IMG/VR virus record: IMGVR_UViG_3300032291_002681
Span: 27,071-91,070 of that record
Length of the DNA stretch: 64,000 nucleotides
Source of the DNA: a virus
Strand: one strand, 5' to 3'
Position numbers and translations under genes: made by a program. The notes under the pieces were generated by a model that saw only the letters and a list, made by a program, of their open reading frames with translations, searched no databases and was not told where the DNA came from. This document shows, one piece after another, positions 1 through 64,000 of this stretch (the stretch's first letter is position 1; each line of letters starts with the position of its first letter).

Positions 1-1577
1 ATAATACTAAATTTAAAGTTGGTATTTCAAACGTAAAAGCAGCTGGTGAAGATGGTTCAACTGATTACTCTACATTTACTGTAACAATTCGTTCATTTGG
101 TGATACTGATAAGAGAAAGAGTGTTATTGAAACATTTAATAATGTAAACTTAGACCCTGCTTCTCCTAACTATATCGCTAAGAGAATTGGTGATAGATAC
201 AATGAAATTGAATCTTCTGGTAAAATAACAGAATATGGTGATTATGCAAATAGGTCAAAATTTGTAAGAGTTGAAATGGCTGAAAATAGTGTTGGAAATC
301 CAATTTCAGCAGCACCATTTGGACATGGAGCATATACAAACCCAATTAGAGCAACAAATGATTCAGAAGCACAACAAATACCAGCAGTAGTATATCAAAC
401 TGGTTCAATAGCTAACACATCATCATCTCCAATCTATTTTAGTGGATTTGATTTTGAAACAGCTGGTGTAGCAGATGATAATAAACAATATTTAAAACCA
501 ATTCCTGAAAGTGCACAAATTGGAGCAAACGTAACATTTGCGTTTGATTCTCAATTAGCATTTCAAATGACTGGTTCAACTTCATCTGATATGGTTAAAA
601 GACAATTCGTTCTTGCATTCCAAGAAGGATTTGATGGTTTAAATCCAACGATAAAGGCTAACATAAGCACACCAATAACAGCAGCAAACACACAAGGATT
701 TAATTGTGCTACTGCAGCTTCTAATGGTTCAATCGCATATACAAAAGCAATCAACGCTATTTCAAATGCAGATGAATATGATATTAACTTAGTTGTAACT
801 CCTGGTATTATTCGTTCTGAACACCCAACTATTACTAATAGAGTAATTGATATGGTTGAAGATAGACAAGATTGTTTCTATATCGCTGATTTTGTGAATG
901 TAGGTGCATCTATAACCGAAGCAACTGAAAAAGCAAACGAAGTAGATTCTAACTATGTAGCAACTTACTACCCTTGGATTAAGACGGTAGATGCTAACAC
1001 AAATAAATTAATACCCGTTCCACCATCAGTATTGATGCCGGCTGTATTCGCTGCAAACGATAGATTGGCAGCAGAATGGTTCGCACCTGCTGGTTTGAAT
1101 AGAGGTGGTATTATTGGAGCAGTTAGTGTATTGAATAGATTAACACACTCTGAAAGAGATACATTATATGAGAACAAAGTAAATCCAATCGCAGCATTCC
1201 CTGGACAAGGTATTGTGGCATTTGGACAGAAGACATTGCAAGATAGAGCATCTGCATTAGATAGAATCAACGTAAGAAGATTACTTATCACTGTTAAGAA
1301 GTTCATCGCATCTACTTCTCGTTTCTTAGTGTTCGAACAAAACACAGCAACAACTAGAGCACGATTCTTAAACACTGTAAACCCTTATTTAGAGGCAATC
1401 CAACAAAGACAAGGTTTATACGCATTCAGAGTTGTGATGGATGAAACTAACAATACACCTGATGTAATTGATAGAAATATTATGGCTGGACAAATTTTCT
1501 TACAACCGGCTAAGACAGCGGAATTCATCGTAGTGGATTTCAATATCTTACCAACTGGAGCAAGTTTTAACGCATAA
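1..1577 (+). CDS. Tail sheath protein, 5'-truncated by window edge (T4 gp18-like)
   Basis: Forms the contractile sheath around the tail tube. The reading frame is open from base 3 through the ATG at 276, so that ATG is internal and the true start lies upstream. The part before 276 includes the segment FNNVNLDPASPNYIAKRIGD, which resembles the conserved core of T4-type sheath proteins. The visible part is 524 residues and ends in a compact C-terminal domain with 'RFVLAFQEGFDG' and 'VNPYLEAIQQRQGLYAF'-type segments. The tail tube gene follows directly, the usual sheath-tube order. Assignment as sheath is from family resemblance and order. The N-terminal length is unknown. Confidence 0.9.
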   Translation, partial: NTKFKVGISNVKAAGEDGSTDYSTFTVTIRSFGDTDKRKSVIETFNNVNLDPASPNYIAKRIGDRYNEIESSGKITEYGDYANRSKFVRVEMAENSVGNPISAAPFGHGAYTNPIRATNDSEAQQIPAVVYQTGSIANTSSSPIYFSGFDFETAGVADDNKQYLKPIPESAQIGANVTFAFDSQLAFQMTGSTSSDMVKRQFVLAFQEGFDGLNPTIKANISTPITAANTQGFNCATAASNGSIAYTKAINAISNADEYDINLVVTPGIIRSEHPTITNRVIDMVEDRQDCFYIADFVNVGASITEATEKANEVDSNYVATYYPWIKTVDANTNKLIPVPPSVLMPAVFAANDRLAAEWFAPAGLNRGGIIGAVSVLNRLTHSERDTLYENKVNPIAAFPGQGIVAFGQKTLQDRASALDRINVRRLLITVKKFIASTSRFLVFEQNTATTRARFLNTVNPYLEAIQQRQGLYAFRVVMDETNNTPDVIDRNIMAGQIFLQPAKTAEFIVVDFNILPTGASFNA

Positions 1578-1597
1578 TACAAAAAACAACAAAGTAG

Positions 1598-1605
1598 ATA
1601 TTTAT
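1598..1605 (+). promoter_or_regulatory. Candidate late-type promoter motif (ATATTTAT) before tail tube
   Basis: ATATTTAT followed by AATATA, 24 nt before the tube ATG. The same core precedes several other structural genes here. It has no TTTGG box at 19 nt, so it is distinct from the TATATTTG promoter class. Functional role is inferred. Confidence 0.4.
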
Positions 1606-1629
1606 TAATATAATAAAAAGGATAATAAA

Positions 1630-2118
1630 ATGGCAGAAATACTAGAGTTTGATAAGATGTTCTATACGAACTTCGAACCTAAGATGAAAAATAGATATGT
1701 GATGGAAATCGATGGAATTCCTTCATATATGGTTAAAGCGGCAGCTAGACCTTCAATTAACTTTGAACCAATTGTGTTAGACCACATCAACATTAAAAGA
1801 AAGTTACAAGGTAAGGGTGAGTGGCAGGATATAACTGTAACATTGTATGACCCAATTGTTCCATCTGGAGCACAAGCGGTAATGGAATGGGTACGTTTAG
1901 GACACGAATCAATTACCGGTAGACGTGGATACGCAGATTTCTATAAAAAAGATATAGATTTCTATATGTTAGGACCTGTTGGAGATAAAATTGAACAATG
2001 GAAACTAAAAGGAGCATTTATTGTAAGTGCAAACTTTGGTGATGTTTCATTCGATTCAAACGAACCAGCAACTATTGAATTATCTTTGGCTTACGATTAC
2101 GCAATCTTAGAATTCTAA
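1630..2118 (+). CDS. Tail tube protein (T4 gp19-like)
   Basis: A 162-residue protein, the normal size for T4-type tube subunits, which stack as hexameric rings inside the sheath. The N-terminus MAEILEFDKMFYTNFEPKMK, the central 'VTLYDPIVPSGAQAVMEWV' and the C-terminal 'SANFGDVSFDSNEPATIELSLAYDYAIL' follow the tube pattern of beta strands closing with a tyrosine-containing strand. It lies between the sheath gene and a strong terminator, as a short structural transcription unit. Confidence 0.9.
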   Translation: MAEILEFDKMFYTNFEPKMKNRYVMEIDGIPSYMVKAAARPSINFEPIVLDHINIKRKLQGKGEWQDITVTLYDPIVPSGAQAVMEWVRLGHESITGRRGYADFYKKDIDFYMLGPVGDKIEQWKLKGAFIVSANFGDVSFDSNEPATIELSLAYDYAILEF

Positions 2119-2149
2119 AAAATATTCCTTACGGAAGCTACCGAAGGAC

Positions 2150-2180
2150 AACCCTCATCAGAAATGGTGGGGGTTTTTTT
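2150..2180 (+). terminator. Rho-independent terminator after tail tube
   Basis: A ten-pair stem (AACCCTCATC with GGTGGGGGTT, two G-U pairs), a six-base loop and a run of seven T. It separates sheath/tube from the gp26-like operon. Confidence 0.85.
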
Positions 2181-2203
2181 ATTTTCAAAAATTTTAATTT
2201 AAT

Positions 2204-2211
2204 GTATTTAT
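2204..2211 (+). promoter_or_regulatory. Candidate late-type promoter motif before gp26-like gene
   Basis: GTATTTAT followed by ATATACAAA, 27 nt before the ATG at 2239 and just after a terminator, as expected if a new transcript starts here. Variant of the ATATTTAT motif. Confidence 0.4.
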
Positions 2212-2238
2212 ATATACAAACTAAAAAAGTATAAAGTT

Positions 2239-3054
2239 ATGGCAGAAGTTAATATTGCACAACAAAATCCAACACCTAGAGAGGTAGAAAAACAAAAATT
2301 CGATTTTCCAACGGAAACAATTGAATTGCCATCAAAAGGATTGGTATATCCAGAAGGACATCCATTAAGAAGTGGAACTTGTGAAATAAAATATATGACA
2401 GCAAGAGAAGAAGATATTCTTGCGAATCAAAATCTTATTAAAAAAGGTATTGTTTTGGACAAGTTATTTGAATCAGTTGTAGTTCAACCCGGTTTGAACC
2501 CAAATGATATCCTTATTGGTGATAAAAACGCTATTTTAATGGCAACTCGTATTTTAGGATATGGGGCTGATTACCAAGTAGAAATTACTGACCCATTCTC
2601 ATTGGAAAAACAAGATGTTATTATTGATTTAGGAAAAGTTCAAACAAAAGATGTTGATGAAGATGTATTGAATTCAAAAAATAGATATACGTTTAAATTA
2701 CCATCAAATGGAACTGAAATTGTTTTTAAATTACTTACACATGGTGATGAGCAAGAAATTACAAAAGAAATACAAGCATTAGAAAAATTAAATAAAAATG
2801 CCGGTACGTCATTCGATGTAACTACTAGATTGAAATATATGATTGTTTCGGTAGATGGTAACGAAGATAGAGGTTTTGTAAATAGATGGGTGGTTAATTC
2901 TTTTTTAGCAAAGGATACGAAAGCATTTAGAGCGTATGTTAAGGAATTATCACCGGATTTGAATATGAAATTTGAGTTTACATCTGAAGTAACTGGTGAG
3001 ACGGAGGCGCTAGATATCCCATTTGGGATTAACTTTTTTTACCCTTCCAACTGA
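2239..3054 (+). CDS. Baseplate hub/assembly protein, T4 gp26-like
   Basis: A 271-residue protein resembling the T4_baseplate (gp26) family. The hallmark segments are 'IELPSKGLVYPEG', 'CEIKYMTAREEDILANQNL', 'IKKGIVLDKLFESVVV' and 'GDKNAILMATRILGYGADY'. In T4, gp26 acts in baseplate hub assembly and lies next to gene 51. Here the gene sits between tube and tape measure, the place where many tailed phages keep tail-assembly chaperones. The C-terminus runs into an overlapping +1-frame ORF (3023-3253) across a T7 run, so this protein may also exist as a frameshifted longer form. Family assignment is from memory of conserved motifs. Confidence 0.75.
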   Translation: MAEVNIAQQNPTPREVEKQKFDFPTETIELPSKGLVYPEGHPLRSGTCEIKYMTAREEDILANQNLIKKGIVLDKLFESVVVQPGLNPNDILIGDKNAILMATRILGYGADYQVEITDPFSLEKQDVIIDLGKVQTKDVDEDVLNSKNRYTFKLPSNGTEIVFKLLTHGDEQEITKEIQALEKLNKNAGTSFDVTTRLKYMIVSVDGNEDRGFVNRWVVNSFLAKDTKAFRAYVKELSPDLNMKFEFTSEVTGETEALDIPFGINFFYPSN

Positions 3055-3253
3055 TTATAAAATTCAACTTCATTCCCAAATTTGGGAAATGGTTCAATTT
3101 AGTAATGGATTTACTTGGTCAGAGGTATATCACATGCCAACATATCTTCGTAAGTTCTATTTCAATAAACTAATAGACCTTAAGAAAAAAGAAGCAGAAG
3201 AACATAAGAAGGCTCAATCAAAAATGAAATCAAATAAAGTGAGGATGCGTTAA
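3023..3253 (+). CDS. Small tail-assembly protein overlapping gp26-like gene in +1 frame (gp51-like position)
   Basis: Up to 76 codons, with no ATG near the start. The only early start is TTG at 3023, and the first ATG is at 3090. The frame opens at 3014 after a TAG. The conserved-looking part starts near 'DYKIQLHSQIWEMVQF' and continues 'GFTWSEVYHMPTYLRKFYFNKLID' into a Lys-rich tail. Because that part lies upstream of the ATG, it is probably made by +1 frameshifting from the gp26-like ORF, from TTG, or by coupling. A homopolymer sequencing error is the other possibility. Its position after a gp26-like gene fits T4 gene 51, but sequence support for that name is weak. Confidence 0.6.
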   Translation: MGLTFFTLPTDYKIQLHSQIWEMVQFSNGFTWSEVYHMPTYLRKFYFNKLIDLKKKEAEEHKKAQSKMKSNKVRMR

Positions 3254-3269
3254 TATCCTCACTTTTTTA
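3239..3269 (+). terminator. Rho-independent terminator overlapping stop codon
   Basis: A perfect eight-pair stem GTGAGGAT/ATCCTCAC with an eight-base loop, then six T. The stem contains the last codons and stop of the 3023-3253 ORF. Confidence 0.85.
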
Positions 3270-3276
3270 TTTGTCA

Positions 3277-3284
3277 ATATTTAT
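3277..3284 (+). promoter_or_regulatory. Candidate late-type promoter motif
   Basis: ATATTTAT followed by TGAATATAAAC, directly after a terminator and 20 nt before the ATG at 3305. Confidence 0.4.
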
Positions 3285-3304
3285 TGAATATAAACACTCT
3301 AATT

Positions 3305-3520
3305 ATGGAAAATAATAAAAAACAAGTTAAAGAAGGTATATTCGATGCAGCCGATAGATTTGTAACTAAATTTTTTGATGGGTTATCATCTGGTGCTGCG
3401 GATACTATTATTAGAAAAGCTGAACAAGCTAAATTACCACCTCAGGCAATTAAATTAATGAAAGATATTGAAGATAGAGGTGAGGAATTGAGAAGAATAA
3501 CAAAAGAATTATCTAAGTAA
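3305..3520 (+). CDS. Small hypothetical tail-region protein
   Basis: A 71-residue charged, helical protein. I start it at the ATG at 3305 (MENNKKQVKEG). A TTG at 3284 would extend the frame but falls inside the promoter-like motif. It contains 'FDAADRFVTKFFDGLSSGAADTI' and a C-terminal Glu/Arg/Lys helix. It ends 8 nt before the tape measure ATG and is probably co-expressed with it, perhaps as a tail assembly partner. No recognised domain. Confidence 0.65.
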   Translation: MENNKKQVKEGIFDAADRFVTKFFDGLSSGAADTIIRKAEQAKLPPQAIKLMKDIEDRGEELRRITKELSK

Positions 3521-3528
3521 ATTATTAA

Positions 3529-6234
3529 ATGGCACTAACTCCAGAACAAAGAGCAGCTAGAGATGCAGCTAGAGAAGCGGAAGCCGCCTTGCCTATTTTA
3601 GAAAGAATTCAAAAATATAGAAATAGAATTCTTGAGTTGCAAGGAAAGGAAGGGGAATTAACTGCTGCTGAATCTGATGAATTGTATAAGCAAGAAATAC
3701 TTCTTGCTAAAAATGTTGCTATTCAAGAAAAAAGAGCAAAAAAGGCACTGGGTACTTATCAACTTGAGCTTGATATTGCCAGTGTATATACATCTCAAGC
3801 ATCGGATTTATCGTCAATTTCAAAAGTATATAAAGGACTGACAGATGTTCAGCAACAAAGTTTAAAAACCGTACAATCATCATTATCAACTGTACAAGGT
3901 TCATTGTTAGCCGATGAGAATAAAAAAGCATTATTAGATAGTACCTTAACTGGTATAACAGAATTACAAGGACTACAACAAAAAATGGCAGAAACTGGTC
4001 CGGAAGATGTAGAAACTCAAAATTCTATCTCGGCTGCGTATGCTGCGCAAATGAATAGATTAAAAGAAGCAATTGCGATAAAATTATCAATTGGAGAAAT
4101 TACACAAACTGAAGCCGATGCATTGTTGGCATCATTGGATTCGCAACAAGACAGCTTAGCAACTGCACAAAAATATGGTACAATTAATGCGGAAACCAAA
4201 GAAATAATAGAGGGGCAGATTCAGGCCTACGAAGGTATAAAAAAATCAATTAGAGGGGTAATTGGTACTGCAAAATTATTATTTAGTGGATGGCAAGGAT
4301 TTGCTAGAGTCACATTAATGGCAGCAGGACAGGCTATTGATAAATTAGGAAAAACAACAAGAGAATTTGGTGGGTTTTTAGGGGGAGCTACGGTATCAGC
4401 AACAATATTAGGAACTGTATTTGACGATGCAGGTGATGTTGCTAAAGGATTGGCAGAAGAATTGGGTGGTGTAGATAAGGCAACTTTTGGAGCTCAATTA
4501 AATACTAACCTTATGGCCATTAATATGGGTATAAGTGGTGCTGAAGCTGCAAAACTAACAGGAGCATTTGCAAGACTAAATGGTGGAAGTGTTCAAACGG
4601 CACAAAACCTTGCAGATGGAGCTAAAGAAATGGCAAAAACTGCCGGTGTAGTACCATCCAAAGTGATGGCTGATTTAGCAGGTTCTGCTGAAGAATTTGC
4701 ATTGTATGGTAAAAATGGCGGAAAAAATTTAGCACAAGCGGCAGTTCAAGCGGCTAAAATGGGAGTTAGTTTAAAAACTATGACCGGAGTTGCTGATAAT
4801 TTACTTGATTTTGAAAATTCAATCAATAGTGAATTGGAATTGGGTGCAATGCTTGGTAAAAATATTAATTTAGATAGAGCAAGAGCATTAGCATACGAAG
4901 GAGATATAGCAGGTGCAACGCAAGAAACATTAAACGCATTGGGTGGGGTTGAAGCTTTTAATCAAATGGATTATTTCCAAAAGAAAAAAACTGCGGAGTT
5001 AATGGGAGTTAGTGTTGAGGAGTTACAAAAAATGGTAACAACTCAAGAAGAAGCGGCAACGATTGGTGGACAAATAAATGGAGCATTTAATACGGTATCA
5101 GAAGGATTAACGGCAATAACAACAGGACCATTAGGTAATTTTGTAACTGGGTTAAGTGGGGCTATCGGTACAACAAAAGAAATAGGTGAAAATTTTAAAT
5201 CAGCTGGTGGGTTTTTATCGGATATGGGTGGTAAAATTAAAGGTATGTTTGGAGCAGCACCCGCATTACCAGGTACACCACCTACACCATCATTACCAGG
5301 TACACCACCAGCAGCACCATCGTTACCAAGTACTCCACCACCACCAACAACAATGGCCCCACAAGCACAAGCCGGACCAGCAGACCAAGCAAATAAAATG
5401 TCTAAAATAAAAAGTGGAGATTTGATAAAAGGGGCAGTTGCATTATTAATATTGGCAGCGGCATTATTTGTAGCAGCAAAAGCATTCCAAGAATTTGCAG
5501 AAGTAACTTGGGAATCAGTTGGTATGGGATTAGTTGCGTTAGCGGGATTAGCAGGAATCGCGTTTCTACTAAGTAAAATACAGGGTGAAATGATAAAAGG
5601 TGCTATTGCGGTAGCTATATTAGGAGCTGCATTAATTCCATTTGCATTCGCACTAAATTTAATGAGTAACGTAGATGCGGCTGGGTTACTGGCATCTGGA
5701 GCAGCACTTATAGGATTTACTGCAGCAATGTTTGTATTAGGTGCATTACTAAGTGGACCTGGAGCACTTATATTTGGAGCAGGTGTACTTGGGTTAATTG
5801 CATTAGGTGGTGCATTAGTTGTGTTTGGAGCAGGATTGAATATGGTAGGTTCTGGAATGTCAGCAATAACATCTGCATTACCATTAGTTGTAGAACAAAT
5901 TGGAATGTTGGCTCAATTAAACTTCTTACCAATATTCGGATTAGCAGCGGCATTAATGACCTTATCGGTAGCATTGGCGGCAGTTGCTGTTACTGGAATG
6001 ATGGCATTACCTGCATTACTTGCGTTGGGTTTAATAGCAGGTGGGGCAGCGGCAGTTATGGGTGGTGGTGAAGAAGGGGGTGATAGAACCGGTGAATTGA
6101 TTGATGAAATAAAAGGATTGAGAGCAGATTTGATAGCTGGTAAAATAGCAGTAAATATAGATGGACAAAAAGTTACTTCTAATGTAGGTAAAGTTGTATC
6201 TAGAATTAGTTCAAATTCATACGCCAAAGTATAA
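3529..6234 (+). CDS. Tail tape measure protein
   Basis: A 901-residue protein that should set tail length inside the tube. The first ~240 residues are Ala/Glu/Gln-rich and predicted coiled coil. A Gly/Ala-rich hydrophobic stretch follows from about 250 to 300. A Pro-rich linker (about residues 580-625, several PGTPP-like units) leads to a C-terminal block of at least five hydrophobic segments of 18-22 residues (about 640-850), then a short hydrophilic tail. Long coiled coil plus hydrophobic segments, the largest ORF after the tube genes, and the position before baseplate genes support the call. The gene ends 2 nt before the next ATG. Confidence 0.75.
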   Translation: MALTPEQRAARDAAREAEAALPILERIQKYRNRILELQGKEGELTAAESDELYKQEILLAKNVAIQEKRAKKALGTYQLELDIASVYTSQASDLSSISKVYKGLTDVQQQSLKTVQSSLSTVQGSLLADENKKALLDSTLTGITELQGLQQKMAETGPEDVETQNSISAAYAAQMNRLKEAIAIKLSIGEITQTEADALLASLDSQQDSLATAQKYGTINAETKEIIEGQIQAYEGIKKSIRGVIGTAKLLFSGWQGFARVTLMAAGQAIDKLGKTTREFGGFLGGATVSATILGTVFDDAGDVAKGLAEELGGVDKATFGAQLNTNLMAINMGISGAEAAKLTGAFARLNGGSVQTAQNLADGAKEMAKTAGVVPSKVMADLAGSAEEFALYGKNGGKNLAQAAVQAAKMGVSLKTMTGVADNLLDFENSINSELELGAMLGKNINLDRARALAYEGDIAGATQETLNALGGVEAFNQMDYFQKKKTAELMGVSVEELQKMVTTQEEAATIGGQINGAFNTVSEGLTAITTGPLGNFVTGLSGAIGTTKEIGENFKSAGGFLSDMGGKIKGMFGAAPALPGTPPTPSLPGTPPAAPSLPSTPPPPTTMAPQAQAGPADQANKMSKIKSGDLIKGAVALLILAAALFVAAKAFQEFAEVTWESVGMGLVALAGLAGIAFLLSKIQGEMIKGAIAVAILGAALIPFAFALNLMSNVDAAGLLASGAALIGFTAAMFVLGALLSGPGALIFGAGVLGLIALGGALVVFGAGLNMVGSGMSAITSALPLVVEQIGMLAQLNFLPIFGLAAALMTLSVALAAVAVTGMMALPALLALGLIAGGAAAVMGGGEEGGDRTGELIDEIKGLRADLIAGKIAVNIDGQKVTSNVGKVVSRISSNSYAKV

Positions 6235-6236
6235 CG

Positions 6237-8942
6237 ATGGGAAAGACTATTGAAGAATTATTTAAAACAAAACAATTAGTAGACGGTAAAACGGCTGCTG
6301 AAAAATACGAAATTCGTAATAGTAAAGATATGCCATTACGTTCTTCTACCGGTGCTATGGATTTACCATTTAAAGCTGTACAAATTGCAAGAAGAAACCT
6401 ATCATCAAGAACTAGAGAAACAAGATTAGAACAAGAGGTAACTGGATTACGAATAATATCTAAATTAGGAGGACCTATTATATATGGTACTGACATTTTT
6501 AAATTAAGTACACAAAAAACTGAAATGGTTTCCGCAATGAAAGATTCGGTTAATCCAAATAATTCAGCTGATAGTGGTTTACTTGGTAACTTATTTCAAA
6601 AAGGAAAAGAAAAAGGATTAGAATTATTAAATAAAATAGGTGTACAACTACCAACTAAATTAATACCAACCCGAATATCGTTAAATAAAGATTTCAAAGC
6701 AGGTAAAGAGCCAGATACAATGGCAACACTTGCTAAAATAAAGCAAGATGGTGCTGGTAATTTGGCTGGAAAGTTTTTAGCTCAAAATGCAAAAGGAACT
6801 CCTAAACAAATAGGTAACCAATTATTGGGTGGTGGTATTGGTTTATTAAAAGGTGAAGTTAAGAAAAAATTATTTGGAGCACCAAAGCAAGGTGCACAGA
6901 ATCTTGCCAAAAAAGGTGAAAATGATGTTCAATACGATAGTACTGCAAGATATTCAGATACCGTTAATCCAATTGATGAAGATTATTTCAAAAGAAATGA
7001 CCTTTCATCTATATTAGTAGCACAGGAGACAAAACAGAATGCTGACCCTGCTGTACAAAAAAGAGTAGATGAATTAGTTCCTAAAGGAAAATCTGTAAAT
7101 GCATCAAAAAATCCATTTGCTAAATTAGGTGATAAGGTAGGTGATATTAAAAAAGATAATGAGAAAAAATTATCACAAGCAAAAAAAGTAGGACAGCAAG
7201 AAGTATCAGCTGGAAAATCAGTTGGAGATACCAAAAGTGGAGCTCCAGCTACTACCGCTGATTCTGTAATTAAATATTCGGATACTGTTGATGAAACATC
7301 TGATGATATTGCATTAAGAAATGACCTTTCTACTATACTTTCTGCAAAAAAAGAAAATGAAGCTCAAAATCCTGATAAGAAAAAAGAAATTGATGCAGCA
7401 AAAGGAAATACGGCACCTGTAAATGCATCAAAAAATCCATTTGCAAACTTAGGTCAAAAAATAGGTGATATTAAAAAAGAAAGTGAACAAAAATTATCCC
7501 AGGCCAAAAAAGTAGGACAGCAAGAAGTATCTTCCGGTAAAAAAGTTGGAGATACCAAAAGTGGAGGCTCAACAACTACCGCTGATTCTGTAATTAGATA
7601 TTCCGATACTGTAGATGAAACACAGGATGATGTAAAGTTAAGAAATGACCTTTCTACTATACTTACATCAAAAAATGAAAAAGAAAAACAAACTCCTGAT
7701 AAAAAGAAGCAAATTGAAGCAGCAAAAGGAAACGTAGGTGCTTTAAATGTAAAACAAAATCCATTTGCAAAATCGGAGGATAAAGTTAAATCCGCTGATG
7801 AAGATACAAAAAGTGGATTACAATCTGGTAGAAAATTAGGACAGCAATCTATATCAGATGGTACTAAAAAAGTAGGAGATTTATCAGCAGCTACTTCAGA
7901 TGTTATTACATATACATCGACGGTAGATGAAGCACAAGATGATGTAAAGTTAAGAAACGATTTATCAACTAAGTTAGAAGCATTGACAAAAGCAAGTACT
8001 GCAGTTTCTAGTGCGGGGGGTGTTTCTGGACTATCTAGAACTGATGTACAAAAAAATATGTATTCATCTCTAAAAAATAAATCAAGTGATGGTAAACCAT
8101 CAAATTCATTAAAAACTAAATATGGTATTGAAAGTAGTGATAAGTTGGATTTTTTAAATGAAAAGGCACAATATACTGCAACTGCAGGTGGGAAGCTGCA
8201 ATTAACGGATGGTACTTATTTAGATGATTGGGATTTTATAACTCTTAAATTTCAATCAAGAGCTACAGGCAAAGCGGTAAATTTTAGAGCAACTGTTAGT
8301 GGTATATCTGAAACGGTATCACCATCATGGGATAGTGGTAAATTCATAGGTTCTCCGTTTAACTATTATACATATAGTAGTATTGAGAGGAGTGTTAGTT
8401 TTAATTTTAAAGTATATTCAACAACATCGGCACAACACGTTGCAGCTTGGCAAAGAATAAACTTTTTGACTGGACTGGCATACCCACAAGGATATAACCA
8501 ACCATACGCAACCCCACCATTTGTTTTACTTACGTTGGGTAATTTGTATGTAAATAAAAATGCGTATATTGAATCACTATCATATACGATGGATGATAAT
8601 GCTGGTTGGGAAATTGGATTAAATGATGAAAGTGTAAAAACTTACAAATGTCCTATTGTTGTAGATGTTTCAATTACTTTGAAATTCGTAGAAAGTAGAA
8701 ATACAACCAGTGGTGGTAAGTTTTATGGTTTTGAGCTTGGACGAGAAGCAACCGCGGAAGTACCATCATCAGCGAATGCACAGTTATCAAATGATTCAAA
8801 TGCAAGTGCAGGTTTATTAACTACACAACCAAAAGATACAAAAGTTGATATCAACGAAAAGAAAAATTTAAATAAAAAGAAACAAACGCAAAAAAGTTCA
8901 GTTAAGGCAAACACAAACGTAAAAAATCAGTTAAAAAAGTAA
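6237..8942 (+). CDS. Baseplate / tail-tube initiator-like protein with internal repeats
   Basis: A 901-residue three-part protein. Residues 1-230 are basic and partly helical. About 235-585 hold tandem repeats of roughly 105 residues, with four 'SDTVDE..DD..LRNDLST' elements and three 'KNPFA.LG.K' elements. Residues ~640-850 form a beta-rich domain with 'YLDDWDFITLKFQSRATGK', 'PPFVLLTLGNLYVNKNAYIE' and a closing 'CPIVVDVSITLKFVE' strand. That last domain resembles tube-initiator proteins of the T4 gp48/gp54 kind and other tube-fold proteins, which would place it where the tube meets the baseplate. The tail is Lys/Asn/Gln-rich. Assignment beyond 'baseplate-associated' is inference. Confidence 0.6.
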   Translation: MGKTIEELFKTKQLVDGKTAAEKYEIRNSKDMPLRSSTGAMDLPFKAVQIARRNLSSRTRETRLEQEVTGLRIISKLGGPIIYGTDIFKLSTQKTEMVSAMKDSVNPNNSADSGLLGNLFQKGKEKGLELLNKIGVQLPTKLIPTRISLNKDFKAGKEPDTMATLAKIKQDGAGNLAGKFLAQNAKGTPKQIGNQLLGGGIGLLKGEVKKKLFGAPKQGAQNLAKKGENDVQYDSTARYSDTVNPIDEDYFKRNDLSSILVAQETKQNADPAVQKRVDELVPKGKSVNASKNPFAKLGDKVGDIKKDNEKKLSQAKKVGQQEVSAGKSVGDTKSGAPATTADSVIKYSDTVDETSDDIALRNDLSTILSAKKENEAQNPDKKKEIDAAKGNTAPVNASKNPFANLGQKIGDIKKESEQKLSQAKKVGQQEVSSGKKVGDTKSGGSTTTADSVIRYSDTVDETQDDVKLRNDLSTILTSKNEKEKQTPDKKKQIEAAKGNVGALNVKQNPFAKSEDKVKSADEDTKSGLQSGRKLGQQSISDGTKKVGDLSAATSDVITYTSTVDEAQDDVKLRNDLSTKLEALTKASTAVSSAGGVSGLSRTDVQKNMYSSLKNKSSDGKPSNSLKTKYGIESSDKLDFLNEKAQYTATAGGKLQLTDGTYLDDWDFITLKFQSRATGKAVNFRATVSGISETVSPSWDSGKFIGSPFNYYTYSSIERSVSFNFKVYSTTSAQHVAAWQRINFLTGLAYPQGYNQPYATPPFVLLTLGNLYVNKNAYIESLSYTMDDNAGWEIGLNDESVKTYKCPIVVDVSITLKFVESRNTTSGGKFYGFELGREATAEVPSSANAQLSNDSNASAGLLTTQPKDTKVDINEKKNLNKKKQTQKSSVKANTNVKNQLKK
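6951..7990 (+). repeat. In-frame tandem repeats within baseplate-like gene
   Basis: Tyr-led repeat starts encode residues 239, 347, 455 and 559, giving unit lengths of 108, 108 and 104 codons. Units two and three are closest in sequence and the first and last are diverged. These are protein-level repeats from internal duplication, not a mobile element. Confidence 0.85.
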
Positions 8943-8949
8943 ATAGGAT

Positions 8950-9237
8950 ATGAGTAGATATAGAAATAACGAAGTTAAAAAAACTTTTGATGGTAAGGAA
9001 GTATATAGAACTAGGATACATCCAAATATACCATTATCAGATAACGATGTATATGTAATGACTGAAACTGGTGATAGACTTGATACCTTAGCGTATGAAT
9101 ATTATGAAAATTCTTCTTTATGGTGGATAATAGCATGTGCAAATAATATACATAATGCACCTATGGGATTGGAAGATGGTACAATATTAAGAATCCCTCA
9201 AAATTATATTCAAATACAAAACATTTTTACACAATAA
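8950..9237 (+). CDS. LysM-fold baseplate wedge protein, gp53-like
   Basis: A 95-residue protein with the pattern of small LysM-like baseplate proteins: 'VYVMTETGDRLDTLAYEYYENSSLWWIIACANNI' then 'LEDGTILRIPQNY'. T4 gp53 and similar proteins use this fold in the wedge. It sits between the tube-initiator-like gene and the hub-like gene, 7 nt after the former and 3 nt before the latter, consistent with a baseplate operon. Confidence 0.75.
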   Translation: MSRYRNNEVKKTFDGKEVYRTRIHPNIPLSDNDVYVMTETGDRLDTLAYEYYENSSLWWIIACANNIHNAPMGLEDGTILRIPQNYIQIQNIFTQ

Positions 9238-9240
9238 TTT

Positions 9241-11541
9241 ATGTCAAGTTTTCCAAATTTATCAAACTTCAAACCTTACATCAAAACTGAATTGGATAAT
9301 AGGGTAGCGGGCAAACGAAATATCTCCGAATTAAACGCTTGGGTTAGGGTATCTTCTGGTGTTGGTGATGGGCTTGTACTATTATCCAATCCAAGTTTTA
9401 AATTGTTTGGGGCAGCTGGAGAAGGTTCTATATATGGTGATGGTAAGACTAGTGGTACGCTGGGAACTACTTGGGGTGGGGCGGCTGTATCGGCTGAAAC
9501 CGAAGATTCTGGATTTAGACCTAAACCAAATATAACATCTATTGAAATTGATGAAGGTGCTGGTACATTAAGTAGAAAGGCATCGTTTACAATAACCTGT
9601 TATACTAAGGGGCAATTGGATACTCTATGTGAGTACTTTTTAGAACCTGGCTATACTATTTTTTTAGAATGGGGATGGAATCTTCCTCAATCTTTAAATA
9701 ATTATTCGCCAAACTTAGATGTAAACACTGTAGCTAGTTATCAAAGTTTTGAGATGGTAAATAAAGCAAGAGAAAATTGTGGTGGTACATACGATAATTA
9801 TTTGGGATATATAACGGGAGGCGGTATATCATCAACAGCAGATACTTATGAAATTTCAGTCAAATGTACTGGATTTACAGAATTACCTGCATATTTTATG
9901 GGAGCTGATAATTCTGAAAAAGGAATATCCGATTCATTAAGTGCACCTGAATATAATACTGCTCAAATTGCAGGAGCAACTTCATTAGGTAAGAAACGAT
10001 TTATGATGGCTTTTAATAGATTGCCATCAAATAGAAGAACTATAAGAGTAGCTTCACTTATTGACAATACCGATGTGGCTAACGAAGCAACTTTTATAAA
10101 TGTTGATGAAACTGTTAAAGGGGAGGTAAACGATAAAACGTCCGGTACTATTATTGCTGGTATAGAGCTAAACGATGAAGAAGCAGATATTGGTGGTGGG
10201 GTAATAGTTGAATTTCCGGCTGGTACTATGTTTGTAAAAGATGAAGCTTACATAAAGTTTGGTGCATTAGTACAAATAATAAATCAAATCGGAATAGATG
10301 GGTTTAAGTTAGGTAATCAAGTTATCAAAACCGAAATACGAACAAATAGAACAGCATGTTGTGCATTTCCTGAAATATTTAGTACGGATAAATCTAAACT
10401 ATTTATACCAAATGCAAAAACACCAAATTTTGATTTAAATTCGGCAGCAAATTCAATAAAACCACCTGAAGGTGTAGTTAAGGATTTTTATGATTGCTCA
10501 ATTGGTGATGGTGATTATAAAATACAATTTCCAGCAGCAGGAAAAATTGAAAATGGTAAAGCACAGAAAAAAAATACTGGCTCCAGTCCTGTTAGTACTA
10601 CAATCCAAAGTAAAGTAGATTCTACATTTATATCTCTAACCAAAGAACAGGGACAGTGGGGATTTTTGGATGACCTTTATGTTAATTTAGATTTTGCAAA
10701 GGGAATATTAGAGGCTAAAAACTTTTCAATAAAAGATGGATTGTATCAAATATTAAACGGAATGTCATCTGCTGCAGGCGGTATTTGGGATTTTCAAATT
10801 ATCCCAAATGAAAATAATACTCAACTAAAAGTAATTGATTTAAATTTGACACCAACTAACGGTGATGAGCCATATTTATTTGTATTAGCTGGATTAAAAT
10901 CTATTTTTATAGATGCATCTTTGGATATGGATATAAGTGGTGCTAAGATGAATCAAATAATTGGTAATAGACTTGGAGCAACTTTAAATGGAAGTCAAAA
11001 AGATGTAAAATTTTCAGAAGAAAATACGGGATTGTTTACTAGTAAAAAAGATAAAGTTTTAACGGAAATAGTAGAAAGGGCAAAACCGGCAGTAGCTACA
11101 CCACCAGAAGGTGGGGATGTTGATATTGAGGAGATGAAGAAGAAAAACTTAAAATTATTTTTAGATAAATCAAGTTATATGCCATATCCAAAATATCAAA
11201 GTGCGGATGTTCCAGCCACACTACTTACGAAAGATGGTACACCTGGTGCATGTTTCCCATCTGCATATAACGACCAATCGATATTTGAATATTTTAAAAA
11301 TAAAAATGATAAAGACTTTGTTAGAAAAGAAAATAAGAGAGTGGGACCTATCATGCCGATTAAATTTACATTTACCATACATGGTATAAGTGGAATTAAA
11401 AGAGGTGATAAATTTAAAGTATCTGGATTACCTAAAAACTATGAGAAAAATGGGTTTTTCCAAGTAACATCAGTAAAACACGTAATATCGGATATGTTAT
11501 GGAAAACTGATATAGAAGGAAGTTTTAGACAATCATCATAA
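9241..11541 (+). CDS. Large baseplate hub-like structural protein
   Basis: A 766-residue protein. The N-terminal part carries 'ITSIEIDEGAGTLSRKASFTI' followed by 'GYTIFLEWGWN', a barrel-like segment common in phage hub proteins. The C-terminal part 'MPIKFTFTIHGISGIKRGDKF...FFQVTSVKHVISDMLWKTDIEG' resembles the closing domain of gp27/gpD-type hub proteins, where a tube-like ring meets the spike. A Lys-rich linker lies near residues 610-640. No lysozyme domain is visible. Context in the baseplate operon supports the call, and precise equivalence to gp27 is unproven. Confidence 0.65.
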   Translation: MSSFPNLSNFKPYIKTELDNRVAGKRNISELNAWVRVSSGVGDGLVLLSNPSFKLFGAAGEGSIYGDGKTSGTLGTTWGGAAVSAETEDSGFRPKPNITSIEIDEGAGTLSRKASFTITCYTKGQLDTLCEYFLEPGYTIFLEWGWNLPQSLNNYSPNLDVNTVASYQSFEMVNKARENCGGTYDNYLGYITGGGISSTADTYEISVKCTGFTELPAYFMGADNSEKGISDSLSAPEYNTAQIAGATSLGKKRFMMAFNRLPSNRRTIRVASLIDNTDVANEATFINVDETVKGEVNDKTSGTIIAGIELNDEEADIGGGVIVEFPAGTMFVKDEAYIKFGALVQIINQIGIDGFKLGNQVIKTEIRTNRTACCAFPEIFSTDKSKLFIPNAKTPNFDLNSAANSIKPPEGVVKDFYDCSIGDGDYKIQFPAAGKIENGKAQKKNTGSSPVSTTIQSKVDSTFISLTKEQGQWGFLDDLYVNLDFAKGILEAKNFSIKDGLYQILNGMSSAAGGIWDFQIIPNENNTQLKVIDLNLTPTNGDEPYLFVLAGLKSIFIDASLDMDISGAKMNQIIGNRLGATLNGSQKDVKFSEENTGLFTSKKDKVLTEIVERAKPAVATPPEGGDVDIEEMKKKNLKLFLDKSSYMPYPKYQSADVPATLLTKDGTPGACFPSAYNDQSIFEYFKNKNDKDFVRKENKRVGPIMPIKFTFTIHGISGIKRGDKFKVSGLPKNYEKNGFFQVTSVKHVISDMLWKTDIEGSFRQSS

Positions 11542-11546
11542 TAAAT

Positions 11547-11918
11547 ATGTTAGACATTAAACGATATAAAATAATTAATAAGGATACTACCGTTTACAAT
11601 GGTGTAAGTATAAAAACATATACGCCAAATGTAACTGAAACAGATTATAAAAGAGGATATGTAACTCGGTACTTTGTACAAAAGGCTAATGATATCGAAT
11701 CGGTAATATATGAAGTAGATTATATAGGATTTAGTAAAGCAATAGATAATCCGTTTTACACTTGTGAAAGTATTAATTGGAGAATAATTGGAGATGATGC
11801 AGCTATCAAAGATTCTAATCTCAAAGCAATAAAATTGGTAATTCCTAAAATCCCAAAAATACAATTGTATTTACCAAACTTATTACAGTTTAAACAAAAA
11901 AAAGATTTGGAAGTTTAA
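11547..11918 (+). CDS. Hypothetical baseplate-operon protein
   Basis: A 123-residue beta-rich protein starting MLDIKRYKIINKDTTVYNG and ending in a hydrophobic 'KIPKIQLYLPNLLQF' segment. It lies 5 nt after the hub-like gene and is the last gene before the tmRNA unit, so it is probably a small baseplate or tail component. I recognise no domain. Confidence 0.6.
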   Translation: MLDIKRYKIINKDTTVYNGVSIKTYTPNVTETDYKRGYVTRYFVQKANDIESVIYEVDYIGFSKAIDNPFYTCESINWRIIGDDAAIKDSNLKAIKLVIPKIPKIQLYLPNLLQFKQKKDLEV

Positions 11919-11938
11919 TTATTTTTTCGTATATTTGT
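11907..11938 (+). promoter_or_regulatory. Bacteroidetes-type promoter for tmRNA
   Basis: TTTGG at 11907-11911 and TATATTTG at 11931-11938 with exactly 19 nt between. The mature tmRNA 5' end lies 13 nt downstream. The -33 box overlaps the end of the preceding gene. Confidence 0.8.
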
Positions 11939-11950
11939 ATTTATCAATAT

Positions 11951-12337
11951 GGGGGTGACTCGGAATTGATTACAATGAGAATTGTAGTATCACACGTAGA
12001 CAGAAGTGCTAGATGTCTTTAAATCTGTACAAAACAATAACTGACGTAGAATTATCTACTTGGAACTTCGAAGATGCTATGGCATTTGTAGGAGCTTACG
12101 ATTACGCTGTAGCAGCCTAATCACCACCCGCATCACTCGTGGGTTTTAAATAGAAGTGAACAAACCGGAGCATTACTTATCGGCTCCCTAAAACTGATAG
12201 GTTGGTGGAATCGCTGAACTAACCATTCGGCCCCAATTATTTTGGAAAGTTAATAAGATTAAACTTTATCCTAAACGTGTGAATCTCTGGTATTATGGTT
12301 ACTTTGTAAGACATGGGTTCGAATCCCATCACCTCCA
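11951..12337 (+). ncRNA. ssrA: Transfer-messenger RNA (tmRNA)
   Basis: Rescues stalled ribosomes by acting first as an alanyl-tRNA and then as a short mRNA. The acceptor stem pairs 11951-11957 (GGGGGTG) with 12330-12336 (CACCTCC), seven pairs with one G-U, and discriminator A at 12337. CCA is not encoded. The T arm is ATGGG-TTCGAAT-CCCAT just before the 3' strand. The 5' region after the stem, GACTCGGAATTGATTACA, is typical of tmRNA in place of a D arm. A long-range helix pairs CACACGT (11991-11997) with ACGTGTG (12275-12281). The tag frame ends at 12120. The gene has its own promoter and terminator. About 387 nt, a normal one-piece length. Confidence 0.93.
12091..12120 (+). other. tmRNA tag-peptide reading frame (GAYDYAVAA, stop)
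   Basis: GGA GCT TAC GAT TAC GCT GTA GCA GCC TAA gives GAYDYAVAA. It aligns with the GENNYALAA-type tags known in Bacteroidetes, which start with a Gly resume codon, and keeps the terminal AA recognised by ClpXP/ClpAP. The resume codon is inferred by alignment. The frame is open further upstream. Confidence 0.8.
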
Positions 12338-12341
12338 CAAT

Positions 12342-12376
12342 AATCCCGAACTATTATTTGGTAGTTTGGGATTTTT
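12342..12376 (+). terminator. Terminator of tmRNA unit
   Basis: A twelve-pair stem AATCCCGAACTA/TAGTTTGGGATT (one G-U), an eight-base loop, then a T run. It closes the tmRNA transcript. Confidence 0.85.
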
Positions 12377-12382
12377 ATATTT

Positions 12383-12787
12383 ATGTGTATGATATCGTTA
12401 AAAGAATTATTGAAAGAAAGTACAATCAGATACACTCATCCAAACTTTGATAGTGAATGGGAAGAAGCACAGCGTTATCCAGAATTTGTTGAAATGGGTA
12501 GATTGGAATGGATTAAAAGAGGTAAAGCTGGATACGTTGTAAACTATTCTCAGATAAAAGATATTTTGGGAAATGTAGATTTAGATTTTAATGGATTACA
12601 TCCAATCAAAAAGAAGTTTGTCTTACAATATATAAAAGATGGGTTAGTTGAGCATCCAATAGTTGTAAAGTTTAGTGATACCGATTATGATTTAGTTGCC
12701 GGAAACACTCGTTTATCCGGTTTAGTTAAATTCGGACATGACCCAAAATTGTGGGTTGTTGATATATCCGATATATTTGCAAAATAA
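12383..12787 (+). CDS. ParB/Srx-fold domain protein
   Basis: A 134-residue protein (132 if started at the ATG at 12389). The C-terminal half 'HPIVVKFSDTDYDLVAGNTRLSGL' matches the ParB/sulfiredoxin nuclease-like fold, with the GNTR motif that binds nucleotide or phosphate in that superfamily. The N-terminus MISLKELLKES resembles short N-terminal leaders of other proteins in this window and of T4 internal head proteins. It is followed by its own terminator-free gap and a new promoter. It may be an internal capsid or DNA-associated protein. Activity is unknown. Confidence 0.65.
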   Translation: MCMISLKELLKESTIRYTHPNFDSEWEEAQRYPEFVEMGRLEWIKRGKAGYVVNYSQIKDILGNVDLDFNGLHPIKKKFVLQYIKDGLVEHPIVVKFSDTDYDLVAGNTRLSGLVKFGHDPKLWVVDISDIFAK

Positions 12788-12819
12788 TTTGGTAAATTGG
12801 TAAAAAAGTTGTATATTTG
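12788..12819 (+). promoter_or_regulatory. Bacteroidetes-type promoter
   Basis: TTTGG at 12788-12792, 19-nt spacer, TATATTTG at 12812-12819. Drives the 12836 gene and probably the family A polymerase. Confidence 0.8.
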
Positions 12820-12835
12820 TACAAATTGATTTCGT

Positions 12836-13099
12836 ATGTCAAAAGCACAATCAGTAAATGATAAACCCAGAAAATTCCAACACATCTACAAAGATGATGA
12901 TGGGGTAGAATCTATTTGGAAATACGATTTAGATAAGTTTCCTAATGGACCAATTTCGGTAGAGAATAAATTTCCACCTCACTATGAGAAGAAATTAAAA
13001 GCTCAACAAAAAGAAGCTAAACTGGTAAAGAATCAATCAATATTAGAAAAAGCAAAAGCTGCAAATAAGAATGATAAAGATAGTAGAAAATATTGGTGA
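12836..13099 (+). CDS. Hypothetical protein upstream of polA-like gene
   Basis: An 87-residue, very charged protein. The first half has 'FQHIYKDDDGVESIWKYDLDKF' and the second half is a Lys/Glu/Ala-rich helix. It starts 16 nt after a strong promoter and overlaps the polymerase gene by 29 nt, so the two are probably translated together. No recognised domain. Confidence 0.65.
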   Translation: MSKAQSVNDKPRKFQHIYKDDDGVESIWKYDLDKFPNGPISVENKFPPHYEKKLKAQQKEAKLVKNQSILEKAKAANKNDKDSRKYW

Positions 13100-14357
13100 G
13101 ATTAACGAATTGATGGAAAAATTGGAAACTGAATCATCGATTTGGTATCCATTGTGGGTGGATAATGATAAACATCCACAAAACACTCATATATCCTTCC
13201 TGTTCGTTCAAACTTCAACTGATAGGTACATTCTACCACATCAACATACGGACTCTCTATCACTCTCTAAACCGGTTATAGAGGGTATCTTAAATACAAC
13301 AGGTGAAAAGTGGGTATTCCAAAAGAAAAAGCTACTACAATCGTTTCAAAATCTAAGGGAAGGGTTGAATGATGTTGATACTACTCACTTTCTAAAAACA
13401 GGTGAAACGATAGACTACTCCCAACAACTACAACAATTAGTAGCTCCTTATTTACACAAAGGTTACAAAGAAAACATCATTCAATCCATTCCTATTCTTA
13501 AACTTGCGGAAGCGATAGAACCACTATTGCTAAAATGTACAAATCAAAAGAGTAAAACTTATAATTGGTACAATGATATCTTCTTACCAACCCTTTCAGA
13601 TATTGAACGATATGGGGTTCGGGTCGATAGGGAAAAATTTATTGATAGATGGCCTCAAGCTCAAAAGCAAGTATCCTCCGATAACTTAGTGTACACCGAA
13701 TACAATCCATTTACGGTGACCGGTAGACCATCCAATAGACATGGTGGTGTAAACTATGCAGCCCTAAACAAAACCGATGGTAGTAGAGAGTGTTTCGTTT
13801 CCGATGGGATATTCCTACAAATGGATTATAATGCGTATCACCCACGATTAATTGCTAAGTTGATTGGATTTGATGTACCGGATGGGAATATGCACCAATG
13901 GTTAGCTGACCAATATGGTTGTAGTGTGGATGAATCGAAGGGGATAACATTCCAATTATTGTATGGTGGTATCGATGATGAGTTCCGCCAAATCCCATAC
14001 TTTGATAAGGTGGCTGATTATATTGATGAGTTGTGGGTTGAAACGCAAAAGAAGGGATACTTGCAAACACCACATAGAGAGATTCCTTTGAGCTGGATAG
14101 AACAACCGAATGCACAAAAGGTATTTAACTACTTACTACAAGCGGTGGAAACTGAAATGAATGTGGATGTGATGAGAAAGATATTAGATTATGTGAGAGG
14201 GAGTGGAATCCGATTTTGTTTATACACATACGATTCGTTTCTTTTTGATGTACCGACTGGAATAGATAAGAATATTATTAGAGGATTGAAGGAAATAATT
14301 GAGGGAAGTGGGTTTCCTGTGAAAGCCAGTTGGGGATTAGATTACGGAAAATTATAA
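13071..14357 (+). CDS. Small family A (Pol I-like) DNA polymerase
   Basis: A 428-residue DNA polymerase of family A. Visible motifs are 'TVTGRPSNRHGGVNYAAL' (the TGR..S...NLQN region), motif A 'FLQMDYNAYHPRLIAKL' with the metal-binding Asp, motif B-like 'KGITFQLLYGG', and motif C 'CLYTYDSFLFDV' with an Asp but Tyr in place of the usual His of HDE. The first ~180 residues may be a degraded 3'-5' exonuclease domain (no clear D-E set). At about half the usual length it is a minimal form. A separate family B replicase is encoded at 37153, so this enzyme probably serves repair, gap filling or a specialised step. Confidence 0.8.
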   Translation: MIKIVENIGEINELMEKLETESSIWYPLWVDNDKHPQNTHISFLFVQTSTDRYILPHQHTDSLSLSKPVIEGILNTTGEKWVFQKKKLLQSFQNLREGLNDVDTTHFLKTGETIDYSQQLQQLVAPYLHKGYKENIIQSIPILKLAEAIEPLLLKCTNQKSKTYNWYNDIFLPTLSDIERYGVRVDREKFIDRWPQAQKQVSSDNLVYTEYNPFTVTGRPSNRHGGVNYAALNKTDGSRECFVSDGIFLQMDYNAYHPRLIAKLIGFDVPDGNMHQWLADQYGCSVDESKGITFQLLYGGIDDEFRQIPYFDKVADYIDELWVETQKKGYLQTPHREIPLSWIEQPNAQKVFNYLLQAVETEMNVDVMRKILDYVRGSGIRFCLYTYDSFLFDVPTGIDKNIIRGLKEIIEGSGFPVKASWGLDYGKL

Positions 14358-14362
14358 CAATC

Positions 14363-14370
14363 ATATTTAT
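14363..14370 (+). promoter_or_regulatory. Candidate late-type promoter motif
   Basis: ATATTTAT then ACTATATACAAA, 26 nt before the ATG of the secreted nuclease gene. Confidence 0.4.
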
Positions 14371-14396
14371 ACTATATACAAAAATAGTGTCATAAT

Positions 14397-14999
14397 ATGA
14401 AAAAAATCAGTACCCTTATAGGTTTCCTACTTGTTTCGTTAATTTCGTTTGGACAAGATGTTAGAATTAAAAACGAAGTATTTGAAGTTCTTTATTCTCA
14501 ATCATTGGAACAACCCCTAATAATTAAATATCGTTCAACTAATAGACCTACAAATGTGAACAGGGGTACAATGGATTTCTATAAAGAACCAACGATTAAA
14601 ACATCGGATGCGGCTGATTACAAATCAAACATATATGATAAAGGACATGGAGCTCCAGCAGCATCATTTTCTGATAATATGGTAAACCTAAAACAAACAT
14701 TCTCATATTTAAATTGTATAATGCAAGACCAATACCTTAATAGAGGTGAGTGGAGATTGTTAGAAGAACAAATTCGTAAATGGGATGATACTGAAAATAT
14801 AACTGTACTAATAAAAACATTCTTTGATACACCTGTAAAACGAGTACCAACTGGAGCGGCAATTCCATCTTACTTACAAAAGCATGTTTATTTTGAAAAA
14901 AGTAACAAATGGAAATGTTTTGTATTTCTAAATCAAAAACCAAAATTTCATTGGGATGAGTTAGAAATGATATGCGAAGACGAAGACCACAAATTTTAA
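14397..14999 (+). CDS. Secreted DNA/RNA non-specific endonuclease (DRGH family)
   Basis: A 200-residue protein with a signal peptide, residues 1-20: MKKIS, a hydrophobic core, then 'SFGQ', a form typical of Flavobacteriia. The nuclease core has 'DKGHGAPAASFSDN' (the D-R-G-H-x-x-P motif with catalytic His) and 'QDQYLNRGEWRLLEEQIRKW', supplying the metal-binding Asn and following helix of NucA/EndoG-type enzymes. It should act in the periplasm or outside the cell on DNA and RNA. The stop overlaps the next ATG (TAATG). It looks like a gene acquired from a host. Roles in nucleotide scavenging or blocking superinfecting DNA are inference. Confidence 0.85.
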   Translation: MKKISTLIGFLLVSLISFGQDVRIKNEVFEVLYSQSLEQPLIIKYRSTNRPTNVNRGTMDFYKEPTIKTSDAADYKSNIYDKGHGAPAASFSDNMVNLKQTFSYLNCIMQDQYLNRGEWRLLEEQIRKWDDTENITVLIKTFFDTPVKRVPTGAAIPSYLQKHVYFEKSNKWKCFVFLNQKPKFHWDELEMICEDEDHKF

Positions 15000-17900
15000 T
15001 GAATATGAATTTATCTGAATTAATAAACGAAATACTTTCTGAATGGGCATATCGAGTTGAAAACGGGATGCCAAACCCAAAGAACCCAATCCACTTAAAT
15101 GAATTGGGTATTATACTTTCAGAAATGGGGCTATCACATATCAAAAATGATTTGGTAGAAAACCTATTGATGGAAAAAGGAAAAACACCTCAAAAAAATG
15201 TTGCAGAAGCTGAAGGTAATTTTAAAAACCCAGTTCTTAACAAATCTATTAAATATAAAAACGATAAAGGTGAAGATGCAGAAGGTATCGTTGGTAATCT
15301 ATTAAGATTGGCAAAAGAACATCCTGGTAGAGTAGCGGCAGAAAAAACATTACCACCAGAAGGTTCTCCAGAAAGAGATTCATTAAACAAAGATTTGGGT
15401 GCTCAAAATAAACCTGCTGGTGCTGACCAACCAAAAGCCGATGCCGGTGGTGAAGAAGCTCCAAAAGAAGACCCAGCAAAAGCTGCAGCTGCAATGTTTG
15501 ACCCAAAAGCAGACCCTGCGATGGCAGCTAGAATGGATAAAGAAAAAGAAGTTCAAGCTCAAATAGCAAAAGATACTCAAGCACAAAACGTACCTCCTCC
15601 AACTCCAAAAAATCAAACAACAAATAAACAATTAGCAAAAGCAGCTGGATTTGATAATGTTGGTAGTTGGTATAATGACCTTAATAAGAAAGCAATGTCT
15701 GACGATCCTGAAGTAGCATCACAGGCGGAAAAAGATTTAGATACATACGAAAAAAATAAAGTAAAAGATGCTCAATCTGCAGGTGATTTCAATCCAATAG
15801 ATAGTAAAGATGTAGCAAAGGAAATGCCACAAGCTGATCCAGATACATTTAGTGGAGGTTCTGATATTCCTGATGGAGTAGAGCCTGAACAATTGGAAAA
15901 ATTCAATACCGATATTAGTAAAGTAGCACAACAAGTAGCTGATGCAAAAGCTAAGGGAGAACCTGCTCCAAACATCAACTTATGTGATGTGACTGTTCCA
16001 GGTACTAACTTATATTGTGATGATAACTTGGGTATTCCGAGAGACCAGATGCCACAATTCAAAGGTACTGCTCAACCTGGTAGTAGAGCAGCTTCTATGG
16101 ATGTGGATGCAAGTGGTGAGGTAGATACTGAACCTGTATTCAAAGAAATGTTAAAAGAGAAAGGTATTAAGACCCTTCAAACGGAAATACCTGCTGATAA
16201 ATTAAAAGCAACTCAACAAGATTTAGTTGGTGCAAAAGTAGTTGGTATGATGGGTGTTTTAAAAGACCCAAATCACCCAGCTTTTGAAAAAATTACTGCA
16301 CCAATATATGTGAGTAGAGATGGACACGTAATTGATGGACATCATAGATGGGCAGCAGTTGTAGCTCATAATGCAGCAAATCCAGACAATCAAATACCAA
16401 TGAAAACAACGGTATTGGATATGGATATTAAAGATGCAATACCAATGGCAAATAAATTTGCAGAAGATATGGGTATTGCGGCTAAGAAAGCCGATGCAAA
16501 TAAAGAAACTCCATCAGAACCACAAAAAGTAACATCCGCACCAAAGGTTACTGAAAAAATAAAGAAAAAAATAGAAAAATGGACTGAAAAAGAAAAAGCA
16601 TTCTTTGAAAGAAATGAAGGAGCTCCTGGTTCAGAAATGCGTAGAAGTTTAGGACAGGCATTAAAAGATAAAGCTAAAGGGGCTTGGAAAGCAATTAAGA
16701 AAGGATTTAAACATGAGGTTGAAGAATTTAAAGCAGCCGGGCAAGGTGTTCAAAACTTTTTTAGTGGTAAACCTTTGAGTGAGCATGAACAAAAAGCAGT
16801 TAAAGCCGTTGCATTTAAAGTAGTAACTACTGCCGTATTTGGAGCTGCATTTGGTGGTTTATCACATGGAGCTGCATATTTTGCTAAACACGTGGCAATG
16901 GAATTTATACCCCATGTTATTGGTGAAACAATCTTAAAGGGAGTTGGTAAAGCTGCAGTATTTGCTGATGCTGATGGTGAAGCTGAAGATGATGCAAATA
17001 TGATTAAGTTTACCGAATTAATTGCAAAAGGACTTGAAGAAATGGAAATTACTCCTGAAATGATGGAGCAGATGGTTGATTCGTATAATGAAAAGAAAGA
17101 AAACGGTGAAATCGAAGATGAGCCATCTGGTGTAAAAGCTGAACATTTACATTTAGTAGATGAGTTGATGTTAGAAATGATTTACGGATTTATTGATGAA
17201 GTAAAAGGTAAGACATTTACAGCGATAAAGAAAGATACTGGTGAGACATCGGTATTTAAATCACAAAAAACAAGAGATGCAGCAGTAAAAGCGGGAACAC
17301 ATAAAGATGTGGATGCGAAAGATGATTCAGCTGAACCGGTTCCTGGTGCAGGATTATTTGATGACCCAGAATATCAAACACAAAGAGGTGGTAATGCTAA
17401 AAAAGATACTAAAACCTCAAAAACCGAATTACCACAACTTTTACCACAATCGCAAATTGAAAATACTTTAATGAAAGATAATTTGAGTTCATTACTTGAA
17501 ACAAATAAAATTCTTAGTAAGTTAAGGGATATGGGTATTGCCGGTGCAGGTGGCGCGGTTGCATCCTATGGTGAGAATTTATGTGTAAATACAACAAATT
17601 CACTTCAAAAAATGGGTGGAGTTGATGGATTTGTACAAAAAAATAAAACTGCGGTAAAGGCGAAAGAAAAAATGATTCTTTCTAATATGAGTACATTTAA
17701 AAGACAAATAAATAGTGTTGCGGGGCAATTAGGATTTGTATTACCAGAAGATGAAGCCGAAGTTATTAAATATATAGCTGCCAGAATGGTGTTTACTGAC
17801 CAAGAAAAAGAAAGATTGCAGGCTGATAAAACATCATTGTATTACAAAAAAGGAAAAGAAGGATTTGCTGAAAACGAGAAAGCAGTGGAAGATTGGTGTA

Positions 17901-19201
17901 AAGCAGCATGGGATGGTGCGATGAGTACACTTAGTGATTTGAAATATGATTCATTAATTGATATGAGTAAACCATTTATTGTAATGCAATCAAACCCAAA
18001 AGAAGGTGGGCATGATGCACCTGTATTAAGCGTACTACAAAAGAAATTAGAAGAAGCAAAATCAAATGGTGATAAGAAAGCGGTAAAACATTATGAGGAA
18101 GAAATTTATGCGTTTACTAAATTGGGATTCCACGATACTTACGCAGTTGGTTATACTAAAGATGGTTTACTAACCGTAAAGCATATTACTAATAAAAAAC
18201 AAGATGATTTACAAGATATTTGGGGTAATACAACACCTGAATACGCATTAAATTTAATTAAAAAATCGTTTGGTCCAAAAGTATCAAAAGCGGTTGTTGA
18301 TGTTATTGAAGATGGTATAGTAAAGGTAAAAGATAGTAAAGCCGCAACTACTAGATTATTTTCTAAAATGAATATTGATGATGAGTTTGTAGCAATTTGT
18401 GATACTAAACAAATGAAACCTTACATAGATGAGTTAAAAGAGCACGGAAAATTCAATCAATGGTTAAACGAAAAGGGAATTTCTCCTAAGAATACAAAAG
18501 AGTGGTTAAAATACGCACAAGAATATGTTAAACAAACACCAAATGCATCTTATGGTACATTTGGTAAATTAGTAAATAAAGTTGGAGAATTTTCTCAATT
18601 GGGTCCTTTTGTGAGAGCGAACCCAAAAATAAATTTTAATAGTGATTCTGTAAAAACTGCTGTAAAAAATAAAAATGATGAAAAAGAATTAGTTGCAGCA
18701 GTTCATAAAGATGTAGCCGATTCAATAGCAAAGGCAGATAAAAAATTAGGATTTCCTGATAAAAATGGAAAAAACGGTCCACATACTCAGGCATACCTAA
18801 CAGTAGTAATGCATTCAATGCACTTTGATTTAATGGTTGAAAACTTTGATAAAAGATTATCGGCATTGACGGGCATTAGAGCCTCAAGTCCTGCCGATTT
18901 TAGAGAATGTTTAGAGGTACTGAGTGGATATAAGAGAAATCCAAAACACAGTGAGGAAGAACACCGAAAATCTTTAAATAAACATCTTTTAGAAAAATGT
19001 AAAATCAATCCACAAACAAGAGCAATTGAAATTACTGATAAAACTGGAACAAAAGTATTGGCTGAAGATACGTGGAGAACCGCAGGAACATCTCAAAAAG
19101 TTGAAAAGAAATTAGGGGGTTCTCTAAGAGAATGTATTTCGGCAAAAGTTGATGTAAGACAAAAGCAAAGAAGACAGGCAGAAAAGCGTAAACGAAAATA
19201 A
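14999..19201 (+). CDS. Very large multidomain protein with ParB-like domain, possibly internal/injected
   Basis: A 1400-residue protein. I start it at the ATG overlapping the previous stop (MNMNLSELINEILSE), since the longer frame from 14972 adds only an Arg-rich stretch. Residues ~50-330 are low-complexity Ala/Lys/Asp/Pro. Near 436-456, 'YVSRDGHVIDGHHRWAAVV' is a ParB/Srx-like motif. Around 594-650 is a Gly/Ala-rich amphipathic, possibly membrane-active stretch. Residues ~736-804 share a module with the 21006 gene. The C-terminal ~500 residues look globular, with no family I recognise. The N-terminal leader and domain mosaic suggest a protein packed in the capsid and delivered with DNA. That is inference. 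Confidence 0.7.
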   Translation: MNMNLSELINEILSEWAYRVENGMPNPKNPIHLNELGIILSEMGLSHIKNDLVENLLMEKGKTPQKNVAEAEGNFKNPVLNKSIKYKNDKGEDAEGIVGNLLRLAKEHPGRVAAEKTLPPEGSPERDSLNKDLGAQNKPAGADQPKADAGGEEAPKEDPAKAAAAMFDPKADPAMAARMDKEKEVQAQIAKDTQAQNVPPPTPKNQTTNKQLAKAAGFDNVGSWYNDLNKKAMSDDPEVASQAEKDLDTYEKNKVKDAQSAGDFNPIDSKDVAKEMPQADPDTFSGGSDIPDGVEPEQLEKFNTDISKVAQQVADAKAKGEPAPNINLCDVTVPGTNLYCDDNLGIPRDQMPQFKGTAQPGSRAASMDVDASGEVDTEPVFKEMLKEKGIKTLQTEIPADKLKATQQDLVGAKVVGMMGVLKDPNHPAFEKITAPIYVSRDGHVIDGHHRWAAVVAHNAANPDNQIPMKTTVLDMDIKDAIPMANKFAEDMGIAAKKADANKETPSEPQKVTSAPKVTEKIKKKIEKWTEKEKAFFERNEGAPGSEMRRSLGQALKDKAKGAWKAIKKGFKHEVEEFKAAGQGVQNFFSGKPLSEHEQKAVKAVAFKVVTTAVFGAAFGGLSHGAAYFAKHVAMEFIPHVIGETILKGVGKAAVFADADGEAEDDANMIKFTELIAKGLEEMEITPEMMEQMVDSYNEKKENGEIEDEPSGVKAEHLHLVDELMLEMIYGFIDEVKGKTFTAIKKDTGETSVFKSQKTRDAAVKAGTHKDVDAKDDSAEPVPGAGLFDDPEYQTQRGGNAKKDTKTSKTELPQLLPQSQIENTLMKDNLSSLLETNKILSKLRDMGIAGAGGAVASYGENLCVNTTNSLQKMGGVDGFVQKNKTAVKAKEKMILSNMSTFKRQINSVAGQLGFVLPEDEAEVIKYIAARMVFTDQEKERLQADKTSLYYKKGKEGFAENEKAVEDWCKAAWDGAMSTLSDLKYDSLIDMSKPFIVMQSNPKEGGHDAPVLSVLQKKLEEAKSNGDKKAVKHYEEEIYAFTKLGFHDTYAVGYTKDGLLTVKHITNKKQDDLQDIWGNTTPEYALNLIKKSFGPKVSKAVVDVIEDGIVKVKDSKAATTRLFSKMNIDDEFVAICDTKQMKPYIDELKEHGKFNQWLNEKGISPKNTKEWLKYAQEYVKQTPNASYGTFGKLVNKVGEFSQLGPFVRANPKINFNSDSVKTAVKNKNDEKELVAAVHKDVADSIAKADKKLGFPDKNGKNGPHTQAYLTVVMHSMHFDLMVENFDKRLSALTGIRASSPADFRECLEVLSGYKRNPKHSEEEHRKSLNKHLLEKCKINPQTRAIEITDKTGTKVLAEDTWRTAGTSQKVEKKLGGSLRECISAKVDVRQKQRRQAEKRKRK

Positions 19202-19230
19202 CCTGTTTTTATCCTTCCTTTTGGTTTTTA

Positions 19231-19238
19231 ATATTTAT
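19231..19238 (+). promoter_or_regulatory. Candidate late-type promoter motif
   Basis: ATATTTAT 21 nt before the ATG at 19260, in the gap after the 1400-aa gene. Confidence 0.4.
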
Positions 19239-19259
19239 AGTTAATTAAAAGAAAAGAGG

Positions 19260-19691
19260 ATGAAGACACAGTTACTTTGTACATTTACAACAAAAGGAGA
19301 GTTACAAAATACTCTACAACAAATTAGAGAAACGTATCATATAGTGTATAATTACATTTATATTTTACAAAACAAATCTAATTTGGATGAGTTGTTTATT
19401 ACATATAATATAGATACAGCTTTCCAACCGGATACTCCATTGGAAAATACAATATTGATACATAGAAAGAAGGAATCTAATTCACTATATACTATTAATG
19501 CTCTTAACGAATTGGTTAAAGAGGAAAATAGTGGGGTATTAGATTCTTCGTTTGTCATTAATTGGCAGAAATTTAAGAATTCAATCATACTAACAAATGC
19601 GGAAGGAACTAAGAAAATTCAGACACGAGTTTTTGAAGTGATGTCATTTGGTGAGGATGTAACAAATAACAATAAAAATAGTGAGGGATAA
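19260..19691 (+). CDS. Hypothetical late protein
   Basis: A 143-residue protein beginning MKTQLLCTFTTKGELQN, with a central Tyr/Ile-rich strand region and 'NELVKEENSGVLDSSFVINW'. It follows a late-type promoter motif and precedes the SpeD homologue by 6 nt. A GAGG run just before the ATG could act as a ribosome site. It is probably a structural or head/tail completion protein by context only. No recognised domain. Confidence 0.6.
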   Translation: MKTQLLCTFTTKGELQNTLQQIRETYHIVYNYIYILQNKSNLDELFITYNIDTAFQPDTPLENTILIHRKKESNSLYTINALNELVKEENSGVLDSSFVINWQKFKNSIILTNAEGTKKIQTRVFEVMSFGEDVTNNNKNSEG

Positions 19692-19697
19692 TTAAAA

Positions 19698-20099
19698 ATG
19701 TTTATACCAAATCATTTACATTTACTTGTAAAAGGATACATAAAAACCCCACCACAAACCGAAAACGTATTAAACGAATGGTTTAGACAATTAGTTACTA
19801 AGGTAGGAATGAAAGTGGTAGCAGGACCTACATCAGTTTATGTGAATGAACCTGGCAACGAAGGAATAACTGGAACTGTGACCCTAGCAACATCGCATGC
19901 TAGTATTCACGTTTGGGATAACGAAAATCCAGCTATGTTTCAATTTGATTTATATAGTTGTTCGGATTTTACACCAACGCAAGTATTAGACCATATTGAT
20001 GAATGGTTTGAATTAAATGAAGCCTATTGGCAGTTTATAGATAGAAACGGAAGTACCTTTGAATTAGTAAATTCTGGGCATTTCACAAAAAACAAATAA
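19698..20099 (+). CDS. speD: S-adenosylmethionine decarboxylase homologue (SpeD-like)
   Basis: A 133-residue protein of the size of bacterial class 1b SAM decarboxylase. The signature 'GTVTLATSHASIHVW' corresponds to the ESHxSIHTWPE region. The Ser before His would be the self-cleavage serine that becomes the pyruvoyl group, the second His is present, and 'FQFDLYSCSD' supplies the catalytic Cys. The Glu before Ser-His is replaced by Thr and the Pro-Glu after Trp by Asp-Asn, so activity is likely but not certain. The product feeds spermidine synthesis, which could neutralise packaged DNA. T4-like cyanophages also carry speD. Confidence 0.8.
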   Translation: MFIPNHLHLLVKGYIKTPPQTENVLNEWFRQLVTKVGMKVVAGPTSVYVNEPGNEGITGTVTLATSHASIHVWDNENPAMFQFDLYSCSDFTPTQVLDHIDEWFELNEAYWQFIDRNGSTFELVNSGHFTKNK

Positions 20100-20115
20100 T
20101 TTAAATACTAACATT

Positions 20116-20952
20116 ATGATACTTAAAAAAGGAGACAACAACGAAAATGTTAAGTTGATGCAACAAAAGCTGGGAATCGAACCAGCAGTAACTAATTTTG
20201 GACCTAAAACTGAAGCAGCTGTAAAAGAATGGCAAGCAAAGAATGGTTTAGTTGCGGATGGTATAGTAGGACCGGCAACTTGGGCAAAAATTATGGGAGA
20301 ATCAACGCCAGTACCAGCAGCACCAGTTCAACCTGTAGCAAATGTGGGTGGATTAAAATTAGATAAACTTAAAGGACATATTCCTGATGCAGTTATCCAA
20401 ATGATTCCTGATACGGCAGCTAAATTTCAAATTAATACTCCATTAAGATTAGCACACTTCTTAGCACAATGTGGACATGAGAGTGGTGGATTTAGAGTAA
20501 CACAAGAAAACCTAAACTATTCAGCTAAAGGATTGGCTGGTATCTTTAAGAAATACTTTCCAACCGAAGCAGCAGCAACTCCTTATGCTAGACAACCACA
20601 AAAGATTGCAAACAAAGTATATGCAAATCGTATGGCTAATGGTTCGGAAGCAAGTGGTGATGGCTACAAATTCAGAGGTAGAGGATATATTCAATTAACA
20701 GGTAGAGATAACTACACTCAATTTGGTAAAGCAATTGGTGAGGATATTGCATCAAATCCTGATAAGGTATCATCTCAATACGCATTATTATCAGCAGCAT
20801 GGTTCTGGTCTAAGAATGGATTAAACAAATTGGCAGATGGTGGAGCAGGTGATACTGTGGTAACATCTATTACTAAAAGAGTAAATGGTGGTACAATTGG
20901 ATTAGCTGACAGAATAAAGCATTTCAAAGAATACTATCATTTATTAGCGTAA
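20116..20952 (+). CDS. Endolysin: peptidoglycan-binding domain plus GH19 lysozyme
   Basis: A 278-residue modular lysin. Residues 1-60 form a PG_binding_1 repeat ('LKKGDNNENVKLMQQKLGI...FGPKTEAAVKEWQ...GIVGPATWAKI'). A Pro/Ala linker follows, then a GH19 (chitinase class I-like) domain from ~85 to the end. That domain has 'LAHFLAQCGHESGGF' carrying the catalytic Glu, 'QENLNYSAKGL', 'FRGRGYIQLTGRDNY' and 'SAAWFWSKNGLN'. It cleaves cell-wall glycan at lysis. No signal peptide is visible, so a holin is needed. The membrane proteins at 62386 and 63438 are candidates but are distant. Confidence 0.92.
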   Translation: MILKKGDNNENVKLMQQKLGIEPAVTNFGPKTEAAVKEWQAKNGLVADGIVGPATWAKIMGESTPVPAAPVQPVANVGGLKLDKLKGHIPDAVIQMIPDTAAKFQINTPLRLAHFLAQCGHESGGFRVTQENLNYSAKGLAGIFKKYFPTEAAATPYARQPQKIANKVYANRMANGSEASGDGYKFRGRGYIQLTGRDNYTQFGKAIGEDIASNPDKVSSQYALLSAAWFWSKNGLNKLADGGAGDTVVTSITKRVNGGTIGLADRIKHFKEYYHLLA

Positions 20953-20954
20953 AA

Positions 20955-20986
20955 CTTGGTAAATTAAAAAAGATTTCGTATATTTA
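20955..20986 (+). promoter_or_regulatory. Bacteroidetes-type promoter (variant)
   Basis: CTTGG at 20955-20959, 19-nt spacer, TATATTTA at 20979-20986. The last base of the -7 box departs from consensus, so it may be weaker. Serves the 21006 gene. Confidence 0.65.
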
Positions 20987-21005
20987 TAGAATATAATAAC
21001 ATAAA

Positions 21006-22193
21006 ATGAAAAATATAAGTTTAAAATCATTACTTGAAGCCGAAGATTTTAAGGCAAGAAGTAAACAAACTGGAAAGTTAGTACACTTTAAATCAAAGGA
21101 TTCATACGATGCGGCAATCAAAGCCGGTTCTCATGAAGACCCTAAAGCTAAAAAAGGTGATTCATCTAAAGCAGCTACAAAACCAAATGATATGTTTGGT
21201 GGAGATTATACAAAAGATAGAGGTGGTAAAACTCCAAAAGCTGACCCTGTTATTGCAGTAGCATCTAGAGCTCAAATGGTCCCAAAAGCGGTAGCAGGTT
21301 GGGCAGATAAAAATCGTGTAGACCTTTCCAAAGTATCCGATGATTTAAATTCAGGTAAGTTAAACGTATTTGATTTTATGACGGCCGTTAGTGGTATCCC
21401 TGGTAACAAATACGCTAAAGATGTAATTGCTAAATATCCACAATCTGATTCTAATATGAACTATTCACAATCGGCTAAACAAGATAATGATTCTGATGTA
21501 GACGGACAAACTGATGATGAATTATACGATGCTTTGTATGATATGGGATATGATTTCGGAGAACTTGGTAGTGATGATTTTGATGAAGAAGGATTTGCCG
21601 ATGCAGCTATGAATTTAGGTTACCGATATGATGACACGAATAAAGTGTGGAATCATAGAGATGAAATGGAAGATGAACCTGTTTCTACCCCAAAAGAAGC
21701 TAGAAAAGGTAATCCATCGGTAAATAAAGAAGCTAAGAAAAACGCAGAACAATTTGGTATTACTCCACAAAAGTTGGGTAAAGAAGAATATCCAAAAACA
21801 ATGTTAAAAGCTGCAGTTGAAGCTTTAACTGATGCAAACTTTCACGATGAAGCTAGAGAATTGATATCAAAAATTGAAGGAAAGCCAGAATGGGCTAAGA
21901 GAGTGGATTACCCATCAATGGATGACCCTAAGTACAAAGAAAAAATGGCAGATATAAGAACCAATGGTGTAGACAGTTCGGAATATTGGAAAGGGGATAA
22001 TAACTCACATGAATTTGGAAGAAAAGTATCATCAGCATCCGGATGGGATGGAGTTGATGCAGCAGATGGAATTGCATTCACCTTAAGAATGAATGGGTTT
22101 CATAAACAAGCGGATATGATTCAATCCGTATTTGATGACAAACCATATATGAGAGAACAATCAACGAAATTAACCACAATGATTAAAAAATAA
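21006..22193 (+). CDS. Hypothetical protein sharing a module with the 1400-aa protein
   Basis: A 395-residue acidic protein. The leader MKNISLKSLLEAEDF resembles T4 capsid-targeting leaders (cleavage after L-x-E). Residues ~13-78 ('KQTGKLVHFKSKDSYDAAIKAGSHED', Lys/Asp-rich part, 'MFGGDYTKDRGGK') match residues ~740-804 of the 14999 gene product. About 165-230 is Asp/Glu/Tyr-rich. The C-terminal part has helical segments ('KAAVEALTDANFHDEARELI', 'WDGVDAADGIAFTLRMNGFHKQA'). It has its own promoter and terminator. Function unknown. Possible internal head protein. Confidence 0.65.
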   Translation: MKNISLKSLLEAEDFKARSKQTGKLVHFKSKDSYDAAIKAGSHEDPKAKKGDSSKAATKPNDMFGGDYTKDRGGKTPKADPVIAVASRAQMVPKAVAGWADKNRVDLSKVSDDLNSGKLNVFDFMTAVSGIPGNKYAKDVIAKYPQSDSNMNYSQSAKQDNDSDVDGQTDDELYDALYDMGYDFGELGSDDFDEEGFADAAMNLGYRYDDTNKVWNHRDEMEDEPVSTPKEARKGNPSVNKEAKKNAEQFGITPQKLGKEEYPKTMLKAAVEALTDANFHDEARELISKIEGKPEWAKRVDYPSMDDPKYKEKMADIRTNGVDSSEYWKGDNNSHEFGRKVSSASGWDGVDAADGIAFTLRMNGFHKQADMIQSVFDDKPYMREQSTKLTTMIKK

Positions 22194-22195
22194 CT

Positions 22196-22226
22196 AAAAG
22201 GGAGAAACTAATTCTCCCTTTTTTAT
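22196..22226 (+). terminator. Rho-independent terminator
   Basis: GGGAGAA/TTCTCCC stem extended by AAAA/TTTT pairing, with a five-base loop and a T6 run, immediately after the stop at 22193. Confidence 0.88.
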
Positions 22227-22257
22227 TTGGTAATACCGAATATATTTCGTATATTTG
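22226..22257 (+). promoter_or_regulatory. Bacteroidetes-type promoter, first of a tandem pair before gp32
   Basis: TTTGG at 22226-22230, 19-nt spacer, TATATTTG at 22250-22257. It begins within the preceding terminator T run. A nine-codon ORF starts 3 nt downstream (22261-22290). Confidence 0.78.
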
Positions 22258-22316
22258 TATATGTCCACAATCATATATAAATGCCAATAGTCCTTAAAAT
22301 ATACTTCAAAAAAACA

Positions 22317-22348
22317 TTTGGAATTGTGAGAAATTTGTTGTATATTTG
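22317..22348 (+). promoter_or_regulatory. Bacteroidetes-type promoter, second of tandem pair before gp32
   Basis: TTTGG at 22317-22321, 19-nt spacer, TATATTTG at 22341-22348. Two promoters in tandem fit the high demand for an SSB. Confidence 0.8.
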
Positions 22349-22378
22349 TATTTCTATTATATTTATTAATGTAACGGA

Positions 22379-22438
22379 GGTGAAGGACACTCACCAAAAT
22401 AAAACCATAAAACTTAAACTCTTAAAATCTTAAAAGAC
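22379..22438 (+). promoter_or_regulatory. Structured leader of gp32 mRNA, possible autoregulatory operator
   Basis: A hairpin GGTGA/TCACC with a seven-base loop (22379-22395) is followed by 43 nt of A/C/T with a single G, right up to the ATG at 22439. A structured element followed by an unstructured stretch is the design by which T4 gp32 represses its own translation. Operator function here is inferred from that parallel. Confidence 0.45.
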
Positions 22439-23257
22439 ATGGCTATTAACTTAGACGCAATTAAGAGCAGACTTAACAAACTGCAAAACACCCAAAGAAC
22501 CACAGTAGAACTTTGGAAACCAGCACCCGGTAAACACACAATCCGATTGGTGCCGTACAAATTCAATAAAGAAAATCCTTTTATTGAACTTTATTTTCAC
22601 TACAACATTAACAACAAAACTTATCTATCTCCAATTTCATTTGGTAGACCTGACCCAATTGTTGAGTTTGCTGACAAACTTAAAAGAATGGGCGATAAGG
22701 AAGATTGGAAAGCTGCTAAAAAAATGGAGCCGAAACTTAGAACTTTTGTACCAGTATTGGTAAGAGGTGAAGAAGGTGAAGGTGTAAAATTTTGGGGCTT
22801 TGGTAAAACTGTATATCAAGAGATTCTTGGGTATATGGCAGACCCTGATTACGGTGATATTACTGACCCAAATGAAGGTAGAGATATTACTGTTGAAGTA
22901 GTATCGGCTGAAGACAGTGGTACTTCTTACCCTGTAACAACGATTCGTGTTAAACCAAAGGAAACTCCATTGGCAACTTCTAAAGAAGACACGGACAAGT
23001 ATTTAACTTCTCAAAAAGAAATTACTGAACTTTATTCAGAATTAACTTATGCAGAATTGAAAAATGTATTAGAAGGATGGTTAAATCCATCGGGAGCTGC
23101 TTCTGACGAAGAAAAATCAGTTTCCGCACAAACTTTATCATCAACAGCAACTGATGAAGATGAAGTACCATTTGATACAACTCCATCAAAACCAGCAGCA
23201 CCAGCTAAAAAAGTTGATGATGTTGCAGCGGCATTTGATGACCTTTTCAATTCATAA
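22439..23257 (+). CDS. Single-stranded DNA-binding protein (T4 gp32-like)
   Basis: A 272-residue SSB. The N-terminus has 'LDAIKSRLNKLQ', like the cooperative-binding basic segment of gp32, then a core with 'WKPAPGKHTIRLVPYKFN' and 'YLSPISFGRPDPIVEFA'. The C-terminus is acidic and flexible, ending 'AAFDDLFNS', the usual partner-binding tip. The zinc-finger cysteines of T4 gp32 are not evident. It coats ssDNA and organises replication and recombination. UvsX follows 14 nt later. Confidence 0.88.
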   Translation: MAINLDAIKSRLNKLQNTQRTTVELWKPAPGKHTIRLVPYKFNKENPFIELYFHYNINNKTYLSPISFGRPDPIVEFADKLKRMGDKEDWKAAKKMEPKLRTFVPVLVRGEEGEGVKFWGFGKTVYQEILGYMADPDYGDITDPNEGRDITVEVVSAEDSGTSYPVTTIRVKPKETPLATSKEDTDKYLTSQKEITELYSELTYAELKNVLEGWLNPSGAASDEEKSVSAQTLSSTATDEDEVPFDTTPSKPAAPAKKVDDVAAAFDDLFNS

Positions 23258-23271
23258 AATAATAAGTTAAT

Positions 23272-24393
23272 ATGGCGAAAGCAACTAAGGAAGTGGACTT
23301 AGCAGAAGTGCTAGCGGAGTCCCTTAACAAACAATCAAAAGACCAACGAGTAGCATTCTTTTTGGACAACAATGATTCTCCTACAAACGTAGAAGGTTGG
23401 ATTTCAACCGGAGCATCAATGTTGGATGTGGCAATCTCTAATAGACCTTATGGAGGTTTACCTGTTGGTAGAATTACCGAAATTACTGGATTGGAACAAA
23501 GTGGTAAATCATTGGTATCAGCACATTTACTTGCCGAAACTCAAAAGTTAGGTGGTATCGCTGTACTGATTGATACTGAAAATGCGGTAAGTAGAGAATT
23601 CTTAGAAGCCATTGGAGTAGATACATCAAAATTACTTTATGTAGCAGCTGAGACTGTTGAACAATGTTTTGAATATACCGAAACTATTATTGAGAAAGTG
23701 AGAACTAACTCAAAAGATAAATTCGTAACAATCGTTGTGGATTCAGTAGCAGCAGCATCAACTGAAAAGGAGATGGAAGCTGATTATGGTAAAGATGGTT
23801 ATGCTACGGATAAAGCAATTATCATTTCCAAAGCAATGCGTAAAATCACAAATCTTATTGGTAGACAGAAAATCACTTTGGTTTTCACAAATCAATTAAG
23901 ACAGAAAATGAACGCAATGCCATTCTCTGACCCTTGGACAACTTCTGGTGGTAAAGCAATTGCTTTCCATGCATCGGTTCGTTTAAGATTAAAGAGTATG
24001 GGAACGATTAAGGCTAAAGAAAATGGTAACGATAGAATCGTAGGTATCAAAGTTCGTTGTCAAGTAGTAAAGAATAGGATGGGACCTCCGTTACGTTCCG
24101 CCGATTTCGATATCTTCTTTGACAGAGGAATTGATAACTATGGAGCTTGGTTGGGTATGATGAAAGAGAATTCAATCGTAAAACAAAGTGGTGCATGGTA
24201 TGAATATACTGATATTGATACCGGTGAAATCATTAAGTTTCAAGCGAAAGATTTTCCTTCCACATTAGAAAACAACCAGGAAGTTAAAGAGCAAATCTAT
24301 AAAAGGATTTGTGAAGGAACTATTTTACAATACAAAAAAGATTCACTTGATACTGATAATTTGGTGACAGATTCAGAGGTGATTGGTGATTAA
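23272..24393 (+). CDS. uvsX: RecA-like recombinase (UvsX)
   Basis: A 373-residue strand-exchange ATPase. Walker A is 'GLEQSGKS' near residue 73. 'IAVLIDTENAV' and 'FVTIVVDSVAAAS' (Walker B) follow. 'VFTNQLRQKM' and 'TTSGGKAIAFHASVRLRL' match the RecA/UvsX L1-L2 region. It drives recombination-dependent replication with gp32 and the gp41 helicase encoded alongside. Confidence 0.93.
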   Translation: MAKATKEVDLAEVLAESLNKQSKDQRVAFFLDNNDSPTNVEGWISTGASMLDVAISNRPYGGLPVGRITEITGLEQSGKSLVSAHLLAETQKLGGIAVLIDTENAVSREFLEAIGVDTSKLLYVAAETVEQCFEYTETIIEKVRTNSKDKFVTIVVDSVAAASTEKEMEADYGKDGYATDKAIIISKAMRKITNLIGRQKITLVFTNQLRQKMNAMPFSDPWTTSGGKAIAFHASVRLRLKSMGTIKAKENGNDRIVGIKVRCQVVKNRMGPPLRSADFDIFFDRGIDNYGAWLGMMKENSIVKQSGAWYEYTDIDTGEIIKFQAKDFPSTLENNQEVKEQIYKRICEGTILQYKKDSLDTDNLVTDSEVIGD

Positions 24394-24411
24394 TAAAGGT
24401 TATAAAACAAT

Positions 24412-25455
24412 ATGAAAGACTTATACAAAAAATTACTCAATGAAGTTGAGACAGAGCATGAATCAAACGCCCAAAGGGTAAGGAATGGTAGAGTTCTTAT
24501 CATAGATGGACTCAATACCTTCATCCGTAGTTGGACAACCAATCCCATTATGAATGAGGATGGTGAACATACGGGTGGAGTTATTGGTTCATTAAATTCA
24601 ATCGGATATCAAATCAGACAATTTAATCCTACTAGAGTTGTTCTTACTTTTGATGGTAAGGGTGGTTCTAAAGGTAGGAAAGAATTATTTGAAGGATACA
24701 AAGCTGATAGAGGTAAGAATCGTTTTAGGGTTAATCGTCAATACCCTGAAATGATGAGTGAAGAAGATGAGCAGGTTTCAATGAAAAGACAATTTGTGTG
24801 GTTAGTAGACTTGTTATATAGTTTACCAATTACTACAATGATATATGATGGTATTGAAGCAGATGACGTAATCGGACACATTGCTAAGCATGTACTTAGT
24901 GAAGAAGAAGAATGTTATATTGTTTCTACCGATAAAGATTTTTTACAATTAGTGGATAAAAAAACTTTTGTTTATTCACCAACTAAAAAGAAACTTTATA
25001 ATAGAGAACTAGTTAAACAGGAATGGGGGATATATCCGCAAAATCTTTTACTATTTAGAACATTGGATGGAGATAATTCGGATAATGTTCCTGGTGTAAA
25101 AGGATGTGGATTGAAGACAGTTCTTAAAAGATTTCCTGAATTATCGGAAGATAGAGAAATAACTTTTGATGAATTATTTCAAATATGCGAAGATAAAAGG
25201 AAAGAGGCTAAAATCTACGAAGATATACTTGCAGCTAAAGATGATGTTCTAAGAAATAGACAAATCATGCAATTACAAGAACCACATATCAATACAAATA
25301 CAAAGTTGAAAATCAATGACCGTTTTGCCGAACCAAACAAAAAGTTTGATAAAATGGAATTCATCAAAGCCGCTATGAAGTATAAAATTCTTCAAAATTG
25401 GAAAGATATAAACGATTGGCTTAAATCAACTTATACAAACATAATTGTAAAATAA
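24412..25455 (+). CDS. rnh: 5'-3' exonuclease / RNase H (T4 Rnh, FEN family)
   Basis: A 347-residue FEN-like nuclease that removes Okazaki-fragment primers. Metal-binding regions are 'VLIIDGLNTFIR', 'VVLTFDGKGGSKGRKEL', 'IYDGIEADDVIGHIA' and 'YIVSTDKDFLQLV'. The helix-hairpin-helix segment reads 'GDNSDNVPGVKGCGLKT'. The order SSB, UvsX, RNase H, helicase makes a replication operon. Confidence 0.9.
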   Translation: MKDLYKKLLNEVETEHESNAQRVRNGRVLIIDGLNTFIRSWTTNPIMNEDGEHTGGVIGSLNSIGYQIRQFNPTRVVLTFDGKGGSKGRKELFEGYKADRGKNRFRVNRQYPEMMSEEDEQVSMKRQFVWLVDLLYSLPITTMIYDGIEADDVIGHIAKHVLSEEEECYIVSTDKDFLQLVDKKTFVYSPTKKKLYNRELVKQEWGIYPQNLLLFRTLDGDNSDNVPGVKGCGLKTVLKRFPELSEDREITFDELFQICEDKRKEAKIYEDILAAKDDVLRNRQIMQLQEPHINTNTKLKINDRFAEPNKKFDKMEFIKAAMKYKILQNWKDINDWLKSTYTNIIVK

Positions 25456-25487
25456 TTTGGTGAACTCACTAAATTATCGTATATTTG
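25456..25487 (+). promoter_or_regulatory. Bacteroidetes-type promoter for helicase gene
   Basis: TTTGG at 25456-25460 starts one base after the RNase H stop, then a 19-nt spacer and TATATTTG at 25480-25487. Confidence 0.82.
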
Positions 25488-25506
25488 TACAACTTTAAAA
25501 CACAAA

Positions 25507-26901
25507 ATGCAAAGCGAAGATACATTATCAAAATATGGACAATCATTTCAAACTAAAGTAGTAGCTGCCATCCTAAGTGATGATAGAATGCTGGATACTT
25601 TAGGTGATGTAATTCACAAAAAATTCTTTGAATCCGAAGCAAACAAATGGATTGTAGAGGAAGTAGTAGCATACTATAATGATTACCATAGATTACCATC
25701 ATTGGATGTATTTAAGGTGCAAGTTTCTAAAGTTGATAACCCAGCATTACAAAAAACAATCGTAGCACAATTAAAAGAAGTTTATCAAAGTATTGGAGGT
25801 TTGGACCTACAATATATTAAAGATGAATTTACAGCATTTTGTATTAATCAAAACTTAAAGAATGTAATTGTACAATCAATCGATTTACTAAAATCAGGCA
25901 ACTATGATAAAATCAAAGAGTTGGTTGATAAGGCAATGAAGGTTGGAGTTGATGCTGATTTGGGTATGGATTACTTAACCGATTTCGAAGAACGTTACGA
26001 TGAAACGGCTAGAGATACGGTGGCAACTGATTGGGAATGTATCAACGAATTGATGAATGGTGGATTAGGGCCAGGTGAATTAGGAGTTGTAGTTGCACCA
26101 TCCGGTGTTGGTAAGACTTGGGTTTTAGCAGCATTAGGAGCAGCAGCTGTAAAAGCTGGAAAGATTGTGGCTCACTATACATTAGAACTTTCACAAGGAT
26201 ATGTTGGATTACGATACGATACTGTGTTTACACATATCGCATCATCTGATTTATCACAAAGGAGAGATGAAGTTTTGGATAAAGTAAAAAGATTAAAAGG
26301 TAAACTTAAAATCAAATACTATCCACCAAAGGGAGCATCATCTAAAACAATTCAGGCTCACTTAGAAAAGATGATAGCAGCCGGTAATAAGCCCGATTTA
26401 GTTATTGTGGATTACGCCGATTTGTTATTATCACATTCAAACAAAACCGATAGTACATACGCTGAGCAAGGTGGTGTGTACATTGATTTAAGAGGAATGA
26501 GTGGTGAGTTAGGAATTCCGGTTTGGACCGCATCACAAACAAATCGTTCAGCAATCGATAGTGAGGTTATTGAAGCTGATAAGATAGCAGATTCATACGC
26601 TAAAGTAATGAATGCTGACTTTATTATGAGTTTGAGTAGAAAAGCTAAAGATAAACTTAGTAATACTGCTAGGGTGCATGTTATGAAGAACCGTTTTGGG
26701 CAAGATGGAATTACATTCCCAGCCAAAATGGATACAACACATGGTAGTTTAGAAGTATATACTGCAACATCTGCGGATGGTGTAATGGCTACCAAAGAAA
26801 GTGCAGATGGGGGACAAATAGAAAGGCAATTATTGCATAAAAAATATGTTGAAACTATGCCGTTTGGAAACAAACCACAATTAGTTACAGGATTAGGATA
26901 A
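25507..26901 (+). CDS. Replicative DNA helicase (T4 gp41 / DnaB-like)
   Basis: A 464-residue RecA-fold hexameric helicase. The N-terminal helical domain ('SKYGQSFQTKVVAAILSDDRML') is followed by a DnaB-type core: 'GELGVVVAPSGVGKT' (Walker A near residue 200), 'HYTLELSQGYVGLRYD', 'PDLVIVDYADLLL' (Walker B) and 'IPVWTASQTNRSA'. The last ~40 residues are variable. It unwinds DNA at the fork. No separate primase was recognised in the window. Confidence 0.9.
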   Translation: MQSEDTLSKYGQSFQTKVVAAILSDDRMLDTLGDVIHKKFFESEANKWIVEEVVAYYNDYHRLPSLDVFKVQVSKVDNPALQKTIVAQLKEVYQSIGGLDLQYIKDEFTAFCINQNLKNVIVQSIDLLKSGNYDKIKELVDKAMKVGVDADLGMDYLTDFEERYDETARDTVATDWECINELMNGGLGPGELGVVVAPSGVGKTWVLAALGAAAVKAGKIVAHYTLELSQGYVGLRYDTVFTHIASSDLSQRRDEVLDKVKRLKGKLKIKYYPPKGASSKTIQAHLEKMIAAGNKPDLVIVDYADLLLSHSNKTDSTYAEQGGVYIDLRGMSGELGIPVWTASQTNRSAIDSEVIEADKIADSYAKVMNADFIMSLSRKAKDKLSNTARVHVMKNRFGQDGITFPAKMDTTHGSLEVYTATSADGVMATKESADGGQIERQLLHKKYVETMPFGNKPQLVTGLG

Positions 26902-26919
26902 CAATTAAAAACAAAAACT

Positions 26920-27099
26920 ATGGCACAAACAAGTCAAGAATTATTCGAACAAATCAAAGGACATTTTACAACCTTTGAAACCGAACACAATGGAACTAAA
27001 AAAGTAAACAAATCAAGAGCTAGAAAAGCAATTGGTGAGTTGAAAAAATTAGTAACTGCTTATAAGAAAGCTTCTACGGAAGAAGGAAAAGCGGCCTAA
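26920..27099 (+). CDS. Small Hc1/histone H1-like DNA-binding protein
   Basis: A 59-residue protein: ATG at 26920, stop at 27097. Charged helices 'QELFEQIKGHFTTFETEHNG', 'KVNKSRARKAIGELKKLVTAYKKAS' and the tail 'EEGKAA' resemble the short Hc1 histone-like proteins common in Bacteroidetes, including the SRARKA element. It probably binds DNA non-specifically. It sits 18 nt after the helicase gene and before a GC hairpin. It may be a host-derived nucleoid protein used to compact or mark DNA. Confidence 0.7.
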   Translation: MAQTSQELFEQIKGHFTTFETEHNGTKKVNKSRARKAIGELKKLVTAYKKASTEEGKAA

Positions 27100-27107
27100 T
27101 AATGATA

Positions 27108-27127
27108 GGGGAGTCTTACGGCTCCCC
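27108..27127 (+). terminator. Strong hairpin after Hc1-like gene, no T run
   Basis: GGGGAGTC/GGCTCCCC stem (eight pairs, one G-U) with a TTAC loop. It lacks a U tail, so it may be an attenuator, mRNA 3'-end stabiliser or weak terminator. Confidence 0.55.
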
Positions 27128-27215
27128 ATTCATTATGTTATAATAGACACTAATAGAAATAGACTAAAATATTAAAAAAATATTTGTAATTATAAAAGGT
27201 TTATGAGTATATATT

Positions 27216-27223
27216 GTATTTAT
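27216..27223 (+). promoter_or_regulatory. Possible late-type motif before nrdB
   Basis: GTATTTAT, 37 nt before the nrdB ATG, in a 160-nt gap that otherwise holds only the 27108 hairpin. It is odd for a nucleotide-metabolism gene, so low confidence. Confidence 0.25.
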
Positions 27224-27260
27224 ATTCACCCCAAAGAACTTACAAAAATTAAATTACACT

Positions 27261-28274
27261 ATGAGCAAATTATTTACGGATAGAATCCCCTACAAACCAT
27301 TTGAATACCCAGATTACTATAATGAGGGTTGGTTAAAACAAATGCAGGCGTTTTGGTTACATACCGAAATACCAATGCAGGGAGATGTGAAGGATTGGAA
27401 TGAGAATTTAACAAAAGAGGAAAAGCACTTAGTAGGTAATATCCTTTTAGGATTTGCTCAAACCGAATGTGCGGTATCTGATTATTGGACTGGTATGGTT
27501 ACTAAATGGTTTCCAAAGCATGAGATTAGACAAATGGCAATGGCATTTGGTTCACAAGAAACAATTCATTCAGTTGCATATTCGTATTTAAATGAAACAT
27601 TAGGATTAGATGATTTCGCAGGTTTCCTACATGATGAAACAATGAAGGAACGATTTGAGTTATTAACAAACACAACCGCAGATTGGTCACCTGAAGATTT
27701 AAGAACAAACCATCAGGCTAGAGTTGAGGTTGCTCGTTCACTTGCTATCTTTTCGGCATTTGCGGAAGGCGTGGCATTATATTCATCATTTGCTGTATTG
27801 TATTCATTCCAAATGAGAAACCTTTTAAAAGGAATTGGGCAACAAATGAAGTGGAGTGTTAGAGATGAATCCCTACACTCAAAAATGGGTTGTCAATTAT
27901 TCAGGCACATGTGTGATGAATTTCCTGAATTATTAGAAGAAGCTAAAGCAGATATCTACAAAGCAGCTGAAATGATTAGAGATTTAGAACACAAATTCAT
28001 TGATAAAATATTTGAAATGGGTGATTTAGAAAATCTTAAAAAAGATGACCTAAAAGAATTCATTACAAAAAGAGTTAATGAAAAGTTAGGAGAATTAGGA
28101 TATAACCCAATCAAAGGTGGTGATGATTATTTTGAATTTGATGAAACAAAAGCATCGGAGTTGGATTGGTTTTATCATTTGACTGGAGGCGTAACTCATA
28201 CTGATTTTTTTGCTATGAGACCTACTGATTATTCCAAAGCAGGTGAAGGTGAAAATTGGGATAATATATTTTAA
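27261..28274 (+). CDS. nrdB: Ribonucleotide reductase class I small subunit (NrdB)
   Basis: A 337-residue R2 subunit that carries the di-iron/tyrosyl radical. Ligands are visible in 'FGSQETIHSVAYSYL' (E-x-x-H with radical Tyr four residues on), 'SAFAEGVALYSSFA' and 'SVRDESLHSKMG' (E-x-x-H). The C-terminus 'GENWDNIF' is the tail that docks on NrdA. It is followed 9 nt later by nrdA. It supplies dNTPs for phage replication. Confidence 0.95.
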   Translation: MSKLFTDRIPYKPFEYPDYYNEGWLKQMQAFWLHTEIPMQGDVKDWNENLTKEEKHLVGNILLGFAQTECAVSDYWTGMVTKWFPKHEIRQMAMAFGSQETIHSVAYSYLNETLGLDDFAGFLHDETMKERFELLTNTTADWSPEDLRTNHQARVEVARSLAIFSAFAEGVALYSSFAVLYSFQMRNLLKGIGQQMKWSVRDESLHSKMGCQLFRHMCDEFPELLEEAKADIYKAAEMIRDLEHKFIDKIFEMGDLENLKKDDLKEFITKRVNEKLGELGYNPIKGGDDYFEFDETKASELDWFYHLTGGVTHTDFFAMRPTDYSKAGEGENWDNIF

Positions 28275-28283
28275 AAATAATTT

Positions 28284-30065
28284 ATGAAAAATTACGGAGA
28301 AGAAAATGGATGGGAAGTAGATGTTGATTTTCCATCTTGGGGTAATAATGAGATATATGTAAAAACTATATCCAAAACATATTTGCAAGCAGGAGAAAAA
28401 CCAAAAGATGCATATTGGAGAGTTGCTACGGCAGTTGCTAAAAGGTTGGAGAAACCACAATTGGCAACAAAGTTCTTTGATTACATTTGGAAAGGATGGT
28501 TGTGTTTAGCAACACCAGTATTATCAAATACAGGTACCGATAGAGGTTTACCAATTTCTTGTTTTGGTATTGATGTGGGCGATAGTATCTATGAGATTGG
28601 TTCTAAGAATTTAGAACTAATGTTGTTAGCAAAACATGGTGGTGGTGTTGGTATTGGTATCAATATGATTAGACCTGCGGGTTCTAAAATTACCGGCAAT
28701 GGTACATCTGATGGTATTGTACCATTTGCAAAGATATACGATTCTACGATACTTGCAACGAATCAGGGAAGTGTTCGTAGAGGAGCAGCATCGGTAAACA
28801 TTAAAATCGAACATAAAGATTTTGAAGATTTTTTAGAGATTAGAGAACCTAAAGGTGATGTGAATAGACAATCACTTAACTTACATCAATGTGTTGTAGT
28901 TAGTGATAGATTTATGAAGAAGCTAGAAGAAGGCGATTCTGAGGCTAGAAGAAAGTGGAGTAAGTTACTTCAGAAACGTAAAGCAACAGGCGAACCTTAT
29001 ATTATGTATAAGGGTAATGTAAACAAACAAAATCCTGAAATGTATAAGAAGAACGGATTAAAAGTTCACATGACTAATATTTGTTCTGAAATCGTTTTGC
29101 ATACCGATGAACAACATTCATTTGTTTGTTGCTTAAGTTCTCTAAACTTAGCAAAGTACGATGAGTGGAAAGATACGGATTTAGTTTATACATCTACTAT
29201 TTTCTTAGATGGTGTACTAGAAGAATTCTTACAAAGAGCTAAGAATATGAAAGGATTTGAGAATTCAGTTCGTTCAGCAGAAAGAGGTAGAGCATTAGGT
29301 TTAGGTGTATTGGGATGGCATACTTATTTACAACAAAAAGGATTACCATTTGAAGGATTACAAGCTCAATTTGAAACCCGTAAGATTTTCTCTCAATTAA
29401 AGATTGAATCTGAAAGAGCGAGTAGATGGTTAGCAACTGAATATGGTGAACCTCTGTGGTGTAAAGAAAGTGGATTTAGAAATACACACTTGAGAGCAGT
29501 AGCACCTACGGTATCAAACTCTAAGTTAAGTGGTAACGTAAGTAGTGGTATTGAACCTTGGGCAGCTAATGTATTTACCGAACAAACATCAAAAGGAACT
29601 TTTATTAGAAAAAATCCTGAATTAAAAAAGGTGTTAAAGAAAATTGGATTTGATACAAAAGAAACTTGGGATAAGATTTTAGCAGATGGTGGTTCGGTAC
29701 AAGATTTACACTTCTTAGATGAGTGGTGTTTCTTAGATGGTAAATTAGTTGAGTGTAACGAAGTGACTGAAGAATCACACAAAGGTAGATGTAATTCAGT
29801 TAAAGATGTATTTAAAACATTTAAGGAAATCAACCAATTAGATTTAGTAAGACAAGCTGGTGTAAGACAACAATACATTGACCAGGCAGTTTCTCTAAAC
29901 TTAGCATTCCCTGCAACCGCAGAGCCAAAGTGGATTAATCAAATTCACATGGAAGCTTGGAAGCAAGGTGTTAAAACACTTTACTATATGAGAACTGAAT
30001 CAGTATTGAGAGGTGATATAGCAGCAAAGGCAATGGATGAAACTTGTGTAAGTTGTGAAGGATAA
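28284..30065 (+). CDS. nrdA: Ribonucleotide reductase class I large subunit (NrdA), short form
   Basis: A 593-residue R1 subunit. Active-site elements are 'RGLPISCFGID' (first redox Cys), 'NICSEIVLH' (N-x-C-x-E with thiyl Cys), 'FVCCLSSLNL' (second redox Cys) and 'LYYMRTESVLRG' (the Tyr pair of the radical path). It ends in 'CVSCEG', the shuttle Cys pair that thioredoxin reduces. It is shorter than typical R1 (about 750) and begins right at the core, so the ATP-cone allosteric domain is absent. dATP feedback inhibition is therefore probably relaxed. Confidence 0.93.
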   Translation: MKNYGEENGWEVDVDFPSWGNNEIYVKTISKTYLQAGEKPKDAYWRVATAVAKRLEKPQLATKFFDYIWKGWLCLATPVLSNTGTDRGLPISCFGIDVGDSIYEIGSKNLELMLLAKHGGGVGIGINMIRPAGSKITGNGTSDGIVPFAKIYDSTILATNQGSVRRGAASVNIKIEHKDFEDFLEIREPKGDVNRQSLNLHQCVVVSDRFMKKLEEGDSEARRKWSKLLQKRKATGEPYIMYKGNVNKQNPEMYKKNGLKVHMTNICSEIVLHTDEQHSFVCCLSSLNLAKYDEWKDTDLVYTSTIFLDGVLEEFLQRAKNMKGFENSVRSAERGRALGLGVLGWHTYLQQKGLPFEGLQAQFETRKIFSQLKIESERASRWLATEYGEPLWCKESGFRNTHLRAVAPTVSNSKLSGNVSSGIEPWAANVFTEQTSKGTFIRKNPELKKVLKKIGFDTKETWDKILADGGSVQDLHFLDEWCFLDGKLVECNEVTEESHKGRCNSVKDVFKTFKEINQLDLVRQAGVRQQYIDQAVSLNLAFPATAEPKWINQIHMEAWKQGVKTLYYMRTESVLRGDIAAKAMDETCVSCEG

Positions 30066-30085
30066 ACAATTAAAATAAAAACAAG

Positions 30086-30349
30086 ATGTTAGAAGTTAAA
30101 AGATTTTCGGCAGTATGGTGTGGACCGTGTAGAGCATTAGCACCTGTAATGGAAGGTATTAAAAATGAATATACCAATGTGGTATTTGAAACTATTGATG
30201 TGGATGTAGACCACGAACAAGCATCTCAATTCGGGATACGTTCAGTACCAACTGTTGTATTTGTAAAAGATGGGGTTGAAGTTAATAGATTAGTGGGAGT
30301 AAATTCAAAATTAGCTTATGTTAATTCAATAAATGAGCATTTAAAATAA
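30086..30349 (+). CDS. Thioredoxin
   Basis: An 87-residue thioredoxin with active site 'AVWCGPCRAL', cis-Pro region 'IRSVPTVVFVKDG' and a truncated N-terminus. It directly follows nrdA, so it is the probable electron donor to the reductase. Confidence 0.93.
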   Translation: MLEVKRFSAVWCGPCRALAPVMEGIKNEYTNVVFETIDVDVDHEQASQFGIRSVPTVVFVKDGVEVNRLVGVNSKLAYVNSINEHLK

Positions 30350-30380
30350 TTGGTAATATCAAAAAGTTTTCGTAAATTTG
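30349..30380 (+). promoter_or_regulatory. Bacteroidetes-type promoter for amidotransferase gene
   Basis: ATTGG at 30349-30353, 19-nt spacer, TAAATTTG at 30373-30380. The ATG follows after 4 nt, so the transcript would be leaderless or almost so. Confidence 0.75.
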
Positions 30381-30384
30381 TTAT

Positions 30385-31842
30385 ATGTGTGGAATCATAG
30401 GCGGTAATTGGTTTAGTTCGGAAGAACAAACTCATACCCATTTAAATAAAATAATTCATAGGGGTAGAGATGCTTCCGAAGTGGATGTTGTAGATACTTT
30501 CTACATTGGACATAATCGTCTTTCAATACAAGACCTGTCATCAACTGCAAATCAACCAATGTGGAATGATGACAGGACAGTTTGTATTGTGTATAATGGT
30601 GAGCTATGGGAGAGTTCTCATACCGAAGAACTAAAAAATAGTATCAAAACACCATTCAAAACGAAATCAGATACCGAAATAATCTTAAATGCATATTTGG
30701 ATTATGGAACTGAATCATTCAAAGATTTGGATGGTATGTTTTCGTTTGCAATAGTTGATAGTAAACTTAATAAAGTATTTGTTGTTAGAGATTATGTAGG
30801 AGAATTACCTTTGTGGTATGCAATTGATAATGATAATAAATTAGTATTTTGTTCAGAAAAGAAAGGATTGCCTATTTCAGATTTATATGAGAAGCAAGTA
30901 AAGGCAATATATCCAGGTACATTTTTAGAATACAATTACAAAACATTAGAACATACGATTAAAACATATTACAAACTTCCAACTGAAATAATAAACGATG
31001 ATAGAGAAACTATCGTTAAGAATATTAGAACAATGATGGAAGAAGCTGTAAAAGTTAAAATGGTATCGGATGTTCCTATTTGTACAATTTTAAGTGGTGG
31101 TATCGATTCGGTTATTACAACATACATACTTTCAAAAATCAAACCAGATATCCAAGCATTCGTTGTATCAATGGGTGATGGTGATACTAAAAATGATGAT
31201 ATAAAGTATGCAAGAATTGCAGCTAAAGAATTTGGTGTAACACTACATGAAATTATTTTAACCGAACAAGATGTTGAAGATGCTATCAATGAAACTCTCT
31301 ATGTGATTGAACAAAGTAGATGGCAAAATGTTGGTAGTGCAATTGCACAAATAGCATTATCTAAAAAGATAAATGAGCTAGGATTCAAAGTTGTATTTAG
31401 TGGTGACCTATCTGATGAAATTTGGGGGAGTTATGGACATATTCAAGCGTTTCATTGGAGACCTGAAGATTATGATAAGGCTAGAAGAAAATTGGTAGAG
31501 GATGTGCATAAAACGAACTTTTTAACAACAAATCAATCTATTATGTGGGGTGGAACCGTTGAGGTAAGAACTCCATATAGTTGGAGACCGTTTGTAGAAT
31601 ACACATTAAATATTCCACCATTATATCAGAAAGAAGGTGGGCACATGAAACCTCTATTAAGAGCTGCATTCAAAGGGGAGATTTCAGACGAACTATTATA
31701 TAGACCAAAAGTTTACTTTGCAAAAGGATGTAGAACCGGTGATATGATGGAAGCCAAAAAAAATATTTTGAAATCTCAATTAAAATCACTATATTTGTAT
31801 AAAGACGAAATAAACTTAAATAAATTCTTTCAATATGCTTAA
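30385..31842 (+). CDS. Asparagine synthetase (glutamine-hydrolysing)-like amidotransferase
   Basis: A 485-residue AsnB-type enzyme. The N-terminal glutaminase has Cys2 nucleophile (MCGIIGG), 'IIHRGRDAS', 'GHNRLSIQDL' and 'YNGELW'. The C-terminal ATP-pyrophosphatase has the PP-loop 'TILSGGIDSVITTYIL' and 'VFSGDLSDEIWGSY'. It would transfer ammonia from glutamine to a carboxylate activated with ATP. Slightly shorter than host AsnB (about 550). Its substrate may be Asp, or a carboxylated product of the neighbouring methyltransferase/GNAT genes. The next gene overlaps by 8 nt. Confidence 0.88.
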   Translation: MCGIIGGNWFSSEEQTHTHLNKIIHRGRDASEVDVVDTFYIGHNRLSIQDLSSTANQPMWNDDRTVCIVYNGELWESSHTEELKNSIKTPFKTKSDTEIILNAYLDYGTESFKDLDGMFSFAIVDSKLNKVFVVRDYVGELPLWYAIDNDNKLVFCSEKKGLPISDLYEKQVKAIYPGTFLEYNYKTLEHTIKTYYKLPTEIINDDRETIVKNIRTMMEEAVKVKMVSDVPICTILSGGIDSVITTYILSKIKPDIQAFVVSMGDGDTKNDDIKYARIAAKEFGVTLHEIILTEQDVEDAINETLYVIEQSRWQNVGSAIAQIALSKKINELGFKVVFSGDLSDEIWGSYGHIQAFHWRPEDYDKARRKLVEDVHKTNFLTTNQSIMWGGTVEVRTPYSWRPFVEYTLNIPPLYQKEGGHMKPLLRAAFKGEISDELLYRPKVYFAKGCRTGDMMEAKKNILKSQLKSLYLYKDEINLNKFFQYA

Positions 31843-32356
31843 TTTTGTAAAAGCCGAAAAAGGTACATCCGAAATGATAGAAGCCGTTAATCAAGCTTCA
31901 ACCATCATTGATTTGTATCCTGAAATATTTCCACACTTATATAAACAAGGATTTAAGTTGGAAAAGTATATTGAAAAAGGTGGTATGATACTTCAGGATG
32001 GAGTTGTTATTACTTTTGGAAAATATAAATCTCATGGTAGAATGAGTAAAAACGCTACCACTTATAAAAAGAAAGGTGATTACATTTTACATCAAATTGC
32101 AACTAATCATTCCAAATCAAACGCATCGATAGAAGTTTTGAATAAGTTTGTAGAATATTGTAAAGAACAACATGCAGAAAACTTATTCTTAACTGTTAGA
32201 GCATTCAATTATAGAGCAGTACTTTTCTATGAAAGATATGGATTCGTAAAAGATAGTGATATAACTTGGACTAGTAAAAAAGATGGAGTTATAAATGGGA
32301 TTGTGTTTAGATTAAGATTGGTTGCAAATAAAAATATAGAAACAGTATGTATTTAG
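31835..32356 (+). CDS. GNAT-family acyltransferase
   Basis: A 173-residue GNAT-fold protein. 'YILHQIATNHSKSNASIEVLNKF' stands in the acetyl-CoA-binding beta4/alpha3 region, and 'NLFLTVRAFNYRAVLFYERYGFVK' is the standard final motif (N-x-x-A-x-x-F-Y-E-x-x-G-F). It overlaps both neighbours (AsnB-like and first methyltransferase), which argues for a shared pathway. Substrate unknown. Phage Mu Mom, a DNA-modifying enzyme, also belongs to the GNAT superfamily. Confidence 0.8.
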   Translation: MLNFVKAEKGTSEMIEAVNQASTIIDLYPEIFPHLYKQGFKLEKYIEKGGMILQDGVVITFGKYKSHGRMSKNATTYKKKGDYILHQIATNHSKSNASIEVLNKFVEYCKEQHAENLFLTVRAFNYRAVLFYERYGFVKDSDITWTSKKDGVINGIVFRLRLVANKNIETVCI

Positions 32357-33576
32357 AATATTTTGATAAATTCAAAGGAATGACTCCGTATCTTCACATA
32401 AATTCCGAAGAATGGAAACACATCAAACTTACATTTGATGTTAATGATGTTAAAGAATCATTAGCAGAGGTAAGTATGACTTATGAGTTACCATACGCGG
32501 ATATTAGCGAAGATGATGCAAGAAAAGAATATCTTGCACTTAAAGGCATTCGTTGGAATGAATTATTTACTGAAGGAGAATGGTTTCCGAGAAAAGCATC
32601 CGATTTCAGATATAGTTTAGATTTTCAAGGTAAACCACAATACATTCGTAGATTAAATACGGGTAACGATGCATCGAATCATTTCCAACAATCAAATCGT
32701 TGGAGTGTAGACGGTACCGTTTCACCTGGACCAAAAAGAACTTGGGCAAGTAAAGAGTTTATGACAACTCTGATGGGAGGATTATATACTCTTAAATTTG
32801 ATGAAGTTGGTAGAAACCAACTAAGAGTGTGTTTGAGTTTAAGAAAATATATTTGTTCACAATTTAAACCAAATGCTGCAAAAGTATTATACGATTTTTA
32901 TGAAGCTAAAAACGTATTAGACATATCAGCGGGATGGGGTGATAGATTGTGTGGATTCTTTGCATCTGAATTCGGAGAACATTATGTAGGCATTGACCCT
33001 AGAAAAGAAAATCATCCAATCTACAATCAACAGGCTGAATTTTATACTAAACACAATTCATTCTTTGAAACTGAAAAGAAAGCGGATTTTATAGAATCAC
33101 CTGCCGAAGATGCGGATTTAACTCAATATAAAGACCACTTTGATATAGTATTTAGTTCACCTCCGTATTTCAATGTAGAACGATATTCATACGATGATAC
33201 TCAAAGTTGGGTAAGATACAAAAATATAGATGCATGGAATAAAGAATTCTTGCATAAAACAATTGCAAATGTATGGCCTACTTTGAAGAAAGGCGGTATA
33301 TTGGCAGTTAATATTGCAGATGTATATGCATCATCGAAAGGTGATGGTAAAGGCTATAAGGAAATTTGTAATCCAATGAATGATTTCATTCAAACATTAG
33401 GTGCAGAATACGAAGGGTGCTTGGGAATGGAAATGGCGAAAAGACCTGGTAGTGCTGGTGCAGCTTCTATTATAGAAGGGGATGAGGAAAGGTATAGTGA
33501 AGAAGCGTTAAAAAAGGCAGAAGAAGCGGGTGATAAAACATTTTGTGAACCTATCTGGATATGGAAGAAGTTATGA
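32347..33576 (+). CDS. SPPY-motif methyltransferase, paralogue 1
   Basis: A 409-residue class I SAM-dependent enzyme of amino-methyltransferase type. Residues 1-180 form an N-terminal domain ('YFDKFKGMTPYLHI..EEW', 'WFPR', 'SLRKYICSQFKP'). Motif I follows, 'NVLDISAGWGDRLCGFFAS', then 'YVGIDPR', and motif IV 'IVFSSPPYFNVERYSYDDTQS', typical of N4-cytosine/N6-adenine DNA methyltransferases. 'GGILAVNIADVY' is a late motif. No separate target-recognition domain is obvious. The next gene, overlapping by ATGA, is a close paralogue. Confidence 0.8.
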   Translation: MYLEYFDKFKGMTPYLHINSEEWKHIKLTFDVNDVKESLAEVSMTYELPYADISEDDARKEYLALKGIRWNELFTEGEWFPRKASDFRYSLDFQGKPQYIRRLNTGNDASNHFQQSNRWSVDGTVSPGPKRTWASKEFMTTLMGGLYTLKFDEVGRNQLRVCLSLRKYICSQFKPNAAKVLYDFYEAKNVLDISAGWGDRLCGFFASEFGEHYVGIDPRKENHPIYNQQAEFYTKHNSFFETEKKADFIESPAEDADLTQYKDHFDIVFSSPPYFNVERYSYDDTQSWVRYKNIDAWNKEFLHKTIANVWPTLKKGGILAVNIADVYASSKGDGKGYKEICNPMNDFIQTLGAEYEGCLGMEMAKRPGSAGAASIIEGDEERYSEEALKKAEEAGDKTFCEPIWIWKKL

Positions 33577-34787
33577 TAAAAGAATATTTTAAAAAGTTTT
33601 ATGGAATGGAACCGTATCTTCGTATTGAAAAAGACGAATGGCAGACTATTCTTAAAACTTATACAAAAGAAGAAATCATAGATGAACTTTCAGAAGTATT
33701 ACACACATACCCACCACCAATTCCGAATATTACGGAAGAAGATACTTTAGATGCTTATAAAAAACTAAAAGGTACTTGGTGGCCAGATATTTTGGTAGAA
33801 GGTAAATGGTTTCCACGCAATGAACGAGTATCGAAATATCCATTAACTTACGATGGTTCTGAATTTTATTTTAGAAGAACTAATGTAGGTAATAATGCAT
33901 CCAACCCATTTCACATAGAAAATCGTTGGAAGGTTGATTGGGTGAGAACGCCATCGGGTTGGAAAACTTGGCAAACGGTAGATGGTATTAAAACGATTGT
34001 GAGAGCATATTTTACTTTGGATAAAATGTTGTTAGATGTGAATTTGGAAACTTTGAAAATGGCAACAACATTAAGAAAGTATGTAGCATCACAATTTAAA
34101 CCTGTTATAGCAAAAGCATTCTATGATAAATTTCAGAGTGTTAATGTTATGGATTTTTCAGCAGGATGGGGTGACCGATTGGCTGGATTTTTTGCAGGAG
34201 AAACAACAAAATTTTATTTAGGTATAGACCCAAATAGTAGTAATCATCCTAACTACCAAAAACAAATTGAATTCTATAAAAAACATACAACATTTTTTGA
34301 AGAAGATAAAGATGCAAAAATGTTAGAAGCGGCAGCGGAAGATGTAGATTATTCGGAGTATGAAAACTTCTTTGATACAATCTTTACTTCACCGCCATAT
34401 TTTAATACCGAAAGATATAGCTTTGATGATACTCAAAGTTGGATTAGGTATAAAAAGTTTGATGATTGGAACAAAGGGTTCTTTCATACAACTTTGGAAA
34501 AAATTATACCTACACTTAAAAAGGATGGTATATTGGCAATCAATATTGCGGATGTATTTTCTGCACCTGATAAGGGGTATGTAGATATAGTCAATTCTAT
34601 GAACGATTTCCTCCATTCTAAGGGGTTATCTTATAAAGGGTGTATTGGTATGGAAATGACAAAAAGACCCAACAGCGGAGGTGCTGGGATGGCGGTATCG
34701 GAGTATTATTCCGATGAATTGAAAGAAAAGGCGGAAGAAACGAAAAATCACGCATTTGGAGAACCAATTTGGATTTGGCAAAAATAA
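33573..34787 (+). CDS. SPPY-motif methyltransferase, paralogue 2
   Basis: A 404-residue paralogue of the preceding protein along its whole length. I chose the ATG at 33573 because MIKEYFKKFYGMEPYL aligns with the first paralogue and gives an ATGA overlap, while 33561 is an alternative. Motif I is 'NVMDFSAGWGDRLAGFFAG', the SAM-acidic strand 'YLGIDPNSSNHP', motif IV 'TIFTSPPYFNTERYSFDDTQS', and 'DGILAINIADVF' follows. Divergence between the two suggests different targets rather than a recent copy. Confidence 0.8.
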   Translation: MIKEYFKKFYGMEPYLRIEKDEWQTILKTYTKEEIIDELSEVLHTYPPPIPNITEEDTLDAYKKLKGTWWPDILVEGKWFPRNERVSKYPLTYDGSEFYFRRTNVGNNASNPFHIENRWKVDWVRTPSGWKTWQTVDGIKTIVRAYFTLDKMLLDVNLETLKMATTLRKYVASQFKPVIAKAFYDKFQSVNVMDFSAGWGDRLAGFFAGETTKFYLGIDPNSSNHPNYQKQIEFYKKHTTFFEEDKDAKMLEAAAEDVDYSEYENFFDTIFTSPPYFNTERYSFDDTQSWIRYKKFDDWNKGFFHTTLEKIIPTLKKDGILAINIADVFSAPDKGYVDIVNSMNDFLHSKGLSYKGCIGMEMTKRPNSGGAGMAVSEYYSDELKEKAEETKNHAFGEPIWIWQK

Positions 34788-34788
34788 A

Positions 34789-34820
34789 TTTGGTTTATTC
34801 AATAAAAAATCGTATATTTG
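34789..34820 (+). promoter_or_regulatory. Bacteroidetes-type promoter for sliding clamp
   Basis: TTTGG at 34789-34793, one base after the methyltransferase stop, 19-nt spacer, TATATTTG at 34813-34820. Confidence 0.82.
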
Positions 34821-34853
34821 TATTCACAATTTAAAATTTAAACATAAACAAAC

Positions 34854-35573
34854 ATGAACAAAGCAAAACTTACAAGGTTCATCCAAAAGTACAGTTTGGG
34901 TGGGTTAGTAGAATCGGTAACATTGAAAGCAGGAGATAACAAATTAGTTACTCGTTTTATTTCAGATGACAAGACTGTATTAGGTGAAATTGAATTAGAA
35001 AAATTCACATTTAATTCTCCTGATTTAGGAGTGTACACAACATCTCAATTATCAAAACTACTTTCAGTAGTTGGTGAAGATATTGAATTGGATGTGCAAG
35101 AAATCGAAGGTAAAGCGGTAAACCTTTTCATTAAGAGTGGTTCTACCAAAGTTCAATATCCATTGGCAGATTTGGCAGTTATTCCAAATGTACCGGATTT
35201 AAAAAAACTTCCAGAATTTGATATTGATATCAATTTCGATGGTGCGTTTATTGACAAATTTATCAAAGCTAAAAACGCGTTGAGTGATGTAGATACTTTT
35301 ACTGTGTTAAGTGAAAAAGGACAATTAAAAATTGTACTAGGATATTCAAATATTAATTCAACTAGAGTTGATTTTGTAGTAAATGAATCACATAGTGGTG
35401 ATGTAAAACCAATTTCATTCTCTGCTAAGTATTTGAAAGAAATCTTAACCGCAAATAAAGAAGCAACTGCAGTTGTACTTAAAGTATCAACACAAGGTAT
35501 TTCGCATGTTGAATTCAAAATTGATGATTTTACAGCAAAATACTTCTTAGTAGAACAACAATTATCAGCATAA
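34854..35573 (+). CDS. DNA polymerase sliding clamp (T4 gp45-like)
   Basis: A 239-residue protein in the size range of trimeric PCNA-type clamps. Two repeated half-domains are seen: 'GGLVESVTLKAGDNKLVTRF' with 'LGVYTTSQLSKLLSVVG', and 'INFDGAFIDKFIKAKNAL' with 'ISFSAKYLKEILTANK'. It encircles DNA and tethers the family B polymerase, and the clamp loader lies at 40560-42215. The stop overlaps the next ATG by one base, tying the clamp to the third methyltransferase. Confidence 0.85.
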   Translation: MNKAKLTRFIQKYSLGGLVESVTLKAGDNKLVTRFISDDKTVLGEIELEKFTFNSPDLGVYTTSQLSKLLSVVGEDIELDVQEIEGKAVNLFIKSGSTKVQYPLADLAVIPNVPDLKKLPEFDIDINFDGAFIDKFIKAKNALSDVDTFTVLSEKGQLKIVLGYSNINSTRVDFVVNESHSGDVKPISFSAKYLKEILTANKEATAVVLKVSTQGISHVEFKIDDFTAKYFLVEQQLSA

Positions 35574-37144
35574 TGAGTTTTAACTATAAGAAAAAATATT
35601 TCTATGAAAAGAATGACTGGTTGTACGAACCGGAAGTAAACTTATTATACGAAGATGTTCTCAAAATGCCATTCGCTGATTTTGAAAAGTGGGTGGCATT
35701 TTTCAGAGAACTTGCAGTAAGAGTTTGGAATGAAACTGGCGCACCACCTCGTATCGGAGTAGACGAAGGCGAGATGATTGAGCAGTTTTCTAAACTACAA
35801 ACTTACAAAGTAGAAAGGTTTGAAGAAAAAGATGACGATGGAAATGAAGTTATTTTTAATTTTAATAAGTTTGCAACACCAGTAAATCAATTCTTTCCTG
35901 CAATGTATAAGACTGGAATTGGTGGTTCGGCATACGATAAACCAAAACCATCTATATACGATGTATTTGCAGATGATACCTATTTGCCAGAATTTGTCAA
36001 ACAAATGAGAAGATTGACAAGACAAGATGGTATGTATCGTTTTTCCAAAACCTTACATTTGGATAATCCAGAATTCCATAACTCGCACATTCAAAGTGGT
36101 AAGGAGTGGATTGAAAAATGGGCAGCTGGTAATAAAAAAGAAGGGTATGGGTTTTGTTTATCACAAGCGGATAGCAAAGTTCCATCACCACCAATTACCG
36201 CACAAGAAGTTAGGGACCTGTATAATGCCGGTATATTAAAGTATGAAAACATATCTTCATTAAAAACTGCCGATTGGGGTGAGAATATTGATAATTTAAT
36301 TGATGTTCCAAAACAACCAATTCAGATTAAAATATATCCATTAGGACAGAGAATATTTCCTGAAGCAACTGCAGCATTTCGTATTGGTATGGGTACACAA
36401 GCGGTTGTAAACTTTCCACCACTTACTGCGAAGTATCTTTACAAAAGATTTACTGACCATATCAAAGAGCAAGATGTGATAAACATTTATGACCCATCTG
36501 CGGGTTGGGGCGGTAGAATATTAGGAGCATTGAGTCTTGATGATAGAAATGTTCATTACATAGGAAATGACCCTAATACTGAAAACTACATTGAAGAAAT
36601 TGGAAAAACTCGTTACGAATATCTTGCCGAATTCTTTAACAATAAAGTACCTGGTGCGGCAAATCCTTTTTGGGGACACGCTAATACCTACGAAATATTT
36701 ACAACGGGTTCAGAAGTTATTTCAGATGATGAAAGATTCCAAAAATATAAGGGTAAATTAGATTTCGCATTTACTTCACCACCGTATTTTGATAGAGAAA
36801 GATATTCGGATGATGATACACAATCGTTTAAGAAATTCGGAAACTATGAAAGTTGGAGAGATGGGTTCTTAAGACCAACACTAACAACAATTTATGAATA
36901 TCTTCGTAATGATAGATATGTTTGTTGGAATATCGCTGATATTAAAGTTGGACCTGATAAATTCTATCCATTAGAACAGGATAGTATTGATATACTTACC
37001 CAATTAGGATGTGAGTATAAAGGCAAATTAAGAATGACAATGAGTCCAATGACCGGAATGGATTTATCCAAAGCGAAAAATTGTATGCAGATTGAAGGAC
37101 AATTTTACAAATACGAACCAATTTTTATATTTTATAAACCATAA
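35573..37144 (+). CDS. SPPY-motif methyltransferase, paralogue 3 (long form)
   Basis: A 523-residue enzyme related to the two at 32347 and 33573 in its C-terminal half: motif I 'INIYDPSAGWGGRILGAL', 'YIGNDPNTENY', motif IV 'FAFTSPPYFDRERYSDDDTQS', then 'VCWNIADIKVG'. The N-terminal ~290 residues differ and may select the substrate ('WLYEPEVNLLYEDVLKMP', 'AAFRIGMGTQAVVNFPPLTA'). Gene order clamp-methyltransferase-polymerase suggests action at or behind the fork, which is inference. Confidence 0.78.
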   Translation: MSFNYKKKYFYEKNDWLYEPEVNLLYEDVLKMPFADFEKWVAFFRELAVRVWNETGAPPRIGVDEGEMIEQFSKLQTYKVERFEEKDDDGNEVIFNFNKFATPVNQFFPAMYKTGIGGSAYDKPKPSIYDVFADDTYLPEFVKQMRRLTRQDGMYRFSKTLHLDNPEFHNSHIQSGKEWIEKWAAGNKKEGYGFCLSQADSKVPSPPITAQEVRDLYNAGILKYENISSLKTADWGENIDNLIDVPKQPIQIKIYPLGQRIFPEATAAFRIGMGTQAVVNFPPLTAKYLYKRFTDHIKEQDVINIYDPSAGWGGRILGALSLDDRNVHYIGNDPNTENYIEEIGKTRYEYLAEFFNNKVPGAANPFWGHANTYEIFTTGSEVISDDERFQKYKGKLDFAFTSPPYFDRERYSDDDTQSFKKFGNYESWRDGFLRPTLTTIYEYLRNDRYVCWNIADIKVGPDKFYPLEQDSIDILTQLGCEYKGKLRMTMSPMTGMDLSKAKNCMQIEGQFYKYEPIFIFYKP

Positions 37145-37152
37145 CATAATAG

Positions 37153-39705
37153 ATGTACCAAAACATTTTCTTTGAAAGAAATAGAAATTTAATTCACTTA
37201 TGGGATGACACTTTAGGGTATCGCACATTTCCATACAAAAAATACGCATATATTAAAGACCCAAATGGTCAATATGAATCTATGTATGGAGACCGTTTAA
37301 CTAAAGTGTTTAAATGGGAAAAAGATAGTGGTGAAGAATTGTTTGAATCAGATGTACCAGAAACCACAAGAGTTTTGGTTGACCTATATCAAGATGATGT
37401 GCCATCTAAAGGGCATATTGTTTTAACATTTGATATTGAGGTTGAAATGATTACTGGCTTACCAAACATTGAAAAAGCTGAAAACGAAATTACCTCAATA
37501 GCAGCATACGATGATGCTACAAAAGAGTATCATGTATTTGTTGTAGATAAGAAAGGCAAAGTAAATGGTAAATCATTTCAAAAAGATGGTAAAGATGTGC
37601 ATGTTCATATCTTCGGTAGTGAACGTGATTTGTTGATGAAATACTTAACTTATGTTGAAAGTGTAAACGCAACAATTTGGACGGGGTGGAATATTGACTT
37701 CTTTGACGTTCCATATCTTTACAATCGTATTAAAAATGTGTGTGGTGAAAATCAAGCCAATCGTTTATCTTGTATAGGTAAAACATATTGGTCACCTTAT
37801 CGTAATCGTTATAGTATTGCTGGTGTGAGTATTATGGACTATATTGGGTTGTATAAAAGATATAACTTTGGTTTAGAAAGTTCATACACATTAAATCATA
37901 TTGCTATAAAAGAATTAGGTAGGGGTAAAGTTGAATACGAAGGAAGTTTGGATGACTTATTTGAAAATGATTTAGAGAAGTTTATTGAATATAATATTAC
38001 CGATGTTGAGTTGGTTGTATCAATGGATACGAAACTTCAATTTATTGAATTAAGTAGAGCAATTTGCCATTCTGGTTTCACACCATACGAAGATTATATC
38101 TTTTCATCAAAATATTTGGAAGGAGCGTGTTTGGCATATCTCAAAAAGAAGGGATTAGTAGCACCTAACAAACCCAAAAACCACAAAGATAAACTCGCAG
38201 AACAAGCGGAGGCCGGTGAGGAAAAATTCATAGGTGCGTATGTTAAAGAACCTATTGTTGGTAAGTATGATTGGATTTATGATTTGGATTTAACATCACT
38301 ATATCCATCAATCATTATGACTCTAAACATTAGTCCAGAAACTAAAGTTGGTAAAATTAAAGATTGGGACCCCGAATCTTGGGTTAGAGGTGAAAATAGA
38401 CAATATACTGTTGTTGGTAAGACAAAAGAGTTTACATACAATAGAACCGAATTAGAAGAAGTAATTAAAGATAATCAATTAGGAGTAGCTGCAAATGGTG
38501 TTTTATATACTCAAAAGAAGCCCGGTTTGATTGCAGATATTTTGGATACTTGGTTCAAACAAAGAGTTGAATTTAGAAAATTAGAAACGAAGTATGGTGA
38601 AGCGGGTGATACTGAAAAATATGAATTCTATGGTAAAAGACAATTGGTACAAAAGATTCTTTTGAACTCAATGTATGGTGTGTTAGGACTTGTTGCGTTT
38701 AGATTCTATGATATTGATAATGCAGAAGCTGTTACTATTACCGGTCAAACTGTGATTAAGAAAACTGCAGAAATGGCAAATCTTAAATACCAAAAAGAAC
38801 TTAGTACAAAAGAAGACTATAATGTTTACATTGATACTGATTCAATTTATATGATGGCTGAACCGTTGGTTAAGTTTAGATATCCTGAATATAAAACATT
38901 TGACCAAACTAGAATGGCAGCTGAAGTAAATACAATTGCAGAAGAAACTCAATCATTCTTAAATTCATTTTATAATTTATTGGCGGAAAGATTCTTTTGT
39001 ATCCCAAAAGAAAAACATCGTTTTGAAATTAAGAAAGAATACATCAGTAAAGCAGGATTTTGGGTAGCAAAGAAACGATATGCCCAATGGATGATTTTAA
39101 AGAATGGTATTCCATGTGATAAGTTGGATGTAAAAGGATTGGATGTAGTTCGTTCATCATTCCCCAAAGCATTTCAGGATTTTATGGCTAAGATGTTAAA
39201 AGAAATCCTAATGGGTAAAACAAACGAAGAAATAAATGAATCACTTTTGGAATTTAAAAAGAGTTTACCAAATCTTCGTATTAATAAAATCGCCAAAGGT
39301 GGGGCTATTAAAGAATTAACTAAATATGATAAAGGTAAGTGGAGAAAGGATAGTGGATTAGCTATTGCTAATTTTGAAAAAGGAACTCCTGCACACGTTA
39401 AAGCCGGTATCACTTATAACCGATTATTGAAATTCTTTGAATGCCCGTTTAAGTACGAACCAATTAGAGATGGTGAAAAAGTTAAATGGGTATATCTTAA
39501 AAGTAATCCATTGGGAATAGAAACATTGGCATTCAGAGATTATAATGACCCAAAAGAGATTATGGATTTTGTAGAACAATATGTTGATAGAGATGGAATT
39601 TATAAAGCGGAATTGGAAAACAAATTAACTGATTTCTATAACGCTCTAAAATGGGAAATGGCATCCGCCGATTCTCAAAACGCAAAAAAGTTTTTTGAAT
39701 TCTAA
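37153..39705 (+). CDS. Family B replicative DNA polymerase (T4 gp43-like)
   Basis: An 850-residue DNA polymerase with proofreading. The exonuclease has 'LTFDIEVEM' near residue 94, 'WTGWNIDFFDVPYL' and 'EYNITDVELV'. Polymerase motifs are 'DLDLTSLYPSIIMTL' near 378 (motif A), 'KILLNSMYGVLGL' near 503 (motif B) and 'VYIDTDSIYMM' near 559 (motif C). The C-terminus 'NAKKFFEF' is a plausible clamp-binding tip. Slightly shorter than T4 gp43 (898). It is the main replicase. Confidence 0.95.
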   Translation: MYQNIFFERNRNLIHLWDDTLGYRTFPYKKYAYIKDPNGQYESMYGDRLTKVFKWEKDSGEELFESDVPETTRVLVDLYQDDVPSKGHIVLTFDIEVEMITGLPNIEKAENEITSIAAYDDATKEYHVFVVDKKGKVNGKSFQKDGKDVHVHIFGSERDLLMKYLTYVESVNATIWTGWNIDFFDVPYLYNRIKNVCGENQANRLSCIGKTYWSPYRNRYSIAGVSIMDYIGLYKRYNFGLESSYTLNHIAIKELGRGKVEYEGSLDDLFENDLEKFIEYNITDVELVVSMDTKLQFIELSRAICHSGFTPYEDYIFSSKYLEGACLAYLKKKGLVAPNKPKNHKDKLAEQAEAGEEKFIGAYVKEPIVGKYDWIYDLDLTSLYPSIIMTLNISPETKVGKIKDWDPESWVRGENRQYTVVGKTKEFTYNRTELEEVIKDNQLGVAANGVLYTQKKPGLIADILDTWFKQRVEFRKLETKYGEAGDTEKYEFYGKRQLVQKILLNSMYGVLGLVAFRFYDIDNAEAVTITGQTVIKKTAEMANLKYQKELSTKEDYNVYIDTDSIYMMAEPLVKFRYPEYKTFDQTRMAAEVNTIAEETQSFLNSFYNLLAERFFCIPKEKHRFEIKKEYISKAGFWVAKKRYAQWMILKNGIPCDKLDVKGLDVVRSSFPKAFQDFMAKMLKEILMGKTNEEINESLLEFKKSLPNLRINKIAKGGAIKELTKYDKGKWRKDSGLAIANFEKGTPAHVKAGITYNRLLKFFECPFKYEPIRDGEKVKWVYLKSNPLGIETLAFRDYNDPKEIMDFVEQYVDRDGIYKAELENKLTDFYNALKWEMASADSQNAKKFFEF

Positions 39706-39724
39706 ACTTTTTTTCGTATATTTG
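39693..39724 (+). promoter_or_regulatory. Bacteroidetes-type promoter
   Basis: TTTTG at 39693-39697 (inside the polymerase gene), 19-nt spacer, TATATTTG at 39717-39724. The -33 box differs by one base but spacing is kept. Confidence 0.72.
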
Positions 39725-39743
39725 TAAGATAAAATAAAATAAT

Positions 39744-40109
39744 ATGGCAAAGGCTAAAAAAACAAAAAAAGAAGAAGTAAAGATTGAAGAACAATCTGAA
39801 CAATTACAACCAACAATTGCATTATCACAAAAAAAGTATGAAGATTGTGAATGGTGTTTTCAATTTGATGAAGATGAACCACAAATATTTGCATGGACAG
39901 ATAATGAATCGGATAAAAATGAAGACCCTAAAGTAATTTTTACAATTACAAATGTTGAGAATTCATACATAACTTTTCAGAATGGAAAGACTGGTAAAGT
40001 ATTCAAACTATTTGCAAGGGAACTTACTAATGAAGGTATTGAATTAAGAAATAAACAAAAACAAGCTTTTAAAACTATTGAAAATGCAAGTGAAAATAAA
40101 GAGGCTTAA
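39744..40109 (+). CDS. Hypothetical protein upstream of dUTPase
   Basis: A 121-residue protein with a Lys/Glu-rich start and a core 'YEDCEWCFQFDEDEPQIFAW', 'KVIFTITNVENSYITFQNGKTGKVFKLF'. Small beta-rich domain, unassigned. It has its own promoter and overlaps dUTPase by 26 nt, implying co-translation within a replication operon. Confidence 0.6.
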   Translation: MAKAKKTKKEEVKIEEQSEQLQPTIALSQKKYEDCEWCFQFDEDEPQIFAWTDNESDKNEDPKVIFTITNVENSYITFQNGKTGKVFKLFARELTNEGIELRNKQKQAFKTIENASENKEA

Positions 40110-40548
40110 GCCTAATGCAGTAATTCCTACTTACGCTAAAGAAGGTGATGCTGGTATGGATTTAGTAGCAACGGAAATCATCAAAGATACACCCGAACAA
40201 ATAACGTATGGTACGGGATTGGCTATGGAAATTAGAGATGGATTTGTTGGATTGGTATTCCCTCGTTCATCAATCCGAAAGACTGGTTTACAATTAAGTA
40301 ATTCGGTTGGAGTAATTGATAGTGGATATAGAGGTGAAATTCAAGCTACATTTAATAAAGTATTTGGCGGTGACCGTTTTTATGATGAAACAAAAAATAC
40401 GGAAGATACATCAAATAACTTCTATAAAGTAGGTGATAGAATTGCACAAATTATGATTATCCCACATCCACAAATTGAATTTCACGAAGTAGATGAACTT
40501 TCGAATTCAGAAAGAGGTGAAGGTGGATTTGGTTCAACTGGTAAATAA
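40084..40548 (+). CDS. dut: dUTP diphosphatase
   Basis: A 154-residue trimeric dUTPase that hydrolyses dUTP to dUMP. The motifs appear in order: 'EGDAGMDLVA' (I), 'FPRSSIRKTGLQLSN' (II), 'VGVIDSGYRGEIQATFN' (III), 'YKVGDRIAQIMIIPH' (IV), 'RGEGGFGSTGK' (V). I start at the ATG at 40084, since the TTG at 40078 only adds two residues. It limits uracil in phage DNA and feeds dTMP synthesis. Confidence 0.95.
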   Translation: MQVKIKRLKPNAVIPTYAKEGDAGMDLVATEIIKDTPEQITYGTGLAMEIRDGFVGLVFPRSSIRKTGLQLSNSVGVIDSGYRGEIQATFNKVFGGDRFYDETKNTEDTSNNFYKVGDRIAQIMIIPHPQIEFHEVDELSNSERGEGGFGSTGK

Positions 40549-40559
40549 AAAATAAAAAT

Positions 40560-41501
40560 ATGTTTGAATTAAAAGAAGAAGAACAAGTAAATCACTCACT
40601 TTGGGTGGAACGATATAGGCCATCTAAATTAGAGGATTATGTTGGGAATGAGCATCTTAAAAATAAAGTTGCGGGATATATTGATAATGGAGATATACCA
40701 CACTTACTTTTTTTTGGCAAAGCGGGTACTGGTAAAACAACACTTGCAAAGTTAATTATAAAAGCAATTGAGTGTGATTACATGATTATCAATGCATCGG
40801 ATGAAAACAATGTGGAAACCGTAAGAAACAAAGTAAAAAACTTTGCATCATCTATGGGATTCAAAAAATACAAAATCATTATATTAGATGAGTTTGATTA
40901 TATGACTCCAAACGCACAAGCAATCCTTCGTAACTTAATGGAAACATTCAGTAAGCATTGCCGTTTCATTTTAACTTGTAATTACGTTGAAAAGATTATC
41001 GAACCAATCCAAAGCCGTTGTCAAACATTTCAAATAACTCCACCTACTAAAAAAGATGTAGCAATTCAAATGAGTAAGATTTTGAAAGTGGAATCGGTTG
41101 AGTTTGACCCAAAAGATTTAGTTCCAATAATAGATTCTTCTTATCCAGATATTCGTAAGATAATCAATACTTGTCAATTGAACTCTCTTAAAGGTAGATT
41201 GCAAGTAGATGTTCAAAATTTATTAGAGAATGATTATAAGATGAAAGTTTTGGATATCCTTAAATCAAAGGATGATAAACGAAACAAATATATGAACGTA
41301 AGACAGGCAATACTTGATTCCAAAACAACTGATTTTACTGATTTATTTACATTACTATATGATAAGGTAGATGAATATGCAGGAGAAAATACTGCAAATG
41401 TAATATTAGTATTGGGTGATGGAGTTGCTAAATCAGCGGTTGCAATTGATAAAGAAATTATTGCAGCGGCAACATTAATTCAAATTTTAAATATTATATA
41501 A
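40560..41501 (+). CDS. Clamp loader ATPase subunit (T4 gp44-like)
   Basis: A 313-residue AAA+ protein. 'WVERYRPSKLEDYVGNE' is the RFC-type opening, Walker A 'FFGKAGTGKTTLAKL', Walker B 'IIILDEFDYMT', sensor 'RFILTCNYVEKI' and arginine finger 'IQSRCQTF'. It opens the clamp with the gp62-like subunit encoded two genes later. The stop overlaps the next ATG (TAATG). Confidence 0.93.
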   Translation: MFELKEEEQVNHSLWVERYRPSKLEDYVGNEHLKNKVAGYIDNGDIPHLLFFGKAGTGKTTLAKLIIKAIECDYMIINASDENNVETVRNKVKNFASSMGFKKYKIIILDEFDYMTPNAQAILRNLMETFSKHCRFILTCNYVEKIIEPIQSRCQTFQITPPTKKDVAIQMSKILKVESVEFDPKDLVPIIDSSYPDIRKIINTCQLNSLKGRLQVDVQNLLENDYKMKVLDILKSKDDKRNKYMNVRQAILDSKTTDFTDLFTLLYDKVDEYAGENTANVILVLGDGVAKSAVAIDKEIIAAATLIQILNII

Positions 41502-41764
41502 TGGCTAACATTTTAGGAGCAGGTGGGCAACCAATCGGAGAAAGAGAAGAAGTAAAAATCGAATTAGAAAAGACAGAACCAATTGCGTGTAAGAAATGTG
41601 GTGGTGAGATTTTTGTACAAGGTTTTGGATTCCGTAGAATTTCTAAGTTATTAACTGGAAAACCAAAGGATGAAACATTACCAGTAGAATTATTTCTATG
41701 TGGAGATTGTGGTGAAGTACTTAATGATTTATTACCTCCGGGTTTAAAAGTAGAAGAACAATAA
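41501..41764 (+). CDS. Zinc-ribbon protein between clamp loader genes
   Basis: An 87-residue protein with two Cys pairs, 'ACKKCGGEI' and 'FLCGDCGEVL', about 37 residues apart, forming a probable zinc ribbon. The N-terminus is Gly-rich. It lies between gp44-like and gp62-like genes with minimal spacing, so a role at the replisome or in transcription is possible. T4-type late transcription couples to the clamp, but I see no direct sigma or co-activator signature here. Confidence 0.75.
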   Translation: MANILGAGGQPIGEREEVKIELEKTEPIACKKCGGEIFVQGFGFRRISKLLTGKPKDETLPVELFLCGDCGEVLNDLLPPGLKVEEQ

Positions 41765-41765
41765 T

Positions 41766-42215
41766 ATGCCAAAAGGACTATTTGACCATATCAATGCGGT
41801 AACAAAAGAGCAAGACCCTAACTATTGGGATAAATTAGATGATGCCGATAAAAAAACTTGGAGTAATTGGTTAATAATTCGGTATATGTCTATGAATCCG
41901 GAATGGATAGAACTTATAGCCGAAATACAACCATATATCCAAGAAGCCCCACCTAGAGCGGTTTATAAAGCACTTATTGGTGTTGTACCAAAGGGTAAGA
42001 CATATCTTCGTTATATGAAGGGCAAATCGGTAAAAGATTATGACGATTGGCTAATTGAATTGGTTGCTAAATGGTATGAGGTTTCTACCAAACACGCATC
42101 TGAATATTTGGATATACTATATGAAAGTACCTCAGGTAGAGAGGAAATAAAAAAAATTGCAGAGGCGTATGGTACGGATACGAAGCTAATTACAAAATTA
42201 AAACTTAAAGTTTAA
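41766..42215 (+). CDS. Clamp loader small subunit (T4 gp62-like)
   Basis: A 149-residue all-helical protein. 'GLFDHINAVTKEQDPNYWDKLDDADKKTWSNW' and 'IIRYMSMNPEWIELIAEIQPYI' resemble the gp62 family of T4-like phages, the non-ATPase wedge subunit that completes the gp44 ring. Position after gp44-like supports the call. Confidence 0.82.
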   Translation: MPKGLFDHINAVTKEQDPNYWDKLDDADKKTWSNWLIIRYMSMNPEWIELIAEIQPYIQEAPPRAVYKALIGVVPKGKTYLRYMKGKSVKDYDDWLIELVAKWYEVSTKHASEYLDILYESTSGREEIKKIAEAYGTDTKLITKLKLKV

Positions 42216-42247
42216 TTTGGTAATCTGAGGTATTTTTCGTATCTTTA
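42216..42247 (+). promoter_or_regulatory. Bacteroidetes-type promoter (variant -7)
   Basis: TTTGG at 42216-42220, immediately after the gp62-like stop, 19-nt spacer, TATCTTTA at 42240-42247. Confidence 0.7.
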
Positions 42248-42264
42248 CTTAATAAAATAACATA

Positions 42265-43128
42265 ATGGCTAAAGTATCATTTTCACAGTACTCAATGTGG
42301 AGCAGTTGCCCACAACAATATAAGTTAAATTACATAGATAAGTTGGGTGAAAGTTCCGGTAATGTTCACACTATATTTGGTTCGGCTATGCACGAAACAA
42401 TCCAACAATATCTTTCAGTTATGTATGGTGTATCTAAAAAACAAGCAGACGAAATCAATTTAGATAAGTTATTGCTTGAAAGGATGCGAGAAAACTATAC
42501 AAAAGAAAAAGACCTTTTATCGGAAGGAACTCCTTGTGAACAAATTGAATTGGAAGAATTCTATGGAGATGGTAGAAGAATCTTAACTTGGTTTAAGAAA
42601 TATTGCAGTAAATTCTATTCAAAATCAGGATACGAATTGGTTGGTATTGAAATTCCACTTAATGCTAAAATCAAAGAAGGTGTAAACTTTATTGGGTTTA
42701 TTGATATCGTAATGCGAGATTTGGCAGAAAATACTATAATAATTGTAGATTTGAAAACATCTACACAAGGATGGAATCAATATCAAAAAGCAGATGAACT
42801 TAAAAATTCACAAATCTTATTATACAAAAAGTACTATTCAGAACTTTTTAATGTTCCACTTACAAAAATTAAAGTAGAGTATCAGATAATGAGAAGGAAA
42901 TTGCCAGAAGATAGTGCGTTTCCGATTCCATATATTTCCAAACACGTTCCATCAAGTGGAACACCAACCGTTACTAAAGTATATGATAAGTTTGTAGAAT
43001 TTATTGATACCGTATTTGATGATACTGGTAACTTCAAAGATATCCCATATCCTAAAGTTCCTGGTAATAACAAAAAGAATTGTAAATGGTGTCAATTTTT
43101 AGGCAAACATTGTGACGGAAAACCTTGA
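42265..43128 (+). CDS. PD-(D/E)XK nuclease, RecB/Cas4-like
   Basis: A 287-residue nuclease. 'SFSQYSMWSSCPQQYKLNYID' is the RecB-family opening, 'FGSAMHETIQQYL' carries the His, 'FIGFIDIVMRD' the Asp, and 'TIIIVDLKTST' the D-x-K pair. The C-terminus 'KKNCKWCQFLGKHCDG', together with the Cys in the opening, could hold a Cys cluster as in Cas4/AddB enzymes. It may process DNA ends in recombination. No cas genes are present. It has its own promoter. Confidence 0.85.
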   Translation: MAKVSFSQYSMWSSCPQQYKLNYIDKLGESSGNVHTIFGSAMHETIQQYLSVMYGVSKKQADEINLDKLLLERMRENYTKEKDLLSEGTPCEQIELEEFYGDGRRILTWFKKYCSKFYSKSGYELVGIEIPLNAKIKEGVNFIGFIDIVMRDLAENTIIIVDLKTSTQGWNQYQKADELKNSQILLYKKYYSELFNVPLTKIKVEYQIMRRKLPEDSAFPIPYISKHVPSSGTPTVTKVYDKFVEFIDTVFDDTGNFKDIPYPKVPGNNKKNCKWCQFLGKHCDGKP

Positions 43129-43154
43129 TAAAAATTATTGTTTTTTTATTTTTG
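43123..43154 (+). promoter_or_regulatory. Bacteroidetes-type promoter (weak -33)
   Basis: CCTTG at 43123-43127 overlaps the nuclease stop, 19-nt spacer, TATTTTTG at 43147-43154. Precedes the ribbon-helix-helix gene. Confidence 0.6.
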
Positions 43155-43193
43155 TATATACTTATATATACAAATATATTAAATACACAAATA

Positions 43194-43394
43194 ATGATTC
43201 AAGAAAACACAAAGCTTACAACTGTGAAAATACTGAAAGATGTGTATTCATCATTTAAAAAAGTTTCCTTTGATTCGGATGTAACATTACAAAAGCTGGT
43301 AAATAGAACAGTTGAAAGATATGTTAAAGATGAAGATTTTAGAAAAGAAATGAATGAATACTTACAACTACAAATATCAGGTTCACAATTTTAA
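43194..43394 (+). CDS. Small ribbon-helix-helix-like DNA-binding protein
   Basis: A 66-residue protein. 'LTTVKILKDVYSSFKKVSFDSDVTLQKLVNRTVERYV' fits an Arc/MetJ ribbon-helix-helix: a short strand, then two helices. I start at the ATG at 43194. The frame is open upstream to a TTG at 43125, but that would translate the promoter and an artificial hydrophobic segment. It is a possible phage regulator acting on the glycosylation or replication operons. Confidence 0.72.
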   Translation: MIQENTKLTTVKILKDVYSSFKKVSFDSDVTLQKLVNRTVERYVKDEDFRKEMNEYLQLQISGSQF

Positions 43395-43409
43395 CAACAT
43401 TAATACGTT

Positions 43410-44792
43410 ATGGCAAAGAAAAAGATTCTGTTACTTTCAGATGATTTAAGAATGGCAAGTGGTATCGCCACAATGTCAAAAGAGTTAGTATTAGGTACTA
43501 TACACAAATATGATTGGTTTCAAGTAGGAGCCGCAATTAATCACCCAGAAGCTGGAAAGATTTTAGATTTAAGTGAAGATATCCAAAAAAACTATGGAGT
43601 AGAAGATGCTTCTCTAAAAATACTTCCTTGGAATGGATATGGTAATGCAGATTTGATTAGACAATTAATCAATTCAGAGCAACCGGATGCTATCTTACAC
43701 TTTACTGACCCTCGTTATTGGACATGGTTATATGATATCGAACATGAAATCAGACAGAATGTTCCAATTCTATTTTACGCAATTTGGGATGATTTACCAG
43801 ACCCATTGTACAATCGTAACTACTATGAGAGTTGTGATTGGATTGGTTGTATCTCTCGTCAAACGTATGGTATCATCAAAAGATTATCAGCATTGGATAC
43901 TAAACCAACTTGGAAACCTAAAAAGGATTGGCAGGTGAGTTATGTACCACATGGTATTAATACCGATTTATATAAACCAACCGATGTACCTGCTGAATAT
44001 CGTAAAGAAATTTTAGGTGATAAAGAATATGATTTTGTGTTGTATTGGAGTAATAGAAATATTCGTAGAAAACAACCTGCAGATGTTATCGTAGCTTTCC
44101 AAAAGTTTTGTAATAAGATTGGTAAAGAAAAAGCGGATAAATGTGTATTGTTAATGCACACACAGCCCGTTGATGAAAACGGAACGGATTTACCAGCAGT
44201 AATCGATGCAGTAGCACCTAATTGTAATATTATATTTTCAGAAAAGAGAAGATTACAACATGAATTGAATTGGAATTATAATATAGCAGATGCAACCATT
44301 AATATTGCTAATAACGAAGGGTTTGGATTAGCAACTGCGGAATCGGTAATGGCCGGAACTCCAATTATTGTAAACGTAACTGGTGGGCTGCAAGACCAAT
44401 GTGGATTTGAAGTTGATGGTAAATTACTAACAGCCGATGATTACATTGAGATTGGTTCACTTCACCAATGGAGACAATGGGAAGGAAAAGCTAAATCTGG
44501 TCCTTGGGCATTACCCGTTTGGAGTAGAGCATTGGCATTAGCAGGTTCAGTACCAACACCATACATTTGGGATGATAGAGTTGATATAGAGGAAGTTGCT
44601 GAAGCAATTGAGAAAATGTACAACATACCAAAAGAAGTTCGTAAAGCAAACGCACTAATAGGTAGAGAAGCGTTTATCGGAGAGATGGGATTAACACATA
44701 CAAATATGTCTCAGCAATTAGAAAACGGAATCGAATCGGTTTTTGAAAATTGGAAACCAAGAGAAAGATTCGAAGTATTTAAAATTAAATAA
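43410..44792 (+). CDS. GT4-like glycosyltransferase
   Basis: A 460-residue GT-B-fold protein. The N-terminal domain starts 'KKKILLLSDDLRMASGIATM', with 'VPHGINTDLYKP' at the domain junction. The C-terminal 'NEGFGLATAESVMAGTPIIVN' is the E-x7-E nucleotide-sugar motif of family 4. It transfers a sugar from a nucleotide donor. It lies 9 nt before a second GT4-like gene, opening the glycosylation island. Confidence 0.85.
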   Translation: MAKKKILLLSDDLRMASGIATMSKELVLGTIHKYDWFQVGAAINHPEAGKILDLSEDIQKNYGVEDASLKILPWNGYGNADLIRQLINSEQPDAILHFTDPRYWTWLYDIEHEIRQNVPILFYAIWDDLPDPLYNRNYYESCDWIGCISRQTYGIIKRLSALDTKPTWKPKKDWQVSYVPHGINTDLYKPTDVPAEYRKEILGDKEYDFVLYWSNRNIRRKQPADVIVAFQKFCNKIGKEKADKCVLLMHTQPVDENGTDLPAVIDAVAPNCNIIFSEKRRLQHELNWNYNIADATINIANNEGFGLATAESVMAGTPIIVNVTGGLQDQCGFEVDGKLLTADDYIEIGSLHQWRQWEGKAKSGPWALPVWSRALALAGSVPTPYIWDDRVDIEEVAEAIEKMYNIPKEVRKANALIGREAFIGEMGLTHTNMSQQLENGIESVFENWKPRERFEVFKIK

Positions 44793-44801
44793 GTTATATA
44801 A

Positions 44802-46076
44802 ATGAAACCAACATTAGTATTTCAAGGACCTATATTCACTCGTAGTGGTTACGGTGACCATTGTAGAGATTTAATGAAATCCCTACGCAAGATGGATAAG
44901 TATGATATTAAAATTATACCTTTGAGATGGGGTAATACTCCACAAAATCAAGTTGATGGTGAAAGTGAATTTGGTAGATGGATGTTAGACAGAGTTATAG
45001 GAGAAATTGGACAAAAGCCTGATATTTTTATGCAAGTTTCAGTAGCTAATGAATTCGAGCCAAAAGGACACTACAATATCGGTGTAACTGCTGGAGTTGA
45101 AACTACTATTGCACCAAAAGATTTTATTGATGGTTCTAATAAAATGAATTTAATCATTGTACCATCTAACTTTACAAAACAAAATTTAGGTGGAACTGTA
45201 TATCAACAAAAAGACCAAGCAACCGGAGAAATCGTTGGTGAGATTAAAACGGCTACTCCAATCGAAGTTCTTTTAGAAGGAGTTGATACTGAAATATTTT
45301 CTAAAGGAAGTGGTAAAGATGTATTGGCAAATGTAAAAGAAGATTTCAACTTCCTTATTGTTGGACATTGGTTGAAAGGTTCTTTAGGACAGGATAGAAA
45401 AGATATTGGTATGGCAATTAAAACATTCGCTACGGTATTTCAATATCTACCAAAAGATAAAAGACCAGGTCTTATTGTTAAAACATCTCACGCTGGGTTT
45501 AGTGTAATTGATAGAGAAGCAACTAGAGAAAAAATTGATGAAGTATTAAAATCATTTGGGGATAAGTGTCCATCTGTATATCTATTACATGGTGATATGG
45601 AAGAAACTGATATGAGTAACTTATACCATCATCCTAAAGTTAAAGCAATGATTTCATTTGCTAAAGGTGAGGGGTATGGTAGACCTATGGCTGAGTTTAC
45701 ATTAACCGGTAAACCAATATTAGCTAGTGGTTGGAGTGGACAAATGGATTTCTTACCAGCAGAACATGCAGTTTTATTAGAAGGTAGTTTAACTCAAGTA
45801 GATGAATCGGCAGCTGACCAATTTTGTATGAAAGAAGCACAATGGTTTACTGTAAACTATTCAAATGCAGCAAATAAGATTTACGATGTATTCAACAAAT
45901 ATGATTCTTATTTAGAACAATCAAAAGGTTTAAGAGAAAATACTTTGAAACATTTTACTTTAGATAATATGCATGATAAATTTACAAAATTGATGGATAC
46001 TTATGTAAAGAAGCAGCCTCAATATGTTCCATTCAATGCATCTAAAATGCAAATACCTAAATTAAATAAAATCTAG
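44802..46076 (+). CDS. GT4-like glycosyltransferase
   Basis: A 424-residue GT-B enzyme: 'LVFQGPIFTRSGYGDHCRDL' at the N-terminus, 'LLEGVDTEIFS' at the junction, 'AKGEGYGRPMAEFTLTGKPILAS' as donor motif. Related in layout to the preceding gene, so the pair may add successive sugars. The targets could be DNA, fibre or capsid, and the neighbouring fibre gene favours a structural target. Confidence 0.85.
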   Translation: MKPTLVFQGPIFTRSGYGDHCRDLMKSLRKMDKYDIKIIPLRWGNTPQNQVDGESEFGRWMLDRVIGEIGQKPDIFMQVSVANEFEPKGHYNIGVTAGVETTIAPKDFIDGSNKMNLIIVPSNFTKQNLGGTVYQQKDQATGEIVGEIKTATPIEVLLEGVDTEIFSKGSGKDVLANVKEDFNFLIVGHWLKGSLGQDRKDIGMAIKTFATVFQYLPKDKRPGLIVKTSHAGFSVIDREATREKIDEVLKSFGDKCPSVYLLHGDMEETDMSNLYHHPKVKAMISFAKGEGYGRPMAEFTLTGKPILASGWSGQMDFLPAEHAVLLEGSLTQVDESAADQFCMKEAQWFTVNYSNAANKIYDVFNKYDSYLEQSKGLRENTLKHFTLDNMHDKFTKLMDTYVKKQPQYVPFNASKMQIPKLNKI

Positions 46077-46079
46077 TAA

Positions 46080-46550
46080 ATGCCATTTTCTTTAGAATAT
46101 AAGCCATTAATAGAGTCTCAAAATATTGTTTCGAAGACAATGATAAGACCACGAAATATATACAGAATTAAAAGTTATAAATATGTGGATGGGAAAACTA
46201 AGAGTTTAGAGGGAGTTGAAACGGCGCTAGTTTTTGTTATTGGTATATCTCCTGAAAAAGTAGTATCTTGTTTAAAAATAAGTTTAATTAAACCTCTTTT
46301 GTTCTTTAGATGGTTAGTAAAATTATTTGAGGCCGGATTAAGTGAAGAAGAAATAAGAAAAGCAGAATTGTTGGAAGAATTAATTGTACTTGATGCAAAA
46401 GATGGTAAAAAGATATTTAATCAATTTGTAAAAAGAAGCAGATTATACGCACAAAACCCCACACCATATAGAACATACCTGCTACAGAATATAAAAAGTA
46501 TAGAGGAAGTGAAGATAAAGAAAGAAATTTTTCTAAAGTATGTAAAATAG
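46080..46550 (+). CDS. Hypothetical conserved-type phage protein
   Basis: A 156-residue protein: 'MPFSLEYKPLIESQNIVSKTMIRPRNIYRIKSYKYVDG', a central hydrophobic 'ALVFVIGISPEKVVSCLKISLIKP', and a helical, charged second half. The combination of an SH3/KOW-like beta start and helices is suggestive but unassigned. It lies 3 nt after a glycosyltransferase gene and before the fibre promoter. Function unknown. Confidence 0.62.
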   Translation: MPFSLEYKPLIESQNIVSKTMIRPRNIYRIKSYKYVDGKTKSLEGVETALVFVIGISPEKVVSCLKISLIKPLLFFRWLVKLFEAGLSEEEIRKAELLEELIVLDAKDGKKIFNQFVKRSRLYAQNPTPYRTYLLQNIKSIEEVKIKKEIFLKYVK

Positions 46551-46581
46551 TTATTCCTATTCCTCTTTTTACCTTTTATTT

Positions 46582-46589
46582 ATATTTAT
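46582..46589 (+). promoter_or_regulatory. Candidate late-type promoter motif before tail fibre
   Basis: ATATTTAT followed by TCGTATAAC, 36 nt before the fibre ATG. No TTTGG box upstream. Confidence 0.4.
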
Positions 46590-46625
46590 TCGTATAACAT
46601 TCAAATATACAAAGAGTAATATAAA

Positions 46626-48803
46626 ATGGCATTAACTAAACGTCTAACAAAAGGGTCTCCACTTACCGCCGGGGAGATGGATAATAATTTAGATTATCTG
46701 GAAAGCTTATTAGAAGCTGGTACGAGTGGAACATCTGGTACATCCGGTTCAAGTGGCACATCCGGAACATCCGGTTCAAGTGGAACTAGTGGAACATCTG
46801 GAACGGGAACTGCAGGAACTGCGGGAAGTTCAGGTACATCTGGAACTAGTGGAACTAGTGGAACATCTGGAACAAGCGGTACATCTGGTACATCTGGTAC
46901 ATCTGGAATTAAAGGTGATTTATTTCAATCAACATCATCAAACTCTTTAAATTTAACTACACTTACTGATAGTGATACTATTTCAATTACAATAGGAACT
47001 GGGTTGTCTTGGACACCTGGTCAACAAATGATAGTAGCTAATACTGCAACTAATAAATTAGATGTTACTGTATTAACATATAATTCGGCAAACGGACTTC
47101 TCACAGCTGATATTGATACTGGTGGTGTGAGTGGTAGTGGTACATATACTTCTTGGAGTATAAATACAAAAGGTGCTACGGGACAGGCTGGTACATCTGG
47201 TTCTTCTGGCACATCTGGAATTAATGGAACATCTGGAAGTGGCGGTACATCTGGAATCGATAGTACATCTGGAAGCGGAGGAACTTCTGGTACATCAGGA
47301 ACTTCTGGTACATCAGGAACTTCTGGAACTTCTGGTACATCAGGAACTTCTGGAACATCGGGCACATCAGGAACTTCTGGTACATCAGGAACAAATGCAA
47401 CTGCAGGAACTTCCGGTACATCGGGAACAAGTGGAACTTCCGGTACATCGGGAACAAGTGGTGCAGGTACATCTGGTACATCCGGAACTTCTGGAACATC
47501 TGGTACATCCGGAACTTCTGGAACAAGTGGGTCTGGAACTTCTGGTACATCTGGAACAAGTGGTGCAGGTGCAACTATAACTGGAAATACACCTAATGGA
47601 GTAATAACATATAATGCAGCGCCTGTTGGGTTTAATGTAGAAAGTAATCTTCAATTTGATGGGGGTTTATTATTAGTAGAGGGTGATATATCGGCATCTG
47701 GTACATTTACCGCTTCATTATCAAGTGGATATACTTGGGTTGGTGGTGCTGGTAATAGAGCTAGATTGGTAGCAACCTCATCGTTTGGTGGTGGAACTGC
47801 AACTACCGATGGTATATTTAAAACAACTGGTTCAGTTGTAGCAACAACAAACGCTGTACAAATTACTGGCTCATTGGATATAGATGGACCTATGACCGCA
47901 TCTTTAAGACAAGGATATGTTTGGGTTGGTGGAAATACGAGTAAAAATAATTTACAAGTAGCAACATCATCATTGGGTAGTGCATTAACATTACAGGATG
48001 GAATACCAACAATAGTTCCTTCTGTAAATAGAATAGTATTTAGTGGTGCAACCGTTACCAATAATAGTGGTGGCCAAGTTACTGTTACAATTACAGGTGG
48101 AGGCGGAGGTGGTACATCTGGAACTTCTGGTGTTAATGGATTAAATGGAGTTGCCGGTACAAATGGAACATCGGGAGTAAATGGTTCATCGGGGTTTGGT
48201 TCTAATGGTACTAGTGGTTCAAGTGGAGTATCTGGTACAAATGGACCGGCTGGTACATCTGGTACAAGTGGAGTAGATGGTATTGGTACTAACGGTACAT
48301 CTGGTACATCTGGTGTTGGTACAAATGGAGTTAATGGTTCTGCCGGTACTGATGGAACTTCCGGAACATCTGGTACATCCGGTGGTACTGGTAGTAATGG
48401 TGTTAATGGAACATCCGGTACATCGGGAACAAACGGAAGTTCTGGTATAACCGGAGGTGGTGGTACAGCAGGTACATCTGGTACATCTGGAACGTCTGGT
48501 ACAACTGGATTATTATCATTAAGTGGTACAGCTAATAATGGAGTTATTACTTATGATGGTGTAGTTACAACTGGAGTTGTTGAATCTGCGCTTACATTTG
48601 ATTCAACCACTCGTACGTTGGAATTAAGTGGTTCGGCAGATATATATGCAGCAGCTAGAATAAGAGGTACACTATGGGCAGGTAATACTGCACCAGCAAC
48701 TATAACTGCAGCAATTGGAACATTGGTAGTATCACAATCATTGGGTGGTGATAGAGGTGACTTGATGTATTATAATGGCGCATCTTGGGTTAAAATAGCA
48801 TAA
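46626..48803 (+). CDS. Collagen-like tail fibre / structural protein with Gly-Thr-Ser repeats
   Basis: A 725-residue fibre. The N-terminus MALTKRLTKGSPLTAGEMDN with a following coiled-coil-like 'NLDYLESLLEA' is a common attachment end of phage fibres. Three collagen-like Gly-X-Y blocks, mostly Gly-Thr-Ser, occupy about residues 32-95, 183-318 and 495-628. Between them are beta-rich modules, including two related copies ('GTFTASLSSGYTWVGG', 'GPMTASLRQGYVWVGG'). The C-terminal ~95 residues ('VITYDGVVTTGVVESALTFD', 'GDLMYYNGASWVKIA') should form the distal tip. The repeats probably trimerise and expose Thr/Ser. Confidence 0.82.
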   Translation: MALTKRLTKGSPLTAGEMDNNLDYLESLLEAGTSGTSGTSGSSGTSGTSGSSGTSGTSGTGTAGTAGSSGTSGTSGTSGTSGTSGTSGTSGTSGIKGDLFQSTSSNSLNLTTLTDSDTISITIGTGLSWTPGQQMIVANTATNKLDVTVLTYNSANGLLTADIDTGGVSGSGTYTSWSINTKGATGQAGTSGSSGTSGINGTSGSGGTSGIDSTSGSGGTSGTSGTSGTSGTSGTSGTSGTSGTSGTSGTSGTSGTNATAGTSGTSGTSGTSGTSGTSGAGTSGTSGTSGTSGTSGTSGTSGSGTSGTSGTSGAGATITGNTPNGVITYNAAPVGFNVESNLQFDGGLLLVEGDISASGTFTASLSSGYTWVGGAGNRARLVATSSFGGGTATTDGIFKTTGSVVATTNAVQITGSLDIDGPMTASLRQGYVWVGGNTSKNNLQVATSSLGSALTLQDGIPTIVPSVNRIVFSGATVTNNSGGQVTVTITGGGGGGTSGTSGVNGLNGVAGTNGTSGVNGSSGFGSNGTSGSSGVSGTNGPAGTSGTSGVDGIGTNGTSGTSGVGTNGVNGSAGTDGTSGTSGTSGGTGSNGVNGTSGTSGTNGSSGITGGGGTAGTSGTSGTSGTTGLLSLSGTANNGVITYDGVVTTGVVESALTFDSTTRTLELSGSADIYAAARIRGTLWAGNTAPATITAAIGTLVVSQSLGGDRGDLMYYNGASWVKIA
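46719..46910 (+). repeat. Gly-Thr-Ser coding repeat block 1
   Basis: Tandem 9-nt units (GGN ACN/AGN TCN/AGN) with varied codons, about 64 codons. Coding repeat, not CRISPR. Confidence 0.9.
47173..47578 (+). repeat. Gly-Thr-Ser coding repeat block 2
   Basis: Longest collagen-like block, about 135 codons, with occasional Asn, Asp and Ala. Higher-order repetition is visible at the DNA level, so the copy number may vary by slippage. Confidence 0.9.
48109..48510 (+). repeat. Gly-Thr-Ser/Asn coding repeat block 3
   Basis: More diverged block, rich in Gly-Thr-Ser, Gly-Val-Asn and Gly-Thr-Asn triplets, leading to the C-terminal tip. Confidence 0.88.
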
Positions 48804-48821
48804 TATAAAATAAAATAAATT

Positions 48822-48857
48822 AAATGGGTAATTCTTAAAAAAGTTACCCATTTTTTT
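48822..48857 (+). terminator. Rho-independent terminator after tail fibre
   Basis: AAATGGGTAA/TTACCCATTT, ten pairs, twelve-base loop, T7 run. It separates the fibre gene from the glycan operon. Confidence 0.88.
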
Positions 48858-48877
48858 ATGCTTTACTCAAAAACTTT

Positions 48878-48885
48878 ATATTTAT
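48878..48885 (+). promoter_or_regulatory. Candidate late-type motif upstream of glycan operon
   Basis: ATATTTAT then ATATACAAA, just after a terminator and 34 nt upstream of the TTTGG box of the next promoter. The operon may therefore be read both early and late. Confidence 0.35.
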
Positions 48886-48911
48886 ATATACAAATATATT
48901 ACTGAAATAGA

Positions 48912-48943
48912 TTTGGTAATGTAAGAAAAAAATGTTATATTTG
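48912..48943 (+). promoter_or_regulatory. Bacteroidetes-type promoter for glycan operon
   Basis: TTTGG at 48912-48916, 19-nt spacer, TATATTTG at 48936-48943. The ATG lies 5 nt downstream, so the first message is probably leaderless. Confidence 0.82.
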
Positions 48944-48948
48944 TATCT

Positions 48949-49578
48949 ATGATAAATGTTACTTACGCAATTACGGTTTGCAACGAATTAATTGAAATTA
49001 CAAACCTTATAAATTTCCTACATCCTAGGCTAAAAAAAGATGATGAAATATTAGTACAATATGATTCAGATTCTGTTACATCTCAAGTAAAAGATTATTT
49101 AACTATATTAACTCAACTTCATTCGAATGTTAGAGTTATGGGATTTCCTCTTAATAAGGATTTTGCATCTTATAAGAATAATTTGAAAAACCATGCAAAT
49201 GGTATGTTCATCTTTCAGATAGATGCTGATGAAATGCCATCTGAATACTTAGTAGAAAATTTACAATATTTTTTAGAATCGAACAAAGAAGTAGACCTTT
49301 TCTTTGTACCAAGAATTAATACGGTAGAAGGATTGACGCCAGACCATATTAAAAAATGGGGATGGAAAGTGGATGAAAAAGGATGGGTAAACTTTCCAGA
49401 TTATCAAACCCGTATCTATCGTAGGACATCTGAAATAGAATGGCAAGGTAATGTACATGAAAGAATTGTAGGATACAACACACTTTCAGTATTACCACAA
49501 GAAGAAGAATATTGTTTATATCATCATAAGCAGATTGAAAGACAAGAAAAACAAAACGCTTTATATGATACAATCTAA
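48949..49578 (+). CDS. GT2-like glycosyltransferase
   Basis: A 209-residue GT-A enzyme. 'VTYAITVCNELIEITNLINFL' is the family 2 opening, 'FIFQIDADEMPSEYLV' contains the D-x-D metal motif, and 'YQTRIYRRTSEIEWQGNVHE' matches the acceptor-side segment of short GT2 enzymes. It is the first gene of a long operon running to 62349. It overlaps the next gene by 14 nt. Confidence 0.82.
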   Translation: MINVTYAITVCNELIEITNLINFLHPRLKKDDEILVQYDSDSVTSQVKDYLTILTQLHSNVRVMGFPLNKDFASYKNNLKNHANGMFIFQIDADEMPSEYLVENLQYFLESNKEVDLFFVPRINTVEGLTPDHIKKWGWKVDEKGWVNFPDYQTRIYRRTSEIEWQGNVHERIVGYNTLSVLPQEEEYCLYHHKQIERQEKQNALYDTI

Positions 49579-50572
49579 GATAGCTTTCCTTACCGAAATG
49601 GGATTTGTTGGTAAGATTCCAGCTAATCATCCAAATATGAGAACGGAGTTTGCTTGGATGCATGCTTTAGATGCTGACCATTATAATCTCCATCTATTTG
49701 GTTCTGATAAAAATTTGACAGGTTATGACCATGTCTTCATCATATTTCCGAAAGGTAAAACATTTTTAAGTTCGGAAGGTAGTACATTGGTAAGAGGTAC
49801 TAATCCAGTTTCAGAATTATTGAGGCAAGATATAGTTGAAAGGATTAAAGCAAAAGGTAATGGTTCAGTTCACTATGTTCAAGAAGGACCTCATTGGTGG
49901 TATAACGATTATGAAATAGCAGACCAAATTTACTTCTTTAATTTCTTACAATCTTGCGATTCAATCTTTACTCACAATGATTCGGATGTGATGTATTATA
50001 AAGGATTATTTCCAAACAAACCCATAAGACCTATTGGTACACTAATGATTGATACTCTAATCAAAGATATAGTACCTACAAAAGAAGATAAAGCAATTAT
50101 AGGTGGTAACTTCGCAAGATGGTATGGTGGATTTGAAAGTTACATCATAGCTAATAATTTTGAAGTACCTATTTGGGCACAAACATCACACGCTATGAGA
50201 ATTGGTGAAGATAATATGGATAACCTAACTCACTTACCCCGTATGATGTGGGGAGAATGGATGCAGAATTTATCAACATTTAAATACGGTGTTCACATGA
50301 TGCCAACGGTAGCAGCTGGTACATTTGCTCTTAATTGTGCATACTTTGGAATTCCTTGTATCGGAAATATGGACGTGGATACCCAAATGTTATGTCACCC
50401 ACATACATCAGTATTGGTTAATGATTTAGAGAGTGCTAGAGAGTTAGCAATTATGTTAAGAGAAGATAAAGAGTTTTACGATAAATGTTCCAATACAGCA
50501 AAGCAGAGATACGAAGAATGTTACTCACAAAGAGTTTGGACAGAAAATATTAAAGAAGCATTAGATATATGA
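49565..50572 (+). CDS. Glycosyltransferase-like protein (GT-B fold)
   Basis: A 335-residue protein from the ATG at 49565. A TTG extension to 49535 is unlikely. 'SKIAFLTEMGFVGKIP' at the N-terminus and a C-terminal domain with 'GVHMMPTVAAGTFALNCAYFGIPCIG' resemble the donor-binding half of GT-B transferases. The final helix 'RYEECYSQRVWTENIKEAL' crosses back as in GT4 enzymes. Donor and acceptor unknown. Confidence 0.7.
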   Translation: MIQSKIAFLTEMGFVGKIPANHPNMRTEFAWMHALDADHYNLHLFGSDKNLTGYDHVFIIFPKGKTFLSSEGSTLVRGTNPVSELLRQDIVERIKAKGNGSVHYVQEGPHWWYNDYEIADQIYFFNFLQSCDSIFTHNDSDVMYYKGLFPNKPIRPIGTLMIDTLIKDIVPTKEDKAIIGGNFARWYGGFESYIIANNFEVPIWAQTSHAMRIGEDNMDNLTHLPRMMWGEWMQNLSTFKYGVHMMPTVAAGTFALNCAYFGIPCIGNMDVDTQMLCHPHTSVLVNDLESARELAIMLREDKEFYDKCSNTAKQRYEECYSQRVWTENIKEALDI

Positions 50573-51339
50573 TAACAGTTATTTTAAATGGTTACAAAAG
50601 AGGGGAGAATCTAAATGAACAAATAGAAGCTCTCAAAAATCAAACATTACCGCCGGATGAGATATTAGTATGGTACAATAATCCCGGCGATAATGATTTG
50701 ATTAATTATGATATTGGTACGGAAGTTCCTGTTGCATATTGTAATTACAACTTCGGAGTGTGGGCAAGATTTTACTTTGCTATGAACGCTAGAAATCCTT
50801 ATGTATGTGTATTTGACGATGATACAATTCCTGGTAAAAAATGGTTAGAGAATTGTATGAACACAATGAAAGAGAAAGAAGGATTGCTGGGAACGGTAGG
50901 ATTACTTTATCTAAATCCATTACCACCACAACATTCATCATACTATGAACATTACTTAAGATTTGGATGGCCTGATTTGGGTAATAATGATAGGACTGTA
51001 GAAGTTGATTTAGTAGGACATAGTTGGTTCTTTAAGAGAGAGTGGTTACCTATTATGGTTAGAGAATTACCAGACCCTAAATATAATACCTGTGGTGAAG
51101 ATATGCACTTCTCCTATATGCTACAAAAGTATGCTGGAATTAAAACGTATGTACCACCACACCCTCGTTCTGATATAGAAATGTGGGGAAGTACTAAAGG
51201 TGCAACTTATGGTGGTGATGCTAACTCACTTTGGGAATCGAACCAAAGAAGTGTAGATGGTACTCCATTCAAGCAATTGATGAATCAGTATTTTAACGAA
51301 CAAAGACAAAAAGGTTGGAAATTAGTAAATGAAAAATAA
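50569..51339 (+). CDS. GT2-like glycosyltransferase
   Basis: A 256-residue GT-A enzyme: 'ITVILNGYKRGENLNEQIEAL' opening, 'NPYVCVFDDDTIPGKKWLE' with the D-D-D metal motif, and 'DLVGHSWFFKREWLP' then 'CGEDMHFSYML' as the acceptor/catalytic region. ATGA overlap with the previous gene. Confidence 0.83.
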   Translation: MITVILNGYKRGENLNEQIEALKNQTLPPDEILVWYNNPGDNDLINYDIGTEVPVAYCNYNFGVWARFYFAMNARNPYVCVFDDDTIPGKKWLENCMNTMKEKEGLLGTVGLLYLNPLPPQHSSYYEHYLRFGWPDLGNNDRTVEVDLVGHSWFFKREWLPIMVRELPDPKYNTCGEDMHFSYMLQKYAGIKTYVPPHPRSDIEMWGSTKGATYGGDANSLWESNQRSVDGTPFKQLMNQYFNEQRQKGWKLVNEK

Positions 51340-52333
51340 ACCACTATTAATATGTTTCGGAACTAGACCTGAATGGTTAAAAGTAAAACCTCTTATCGAT
51401 ATAATGGATGAGAAGGAGTACCGATTATTATTTACAGGTCAGCATGAAGACCTATTAAATGATATTTCAGTAAATTATAAAATTCCAATTGCACAATCAC
51501 TTAGATGTGGTAGGTTAGATAATGTTATAGCATCTTGTATATCAGAATTCCCACCATATAAATTTAGTGGTGTATTGGTACAAGGTGATACAGCATCCGC
51601 ATTTGGATGTGCATTAGCAGCTTATCATAGAGATATTCCAATTTATTATATGGAAGCTGGGTTACGGAGCTACGATTTGGAAAACCCATATCCTGAAGAA
51701 GGTTATAGACAGATGATAGCTCGTTTAGCAGATGTGAATTTTGCACCAACACAACTATCAGCTGATAACTTAATTGCGGAAAGAGTAAAAGGTATTGTTC
51801 ATATAGTTGGAAACACTGTATTGGATAATCTTACCAAATATGAGAAGGGTATTTATGGTGATACTATTTTAGTAACAATGCATCGTAGAGAAAATCATCA
51901 TTGGTTAGACGAGTGGTTCAGAGAGATAAATGCGTTAGCAATAAGGTATCCAAATTTAAAATTCGTATTACCTATCCACCCGAATCCAAACGTTCAGAAA
52001 TGTAAGCATTTACTACATAATGTGGATGTTATAGAACCATTAACACACGATGAAACAATTAAACTTCTTAGAGATTGTAAATTGGTTATAACTGATAGTG
52101 GTGGATTGCAAGAAGAAGGTTCTTTTTTTAATAAGAAAGTAATAGTATGTAGAAAAACAACCGAAAGACCTGAAGGTATCGAAACTGGTCATCTTTATAT
52201 GTGTGAAGACCCAAAGAAACTGGCTGAATTATTTGGTGAATTAGAAAATAATTCGTATATTTGTAAACCTTGTCCTTATGGAGATGGTAGAGCAGCTGAA
52301 AAGATTAAAAAGATATTAGATGAAGAACTTTAG
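51329..52333 (+). CDS. UDP-GlcNAc 2-epimerase-like (WecB family)
   Basis: A 334-residue GT-B-like epimerase that would convert UDP-GlcNAc to UDP-ManNAc or a related pair. Signatures: 'CFGTRPEWLKVKPLID', 'VLVQGDTASAFGCAL', 'IYYMEAGLRSYD', 'ATMHRRENHHW'-like segment, 'ITDSGGLQEEGSF'. It supplies an amino-sugar donor for the surrounding transferases. Confidence 0.87.
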   Translation: MKNKPLLICFGTRPEWLKVKPLIDIMDEKEYRLLFTGQHEDLLNDISVNYKIPIAQSLRCGRLDNVIASCISEFPPYKFSGVLVQGDTASAFGCALAAYHRDIPIYYMEAGLRSYDLENPYPEEGYRQMIARLADVNFAPTQLSADNLIAERVKGIVHIVGNTVLDNLTKYEKGIYGDTILVTMHRRENHHWLDEWFREINALAIRYPNLKFVLPIHPNPNVQKCKHLLHNVDVIEPLTHDETIKLLRDCKLVITDSGGLQEEGSFFNKKVIVCRKTTERPEGIETGHLYMCEDPKKLAELFGELENNSYICKPCPYGDGRAAEKIKKILDEEL

Positions 52334-53093
52334 AGAACATTTTATTAAGTTCACCGAAATGATTAGAAACGATGAGCATTTCGGATTTGCTCGTTATTCC
52401 GATGGTGAACTTTATATACTTCAAAATAAAGAATTGGTATTAGATAAAGGACTAATTCAGATTGGTGATAAAAAAGAAGGTGGAGTTTATCAACCTGCCG
52501 ATTTCAAACACTATGACCCTAAACAACATGGTGAATCGTATAACAGATTAATTGAAGCGTACAAACATAGACAGCCAAATTATTACAAAGGTATTAGTTG
52601 TAGTTGTTGTGTAGGTAAAGAAGCATTTGATTTTCAGATAGATTTACATGGTGGTGATGATGAGAGTTTGACATGGGCAAACTTATGGGTAAATGGAAAC
52701 TATCCACAATTTGTATTCCAAACATTACCTATTTTATATAGTAAAGATTGTGTATTTGTTGGGCACGAAAGTGCAGATACATCAAAACTACCATTCATTA
52801 AAAAAGATTTTAGAGTAGGATATAACGCATTTGTAAACGATTATGATAAAATTGAAATTATTAGACAATGGATTAAAGAGAATAACATCACAAATCATGT
52901 ATTCTTATTTTCAGCTTCAACATTCACCAACTTGGCAGTATATGAATTATTCAGAGATTTTCCCAATAATTCCTATATTGATATTGGAACGTGTCTTACT
53001 CCGATGATGAACATGCCAACTCATAGAGGATACTTAGAGGCATTTTGGGGTTATAGAGGTGGACAGGACATTCAAAAAATATGTATATGGTAA
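52320..53093 (+). CDS. GT-D-fold-like glycosyltransferase
   Basis: A 257-residue protein. 'FGFARYSDGELYIL' near residue 20 matches the R-[YF]-x-D-G-E motif of GT-D (DUF1792-type) enzymes. 'VFQTLPILYSKDCVFVGHES' and 'NHVFLFSASTFTNLAVYELF' fit that alpha/beta fold. It is a third transferase fold in this island. Assignment is from the motif. Confidence 0.65.
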   Translation: MKNFREHFIKFTEMIRNDEHFGFARYSDGELYILQNKELVLDKGLIQIGDKKEGGVYQPADFKHYDPKQHGESYNRLIEAYKHRQPNYYKGISCSCCVGKEAFDFQIDLHGGDDESLTWANLWVNGNYPQFVFQTLPILYSKDCVFVGHESADTSKLPFIKKDFRVGYNAFVNDYDKIEIIRQWIKENNITNHVFLFSASTFTNLAVYELFRDFPNNSYIDIGTCLTPMMNMPTHRGYLEAFWGYRGGQDIQKICIW

Positions 53094-53701
53094 TAGTAGC
53101 ATGTAGTTCAGAATATTGGGAGTTTGTTAGAAAGCTTCGAATGGATGGTAGAGTAATTGATGGATTTCTCAAAACAACACCAATTACCGAAGAACAACAA
53201 ATAAAGTATATGACAGATAATTCACAACACTATCGTATTGCTTTATTAGATGGTAAGCCCGCCGGGTATGTAGGTGTGATTGAAGATGATATTAGAGTAT
53301 GTACACATCCTGATTTTTTTGGAATGGGAGTTGGTAAGTTTATGATAAAATCCGCTATGGCTATATGGCCAACTGCATACGCTAAAGTAAAGCATGGTAA
53401 TATTGCTAGTGATAAATTATTCCTTAGTTGTGGATTTGAAGTGAGTGGTAGGGATGATAATTTTACATACTATAAATTGAAAAACAAAATGGTTAGCTTA
53501 AAGAGTTCAATAACCGCAAAAGGAAAATATGTTTCTAAAATCCTACACTTTGTTGGTGGAGAAAAAAGAACTTTCAATGGAGTAGATACTGATTCAATAA
53601 AGCAAGGTCAGTTTACAAAGTTTGAAACAAAAGATGGTAGGCTTGTTATGGTAAATGATAAGAATATCCTATGTATTGAAATTATAAAAGAAAATAATTA
53701 A
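53081..53701 (+). CDS. GNAT acetyltransferase with C-terminal extension
   Basis: A 206-residue protein. Residues 1-135 form a GNAT domain: 'YRIALLDGKPAGYVGVIEDDI', 'HPDFFGMGVGKFMIKSAM' (acetyl-CoA loop), 'NIASDKLFLSCGFEVSGR'. The last ~70 residues form a separate small beta domain ('GGEKRTFNGVDTDSIKQGQFTKFET'). It probably N-acetylates the amino group installed by the neighbouring aminotransferase. Confidence 0.78.
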   Translation: MYMVIVACSSEYWEFVRKLRMDGRVIDGFLKTTPITEEQQIKYMTDNSQHYRIALLDGKPAGYVGVIEDDIRVCTHPDFFGMGVGKFMIKSAMAIWPTAYAKVKHGNIASDKLFLSCGFEVSGRDDNFTYYKLKNKMVSLKSSITAKGKYVSKILHFVGGEKRTFNGVDTDSIKQGQFTKFETKDGRLVMVNDKNILCIEIIKENN

Positions 53702-53703
53702 TT

Positions 53704-54336
53704 ATGCCAATGTTACACAACCCGTACAAAGTAGTACGAATGTTCGAAGAAGAAATAGCTAATTACACTGGAGCACCTTACGCTATTTCAGTTGATAGTT
53801 GCACTAATGCACTATTCTTAATTTGTAAGTACAATGAAGTTAAAGAGGTAACCATTCCATCTAAAACTTATCTATCAGTACCGCAATCAATTATACACGC
53901 TGGGGGTGAAGTTATCTTTGATAAAAGACCTGAAACAAATCATTGGGTGGGTGCATATCAATTGAAGCCATATCCAATTTGGGATGCGGCTAAGAGATTA
54001 ACAAAAGATATGTATATGCCCGGAACATTTATGGGGCTATCATTTCATATTAAAAAGATTCTTCCAATTTGGAAAGGTGGTATGATTTTAACTGATAACG
54101 CTGAGGCAGCTGATTGGTTTAAGAAAGCTCGTTACGAAGGTAGAAGTGAGAAGTATTACAAAGATGATGATATTACATTCTTAGGATGGAATATGTATAT
54201 GACTCCACAACAAGCAGCACATGGATTGGCAATGTTCCAAAACTTAGCAATACATAATTCAGACCAAGGTGAATTAAATGGTTATAGAGATTTAACTGAA
54301 TTCACTGTTTTCAAAGATAACAAAGTAATAGAATAA
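53704..54336 (+). CDS. Short DegT/DnrJ/EryC1-type sugar aminotransferase
   Basis: A 210-residue PLP enzyme of the sugar aminotransferase family. 'FEEEIANYTGAPYAISVDSCTNALFL', 'VTIPSKTYLSVPQSII', 'PIWDAAKRLTKDM' (catalytic Asp) and 'GLSFHIKKILPIWKGGMILT' (PLP Lys region) are all present. Usual family length is about 370, so the C-terminal domain is missing although the ORF ends cleanly and couples to the next gene. It may be a natural minimal form or depend on a partner. Activity uncertain. Confidence 0.72.
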   Translation: MPMLHNPYKVVRMFEEEIANYTGAPYAISVDSCTNALFLICKYNEVKEVTIPSKTYLSVPQSIIHAGGEVIFDKRPETNHWVGAYQLKPYPIWDAAKRLTKDMYMPGTFMGLSFHIKKILPIWKGGMILTDNAEAADWFKKARYEGRSEKYYKDDDITFLGWNMYMTPQQAAHGLAMFQNLAIHNSDQGELNGYRDLTEFTVFKDNKVIE

Positions 54337-55106
54337 TGAACATACAGGCTGACGAGATAATATTAGGTAAAAATGTTGTAATTTCACCAACAGCAACTAT
54401 TAGAGGATTGAATGGTAATGCTAAACGAGTAGTTATTGGTGATAATACATATATTGGAGATTCTGTTCAAATTATATTAGATGATTTTGAAATAGGTGAT
54501 TATTGTAAAGTTCACCATCATTGTAATTTTCACGGATACAATCCAATGAAGATAGGTCATAATGCTTGGATTGGACAAGGTACTATTATTGATAGTATTG
54601 GTGGTATGACAATTGGAAATAACTTTGGAGTAGGTGCGTATTCTCAATTGTGGTCTCATGCTAGATGGGGTGACCCATTGGCTGGATGTAATTATACCGA
54701 AATTACAAAACCAATGGTAATCGGAAACGATGTTTGGTTGGTAGGACATTGTATAGTATCACCTGTAACAATTGAAGATGGTGCTATGGCTTTGGTTGGT
54801 AGTGTTGTTACAAAGGATATGAAAGCAAATCATATTTACGGAGGAGCACCTGCAAAGGACTTAACTGATAAAATGTTACCTCAATTTACTGTAACGGCAA
54901 ATGGTGAAAAGAAAAAAATGTTAGAACAATTTGAATTACCAATTGGAATTCAATGGATTGAAGATAATTCTGAAATAGTGGATGATACAATAACTTATTT
55001 TAATATAACTGATAGAACATACACTAAAAGAGCTACCGATATTGAAATTTCATTTATGAAAAAATTACAATCTAAACTTATAAAATTTGTACCAAATGGA
55101 ATATGA
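54336..55106 (+). CDS. Left-handed beta-helix (hexapeptide) acyltransferase
   Basis: A 256-residue protein. Hexapeptide turns run through 'IILGKNVVISPTATIRG', 'VVIGDNTYIGDSVQII', 'MKIGHNAWIGQGTIID' and 'MVIGNDVWLVGHCIV', ending 'IYGGAPAKDL', as in sugar O/N-acetyltransferases. The last ~75 residues are an extra domain. It would acylate the amino sugar or glycan made by this operon. Confidence 0.85.
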   Translation: MNIQADEIILGKNVVISPTATIRGLNGNAKRVVIGDNTYIGDSVQIILDDFEIGDYCKVHHHCNFHGYNPMKIGHNAWIGQGTIIDSIGGMTIGNNFGVGAYSQLWSHARWGDPLAGCNYTEITKPMVIGNDVWLVGHCIVSPVTIEDGAMALVGSVVTKDMKANHIYGGAPAKDLTDKMLPQFTVTANGEKKKMLEQFELPIGIQWIEDNSEIVDDTITYFNITDRTYTKRATDIEISFMKKLQSKLIKFVPNGI

Positions 55107-56163
55107 TGTTTTATTTGTATGTGGTACATTGGATTATGAAAATTCAGTTAGTGGAAACTATATACTTTACAAATGCTTAAAAAAAGTTGATAATTTAAAA
55201 ATAAAAGTATTACCTTTATTTACGCATACCAAACAAGAAATAGATTCGGAAGATTTTTTGGAATTTGTACAACCAAGTCCAGAAAATTTAAATTATTTGA
55301 TTAGTATTATACCAAAACATAAAGTACTATTTTTGTCTGGTAATGATTTTCCAACCTTTTTAACAAAAATGATATGTGAAAAATTCAACAGCAAATTCGT
55401 TACAATAACAATGAGCCATTGGATGTTTGGTAATAGTTCAAATTACCCAGAAATAGAAGATGATATGGATGGTGCTATTGTTTCAGATAGACGTGATTTA
55501 TGGGAATCGTTGGATTCGACCATAATAGTTGGTTCTACCAATTCATATAATGTTTTAAAAAACAGCGAACTTAAAAATATAAAATCTGAATTGATTCCGT
55601 TCCCATTTGAAGAAATTGATATTGATACTGATTATAAAAAAACTGATAGTGATAAAAAATACATACTATGGGGAACAACACAACCACAAAGAGTTAGAAA
55701 AGGTAAAGCTTATTTTGAAAATATATTAGAGTGGCTTTATAAAAAAGTAAAAAATCCAAACGATATTATAATACATCAAATAGGACCTAAATCCGATTTA
55801 GATACTAAATTTAAAGTAGAATATATTGGATATATACCAACTAGAAAAGAATTATCTAAGGTTTATAAAAACGCTAATGTATTTGCATTAACTACACTAG
55901 CTGATGCTGGGCCTATGATGGCTGTTGAATGTATTAAAAATGAAACACCATTAGTATCATTTGCAACTAATATATCAACTGATATTGTAAAAGATGGTAA
56001 GAATGGATACATTGTCGATGGAACTGAAGAATATGCGGATAAATTATATGATATACTATATAATAAAAATTTTCATATAGATTTGGATTATGTAAAGCAA
56101 TTTAATTCGGAAGATATCGTAATGAAAAAGTATAATGAATTTTTTAAAAATATATTAAAATGA
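55096..56163 (+). CDS. GT4-like glycosyltransferase
   Basis: A 355-residue GT-B enzyme from the ATG at 55096: 'YDVLFVCGTLDYENSVSGNY', 'IEYIGYIPTRKELSKVYKNANVFA'-type C-terminal start, 'DAGPMMAVECIKNETPLVSFA' as the donor motif. More AT-rich and Lys-rich than its neighbours, which may mark later acquisition. Confidence 0.8.
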   Translation: MEYDVLFVCGTLDYENSVSGNYILYKCLKKVDNLKIKVLPLFTHTKQEIDSEDFLEFVQPSPENLNYLISIIPKHKVLFLSGNDFPTFLTKMICEKFNSKFVTITMSHWMFGNSSNYPEIEDDMDGAIVSDRRDLWESLDSTIIVGSTNSYNVLKNSELKNIKSELIPFPFEEIDIDTDYKKTDSDKKYILWGTTQPQRVRKGKAYFENILEWLYKKVKNPNDIIIHQIGPKSDLDTKFKVEYIGYIPTRKELSKVYKNANVFALTTLADAGPMMAVECIKNETPLVSFATNISTDIVKDGKNGYIVDGTEEYADKLYDILYNKNFHIDLDYVKQFNSEDIVMKKYNEFFKNILK

Positions 56164-56888
56164 AGATAGCACTTTGTTTGCATGGTATGTTTGATTCACC
56201 AATGGATACTACATCAAATGGTATAGATGGTAGAGAATATATTCAAAAGCACATAATGGATAAGGGTGATGTTGATGTATTCATTCATAGTTGGGATTTA
56301 GAAAAGCAAGGATTGATAGAAGCATTATACCAACCTAAAAAAGCTATATTCGAACCACAAAAAGATTTTAGTGAATTGATTAAAGAAAGGGGATTGGATA
56401 CTTTAGAAGGATGTCCTCGTTCACCACAATCAGTACTATCTCATTTATATAGTGTAACCGAAGTAATGAAATTACCACATCAGCAAACTGGCGTAACGTA
56501 TGATATAATTATCAAAGCTCGTTTTGATTTGGGTAGAATAAATCGCAATACCTCTGGACCTGGTTTGGGAAACCCATTTGCGGTTCAATGTATTAATTTC
56601 CAAACTGATATTCAAAAAGGAAAATTATATAATGCAAATTGGAATTATTTTAATATGGGCCCTGCTGATATGTGGTTCTATGGTTCACCGGATGTAATGG
56701 TTGAATTTACAACTCTATTTAATTTTTTAGATGAGCAAATGAAATTAGATTCGGAGTTTCATAAATTCGCAACTGAAATAGAAAATAATAGAGGTGACCT
56801 TTCAAATGCAATAGCATTTTACAAGTGGTGGATGATTAAAACCGATTTGTGGGATAACAGAATAAATTTAGATACAATATGGGAATAA
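56160..56888 (+). CDS. Putative glycosyltransferase-like protein
   Basis: A 242-residue protein. It starts 'KIALCLHGMFDSPMD' and has 'DVFIHSWDLEKQGLIEALYQP' and 'TYDIIIKARFDLGRIN', a pattern of GT-A-like phage and capsule proteins in which R-x-D stands for the D-x-D motif. The protein at 59558 has the same layout ('YDWYIKSRCDLNFQ'). ATGA overlap with the previous gene. Activity not proven. Confidence 0.6.
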   Translation: MKIALCLHGMFDSPMDTTSNGIDGREYIQKHIMDKGDVDVFIHSWDLEKQGLIEALYQPKKAIFEPQKDFSELIKERGLDTLEGCPRSPQSVLSHLYSVTEVMKLPHQQTGVTYDIIIKARFDLGRINRNTSGPGLGNPFAVQCINFQTDIQKGKLYNANWNYFNMGPADMWFYGSPDVMVEFTTLFNFLDEQMKLDSEFHKFATEIENNRGDLSNAIAFYKWWMIKTDLWDNRINLDTIWE

Positions 56889-57574
56889 GTGTACCAATTA
56901 TAGTATATACACATACTGATATGAAAGATATTTGGCCAATGTTTTTTGGGCAATTAAAAAAGTATATTGGTGATACGAAAGTATATGTTGCAGTTAATGA
57001 AGATGATACGCAAATATCCGATTATATACGCATTATATACGATGATACCAAAGAATATACTGAAAGATGGAAAGATATTTTGGATAAGATAGATGAAGAA
57101 ACTTTTATGTTTATGCATGAAGATATGATTTTATTTGATAAAATTGATTTCCAATCATTAGAAAAGTATATAGGTTATATTAATAACGAATCAGCTGAAA
57201 GTATTAAACTTATATTAGCCGGTGATGGATTTATTGAATCTTCGTTTGATAAAACATTAGTAACAAATCAATATTCTAAATTTTCAATACAACCAACAAT
57301 AACAACTAAAAAAGTATTTAGAGGACATATTGATACGTTACCTAAACTTAATATTTGGCAATTCGAAGAAGCTGTTATTACACATGGTAGTGATTATATG
57401 GTTAGAATTGGCGGAGAGAGAAAGAGAGGCTTGTATCACTACGATAGTTTGGTATTCCCTTACATAGCAACCGCAATTAACAAAGGAAAGTGGAATCTAA
57501 TAGAATATCAGAAAGAACTTAATCCTATGTTTGAAGAATATAATATAAACCCATTTGAAAGAGGAATGTCATGA
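56879..57574 (+). CDS. Putative glycosyltransferase-like protein
   Basis: A 231-residue protein. 'VPIIVYTHTDMKDIWPMFFGQLKKY', 'TFMFMHEDMILFDKIDF' (H-E-D-M in the place of D-x-D) and a late 'GERKRGLYHYDSLVFPYIA' suggest a GT-A-like fold. Overlaps both neighbours. Function inferred mainly from context. Confidence 0.55.
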   Translation: MGISVPIIVYTHTDMKDIWPMFFGQLKKYIGDTKVYVAVNEDDTQISDYIRIIYDDTKEYTERWKDILDKIDEETFMFMHEDMILFDKIDFQSLEKYIGYINNESAESIKLILAGDGFIESSFDKTLVTNQYSKFSIQPTITTKKVFRGHIDTLPKLNIWQFEEAVITHGSDYMVRIGGERKRGLYHYDSLVFPYIATAINKGKWNLIEYQKELNPMFEEYNINPFERGMS

Positions 57575-58935
57575 CGAAATTAATAGTATTCGATTTAGAT
57601 GGTGTGCTAGTCGAAGCAAAAGAAATACACTACAATACCCTAAACCAAGCTCTAAAAGAAATTGATGAGAAGTATATAATTACTGAAGCTGAACATCTAT
57701 CAACTTACGATGGATTAAAGACAACTCAAAAGCTTGAGATGCTTACAAAGAATAAAGGATTACATACTGAATTCTACGATAGTATTTGGTATAGAAAGCA
57801 ACACTTAACTATCGAAGCTATTTCAGAGCTACAACCGGATTTACAAAAGATTGAGTTGTTCAAAGAACTTCGTAATATGGGATACAAATTGGCAGTTGCT
57901 TCAAACTCAATTAGAAGGTCTGTGTTGGTTATGTTAGCAAAGATAGGGATTATTGAGTATATGGATTTAATCATCTCTAATGAGGATGTAAAGAACTCCA
58001 AACCACATCCTGAAATGTATTGGAAAGCTATGAGTATGATGGGATGCTTGCCCGAAGAAACTCTAATTGTTGAGGACTCACCGCATGGTTTATTGGCAGC
58101 AAGTAGAAGTAGAGCAACTGTACTAAGAGTAGATAATCCAAAAGATTTGACATTAGAAAAAATAGTAAACAAATTAAACGAAAATAAAAGTATGAGTATT
58201 CCAAAATGGCAAGGTGGTAAGATGAATGTTCTTATCCCAATGGCCGGAGCAGGTAGCAGATTTGCACAAGCTGGTTATACGTTTCCAAAACCACTAATTG
58301 ATGTGGAAGGTAAACCAATGATTCAGGTTGTTGTTGATAATTTAAACATCGATGCTACATTTATTTATGTAGTTCAAAAATCACATAGAGAACAATACAA
58401 CTTAGATACCCTTTTAAATCTAATCACTCCTAATTGTAAGATTGTGGAAGTTGATGGATTAACCGAAGGAGCAGCTTGTACAACTCTATTAGCAAAAGAA
58501 TTCATTGATTCAGATTCGCCTTTACTTATGGCAAACTCTGACCAATTCTTAGAGTGGGATAGTAATGAGTTTATGTATAAGATGATTGAGCAAAAAGTTG
58601 ATGGTGGTATTCTTTCATTCCATTCAACACATCCGAAATGGTCATTCGCTAAAGTGGATGAATATGGATATGTAACCGAAGTACAAGAAAAGAATCCAAT
58701 TTCAGATATTGCAACTGTTGGTGTGTATTATTGGGCTAAAGGTTCTGATTATGTAAAGTACGCAGAACAAATGATTGAAAAAAATATCAGAACTAATAAT
58801 GAGTTCTATGTTTGTCCTGTTTACAACGAAGCAATTGCTGATTGTAAGAAAATTAAAACATTCAACATTGATAAAATGTGGGGGTTAGGAACTCCTGAAG
58901 ATTTAAAACATTATTTAGAAAATTATGGAAAATAA
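57571..58935 (+). CDS. Fusion: HAD phosphatase + sugar-phosphate nucleotidyltransferase
   Basis: A 454-residue bifunctional protein. Residues 1-205 are a HAD phosphatase/phosphoglucomutase-type domain with 'IVFDLDGVLVEAKEIHYN', 'LAVASNSIRRSVLV' and 'ETLIVEDSPHGLLAA'. From ~217 the nucleotidyltransferase starts 'MNVLIPMAGAGSRFAQAGYTFPKPLIDVEG', with 'LMANSDQFLEWD' as metal site. It could remove one phosphate or isomerise a sugar phosphate and then make an NDP-sugar. The internal Met at the start of domain two might also allow separate translation. Confidence 0.85.
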   Translation: MTKLIVFDLDGVLVEAKEIHYNTLNQALKEIDEKYIITEAEHLSTYDGLKTTQKLEMLTKNKGLHTEFYDSIWYRKQHLTIEAISELQPDLQKIELFKELRNMGYKLAVASNSIRRSVLVMLAKIGIIEYMDLIISNEDVKNSKPHPEMYWKAMSMMGCLPEETLIVEDSPHGLLAASRSRATVLRVDNPKDLTLEKIVNKLNENKSMSIPKWQGGKMNVLIPMAGAGSRFAQAGYTFPKPLIDVEGKPMIQVVVDNLNIDATFIYVVQKSHREQYNLDTLLNLITPNCKIVEVDGLTEGAACTTLLAKEFIDSDSPLLMANSDQFLEWDSNEFMYKMIEQKVDGGILSFHSTHPKWSFAKVDEYGYVTEVQEKNPISDIATVGVYYWAKGSDYVKYAEQMIEKNIRTNNEFYVCPVYNEAIADCKKIKTFNIDKMWGLGTPEDLKHYLENYGK

Positions 58936-59554
58936 TATAAAAGAAAGCTGGTATCATCCGGATTGGCAAGTTAATAGAATAAATTTTATTCTTTCAAAAT
59001 ATCCAAAAGAATTTTTCAAAGGAAAACGAATATTAGAATTAGGAGCATGTAATGGTTATATAAGTGCATATTTTAAATCAATTGGAGCGGAAGTTTTTGT
59101 AGTTGAAGGCCGAAGCGAAAATGTAGAAAAAATAAAAGAATACTATCCTGATTTGAATGTAGAGCAATATAATTTAGACACTGATGAATGGAAGTGGGGC
59201 AAGTGGGATATTATTATTAATTTTGGATTATACTACCATTTAGAAAAATTTCATAAAGAGCATTTAGAAAATTGTATTAATAACTGTGATTTGATGTTTT
59301 TTGAAACCGTAGTATATGACAGTGTTGAATCAGGATTATATTTTAGATATGAAGAAGGGTATGACCAATCACTAAGTAATAATGGTGGTACGCCATCAAC
59401 TTCGTATGTTGAAAATATATTCAATGAGAATAATAAAAACTATGAAAAATTTAAAGATACTTCACTAAATGCATATCAGCATTTTTATGATTGGGAAGAT
59501 ACTGGAAATAATATATTCCATCAAAACCAAAGAAGATTTTGGATAGTAAATTAA
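58925..59554 (+). CDS. Class I SAM-dependent methyltransferase
   Basis: A 209-residue enzyme with motif I 'KRILELGACNGYISAYF', 'VFVVEGRSENVEKIKEYY' (acidic strand) and 'WDIIINFGLYYHLEKF' (motif IV region without a DPPY-type motif). Its location among transferases suggests O-methylation of a glycan, not DNA. Confidence 0.8.
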   Translation: MENNIKESWYHPDWQVNRINFILSKYPKEFFKGKRILELGACNGYISAYFKSIGAEVFVVEGRSENVEKIKEYYPDLNVEQYNLDTDEWKWGKWDIIINFGLYYHLEKFHKEHLENCINNCDLMFFETVVYDSVESGLYFRYEEGYDQSLSNNGGTPSTSYVENIFNENNKNYEKFKDTSLNAYQHFYDWEDTGNNIFHQNQRRFWIVN

Positions 59555-59557
59555 TTT

Positions 59558-60220
59558 ATGAAAGTAGCTATATTACTCGCCGGACCATATAGAGGTAATC
59601 TAACCAATATTACAAATCATAGTAAAATAGTAGGTAACTATGATACCTATGTTTCTTGCTTTGAACATTATAAAGAAGATTGGATTAATAGTGGCTGGCC
59701 AACGAAAAAAATATTTACAACTCCTAATATTAATTTTAAGGAAACTAATTGGGCTAAGAATAGGGCTGATGAAGCTGGGCAATCTGGATTTTGGCAGTTT
59801 TGGAATTTAAAAAATGTAATCAATAATATTGAAGAAGATTATGATTGGTATATAAAAAGTAGATGTGATTTGAATTTTCAATCAGGAGAATTATCACAAC
59901 ACTTCTTTTCAACATTAGAACCAAATACATTATATACATCAATCCATAGATTTTCAGTAGGAACACCTGATTTATCTCTTGTAAATGACCAATTTTATAT
60001 TGCGGATTTTAAAGTTATGGATATAATATCAAAATTTCCAACTAAATATTATAACAAAGAAAGAAAAGAATCTCCCGTATCAAATGAACGAAGTTTAACA
60101 ATTTGGTTGGCTGAAAATGGTGTGAACGTGAAGCAAATACAAGACATATTATATAATAAAAATCATAATGGAGTAGATACCTCAAGTGGTATTAGTGGTT
60201 TTCAATTAGAAACAATTTAA
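59558..60220 (+). CDS. Putative glycosyltransferase-like protein
   Basis: A 220-residue protein: 'KVAILLAGPYRGNLTNI', 'NYDTYVSCFEHYKEDWINSGWP', 'EDYDWYIKSRCDLNFQ'. Same layout as the 56160 product and likely a distant paralogue. No classical D-x-D, though R-x-D is in place. Confidence 0.58.
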   Translation: MKVAILLAGPYRGNLTNITNHSKIVGNYDTYVSCFEHYKEDWINSGWPTKKIFTTPNINFKETNWAKNRADEAGQSGFWQFWNLKNVINNIEEDYDWYIKSRCDLNFQSGELSQHFFSTLEPNTLYTSIHRFSVGTPDLSLVNDQFYIADFKVMDIISKFPTKYYNKERKESPVSNERSLTIWLAENGVNVKQIQDILYNKNHNGVDTSSGISGFQLETI

Positions 60221-60223
60221 AGA

Positions 60224-61456
60224 ATGACAAATTATCAAAGAGTTACATTTATTATACCTTGTAGGAATAATGTAAAATATTTAAAGCAAGCAATTAATAG
60301 TATTGAAGATTGTTATGGTGATACACATAATATAGTAATATTAGATGATGCTTCAACCGATGGTACTTGGGAATGGGTACAATTAATGGAAGATAAACAT
60401 CCATATATTAAATCATATAGAAACGAAGGACCTGATAGAGTGGGACATACGGTACTATATGATATTGGTATTAGTTTAGCGGAAACGCCTGTTGTTACTA
60501 TCTTACATTCGGATATGATTGTTACACAAAACTATGTAGGTAATATGTTAAAGAACTTAACACCATTATCTGTTGTAAGTGCTACTCGTATCGAACCACC
60601 ACTACATCCACCGGGTCCTGAAAAGTATGTTAAGGATTTTGGTATGGAGCCGGAAACATTTGATACCAATGCTTTCAAAAAGTTTGTATATGAAACCGAA
60701 TATGTAATGGAAGATAAAACTACCAATGGTATATTTGCACCTTGGATGTTATACAAAGAAGATTTTAGAAGTATGGGTGGACATGATAAATTGTTTGCAC
60801 CTATGGAGTTGGAAGATTCTGATATATTCAATAGATTCCATTTATGTGATTACAAATTAATTCAAAGTAGAGATGCATTTGTATATCACATGACTTGTAG
60901 AGGCAGTAGATTTAAAGATGGTATTGAAATTGAAAAAGAAATACCATTACCAGATGGAACTATTTGGTACAAACCAAAAGATTCAAAAGAATATTTGGAA
61001 TTAAGACAAAACAAATTCAAAGAGTGGTGGAGAAAGTGGCATACTGATGTATTGCATGATGAATTGATGATGCCAATTGTACCTAATAGATATGATACTA
61101 CTTTTGTAGTTCACAATTGCCAACCACAACTATTAGCAGTATTAGAGCCTTGGTGTGATAGATTGTATGTTGATTGTAATTATCAATGGTATGTAGATGA
61201 AGAACAAAATGAAACTATGTTTGATATATCCGATAAGATTCATGCAATCGGAGATGAGATGAAAGGTGATGTACAAATAATGTTTGATGGTTCTAAATTG
61301 ACAAATGAAAACTTTACATCATTTGTAAAAAACATACCATTTATAATTCAGCAAACTGATTCAGTTGGAAGTTTTGAATGGGATATATTTCAACTACACA
61401 TATTTAATTTAAGAACAAAAGATATGGTAGCACCATTCTTTAAAAATGTATTTTAA
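60224..61456 (+). CDS. GT2-like glycosyltransferase with C-terminal extension
   Basis: A 410-residue protein. Residues 1-230 form a GT2 domain: 'RVTFIIPCRNNVKYLKQAINSI', 'NIVILDDASTDGTWEWV', 'PVVTILHSDMIVTQNYV' (H-S-D metal motif) and 'LEDSDIFNRF'. About 270-410 is a second domain of unknown type ('TTFVVHNCQPQLLAVLEPWCDRLYVD'). The stop overlaps the next ATG. Confidence 0.8.
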   Translation: MTNYQRVTFIIPCRNNVKYLKQAINSIEDCYGDTHNIVILDDASTDGTWEWVQLMEDKHPYIKSYRNEGPDRVGHTVLYDIGISLAETPVVTILHSDMIVTQNYVGNMLKNLTPLSVVSATRIEPPLHPPGPEKYVKDFGMEPETFDTNAFKKFVYETEYVMEDKTTNGIFAPWMLYKEDFRSMGGHDKLFAPMELEDSDIFNRFHLCDYKLIQSRDAFVYHMTCRGSRFKDGIEIEKEIPLPDGTIWYKPKDSKEYLELRQNKFKEWWRKWHTDVLHDELMMPIVPNRYDTTFVVHNCQPQLLAVLEPWCDRLYVDCNYQWYVDEEQNETMFDISDKIHAIGDEMKGDVQIMFDGSKLTNENFTSFVKNIPFIIQQTDSVGSFEWDIFQLHIFNLRTKDMVAPFFKNVF

Positions 61457-62349
61457 TGGCTAAGAAAAGAACACTTATTTGCATACATGTTATGCCATCC
61501 GAAATTGAAATGTTTGAAAGACTAATGTTTCAACTTCGCAAATCACTTAGTCATTTAGATGATAATGACGATGTTACATTAAAAGTAACACTAAATCTAA
61601 ATCCAGAATTGACGGATTGGGAAAATAGTGAATTGAAAAATGGGTATTTTATATCTCGTTTTGCAGTACTATTCAATGGTATAAAAAACATCAACGAAAT
61701 AATATTAGATACTACTTGTTGGGGGACTACACAACAAAAGAGGGAAAGTTATAAGTTAGATTATGACCAGTTTATATTCTGTGACACTGATATAATTTTT
61801 CACGAACACATGTTAAAATATCAATTGAATACATCATATCAATTAGATGGTACTTATATTATATCACCATCTCTTGCTAAGTGGTGGGATAGTAGTTGGG
61901 ATGTATTGTGCCACTCTGATTATAAAGATAAAGAATATGGATATGGTATGACAGAAGAAGCGGCTAAAAATGTACCAATCCAACAAATTAAACAAGTAAA
62001 TGTAAACCAAATACCAATTATCAAATTTGGATGTGGAATGCATACTTTATATTCTAAATCATTTTGGGAATTAATTACTATTCCAGATGAATTAGGCGGA
62101 TACGGACCGGAAGATACCTATGGAATGGCCGCGGCATCCGTAGCAATAAAACTGGGATGTGATGTTAAGCAGTTTGTAATGGATGGTGTTTATATTACCG
62201 AAGATTATATAAATAGAACCCCTTCATTTGAAGGAAAAATTAAATCAATAGATAAGAAAAAAGAATTTTACGATACCGCTCACGCTAAAGGACCGGAATT
62301 GGTGAAGAAATTTGCAACGGATTTGATAAGAAAACAATCCAATTCATAA
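61456..62349 (+). CDS. GT-A-like glycosyltransferase
   Basis: A 297-residue protein. 'RTLICIHVMPSEIEMFERLMFQL' and 'YDQFIFCDTDIIFHEHML' (D-T-D metal motif) are followed by 'KFGCGMHTLYSKSFWELITIP' and 'GGYGPEDTYGMAAASVAIK', close to the G-x-E-D acceptor motif. Last gene of the glycan operon. Confidence 0.75.
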   Translation: MAKKRTLICIHVMPSEIEMFERLMFQLRKSLSHLDDNDDVTLKVTLNLNPELTDWENSELKNGYFISRFAVLFNGIKNINEIILDTTCWGTTQQKRESYKLDYDQFIFCDTDIIFHEHMLKYQLNTSYQLDGTYIISPSLAKWWDSSWDVLCHSDYKDKEYGYGMTEEAAKNVPIQQIKQVNVNQIPIIKFGCGMHTLYSKSFWELITIPDELGGYGPEDTYGMAAASVAIKLGCDVKQFVMDGVYITEDYINRTPSFEGKIKSIDKKKEFYDTAHAKGPELVKKFATDLIRKQSNS

Positions 62350-62355
62350 ATCTTT

Positions 62356-62363
62356 ATATTTAT
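62356..62363 (+). promoter_or_regulatory. Candidate late-type promoter motif
   Basis: ATATTTAT followed by ATCTAAATTG, 22 nt before the ATG at 62386, marking a return to late-type genes. Confidence 0.4.
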
Positions 62364-62385
62364 ATCTAAATTGTTAAGTATATAA

Positions 62386-63435
62386 ATGGAAAAGCAACTT
62401 AAAGAAAGAATACGTTCTGTGGTTAGAGAGGGATTTATTTCAGAATTATCTAAAAACGATGTTCATGTAAAGGAAATAATGAAATTCTACGATAAGGGTA
62501 CATATAGCACTAAAAAGGCAGTATCTATATTTGTGTCAGGTAAAACTAATGCAACTAGAAATCAAATATTAGATGATTTGGGTGATATGGGGTATAATGA
62601 TGCTTGGGAAGTAATGGACCATTTTAAACTTAAAATAGAATCGGCAAACGAAGCATCAGTTCCAACTGGAGAAAGAATACAAAACCTTAATAATAGAATT
62701 AAAGCACTAAAAGATAAACTATCTGCAACTAAATCACCAGAACAAAAGAAATTGTTTCAAGATAGATTAAAAAACGCATTACAAACACTTTCTAATATAA
62801 AGAAAGATTATAGTATTAAAAAAGAATCTACAAACGAAAATGCACTAAACGAAGGATTTGGAGATTCTATAAAGAAGATTAGAAACTTAGCAATTAAGAT
62901 GGCTTCTACAAAATACGATAGAGCTAAATCACATCTTAATTTAGATAAAATAGCATCTGCTGAAGAATTCAATGGTACTGACGCTATGAACAAAGCAACT
63001 GCTGCGTTATTACAACAAAATGATTTGGATGAGGACCTTAAAGCTACAATTAATAAGATTGCAGTTAAATTAGGAACTGGTTCTACTATGTTGAGTATTA
63101 TTACCGCATTGGTATCTATGAGTGGTTGGATACAATATTTAAATTCTACATTTACAAGATGGTACTATTCCGAAATTCAGAAATTAGCAGAACCGGAAGT
63201 AATGGATATAATGCAAAGTATGGGCAGAGCTGGACAAGCGGAAGGTTCTATATGGGGTAAATTAGGAATGTACGCATTTTTCATATTTTTTACAATAGCA
63301 GTTATTTCATTAGTAGCAGCTAGAATGACACAAAAACCAAAAAAAGAATACGTTGACAAGAAAGGTGTAGAGCGTGTAGCTGCAGCGTTACCTCAAACAG
63401 AAGAAGAACCAATAAAAGAATGTAAAACTTGTTAA
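62386..63435 (+). CDS. Membrane-associated hypothetical protein with two transmembrane segments
   Basis: A 349-residue protein. The leader MEKQLKERIRSVVREGFISEL has an x-R-E-G site like prohead protease sites. Residues ~95-140 form a coiled coil. Two transmembrane segments lie near 230-250 ('TMLSIITALVSMSGWIQYL') and 288-310 ('MYAFFIFFTIAVISLVAA'). The tail is charged, with a C-x-x-C end 'ECKTC'. It could be a holin-like or injected membrane protein. No family recognised. Confidence 0.65.
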   Translation: MEKQLKERIRSVVREGFISELSKNDVHVKEIMKFYDKGTYSTKKAVSIFVSGKTNATRNQILDDLGDMGYNDAWEVMDHFKLKIESANEASVPTGERIQNLNNRIKALKDKLSATKSPEQKKLFQDRLKNALQTLSNIKKDYSIKKESTNENALNEGFGDSIKKIRNLAIKMASTKYDRAKSHLNLDKIASAEEFNGTDAMNKATAALLQQNDLDEDLKATINKIAVKLGTGSTMLSIITALVSMSGWIQYLNSTFTRWYYSEIQKLAEPEVMDIMQSMGRAGQAEGSIWGKLGMYAFFIFFTIAVISLVAARMTQKPKKEYVDKKGVERVAAALPQTEEEPIKECKTC

Positions 63436-63437
63436 GT

Positions 63438-63752
63438 ATGGAAAATTTGTATTCAGTATTAATTACAGCAATCACCGTATTAGGTGGAACGGGTGCTTGG
63501 AGATATTATGAAAAGAGAGCACTCAATAAAGAAAGAGATGATGAGTTTATCAGACACGATTGTAAAGACCGTATCACTAAATTAGAGGCCTTATTAGAAA
63601 ATAGTTCAAAAGAGAAAGATGAACTTCGTACTATGGTGTTGGAACTTACAAAAGAAGTGGCAGCATTGGGTGTTAAAGTTGAATTCCTTACAAAAGAGAA
63701 CGATAAGTTAGAAAAAGCACTCCCAAAGACTAAGAGACAAATAAACGGGTAG
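63438..63752 (+). CDS. Membrane-anchored coiled-coil protein (spanin/holin-accessory-like)
   Basis: A 104-residue protein from the ATG at 63438; a TTG extension is rejected. It has one N-terminal membrane segment ('LYSVLITAITVLGGTGAWRYY') and then a long coiled coil ('DRITKLEALLENSSKEKDELRTMVLEL'). That is the layout of inner-membrane spanins and of some phage holin accessory proteins, but no lipoprotein partner is visible. It starts 2 nt after the previous stop. Confidence 0.65.
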   Translation: MENLYSVLITAITVLGGTGAWRYYEKRALNKERDDEFIRHDCKDRITKLEALLENSSKEKDELRTMVLELTKEVAALGVKVEFLTKENDKLEKALPKTKRQING

Positions 63753-63753
63753 G

Positions 63754-64000
63754 ATGCCAATATCAAGAACATTGTTTACGGAAAGTAAAAAATTAAGAAT
63801 ATTTGATTTTGATGATACACTTGTCAAAACAAACTCGTTTATATACATCACTCATAAAGATGGTAAGAAATCAAAACTAAGTCCTGGTGAATATGCAGTT
63901 TATAAAGAAAGACCTGGTGACCAATATGATTTTTCCGATTTCCAAAAAGTAACAGACCCTAAATTAATTAAAGGATATGTTGAGTTATTAAGGAGAATGG
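63754..64000 (+). CDS. HAD-superfamily hydrolase, 3'-truncated by window edge
   Basis: Open from the ATG at 63754 to the end of the window (82 codons). 'KLRIFDFDDTLVKTNSFIYI' is HAD motif I with nucleophile Asp and the acid two residues on. The rest ('SPGEYAVYKERPGDQYDFSDF') resembles phage HAD phosphatases of the polynucleotide 3'-phosphatase or nucleotidase kind. Substrate unknown. Confidence 0.8.
   Translation, partial: MPISRTLFTESKKLRIFDFDDTLVKTNSFIYITHKDGKKSKLSPGEYAVYKERPGDQYDFSDFQKVTDPKLIKGYVELLRRM

Follow-up and report, generated by a model that had tools for sequence, protein, structure and literature searches.

The T4-like phage behind IMG/VR record IMGVR_UViG_3300032291_002681, of which a stretch of 64,000 nucleotides was analyzed here (the window), carries a cluster of sugar-building genes, all on one strand and interspersed with glycosyltransferases, and the question is whether these genes constitute a single biosynthetic route. 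The original prediction assumed so, combining an epimerase, a DegT-type aminotransferase, GNAT and hexapeptide acyltransferases and a fused phosphatase/nucleotidyltransferase, all encoded on the plus strand between 51329 and 58935, into most of a pathway for an N-acylated amino sugar. All five were found at the positions and in the orientation given, but the span also holds genes that had been omitted: those starting at 52320 (GT-D-like), 55099 (GT4), 56160 and 56879 (both uncharacterised). The features are as follows.

46626..48803, plus strand: collagen-like GTS-repeat protein, 5′ of the island (PF01391, 8e-27)
51329..52333, plus strand: non-hydrolysing UDP-GlcNAc 2-epimerase, 334 aa (Epimerase_2, 4e-67; WecB cut-off passed)
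52320..53093, plus strand: GT-D-like glycosyltransferase, 257 aa (BLASTP to a PF08759-matching relative)
53081..53701, plus strand: GNAT acyltransferase with an extra C-terminal domain of ~65 aa (PF00583, 1.8e-6)
53704..54336, plus strand: minimal DegT-family aminotransferase (mini-DegT), 210 aa (PF01041, 1.8e-21)
54336..55106, plus strand: left-handed beta-helix (hexapeptide, LbH) acyltransferase, 256 aa (PF00132, 2.7e-11)
55099..56163, plus strand: GT4-type glycosyltransferase (PF00534, 3.3e-13)
56160..56888, plus strand: uncharacterised protein with island relatives (no Pfam match; phrog_13607 of unknown function, 4.9e-9)
56879..57574, plus strand: uncharacterised protein, 5′ of the fusion in window-type loci (no Pfam match)
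57571..58935, plus strand: HAD-NTase fusion, 454 aa (Pfam HAD_2 and NTP_transferase)
58925..59554, plus strand: methyltransferase-like protein, 3′ of the fusion (PF13489, 7.6e-6; 26.2 bits, below the cut-off of 27)

In our judgment the span is probably a part of a phage glycan-modification island made of separable modules (A, B and C), not one linear pathway. The substrates, nucleotide, order of steps and acceptor proposed below are those that would suit the observed domains, conserved residues and linkage of the modules. Elsewhere in the window, tandem duplication of two 901-aa open reading frames (at 3529 and 6237) was ruled out, as they have no similarity (E 0.16).

Module A would consist of a WecB-type epimerase, converting UDP-GlcNAc to UDP-ManNAc, and the GT-D-like glycosyltransferase. 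The epimerase exceeds the WecB equivalog cut-off (NCBIfam TIGR00236; 224.5 versus 210.15 bits) and, when aligned to 5enz, retains the stretches GDT, EAGLR, PEE and HRREN, presumably belonging to the active site. Its companion (52320..53093) has itself no Pfam match and was classified by a BLASTP match (7e-13) to L195:5288-5962, which matches PF08759 (GT-D). Counted as close matches, the GT-D-like gene accompanies the epimerase in every locus having the latter, both among DegT-selected (38/38) and fusion-selected loci (14/14). A distant GT-D relative adjoins the mini-DegT in L195, where an epimerase match is absent, and in two fusion-selected loci (L032 and L033) the GT-D-like gene lies at the locus edge without the epimerase.

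The assignment of the aminotransferase to the DegT family was upheld (77 bits with PF01041 against a cut-off of 19.8), while its expected full length was not: the protein has 210 aa versus 358–443 aa in the matched solved chains. It possesses the fold-type I core with conserved Asp and Lys, PLP binding being only predicted, and falls short of a full-length chain of ~360–440 aa with a complete C-terminal small domain. Such reduction is typical of its BLAST relatives from DegT- and LbH-selected loci, 92 of 93 having 200–239 aa, and the predicted structure is closest to GDP-perosamine synthase (3bn1: Z 18.7, rmsd 2.8, 192 aligned). Since D94 and K118, which we take to be PLP-site residues, are conserved at 100% in 70 sequences, the alternative of a degenerate enzyme is disfavoured.

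In the DegT survey, for which 80 of 182 relatives were used, an acyltransferase was registered no further than two genes from the mini-DegT in 56 of the 80 viral loci. The gene just 5′ of it encodes GNAT in 38/80 and LbH in 13/80, and a formyltransferase is present in one further locus; the LbH protein of the window matches maltose O-acetyltransferase from PDB (2e-13). This pairing supports the predicted formation of an N-acylated amino sugar by DegT and the adjoining acyltransferase, so that an amine-then-acyl module, as deduced from sequences, is well supported. In module B the mini-DegT would aminate an NDP-4-keto sugar, probably made by the host, and the new amine would then be acylated by a neighbouring enzyme that is interchangeable between loci: GNAT or LbH, and in one relative a formyltransferase. 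The absence of a dehydratase, noticed originally, extends for families PF01370 and PF16363 to the whole 91,070-base record, which may be incomplete (0 matches each), while both were detected in 14 out of 14 control genomes.

The fusion is real, and the main catalytic motifs are kept in both of its domains. The phosphatase-like HAD domain occupies residues ~1–205 (HAD_2, 1.1e-33 over 5–185) and the nucleotidyltransferase (NTase) domain residues ~217–454 (NTP_transferase, 3.7e-10 over 224–413); the AlphaFold model has pLDDT 87.1 and pTM 0.57. The HAD part belongs to subfamily IA (TIGR01509; 48.7 against a cut-off of 29.4), with D8, D10, N112, K144, E168 and D169 invariant in 30 sequences. The NTase part scores 40.2 bits with PF00483 against 21.2, and its G226, G228, R230, P239-K240-P241-L242 and D324, also invariant in 30 sequences, include the G-x-G-x-R and PKPL signature, the motifs with known roles in RmlA. 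It is nevertheless far below the RmlA equivalog cut-off (TIGR01208; 47.6 versus 320.25 bits). The VIA and Foldseek matches ranking below the best solved one (4evw) are GlmU, UDP-glucose pyrophosphorylase and RmlA, representing a pyrophosphorylase fold too general to tell the substrate. LicC and other CDP-alcohol enzymes are not among the 50 structure rows listed, and this excludes nothing.

It was originally proposed that the HAD domain removes or shifts phosphate. If it acted as beta-phosphoglucomutase, the C6 phosphate would be transferred to beta-C1, and an NDP-beta-sugar would be produced by the NTase. The HAD structure matches listed by VIA are indeed beta-phosphoglucomutase entries (6h8y: Z 22.8, rmsd 2.2, 200 aligned), and H20 and K76, both invariant, align with H20 and K76 of this enzyme, whose Arg49 and Lys76 are functionally important. 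By sequence, however, the domain is narrowly nearest to mannitol-1-phosphate phosphatase MtlD (66.6 bits versus 61.9 for beta-phosphoglucomutase) and remains below the mutase equivalog cut-off (TIGR01990; 86.1 versus 189.4). In the phmmer alignment Gly48 stands opposite Arg49 and there is no Arg among residues 46–54 of the window protein, although three of the four aligned cyanophage homologues have Arg at position 52. Foldseek rows with MtlD have rmsd of 15–20 over 340–443 columns and thus are not clean domain matches. Taken together, the HAD domain resembles phosphatases more than mutases: phosphate removal is favoured by the MtlD score and Gly48, its shift is less likely despite the structure matches, and the mutase route as a whole seems to us very improbable.

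The place of the fusion in the island was judged from its neighbours in other genomes. The survey used 80 of 204 IMG/VR relatives and 5 of the 11 named-phage records in which one place covered 80% of the fusion. A fusion was regarded as full-length if its open reading frame had 400 aa or more and covered 85% of the query, and loci without one were dropped before partners were counted. Such fusions are encoded in 84 viral and 24 cellular loci, though contigs labelled Lokiarchaeota, Poseidoniales and Balneolaceae may be mis-binned phage DNA. Among the 88 fusion-selected loci, relatives of the uncharacterised proteins encoded at 56160..56888 and 56879..57574 were found in 28 and 12, respectively, and of the methyltransferase-like protein (58925..59554) in one; the LbH gene, found in none of the 88, was ruled out as a marker of the fusion.

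These loci allow the single-pathway reading to be weighed, according to which the fusion would make an NDP-sugar, a host dehydratase would convert it to a keto sugar, DegT would aminate it and GNAT or LbH would acylate the product. The contiguity of the modules on the same strand, both in the window and in window-type relatives (L181–L183), and the strong pairing of DegT with acyltransferases speak in its favour. Since modules A, B and C co-occur in these window-type loci in the same order, they may be used jointly in this lineage. Yet within the fetched flanks (up to 10 kb a side, shorter in many loci) neither the mini-DegT nor the epimerase is present in 64 of the 84 viral fusion loci. The mini-DegT was registered in 15/84, including two distant copies (L022 and L036, 45% identity) cut by contig or locus ends and two further cut copies (L011, L066), and the epimerase in 14/84. 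Short flanks lowered these numbers and weaken the count, as each gene was found 12 times in the 34 IMG/VR loci whose flanks reach 9.9 kb or more on each side, which for the mini-DegT favours the common route. Conversely, 61 of 80 mini-DegT loci are devoid of the fusion and 19 possess it, a count likewise weakened by flanks of up to 6 kb, and in cells the partners of the fusion are LicD or a small protein resembling glycerophosphodiesterase (GDPD-like). Based on these linkage counts we rejected the single pathway as the main explanation, and consider it unlikely; the claim that epimerase, DegT, acyltransferases and fusion form one route was not borne out.

The commonest partner is the GDPD-like protein, encoded in 57 of the 84 viral loci (28 adjacent to the fusion) and in 13 of the 24 cellular ones (11 adjacent). 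LicD adjoins the fusion in 8/24 cellular loci, which are all eight members of one Legionella-type clade; in two members tested it was identified by PF04991 (1e-44 and 2e-43). The GDPD-like gene goes together with the fusion also in the control set of 80 DegT-selected viral loci (flanks of up to 6 kb), being present in 5 of 19 loci with the fusion and in none of 61 without it. Where a viral fusion locus has the mini-DegT or the epimerase (20 loci), the GDPD-like gene was registered in only 9. In a midpoint-rooted tree without support values, built from selected sequences (that of the window together with 3 from cyanophages, 25 from IMG/VR and 24 from cells), the GDPD-like association appears on several branches and LicD is confined to one clade. 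Among the 41 cellular loci where the NTase is present but not as a full fusion, the GDPD-like gene is found in 24, a separate HAD in 22 and both in 19, though three of the 41 (L113–L115) may be cut fusions, as the contig or locus starts within their NTase. The GDPD-like protein itself has H6-R7, E35-x-D37 and H49 invariant in 11 sequences and hence carries the HR...ExD...H motif of GDPD enzymes. No Pfam match was obtained for three short and two longer cellular members and no NCBIfam match for one, the profile match to solved GDPD 7e0v is weak (E 7.5e-4), and the protein is so annotated in one cyanophage record.

Seven loci without GDPD-like or LicD genes have instead a kinase nearest to heptose-7-phosphate kinase, adjoining the fusion in six and two genes off in one. 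This is what would be expected from heptose-type logic, where a kinase yields a sugar 1,n-bisphosphate, HAD removes the distal phosphate and the NTase activates the 1-phosphate; in heptose synthesis these last steps belong to GmhB and HddC/HldC. A kinase of this PfkB type (c45) adjoins the fusion in 7/84 viral loci and lies two genes off in one, the best NCBIfam match of the member tested was rfaE_dom_I (9e-39), and HddC-like 5xhw is among weak PDB matches. However, 77 of the 84 viral loci lack an adjacent kinase of c45 type and the 24 cellular loci lack it altogether, the rfaE match is well under its cut-off (133 versus 345 bits), and the HAD domain resembles beta-phosphoglucomutase and MtlD, while GmhB represents a different HAD class. 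We consider heptose-like chemistry quite unlikely.

As to the window phage, its 91-kb, possibly incomplete record gave no match for the GDPD-like gene, while the same search was positive in 4/4 related records (one of them, L037, had itself contributed a row to the query alignment, unlike the other three), and no match for LicD either, so that the partner inference for module C draws on other genomes. In this phage the GDPD-like gene may be absent, lie on sequence that is missing from the record or be provided by the host.

Returning to the modular island, the substrate of module C would be a sugar or polyol carrying phosphate: the HAD-type phosphatase would strip off one phosphate, and the NTase domain would use a nucleotide to activate one that remains. 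Because the recurrent partners elsewhere are the GDPD-like protein or LicD phosphotransferase, we regard a donor for phosphodiester-linked decoration as a likelier product than a part of the DegT route; these partners hint at phosphodiester chemistry on glycans. A possible phage target is the collagen-like GTS-repeat protein, whose gene has tandem repeats of 9 and 27 bases. One can tentatively go further and assume that the fusion and its GDPD-like partner (or LicD) form a hitherto undescribed system, which activates and transfers a glycan substituent linked by phosphodiester and is common to aquatic phages, SAR11 bacteria and Legionella, with an unfused form in Bacteroidota and Alphaproteobacteria. 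The 210-aa DegT would be a sugar aminotransferase that is active at an unusually small size and provides a platform on which N-acyl groups can be exchanged. Both would serve combinatorial re-decoration of a surface glycan or of the collagen-like protein; this is a speculative possibility. The linkage data divide the island into testable modules, and LicD and GDPD-like partners give a concrete functional lead for the fusion beyond the amino-sugar reading. The conserved half-size DegT, if active, would reveal the minimum of the fold needed for catalysis.

Among known systems, the mini-DegT shares its fold over 192 residues with GDP-perosamine synthase (3bn1/3dr4), one lysine of which aligns with K118; we take it to be Lys186 with a role in PLP binding (chain index 188, an offset of 2 being assumed; K186A appears in an entry title). 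Unlike the window protein, the chains of this synthase have 364–391 aa, and the window gene is paired with GNAT or LbH. The HAD domain resembles the phosphatase domain of MtlD and beta-phosphoglucomutase (HAD-IA) in sequence, fold, D8xD10, S/T111-N112, K144 and E168-D169, but is fused to an NTase and has no counterpart of beta-phosphoglucomutase Arg49. For the NTase the closest solved structure among the matches listed is the nucleoside-diphosphate-sugar pyrophosphorylase of Vibrio cholerae, 4evw (27% identity, Z 27.2, rmsd 2.2, 227 aligned), which is not fused; in neither protein does Asp precede the terminal GTP/GVP stretch. No description of a HAD-NTase fusion was recognised in open-licence literature among the matches listed, which is not proof of absence. 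Glycan islands are known in T4-like aquatic phages, their chemistry being mostly without assignment. Pelagimyophages and cyanomyophages have glycosyltransferase-rich host-recognition clusters with LPS-type genes near those of tail fibres, and structural proteins with collagen repeats (PMC7029224); nucleotidyltransferases and aminotransferases have no mention in the main text of that paper. A further related paper is PMC12275187. The CDP-6-D-fructose cytidylyltransferases HS5.18 and Mnp1 work with an oxidoreductase, and neither HAD nor LicD is mentioned in the main text describing them (PMC10918830). By description, and not by sequence comparison, these NTases of surface polysaccharide clusters, which activate a non-anomeric phosphate with CTP, are a precedent for the phosphodiester donor proposed here.

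All the genes that the original prediction had joined into one route to an amino-sugar donor were found in the window, on one strand and closely packed, with several ends overlapping, and their families were upheld by sequence searches against Pfam, NCBIfam and the PDB. The island is real and conserved, but it proved more modular than the single pathway claimed for it, and it contains a glycosyltransferase gene (GT-D-like) absent from the original list. The features discussed here are:

46626–48803, collagen-like GTS-repeat protein, upstream of the island
51329–52333, WecB-type UDP-GlcNAc 2-epimerase
52320–53093, GT-D-like glycosyltransferase
53081–53701, GNAT
53704–54336 (+), DegT-family aminotransferase (mini-DegT)
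54336–55106, hexapeptide acyltransferase (LbH)
57571–58935 (+), HAD–nucleotidyltransferase (NTase) fusion

The virus record containing the window comprises 91,070 bases. From the families present (tail sheath, DnaB-type helicase, clamp loader and DNA polymerase) and the polymerase matches to T4-type phages (best, Microcystis phage Mel-JY01, 48%) we infer that the phage is T4-like. It also encodes a tmRNA (11951–12338, +; tag VNKPEHYLSAP by ARAGORN; Rfam RF00023, 65.9 bits). The collagen-like protein is a possible acceptor, encoded by the phage itself, for the glycan. Gly/Ser/Thr-repeat (collagen-like) coding 5' of glycosyltransferases was also registered in fetched loci of relatives L008, L009, L014, L015, L031 and L038.

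The predicted DegT gene is there, but its product has only 210 aa against 358–443 aa in the solved DegT-type chains matched. Relatives in IMG/VR numbered 182, 80 of which were kept as DegT-selected loci. A length of 200–239 aa was found in 92 of 93 BLAST relatives from the fetched DegT- and LbH-selected loci, and D94 and K118 were invariant across 70 non-redundant sequences, the window's among them. Judged by this number, uniform length and invariance, mini-DegT appears not to be a degenerate remnant. Its AlphaFold model (pLDDT 80.7, pTM 0.83; residues 147–159 below 50) has GDP-perosamine synthase as the nearest structure (Z 18.7, rmsd 2.8, 192 aligned); K118 aligns with a lysine of that enzyme, which we take to be the K186 of a PDB title.

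In the 80 DegT-selected loci the upstream neighbour was GNAT in 38, LbH in 13, GT-D-like in 3 and another gene in 26, and GNAT or LbH lay at most two genes away in 56. Among the 26 were one Formyl_trans_N protein (L221), one further GNAT (L179) and four small ORFs matching the GNAT C-terminal part; contrary to the simple picture, six fell in a cluster with a sulfotransferase as its tested member, and the remainder were mixed, with few of each. The cultured Flavobacterium phage immuto_3-5A encodes a PglD-like hexapeptide protein after its mini-DegT. These neighbouring acyltransferase genes support a two-step order, amination first and N-acylation second, for the majority of relatives though not for every one. 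The window GNAT carries about 65 extra C-terminal residues, matching a separate small ORF in L164–L167 (83 aa in L164). In Synechococcus phage S-SCSM2R (L244) the mini-DegT relative adjoins genes annotated as radical SAM maturase, 2OG-Fe(II) oxygenase and inosamine amidinotransferase, a neighbourhood that may point to aminocyclitol-like chemistry in a phage. The epimerase forms another unit: a close GT-D-like gene accompanied it in all 38 DegT-selected and all 14 fusion-selected loci holding it, and this co-occurrence suggests that a ManNAc-type sugar is made and transferred.

The model of the 454-aa fusion (pLDDT 87.1) has a pTM of 0.57, which leaves the placement of its two domains relative to each other open. 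In the model the HAD domain resembles beta-PGM (Z 22.8, rmsd 2.2, 200 aligned), while by sequence MtlD mannitol-1-phosphate phosphatase is narrowly closer (66.6 versus 61.9 bits); the NTase domain resembles 4evw (Z 27.2, rmsd 2.2, 227 aligned). Across 30 fusion sequences D8, D10, N112, K144, E168 and D169 of the HAD and G226, G228, R230, P239–L242 and D324 of the NTase were invariant. RmlA-type enzymes have an Asp ahead of the terminal GTP motif; its place is occupied by Gly438 in the fusion, and 4evw also has no Asp there.

Fusion neighbours were examined in 80 of 204 IMG/VR relatives, five of the eleven named phage records that matched over nearly the whole fusion, and 66 cellular loci; 84 viral and 24 cellular loci with full-length fusions entered the counts. 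A small glycerophosphodiesterase-like (GDPD-like) protein was present in 57 viral and 13 cellular loci, mini-DegT in 15 and 1, the epimerase in 14 and 1, a PfkB kinase (cluster c45) in 8 (7 adjacent) and 0, and the phosphotransferase LicD in 0 and 8, always adjacent. Flank truncation accounts for part, not all, of the difference, since the 34 IMG/VR loci whose flanks reached 9.9 kb or more on each side held GDPD-like in 20, mini-DegT in 12, the epimerase in 12 and the kinase in 6. The GDPD-like gene also occurred in 9 of 20 viral fusion loci holding mini-DegT or epimerase and, in the DegT-selected set taken as a control, in 5 of the 19 loci that carried the fusion and in none of the 61 that lacked it. 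In the fusion tree LicD loci make one clade, and GDPD-like loci are spread over several branches.

Among 41 relatives without the full fusion, adjacent tandem NTases were found in 30, GDPD-like in 24, a separate HAD in 22 and the latter two together in 19; the one such neighbour tested had a class II aldolase domain. A bacterial cluster of GDPD-like, HAD, class II aldolase-like, tandem NTase and GT2-like genes recurs in L133, L148 and similar cellular loci, and we know of no description of it. In Synechococcus phage Bellamy (L088:5998–7152) the same NTase type is fused to a ribose/galactose isomerase domain (LacAB_rpiB, PF02502, 4e-32), and S-SM2 has two NTase-like halves within one protein.

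The reading that we prefer is that the fusion is a self-contained activation enzyme with a history tied to GDPD-like or LicD partners, which adjoins amino-sugar modules in the window's phage lineage. Since neither LicD nor a GDPD-like gene, which the same search recovered in 4 of 4 related records, was found in the window's own record, for the window phage itself this role is one that we infer. Separable modules in a glycan island are, on balance, the probable explanation of the whole, its odds slightly reduced by a HAD assignment and a flank effect less strong than at first thought. The CDP-6-D-fructose enzymes (PMC10918830) and the phosphoglycerate cytidylyltransferase CpgD (PMC12275187) are precedents: NTases activating a phosphate carried by a polyol-type group that is destined for surface polymers or lipids. 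We regard the window island as a new variant within the phage glycan islands already known.
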